Source: Actinomycetota bacterium
GTDB taxonomy: Bacteria; Actinomycetota; Actinomycetes; Propionibacteriales; Nocardioidaceae
Assembly: GCA_009702305.1 (NCBI GenBank)
Contig: WLIH01000115.1
Span: forward strand, 1 to 7,612
Direction: 5' to 3'
DNA length: 7,612 nucleotides
The position numbers and the translations under genes were made by a program. A model generated the notes under the pieces. The model was not told where the DNA came from and made no database searches. It saw only the letters and a list, made by a program, of their open reading frames with translations. Numbering within the stretch: the stretch's first letter is position 1; the number at the start of each line of letters is the position of its first letter. Shown here in pieces: positions 1-7,612 of this stretch.

Positions 1-64
1 ACGTGAACCCATCGAAGTTACTGACCTCCTCGCCACAACTCGAAGCGTGAATCCGACGTGTCGC

Positions 65-70
65 CATACT
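65..70 (+). promoter_or_regulatory. Possible -10 element for a leaderless transcript of the 77-352 gene
   Basis: The hexamer CATACT resembles an actinobacterial -10 box and lies six bases before the ATG at 77, so transcription could begin at or next to the start codon. No Shine-Dalgarno sequence precedes that ATG, and leaderless mRNAs are common in actinomycetes. No convincing -35 box is seen. This is weak positional evidence only. Confidence 0.25.
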
Positions 71-76
71 TGCTTC

Positions 77-352
77 ATGGCAGTTAGCAGGGACGCACGC
101 ACCCAAGATCGCAGGCAGCGAGCCGAGGAGTCGTTCGGATCCAGTTCCTCTGCTGCGCTCCAGTTGTTTGAACTCCTTGAGCTGGCGTGGCATGACTGCT
201 ATGGCGAAGCGGCGCCGCCTGACGACGTAATGGAAGACATCTGGCTGCTTTCTCGTGGTCGGCTGAGCGACCTGATCGACGCTGCTCGCTTGGCTTGCAC
301 CGACTGGCGGGATCTGCGAGTTGCCGCCGACCAAATGCGACAAGGGAGCTAG
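77..352 (+). CDS. Small hypothetical protein, 91 aa, first gene of a two-gene unit
   Basis: I do not recognise this protein as a named family. It is 91 residues, soluble, acidic in its middle and probably mostly helical. A polar, charged N-terminus (about residues 1-22) is followed by a Leu/Glu-rich helix (LQLFELLELAW) and a segment with DVMEDIWLLSRG. It ends with a helix containing AARLACTDWRDLRVAADQ. There is no signal peptide, membrane segment or catalytic motif. The ATG at 77 is preferred because a -10-like hexamer lies just upstream; an in-frame GTG at 47 would add ten residues, and neither has a clear ribosome binding site. Its stop is 2 bp before the next ATG, so the two genes are probably co-transcribed and translationally coupled. 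Codon use is more relaxed than in the core genes. Confidence 0.6.
   Translation: MAVSRDARTQDRRQRAEESFGSSSSAALQLFELLELAWHDCYGEAAPPDDVMEDIWLLSRGRLSDLIDAARLACTDWRDLRVAADQMRQGS
343..348 (+). promoter_or_regulatory. Ribosome binding site for the 355-696 gene
   Basis: AGGGAG lies inside the last codons of the preceding gene, 6 bases before the ATG at 355. It decides the start of the downstream gene against an in-frame upstream ATG at 295, which lies well inside the first gene. Confidence 0.65.
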
Positions 353-354
353 CG

Positions 355-696
355 ATGAGGTTCACACGCAACCCACCACGTGACTCCCGCAACATCTTGT
401 TCGCCGCCTCCCTCGAGTTCGGCAAGAACTGGATGCGCCCAATCTCCGATCTGGCGGCAGAACGCATTGGCAACGAGCCAAGCGAGGTCCAAGAAACATT
501 GTCGGCCGAGATCGAGTCAACTCGTGCAGGCATCAATGAATGGATCCAACAAAGATGGGATTCGGTCAATGGCAAGTGGCGGACACCGGACACCGCCGCC
601 GCAAGCTCATGGGTGGTGGCTTCCTACCCGTGGATGGACAAGCGCAACATAAAACGTGCGATCAGTCAGGGTTGTTACTACGCACACCACGGCTGA
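355..696 (+). CDS. Hypothetical protein, 113 aa, second gene of a two-gene unit
   Basis: I do not recognise a family. The protein is 113 residues and basic at both ends, with no membrane segment or signal peptide. The first part reads NILFAASLEFGKNWMRPI. An acidic helical middle follows (about residues 33-60, with EVQETLSAEIESTRAGINEW). The C-terminus is rich in Trp, Lys and Arg (YPWMDKRNIKRAISQGCYY) and ends in HHG. The start at 355 follows a good AGGGAG site, and the gene begins 2 bp after the stop of its partner, which argues that the pair works together. It converges on the detached rlmN tail; its stop is 51 bp from that remnant's stop. No strong terminator hairpin was found in the gap. 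GC and codon use match the rest of the foreign-looking region. The ORF is probably real but its function is unknown. Confidence 0.6.
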   Translation: MRFTRNPPRDSRNILFAASLEFGKNWMRPISDLAAERIGNEPSEVQETLSAEIESTRAGINEWIQQRWDSVNGKWRTPDTAAASSWVVASYPWMDKRNIKRAISQGCYYAHHG

Positions 697-747
697 GCGG
701 ACTAACGGATCTGGAAGCGGCAAATCATCCCCGATAGCCATCCGCCA

Positions 748-935
748 TCACTCTTTGGCCGCCAGCTGTCCGCAGGCGCCGTCGATGTCACTGCCTCGAG
801 TGTCACGCACGGTGGTCGGGATGCCCTTGGCAATCAACCGCCGAACAAACTCTGCCTCGTCCGCCGGATTGGAGGCCGTCCACTTCGAATTCTCGATCGG
901 ATTCAATGGGATGAGTTCTGCTTAACATGCGCCCA
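748..935 (-). pseudogene. Detached remnant of an rlmN 3' end (second, diverged RlmN C-terminal tail)
   Basis: The minus strand from 909 down to a TGA at 748-750 encodes 54 residues that align without gaps to the last 54 residues of the intact RlmN at 1412-2560. I count 37 of 54 identical. Shared blocks include [16 protein letters not shown] and ACGQLAA, the last holding the catalytic cysteine. This copy has IPLNPI and SKWTAS, which look closer to typical actinobacterial RlmN than the intact gene's own tail. Upstream, 922-935 still matches the rlmN codons for Trp, His and Val, but about 5 extra bases break the frame and a stop (922-924) follows. Nothing resembling the radical-SAM body lies further upstream. 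It has no start and cannot make an enzyme. Third positions are 40 of 54 G/C, unlike the host genes. Confidence 0.85.
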
Positions 936-971
936 AGACATTCAGGGCAGGTGACTCTTAGCCGGGGTACA

Positions 972-1403
972 TCAGGTATTCAGCCAGTCACGAAAAATGT
1001 CTTCCTCAGTCGCATCTGGACGCCAAGTCGTTGGCCTCACCCAGACGACTGATGCGATCCCGCACACCCGAGATCCTTCATACATTCGCAGAACCGACCC
1101 CTCAGTCAGGTCGGCCCACGGGGCGTGCTCCGGGAAGAGCCCGACGATGACCGCCCGCACCTCGCTACCCGGAGCGATGTCCCCCTCCGAAAAGCCGAAC
1201 ACTGGTCCAGCAGTCTGCTCGCCATCCGCCCATCCCGGGAACCCCCAGTTAGGTCGGTACGTGAACCGCTGCTCAGGATCCGAACCCCCGAGCAACGACG
1301 TGCGTCGGCCACCTTCCGTTGTCGGCAAGACACGGAGGTCAAGCGCTACTGCGAAGGTCCTGACCGCTTCCACAAGACGAGCATAGGGTTGCCGCAGATC
1401 CAC
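972..1403 (-). CDS. Orphan EF-Tu domain 3-like beta-barrel protein, 143 aa
   Basis: Residues about 20-123 resemble the third (C-terminal) beta-barrel domain of elongation factor Tu. LRVLPTTEGGRRT (23-35) matches the EF-Tu strand ending in EGGRHT. DIAPGSEVRAVIVGL (75-89) matches the segment after MPGDN. LTEGSVLRMYEGSRVCGIA (99-117) matches the segment ending in FAIREGGRTVGAG. The GTPase domain and domain 2 are absent, so it cannot act as an elongation factor; function is unknown. In EF-Tu this domain contacts tRNA and EF-Ts, so a translation-linked or decoy role is only conjecture. The chosen start is GTG at 1403, 8 bp after the rlmN stop, with a weak AGGTAG before it; transcription from the rlmN operon is therefore likely. 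Relaxed codon use matches the foreign rlmN tail beside it. Confidence 0.7.
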   Translation of the reverse strand: MDLRQPYARLVEAVRTFAVALDLRVLPTTEGGRRTSLLGGSDPEQRFTYRPNWGFPGWADGEQTAGPVFGFSEGDIAPGSEVRAVIVGLFPEHAPWADLTEGSVLRMYEGSRVCGIASVVWVRPTTWRPDATEEDIFRDWLNT

Positions 1404-1411
1404 CGGGCTAC

Positions 1412-2560
1412 CTATTCCAGCGCCGCCAGCTGCCCACAGGCAGCATCAATCTCGCTCCCCCGAGTGTCCCGAACGGTCGTGGGTACGCCCTTGGATTCCA
1501 ACCGACGGACAAACTCGTCCATATCTTCGTCCCGAGACCGAGTGAACCTTGAACCCTGGATTTCGTTCAAAGGGATCAGGTTGACGTGCACCCAGCCCCA
1601 GTCGCCGTAGGAGCGCAGCACCTCGCCGAGCAGGTCGGCGCGCCAGGCCTGGTCGTTGATGCCGCGCATCATGGCGTACTCGATCGAGACACGGCGCTTG
1701 GTCGTCTGCGCGTAGTCCCAGGCCGCCTCGACCGTCTCGGCGACCGAGAAGCGGGTGTTGATCGGCACCAGCTCGTTGCGCAGCTCGTCGTCCGGGGCGT
1801 GCAGGCTCAGCGCGAGCGTGACCGGGATGCCCTCGGTCGTGAGCTGGCGGATCCGCGGCACCAGACCGACCGTCGAGACCGTGATGCCGCGCGCGGACAT
1901 GCCGAGCCCGTCGGGAGCGGGGTCGACGAGACGGCGTACGGCGCCGATCACCGCGTTGTAGTTGGCGAGCGGCTCGCCCATGCCCATGAACACGACGTTG
2001 GAGACCCGGCCAGGGCCGCCCGGCACCTCGCCGCGGGCCATCGAGCGGGCGCCGGCGACGACCTGCTCGACGATCTCGGCGGTCGACATGTTGCGCTGGA
2101 GACCGCCCTGACCGGTGGCGCAGAAGGGGCAGGCCATGCCGCAGCCGGCCTGGCTGGAGACGCACACGGTGGCGCGGTCGGGGTAGCGCATCAGCACCGA
2201 CTCGACGAGCGCACCGTCGAACAGCTTCCACAGCGTCTTGCGGGTGGTGCCCTTGTCCGCCTCGAGAGTGCGCAGCGGCGTCATCAGCGGCGGCAGCAGG
2301 GCGGCGACGAGATCGGAGCGCTGAGCGGCCGGGAGGTCGGTCATCTGCTCGGGGTCGTCGACGAGGCGCGCGAAGTAGTGGGTCGAGAGCTGCTTGGCCC
2401 GGAAGCCCGGCAGCCCCTGCTCCTCCAGCAGCGCCTTGCGCTCGGCGGAGGTGAGGTCGGCGAGGTGGCGCGGAGGCTTCTTGCGACCACGCGGCTCGTC
2501 GAAGACCAGCGGCAACGGCGTGGTGCCGGCGGCGGGTGTCGGGGCAGGAGTATCGGACAT
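1412..2560 (-). CDS. rlmN: RlmN, dual-specificity 23S rRNA A2503 / tRNA A37 C2-methyltransferase, with a foreign 3' end
   Basis: This radical-SAM enzyme methylates C2 of adenine in 23S rRNA and certain tRNAs. The 382-residue length is usual. The N-terminal accessory domain covers about residues 30-110. The iron-sulfur cysteines are C140, C144 and C147 (CGMACPFC). C133 sits 7 residues before the cluster, where E. coli has C118. GMGEPLANY is the SAM-binding GEP motif. The partner catalytic cysteine, equivalent to E. coli C355, is C375 in ACGQLAA. The ATG at 2560 follows GGGAGA by 11 bases. The gene is a mosaic: the last 54 codons (I329 to E382) have 35 of 54 G/C third positions, against 53 of 54 just before them, and the tail departs from the usual actinobacterial sequence ([11 protein letters not shown]). 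All key residues remain, so activity is expected. Confidence 0.95.
1571..1594. other. Candidate recombination junction (att-like site) inside rlmN
   Basis: Codon use switches from host-like to foreign-like at about 1576, and similarity to the detached tail runs out at 1594. The matching stretch in the remnant is 908-935. Shared blocks are GGGAT followed closely by AG, then 11 of 14 identical bases at 1581-1594 versus 922-935, separated by 1 base here and 6 in the remnant. A crossover point within these 24 bases would explain both observations. No integrase is seen, so recognition as an attachment site is unproven. Confidence 0.4.
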
Positions 2561-2617
2561 CAGGCCATCAGTCTCCCATCCGGGCGATCACACGGCCGAA
2601 TCCCACTGCTGCCCTGC

Positions 2618-3028
2618 TCAGGACTGGTAGGTGACGAGGTACCACAGCACGAGCGCACCGACGCCGAGCACGACCACGGCCGTGGAAACCACCCCGAGCG
2701 CCATGTAACGCCCGAAGCGACGGGTCCGGGGAGCGATGACCAGGCCGAGGGGCACCGCCAGCGCGACCAGCACGAACGGGAACAGCTGCTCGGCGGTGTC
2801 GTAGTCGACCATGGCGTTGAGCACGGCGCCGTAGATCCCCGGCACCAGGATGAAGAAGAGCAGACCGGTGAAGAAGCCCACCAGCGAGGTGAAGACCGGG
2901 TGGTCGCGGTGCCACCAGCTCGGCCGCTCCGTCGCAGGGGCCTCATCGGCCGCATCGTCCGCTGTCGGGTCGACGGGCTCCGTCGACGGCGCGTCGGCCG
3001 CAGGGTCGACGCTCTCCTCGGTGCTCAC
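2618..3028 (-). CDS. Small three-pass membrane protein of unknown function, 136 aa
   Basis: I do not recognise a named family. An acidic, Pro/Ala/Thr-rich and probably disordered N-terminus (residues 1-36) is followed by WWHRDH. Three hydrophobic segments come next, at about 46-70 (SLVGFFTGLLFFILVPG), 83-99 and 108-132. A basic loop PRTRRFGR separates the second and third. No signal peptide or catalytic motif is visible. The GTG start at 3028 overlaps the TGA of the upstream phosphatase gene by four bases (GTGA), so translation is likely coupled; there is no clear Shine-Dalgarno site. rlmN starts 57 bp downstream. Codon use is fully host-like, so this is a native operon member, not part of the foreign segment. 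A role at the membrane alongside the phosphatase is possible but not supported by any motif. Confidence 0.8.
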   Translation of the reverse strand: MSTEESVDPAADAPSTEPVDPTADDAADEAPATERPSWWHRDHPVFTSLVGFFTGLLFFILVPGIYGAVLNAMVDYDTAEQLFPFVLVALAVPLGLVIAPRTRRFGRYMALGVVSTAVVVLGVGALVLWYLVTYQS

Positions 3029-3558
3029 TCGCTGAGGCTAGCCGCTGCGAGGTGCCCGGGCAGGGTGATCAGCGCAGGCATCGGCATCGACCTCAGCCGC
3101 TCCAGATCGGGCTCGTCACCGGTCAGGGCCGACAGCAGTGCCGTCCACGCGGTGCCGTGACCGACGAGCACCACGTCCGCGGAGCCGTGCAGCCTCCAGA
3201 TCGTCGCGACGGTGCGCACGATCCGGGCACGCAGCGCGGTCACGCTCTCCCACCCGTCGTACGCCGGGAGGTCGGGTCGGGCGAACGCGTCGCGCACGAG
3301 CCCGGCGAGGTCGTCGACCCAGCCGCTGCGACCCTGCTCGCGCAGGTCGTCGACCACGCCCACCTCGGCGTCGGTCAGCAGCTGGGCGGTCTGGATCGCC
3401 TTCGGCTCCGGTGAGCAGAACCACGTGGCCCCGACCGGGAGCCGGTCGCGCACCGCCCAGACGTCGTCGAAGCCCGCCGGATCCAGCTCCCAGGCGTGCG
3501 CAGGGACGGCCGGGTCCAGCACGGGCCGGCCGTGGCGCACGAGATGCAGGGCGCTCAT
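3025..3558 (-). CDS. Histidine phosphatase (phosphoglycerate mutase-like) family protein
   Basis: The 177-residue protein opens with LVRHGRPVL, the RHG signature of the histidine phosphatase superfamily. H9 is the expected phospho-accepting residue and R8 a phosphate ligand. SPEPKAIQTAQLL (49-61) is the usual second motif, with Lys where Arg is common. REQGRSGW (73-80) can supply the acid, and VGHGTAW (132-138) contains the second catalytic histidine, H134. All core residues are present, so it is probably an active phosphatase or mutase; the substrate cannot be read from sequence. The length is short, as in stand-alone phosphatases of the SixA/CobC/broad-specificity type. The ATG at 3558 lies 16 bp after the cdsA stop, and its end overlaps the next gene by four bases. 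It is thus part of the cdsA-to-rlmN transcription unit. Confidence 0.85.
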   Translation of the reverse strand: MSALHLVRHGRPVLDPAVPAHAWELDPAGFDDVWAVRDRLPVGATWFCSPEPKAIQTAQLLTDAEVGVVDDLREQGRSGWVDDLAGLVRDAFARPDLPAYDGWESVTALRARIVRTVATIWRLHGSADVVLVGHGTAWTALLSALTGDEPDLERLRSMPMPALITLPGHLAAASLSE

Positions 3559-3574
3559 CGACGGGGGTCCGGAC

Positions 3575-4459
3575 TCAGAAGACCAGGTAGTGCAGCAGCA
3601 GCCAGATCGGGGCGATCGTGGCGAGCAGCGAGTCGAGCCGGTCCATGAGGCCGCCGTGCCCCGGGATGACCTGACTCATGTCCTTGATGCCGAGGTCGCG
3701 CTTGATCACCGACTCGCACAGGTCGCCGAGGGTGGCCATCACGACCGCGACCAGGCCGAGCAGCAGTCCGACCCACCAGTCGCCGTCGAGGAGCCAGACC
3801 ACCAGGCCGACGCCGGCGGCGACGGTGAACACGATGGAGCCGGCGAAGCCCTCCCACGACTTCTTGGGCGAGATCACCGGGGCCATCGGGTGCTTGCCGA
3901 AGAGCACGCCGGCGACGTACCCGCCGATGTCGGAGGCGATCGTGACGGCGACGAAGGCGATGATGCCGGCCACGCCGTCGTTGTCGAGGCCACCGCCCGT
4001 GTGGCCGCCCTCGGCCAGCAGCAGGGCGACGAACGAGCCCAGGAACGGCACGTAGACGAGGGTGAAGACGGAGGCGGTGGCGTTCTGGACGTAGCCGTCG
4101 ATGCCGCGACGCAACAGCCACAACATGATGACGAGCGCCGTCACGGCCGTGGCGGTGACCAGCGCGTTGGCACCCCACACGTAGGCGACGACCACCATCA
4201 CGGCGCCGCCGATCATCAGCGGCTGCTCGGGCAGGTCGATCGACTTGGCCAGCAGGCCCTTGCGCAGCTCCCAGATCGCGACCACGACGGCTGCCACGAC
4301 GATGGCCATGAAGGCCGCCTTCTCCAGCAGCAGGCTCGCCAGGATCGCTCCGATCAGGACGAACGCCGACCCGAACGCCGCACGCAGGTCACGGCCGGCG
4401 CGACCGTGGTCCTTCGGGGGTGGCAGGGCCGCTGCAGGCATCTGGGTCATCGGGGGCAC
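3575..4459 (-). CDS. cdsA: CdsA, phosphatidate cytidylyltransferase (CDP-diacylglycerol synthase)
   Basis: The enzyme joins CTP and phosphatidic acid to give CDP-diacylglycerol, the precursor of phosphatidylinositol, phosphatidylglycerol and cardiolipin, at the cytoplasmic membrane. The 294-residue length fits. About eight hydrophobic stretches span residues 29-294. The family signature is complete near the C-terminus at 250-276: SVIKRDLGIKD, then PGHGGLMDRLD, with the acidic residues that bind metal and CTP. Earlier, ASDIGGY and PKKSWEG are also typical. The start used is GTG at 4459; an ATG three codons later (4450) is equally possible, and neither has a strong ribosome binding site. The gene lies 26 bp after frr, the usual actinobacterial order. 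The first 25 or so residues are polar and poorly conserved in this family. Confidence 0.95.
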   Translation of the reverse strand: MPPMTQMPAAALPPPKDHGRAGRDLRAAFGSAFVLIGAILASLLLEKAAFMAIVVAAVVVAIWELRKGLLAKSIDLPEQPLMIGGAVMVVVAYVWGANALVTATAVTALVIMLWLLRRGIDGYVQNATASVFTLVYVPFLGSFVALLLAEGGHTGGGLDNDGVAGIIAFVAVTIASDIGGYVAGVLFGKHPMAPVISPKKSWEGFAGSIVFTVAAGVGLVVWLLDGDWWVGLLLGLVAVVMATLGDLCESVIKRDLGIKDMSQVIPGHGGLMDRLDSLLATIAPIWLLLHYLVF

Positions 4460-4485
4460 GGTGTGATCGTGGTCGGAGGACGGCC

Positions 4486-5043
4486 TCAGACCTCGATCAG
4501 CTCCGCTTCCTTGTGCTTGAGCAGCTCGTCGATCGCGTCGGTGTGCTTCTTGGTCAGAGCGTCGAGACGCTTCTCGGCACCGGCGACGTCGTCCTTGCCG
4601 ACCTCGCCGTCCTTCTCGAGCTTCTCCAGACCCTGCTTGGCGTTGCGACGCAGGTTGCGCACCGCGACGCGGCCGTCCTCCGCCTTGGCCTTCGCGATCT
4701 TGATGTACTCCTTGCGGCGCTCCTCGGTCAGCTCCGGGAAGACGCAGCGCAGCAGCTTGCCGTCGTTGGACGGGTTGACGCCCAGGTCGGAGTCGCGGAT
4801 CGCCTTCTCGATGTTGGCCATCGCACCGATGTCGTAGGGCGCGATCAAGATGATGCGGGCCTCGGGCGCGGTGAACGACGCCAGCTGCTGGAGCGGAGTC
4901 ATCGAGCCGTAGTAGTCGACCACGATCTTGCTGAACATCGACGGGTTGGCGCGGCCCGCGCGGATCGCGGCGAACTCCTCGCGCGTCGACTCGACCGACT
5001 TGTCCATCTTGGTGTCGGTCTCGTTGAGGATGTCGTTGATCAC
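4486..5043 (-). CDS. frr: Ribosome recycling factor
   Basis: With EF-G, this protein splits the post-termination ribosome so that subunits, mRNA and tRNA can be reused. It is 185 residues, exactly the family's common length. IRAGRANPSM (27-36) is the conserved N-terminal helix segment. LTEERRKEYIKIAKAKAE followed by RVAVRNLRR is the hallmark of the long three-helix bundle and contains the arginine-rich ribosome contact. The C-terminus is a Lys/Glu-rich helix. The GTG at 5043 is a secure start because AGGAG lies 5 bases upstream. pyrH ends 72 bp before it and cdsA follows after 26 bp, so the three are probably one transcription unit. Confidence 0.97.
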   Translation of the reverse strand: MINDILNETDTKMDKSVESTREEFAAIRAGRANPSMFSKIVVDYYGSMTPLQQLASFTAPEARIILIAPYDIGAMANIEKAIRDSDLGVNPSNDGKLLRCVFPELTEERRKEYIKIAKAKAEDGRVAVRNLRRNAKQGLEKLEKDGEVGKDDVAGAEKRLDALTKKHTDAIDELLKHKEAELIEV

Positions 5044-5048
5044 GGTGG

Positions 5049-5053
5049 CTCCT
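5049..5053 (-). promoter_or_regulatory. Ribosome binding site of frr
   Basis: AGGAG on the minus strand, 5 bases before the GTG at 5043. It is the best Shine-Dalgarno match in the window and fixes the GTG as the frr start. Confidence 0.8.
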
Positions 5054-5115
5054 GGGTGTCGTTGCCGTGGTGCGGCGGTCGTGAGGTGGTGGTGCGCCGG
5101 GGGCGGGAGCGAGGC

Positions 5116-5826
5116 TCAGGCGTGCACCAGCGTGCCGATCTTCTCACCCTGTACGGCGCGCAGGATGCTGCCCTGCTCGCCCATCCCGAAGACGATCATC
5201 GGGAGCTTGTTCTCGCTGCAGAGCGTGAAGGCGGTCTGGTCCATGATGCGCAGGCCCTGCGAGATGGCCTCCGCATAGGTCAGTTCGTCGTACTTGGTCG
5301 CCGTCGGGTCCTTCTTCGGATCGGCGGTGTAGATGCCGTCGACGCCGCTCTTGTCGTAGAGCACGACGTCGCACTTGCTCTCGAGCGCTCGCTGCACGGC
5401 GACGGTGTCGGTCGAGAAGAACGGCATGCCCATGCCGGCGCCGAAGATCACGACGCGGCCCTTCTCCATGTGCCGGATGGCGCGACGCGGGACGTACGGC
5501 TCGGCGACCTGGCCCATCGTGATCGCCGTCTGGACGCGGGTCTCGACGCCGAGCTTCTCCAGGAAGTCCTGGAGGGCCAGGCAGTTCATGACGATGCCGA
5601 GCATGCCCATGTAGTCGGCCCGGACCCGGTCCATGCCGCGCTGCTGGAGCTCGGCGCCGCGGAAGAAGTTGCCGCCGCCGGTCACCACCGCGATCTGGAC
5701 CCCGGCCTGCTGCACCGAGGCGACCTCCTGGGCGATCTTCTGGACGACGTCGGGGTCGATGCCGACCTGGCCGCCTCCGAACACCTCGCCGGAGAGCTTG
5801 AGCAGGACGCGCTTGTACGCCGTCAC
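5116..5826 (-). CDS. pyrH: PyrH, UMP kinase
   Basis: UMP kinase phosphorylates UMP to UDP with ATP in pyrimidine nucleotide synthesis; the bacterial enzyme is hexameric, of the amino acid kinase fold, and usually controlled by GTP and UTP. The 236-residue length is typical. LLKLSGE (8-14) is the N-terminal phosphate-binding strand and loop. TGGGNFFRG (49-57) is the glycine-rich nucleotide site. DYMGMLGI begins at D71. FFSTDTVA and [17 protein letters not shown] form the acceptor and ATP regions. All expected motifs are present. The GTG at 5826 follows AAGGGA (5833-5838) by 6 bases. It is separated from tsf by 117 bp that include a strong hairpin, so it may have its own promoter or depend on read-through. 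Confidence 0.96.
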
Positions 5827-5870
5827 AGGTGGTCCCTTCGTCGATCGCAGTGGGTGCGGACGTGCGAGAA

Positions 5871-5910
5871 GGCCGGTCCGATGATCACTGTCTGCATCAT
5901 CGGGCCGGCC
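5871..5910 (-). terminator. Hairpin between tsf and pyrH (probable terminator)
   Basis: The arms at 5871-5885 (GGCCGGTCCGATGAT) and 5896-5910 (ATCATCGGGCCGGCC) are complementary at 14 of 15 positions. The exception can pair as a wobble on one strand, and the loop is 10 bases. It starts 33 bp after the tsf stop and ends 44 bp before the pyrH start. Only a short TTCTC follows on the transcribed side, with no long U-tract, as is common for actinobacterial terminators. It probably ends or attenuates rpsB-tsf transcripts before pyrH. Confidence 0.65.
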
Positions 5911-5943
5911 TCCTTCGCGAACGTCGAGTGTGAACCTAGCGGG

Positions 5944-6756
5944 TCAGGCGCCAACCTCGAAGCGAGCGAAGCGCTTGAGCGTCGTGCCGGACTCGGCGAG
6001 CACGGCCTCGACGGACTTCTTGTTCTCGGTCACCGACGGCTGCTCGAGCAGCACGACGTCCTTGAAGAATCCGTTGAGACGACCCTCGGTGATCTTGGCG
6101 ATCGCCTGCTCGGGCTTGCCCTCCTCGCGGGAGGTCGCCTCGGCGATCTCCCGCTCCTTGGCGACGACGTCCGCGGGGACCTCGTCGCGGGTGAGGTACT
6201 GCGGGCGCATCGCGGCGGCCTGCATGGCCGCGCCCTTGGCGGCGGCCTCGTCACCGGTGTACTCGACCAGGACGCCGACGGCCGGCGGCAGGTCGGCGGC
6301 ACGCTTGTGCATGTAAGCGACGACCGCACCGTCGAAGTAGGCCACGCGACCCAGCTCGATCTTCTCGCCGATGGAGACCGCGAGGTCGGCGACGATCTCG
6401 CCGATCGTCTTGCCGTCGAGCTCGACACCCTTCAGGGTCTCGGCGTCGCCGGCCTTGGCGGCGTCGGCAGCCTCGGCGATGCGCTGCGCGGCGGCCACGA
6501 ACGGCTCGCCCTTGGCGACGAAGTCGGTCTCGCAGTTGAGCTCGACCAGCGCACCCCCGGCGGTGGCGACCAGGCCGGCGGACGCCTCGCGCTCGGCGGC
6601 GCGCTCGGCCATCTTCTTGCCGCCCTTGATCCGCAGGATCTCGACGGCCTTGTCGAAGTCGCCCTCGGCCTCGGTGAGCGCCTTCTTGCAGTCCATCATG
6701 CCCGCGCCGCTCTGGTCGCGGAGCTTCTTGACGTCAGCGGCGGAGATGTTCGTCAT
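5944..6756 (-). CDS. tsf: Elongation factor Ts
   Basis: EF-Ts is the nucleotide exchange factor that regenerates EF-Tu-GTP from EF-Tu-GDP. The 270-residue protein starts with a UBA-like helical domain carrying [16 protein letters not shown] (12-27), the family's first signature. [14 protein letters not shown] follows, with TDFVAKG at 77-83; its Asp-Phe pair is the one that enters EF-Tu near the Mg site. The remainder forms the core and C-terminal domains and ends in [11 protein letters not shown] chose the ATG at 6756 because homology starts there and GAGGG lies 10 bases upstream. The frame is open further, to a GTG at 6843, but that extension would run through a perfect hairpin and adds no family-like sequence. 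It follows rpsB, as in most bacteria. Confidence 0.96.
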
Positions 6757-6765
6757 CGTGAATCG

Positions 6766-6772
6766 TCCCTCT
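6766..6772 (-). promoter_or_regulatory. Ribosome binding site of tsf
   Basis: AGAGGGA on the minus strand, 9 bases before the ATG at 6756. It supports the 270-residue EF-Ts over a 299-residue extended form. Confidence 0.65.
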
Positions 6773-6802
6773 GCAGATCTGTGGGTGGTGGGGTGTCCGC
6801 GC

Positions 6803-6843
6803 GTGACGCCGTCCGCGAACCGACGGTTCGCGGACGGCGTCAC
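6803..6843 (-). terminator. Perfect 19-bp hairpin between rpsB and tsf (terminator or attenuator)
   Basis: The arms GTGACGCCGTCCGCGAACC (6803-6821) and its exact reverse complement (6825-6843) are separated by only three bases. The hairpin starts 12 bp after the rpsB stop and ends 46 bp before the tsf start. There is no U-tract after it on the transcribed strand. Because tsf normally shares the rpsB transcript, this stem may act as a partial terminator or an mRNA-stabilising end that sets the ratio of S2 to EF-Ts. It is symmetrical, so it would fold on either strand. Confidence 0.65.
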
Positions 6844-6855
6844 ACACCGAACGGA

Positions 6856-7612
6856 TCAGGCCTCGGCCGGGGCCTCGGCGGGCGTCTCGGTGGCGGTCTC
6901 GGCCGGAGCCTCGACAGCGGCCTCGGCGACCTCGGTGGCCTCGGCACCCTCGGACGATGCGCCCGTGGCCTCGGAGGCGGCAGCCTCGTCGGCCGAGGTG
7001 GCCGTCTCGGCGGCAGCGGCAGCGTCGCCGGTCAGGAGCTCGCGCTCCCACTCGGCGAGCGGCTCGGCGGCGGCGCCGGCCTCGGTGCCCTCAGCGGTCT
7101 TGGCGCCGGAGCGGGCGATGAGGCCCTCGGCGACGGCGTCGGCGATCACGCGGGTCAGCAGGCCGACGGCGCGGATGGCGTCGTCGTTGCCCGGGATCGG
7201 GAAGTCGACGACGTCGGGGTCGCAGTTGGAGTCCAGGATGCCGATGATCGGGATCCGCAGCTTGCGGGCCTCCTCGACGGCCAGGTGCTCCTTGTTGGTG
7301 TCGACGATCCACACGGCCGAAGGCGTGCGGGTCATCTCGCGGATGCCGCCGAGCGACTTGTTCAGCTTGTCGCGCTCGCGACGCATCTGCAGCAGCTCCT
7401 TCTTGGTGCGGCTGCTGCCGGCGACGTCCTCGAAGTCGATCTCGTCGAGCTCCTTGAGGCGGTTGATCCGCTGGTGCACCGTCTGGAAGTTGGTGAGCAT
7501 GCCACCGAGCCAGCGCTGGTTGACGAAGGGCATCCCGACACGGGTTGCCTCGTCGGCGATGGACTCCTGCGCCTGCTTCTTGGTACCGACGAACATGATG
7601 CTGCCGCCGTGG
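6856..7612 (-). CDS. rpsB: 30S ribosomal protein S2, 5' end beyond the window
   Basis: About 251 C-terminal residues are visible, and the frame runs off the right edge, so the true start lies outside. [32 protein letters not shown] and [17 protein letters not shown] are classic S2 blocks. [26 protein letters not shown] closes the folded domain. An internal Met at 7596 is not the start, since homology continues upstream. The last 80 or so residues, after SGAKTAEG, are a low-complexity Ala/Glu/Thr tail ending [17 protein letters not shown]. Such acidic tails are frequent on actinobacterial S2 and are probably disordered. The protein sits in the small subunit, where it is assembled late and helps S1 or mRNA binding. 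It is followed by a perfect hairpin and then tsf. Confidence 0.96.
6859..7080. repeat. Low-complexity GCCTCGGC-type repeats in the rpsB 3' end
   Basis: This part of rpsB is built from imperfect repeats of GCCTCGGC-like units that encode the Ala/Glu-rich tail of S2. The repeats are irregular and in frame. They explain the compositional bias and probably change in length between strains. Confidence 0.6.

Follow-up and report, generated by a model that had tools for sequence, protein, structure and literature searches.

Staphylococcal SCC elements enter rlmH (orfX) by means of Ccr serine recombinases and restore only a few codons of the gene, and e14 and phage 21 of Escherichia coli are integrase-carrying prophages in icd. 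The units found here at the 3' end of rlmN resemble SCC in lying at the 3' end of an rRNA methyltransferase gene and in being able to stack, and they resemble e14 and phage 21 in supplying the host gene with a substitute 3' end.

Cis-mobilizable elements (CIMEs) are defined in the excerpts of PMC7563491, where they are described at the 3' ends of genes in Streptococcus salivarius, CIMEs and microCIMEs lying at the ends of rpmG, rpsI, fda and rplL. They share with the rlmN units their position at 3' ends of protein-coding genes, the flanking attachment sites, the cargo without an integrase and the tandem arrangement, whereas the S. salivarius elements stand in tandem with integrase-carrying ICEs or IMEs and no autonomous element was found at rlmN. 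According to the same excerpts, classical CIMEs of 1.2-13 kb carry cargo and microCIMEs of 130-220 bp carry none, while the smallest rlmN units measure 664 and 692 bp and hold one ORF each. The rlmN units also replace about 54 codons of the target gene, unlike the S. salivarius CIMEs as the excerpts of PMC7563491 describe them. The gene rlmN itself has been reported as the target of an actinomycete ICE (AICE): AICE03, which has 11-nt repeats, is integrated in this gene in Streptomyces RLB3-6 (excerpts of PMC9513070). AICE03 thus shares with our units an actinobacterial rlmN as its place and repeats of about the length of the ATCCCGCTSAA stretch described below, and differs in being an AICE with traB, an integrase and an excisionase. 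The initial annotation of this DNA had left open whether rlmN was a described site; given AICE03 (PMC9513070, excerpts), rlmN cannot count as a wholly undescribed one, and what is unreported in the open-licence literature searched are the one-gene tail-bearing units and the recurrent exchange of tails at rlmN. The excerpts of PMC11983580 concern an RlmN-like resistance enzyme.

The window, i.e. the whole stretch of 7,612 nt that was analysed, is the entire contig C19 of a draft assembly (G000; 478 contigs, 75.6% complete). In it a host-like rlmN body is joined to a foreign tail (Table 1), the body being at most 94% identical at the amino acid level to the bodies of genus relatives having another tail class. 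The initial annotation had described two foreign-looking rlmN tails in tandem around a unit of about 660 bp with one cargo gene, and this layout was confirmed in both length and in-frame codon use. The displaced tail matches the attached one with 66% amino acid identity (E 1.7e-17), and the DNA of the two is 77% alike over 95 nt (E 4.6e-15). It is a fragment and no gene, with an in-frame TAA directly before it. Upstream of rlmN, between two genes of the conserved cluster, the window also holds a strong inverted repeat (6796-6850, 27-nt arms, 89% complementary), perhaps a terminator.

Table 1. Features of the rlmN locus on contig C19 (the window) and on contig C36 of the same assembly.
Feature	Position	Strand	Basis
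rlmN ORF	1412-2560	-	ORF
Body of rlmN as far as the crossover, codon use host-like	1577..2560	-	ORF; GC3 0.96, last 600 nt
Crossover stretch, here ATCCCTTTGAAC	1565..1576	-	Starts of displaced tails; identity drop just after it in close pairs of different class
Attached foreign tail A, 54 codons and stop, with cysteine aligned to E. coli Cys355	1412..1576	-	In-frame GC3 0.65; alignment to 3rf9
Unit 1, 664 bp from crossover to crossover, single ORF	913-1576
Cargo ORF of unit 1, 143 aa	972..1403	-	ORF call; no Pfam, PADLOC or PDB match
Distal arm of unit 1, bordering displaced tail B, containing GGGCGCATGTTAA	913..957	-	Fixed-register agreement with other displaced-tail arms
Displaced tail B, element-derived, begins unit 2	748..912	-	Sequence match; in-frame GC3 0.74
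ORF of unit 2, 113 aa; unit 2 runs off the contig	355..696	+	ORF call; no Pfam or PADLOC match
ORF of unit 2, 101 aa	47..352	+	ORF call; no Pfam or PADLOC match
Native-type tail	C36:2376-2549	+	Sequence match; GC3 0.96
Fourth tail (tail C), cut by the contig edge	C36:1-120		Sequence match

A third, host-like rlmN tail of high GC3 had been predicted, and it is present on contig C36, which holds two further rlmN tails of the same assembly, a MmyB-type regulator and a short-chain dehydrogenase being encoded between them. The native-type tail is followed by host genes for a glycosyltransferase, a SLOG-like protein and a RIO-domain protein. In 100 rlmN loci fetched from the genus, out of 191 genomes with a match, these genes follow rlmN in 63, 90 and 74 loci, respectively, and at least one of them does so within the fetched stretch in 98. 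As the same three genes follow rlmN in the relatives, the native-type tail can be assigned to the rlmN locus of the window, C19 and C36 being separated by an unread gap and not joined by sequence. The four tails on the two contigs imply at least three stacked insertions, so that the stacking proposed initially stands, with a minimum of three events instead of two.

The genus, the family and the class were searched for second tails. The tail query matched 191 of 196 genus genomes, and displaced rlmN tails were found in five of them, i.e. the window's assembly (G000), G052, G081, G135 and G186, short or decayed tails being liable to escape such a search. The family search (311 of 324 genomes matched) added G979, and five family genomes besides that of the window thus carry displaced tails. 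The class search (376 of 393 matched) gave three candidates outside the family, none of which has a displaced tail, and in another genus (g23, presumably Streptomyces) all 392 of 392 genomes matched, one having two full rlmN genes. Second tail matches in six further genomes were dropped, those of G212 and G347, judged on the match alone, lying in a full-length frame with 45% identity, that of G308 belonging to a tandem rlmN copy and those of G017, G728 and G1015 to two rlmN genes in genomes with contamination of 9, 6 and 4%. G308 belongs to another family and has a genome of 1.4 Mb, in which rlmN is almost completely duplicated in tandem (L206:323-2423, oriented). The best tail E-values of the 191 genus genomes fall into two groups, 46 at 1e-25 to 1e-18 and the rest at 9e-31 or better, which points to two tail classes, A and D.

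The cleanest case is G979, in which rlmN ends in a third tail class (GC3 0.78 vs 0.97 in the body) and is followed by a 692-bp unit with one 129-aa ORF, then by a native-type tail and by host genes collinear over 6 kb with those of the single-tail relative G994. The other units measure 5955 bp (G081), 3652 and 972 bp (G186), 4336 bp (G052) and 2012 bp (G135), and their cargo differs apart from one gene common to G081 and G135. In three of the six genomes the attached tail has clearly foreign codon use (GC3 0.65 in G000, 0.72 in G186 and 0.78 in G979), the values in G052 (0.91), G081 (0.94) and G135 (0.98) giving no foreign signal. The displaced tail and the DNA following it align with a single-tail relative in five of the six cases; in G135, where the displaced tail is broken and stops at codon 35, only the DNA after it aligns with relatives, the tail itself being absent from the listed alignments. 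Rather than lacking second tails and variable cargo, the relatives show displaced tails and differing cargo at one fixed point, and the idea of the initial annotation, that the rlmN 3' end is an integration site at which elements bring replacement tails, holds. An error of assembly or binning, or a tandem duplication of the rlmN end, might be suspected from the draft state of the host assembly with its 478 contigs and from the position of tail C at a contig edge. This is scarcely credible, as the same layout is found in the better assemblies of G979 (6 contigs) and G135 (3 contigs), and a duplication would not give attached and displaced tails of different sequence class as seen in G000 and G979.

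A single codon of IPLN, at ATCCCGCTSAAC, is the start of all eight displaced tails that can be read, tail C being left out as it is cut by the contig edge. The crossover stretch has this sequence in most relatives read, as against the form listed for the window in Table 1, and G052 and G979 differ in its first codon. In four of the eight tails the sequence weakly resembles rlmN for up to four more codons upstream, and the arm of G979 holds an extra copy of rlmN sequence, so that the crossover is located to this stretch and not to an exact base. Without the G979 arm, which was excluded because of this extra copy, seven arms agree in a fixed register, with a summed majority count of 177 vs 144.6 (sd 5.0) and none of 5000 shuffles as good; leaving out G135 as well, the count is 151 vs 127.7, again with 0 of 5000. 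As units related by descent would share their arms too, this agreement supports an element family as much as a recombination site. Attachment sites can be inferred at both ends of a unit, the tail with the ATCCC stretch forming one and the arm with the ATCCC stretch the other.

The exchange of tails is recurrent. Trees of the rlmN body comprised 108 genes (48 of class A, which was over-sampled by choice, 57 of D and 3 of E), one of 109 having been dropped as too short, and they require a minimum of 18 (DNA) or 19 (protein) changes of tail class, the means for shuffled labels being 38.0 and 37.9. With the labels A and D, well-supported branches force 8-10 changes. The trees were built by a quick method and the lengths of their deep branches are odd, so that only the local groupings are trustworthy. 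Most class-A genomes have no second tail, and the exchange in them is therefore read from the tree. Among 5778 gene pairs, 437 were close (body at least 87% identical), and 95 of these had a divergent tail (less than 78% identity), 94 of them being of different class. As the class is defined by the tail, divergence there is expected, and the point is that nothing upstream is disturbed, divergence in five equal upstream windows of the 437 pairs being counted 1, 0, 0, 0 and 0 times. In different-class pairs mean identity drops from 0.92 over the 12 nt that start at ATCCC to 0.44 over the 12 nt that follow, the same-class values being 0.96 and 0.81, and all 14 hand-picked different-class pairs have their change point at +5 to +18 nt from ATCCC. 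The cysteine aligned with E. coli C355 (alignment to 3rf9), which we take to be the catalytic one, falls in the exchanged part.

Ordinary homologous recombination between strains, swapping tails and downstream cargo without a site-specific step, would also produce a mosaic rlmN and fits the swapped tails that have no island. We regard it as very unlikely, as the change point is the same in all 14 pairs and the upstream body is undisturbed in the 437 close pairs, the arms share a fixed-register motif, and a replacement would leave no displaced native-type tail, yet one remains.

ORFs of at least 100 aa (6267 in 121 rlmN loci) were searched with a profile built from 28 integrases and with a single query for large serine recombinases. 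The islands of the 121 loci yielded no integrase gene, the gap between C19 and C36, which could hold one, lying outside this search and recombinases that are shorter than 100 aa or very distant being liable to be missed by it; the integrase gene predicted near rlmN by the initial annotation was thus not borne out in these islands. Two integrase hits were obtained, neither in an island, one about 6 kb upstream of rlmN (L203), presumably xerC, and one 11 kb downstream (L133). The large serine recombinase query had no hit in the 121 loci, a distant Ccr being liable to be missed with one query only, and on this result an assignment of the units to SCC was rejected. A motif scan for integrases in 100 loci gave four hits, all false. 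Besides, 20 cargo ORFs scanned with Pfam contained no integrase, conjugation or mobilization, rep or traB gene, apart from one IS-type transposase, which lies in the first unit of G186; with no integrase in the islands and no rep or traB among these ORFs, an assignment to AICEs was rejected too. Neither was an autonomous related element with an integrase found at rlmN in the 121 loci. An integron-cassette reading was rejected, as the folding of five junction stretches is not better than that of shuffled sequences (z -0.86 to 0.85) and so shows no attC-like single-strand site, and no integron integrase was found beside the array in the search of the 121 loci. With putative attachment sites at both ends and no integrase or mobilization genes found outside the unread gap between C19 and C36, the rlmN units resemble CIMEs that might have been stacked by accretion.

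XerCD, inserting the units at a dif-like site, would explain units that have no integrase; its xerC is presumably upstream in the same gene cluster, and G052, G081, G135 and G979 have their best Phage_integrase matches on the rlmN contig, at a distance of 7-14 kb from the gene. This is extremely improbable, as dif was found once each in five of six genomes, and in comparisons of dif with the junctions only 3 of 42 were matched by at most 10 of 200 shuffles, which is about chance. For the same reason the units were not classed as a Xer-dependent element (IMEX), the junctions showing no dif-like attachment site.

The units could also be plain relics of ordinary integrative or conjugative elements that entered rlmN and lost their integrase and transfer genes, so that nothing is moved in trans now. 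Such decay is described for Streptomyces AICEs and for CIMEs in the excerpts of PMC9513070 and PMC7563491, and the transposase in the G186 island and the broken displaced tail in G135 are in keeping with it. Against it, two units in distant members of the family are equally compact (664 and 692 bp, one ORF each), and no integrase-bearing element was seen at rlmN in the 121 loci. We consider it a possibility to be taken seriously, if a tentative one.

On balance, the rlmN 3' end is probably a site-specific attachment site at ATCCCGCTSAAC for small tail-carrying units in which no integrase gene was found. As no such gene was found, both the recombinase and the mechanism are inferred. A circular unit composed of arm, ATCCC stretch, tail and cargo would recombine with rlmN at the same stretch by means of a tyrosine or serine recombinase, either one acting in trans, e.g. 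from a conjugative element or phage that shares the site, or one whose gene has since been deleted. The six displaced-tail genomes have 2 to 18 Phage_integrase matches elsewhere, with 7 in G979, which makes a trans-acting enzyme possible and singles out none. After insertion, the rlmN frame would stay open, its last 54 codons or so coming from the replacement tail, and the native tail would be pushed downstream. The unit may carry a tail because the tail holds the residue aligned with E. coli Cys355, as an insertion without one would be expected to disable RlmN. Repeated insertion would stack the units in the manner of CIME accretion, and genomes that later lost the cargo and the displaced tail would show a swapped tail and no island.

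CIME-like units at the 3' ends of genes are of a known kind. What appears to be new is rlmN as the target in this family, the units with a single ORF and the repeated swapping of the tail with the catalytic cysteine. Insertions carrying the segment with the residue that aligns with the catalytic cysteine have apparently rewritten a core rRNA-modifying enzyme repeatedly at a single position, on the trees at least 18 times among 108 genes. Small integrase-less units, which integrase-based searches miss, have a simple mark in a second gene tail downstream. Such units may be common, relatives of a single cargo gene being found also between the duplicated ends of another protein gene in G052 and next to the repeated tRNA-like end in G161 (both below). 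A wider reading, which we think unlikely, is a cassette economy without a resident integrase, in which one-gene units use the functional end of a host enzyme gene as their site, a recombinase in trans loads rlmN and other gene ends, and each capture swaps the catalytic-cysteine tail of RlmN, the enzyme being rewritten repeatedly across the family.

The rlmN tail was matched in 21 phage records, all below 60% identity, and in 63 plasmid records, of which three were at 60-90%, and it had no match in viral contigs; the 143-aa cargo of the window was found neither in viral contigs nor in plasmids. This cargo has 46 homologues besides itself, those named being in records of Mumia, Arthrobacter, Kribbella, Aeromicrobium, Paenarthrobacter and Agromyces, and nine genome loci with a relative of it had no rlmN tail in the fetched stretch. 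A likeness to EF-Tu domain 3 was considered for it and dropped, as PDB and Pfam searches showed none. Ten cargo ORFs compared with PADLOC matched no anti-phage family, and one ORF of G081 matches Pfam ApeA_NTD1. In the G081 unit (L070:3113-6257) this ORF with the ApeA N-terminal domain and one matching an IrrE-type peptidase below the cut-off are followed by a 143-aa ORF. Relatives of the 370-aa cargo common to G081 and G135 occur in 10 of the 196 genomes of the genus, the two copies at rlmN being 90% alike, five elsewhere being at 44-55% (three with internal stops) and three of the 10 being weak partial matches. Between G081 and G135 the DNA of the units is 88% alike and that of the longer host stretches 80-85%, a likeness that would fit transfer and is no proof of it.

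Apart from rlmN, relatives of these cargo genes were observed at other repeats. In G052 (L258:1331-1482 and 3057-3208; G052:C19; also L262) a 152-bp direct repeat (94%) corresponds to the 3' end of a reductive-aminase-like gene and flanks two ORFs, one of which is related to the G081/G135 cargo, a layout like that of rlmN at a different protein gene; no integrase hit was obtained in the 16-kb stretch around it. In G161 (L264:8815-8916 and 12564-12666; G161:C7) a 103-bp direct repeat (96%) is like a tRNA 3' end, ARAGORN calling no tRNA there, and a relative of the G081/G135 cargo lies beside, not between, the two copies. In Nocardioides sp. Root190 (L210:1947-9296) a tyrosine recombinase gene stands beside an array of small ORFs with repeats around GCTCCGACAGCGGCATGGTCGGGCG; the array looks like an integron-like cassette array, and one of its ORFs is related to the cargo of the window.
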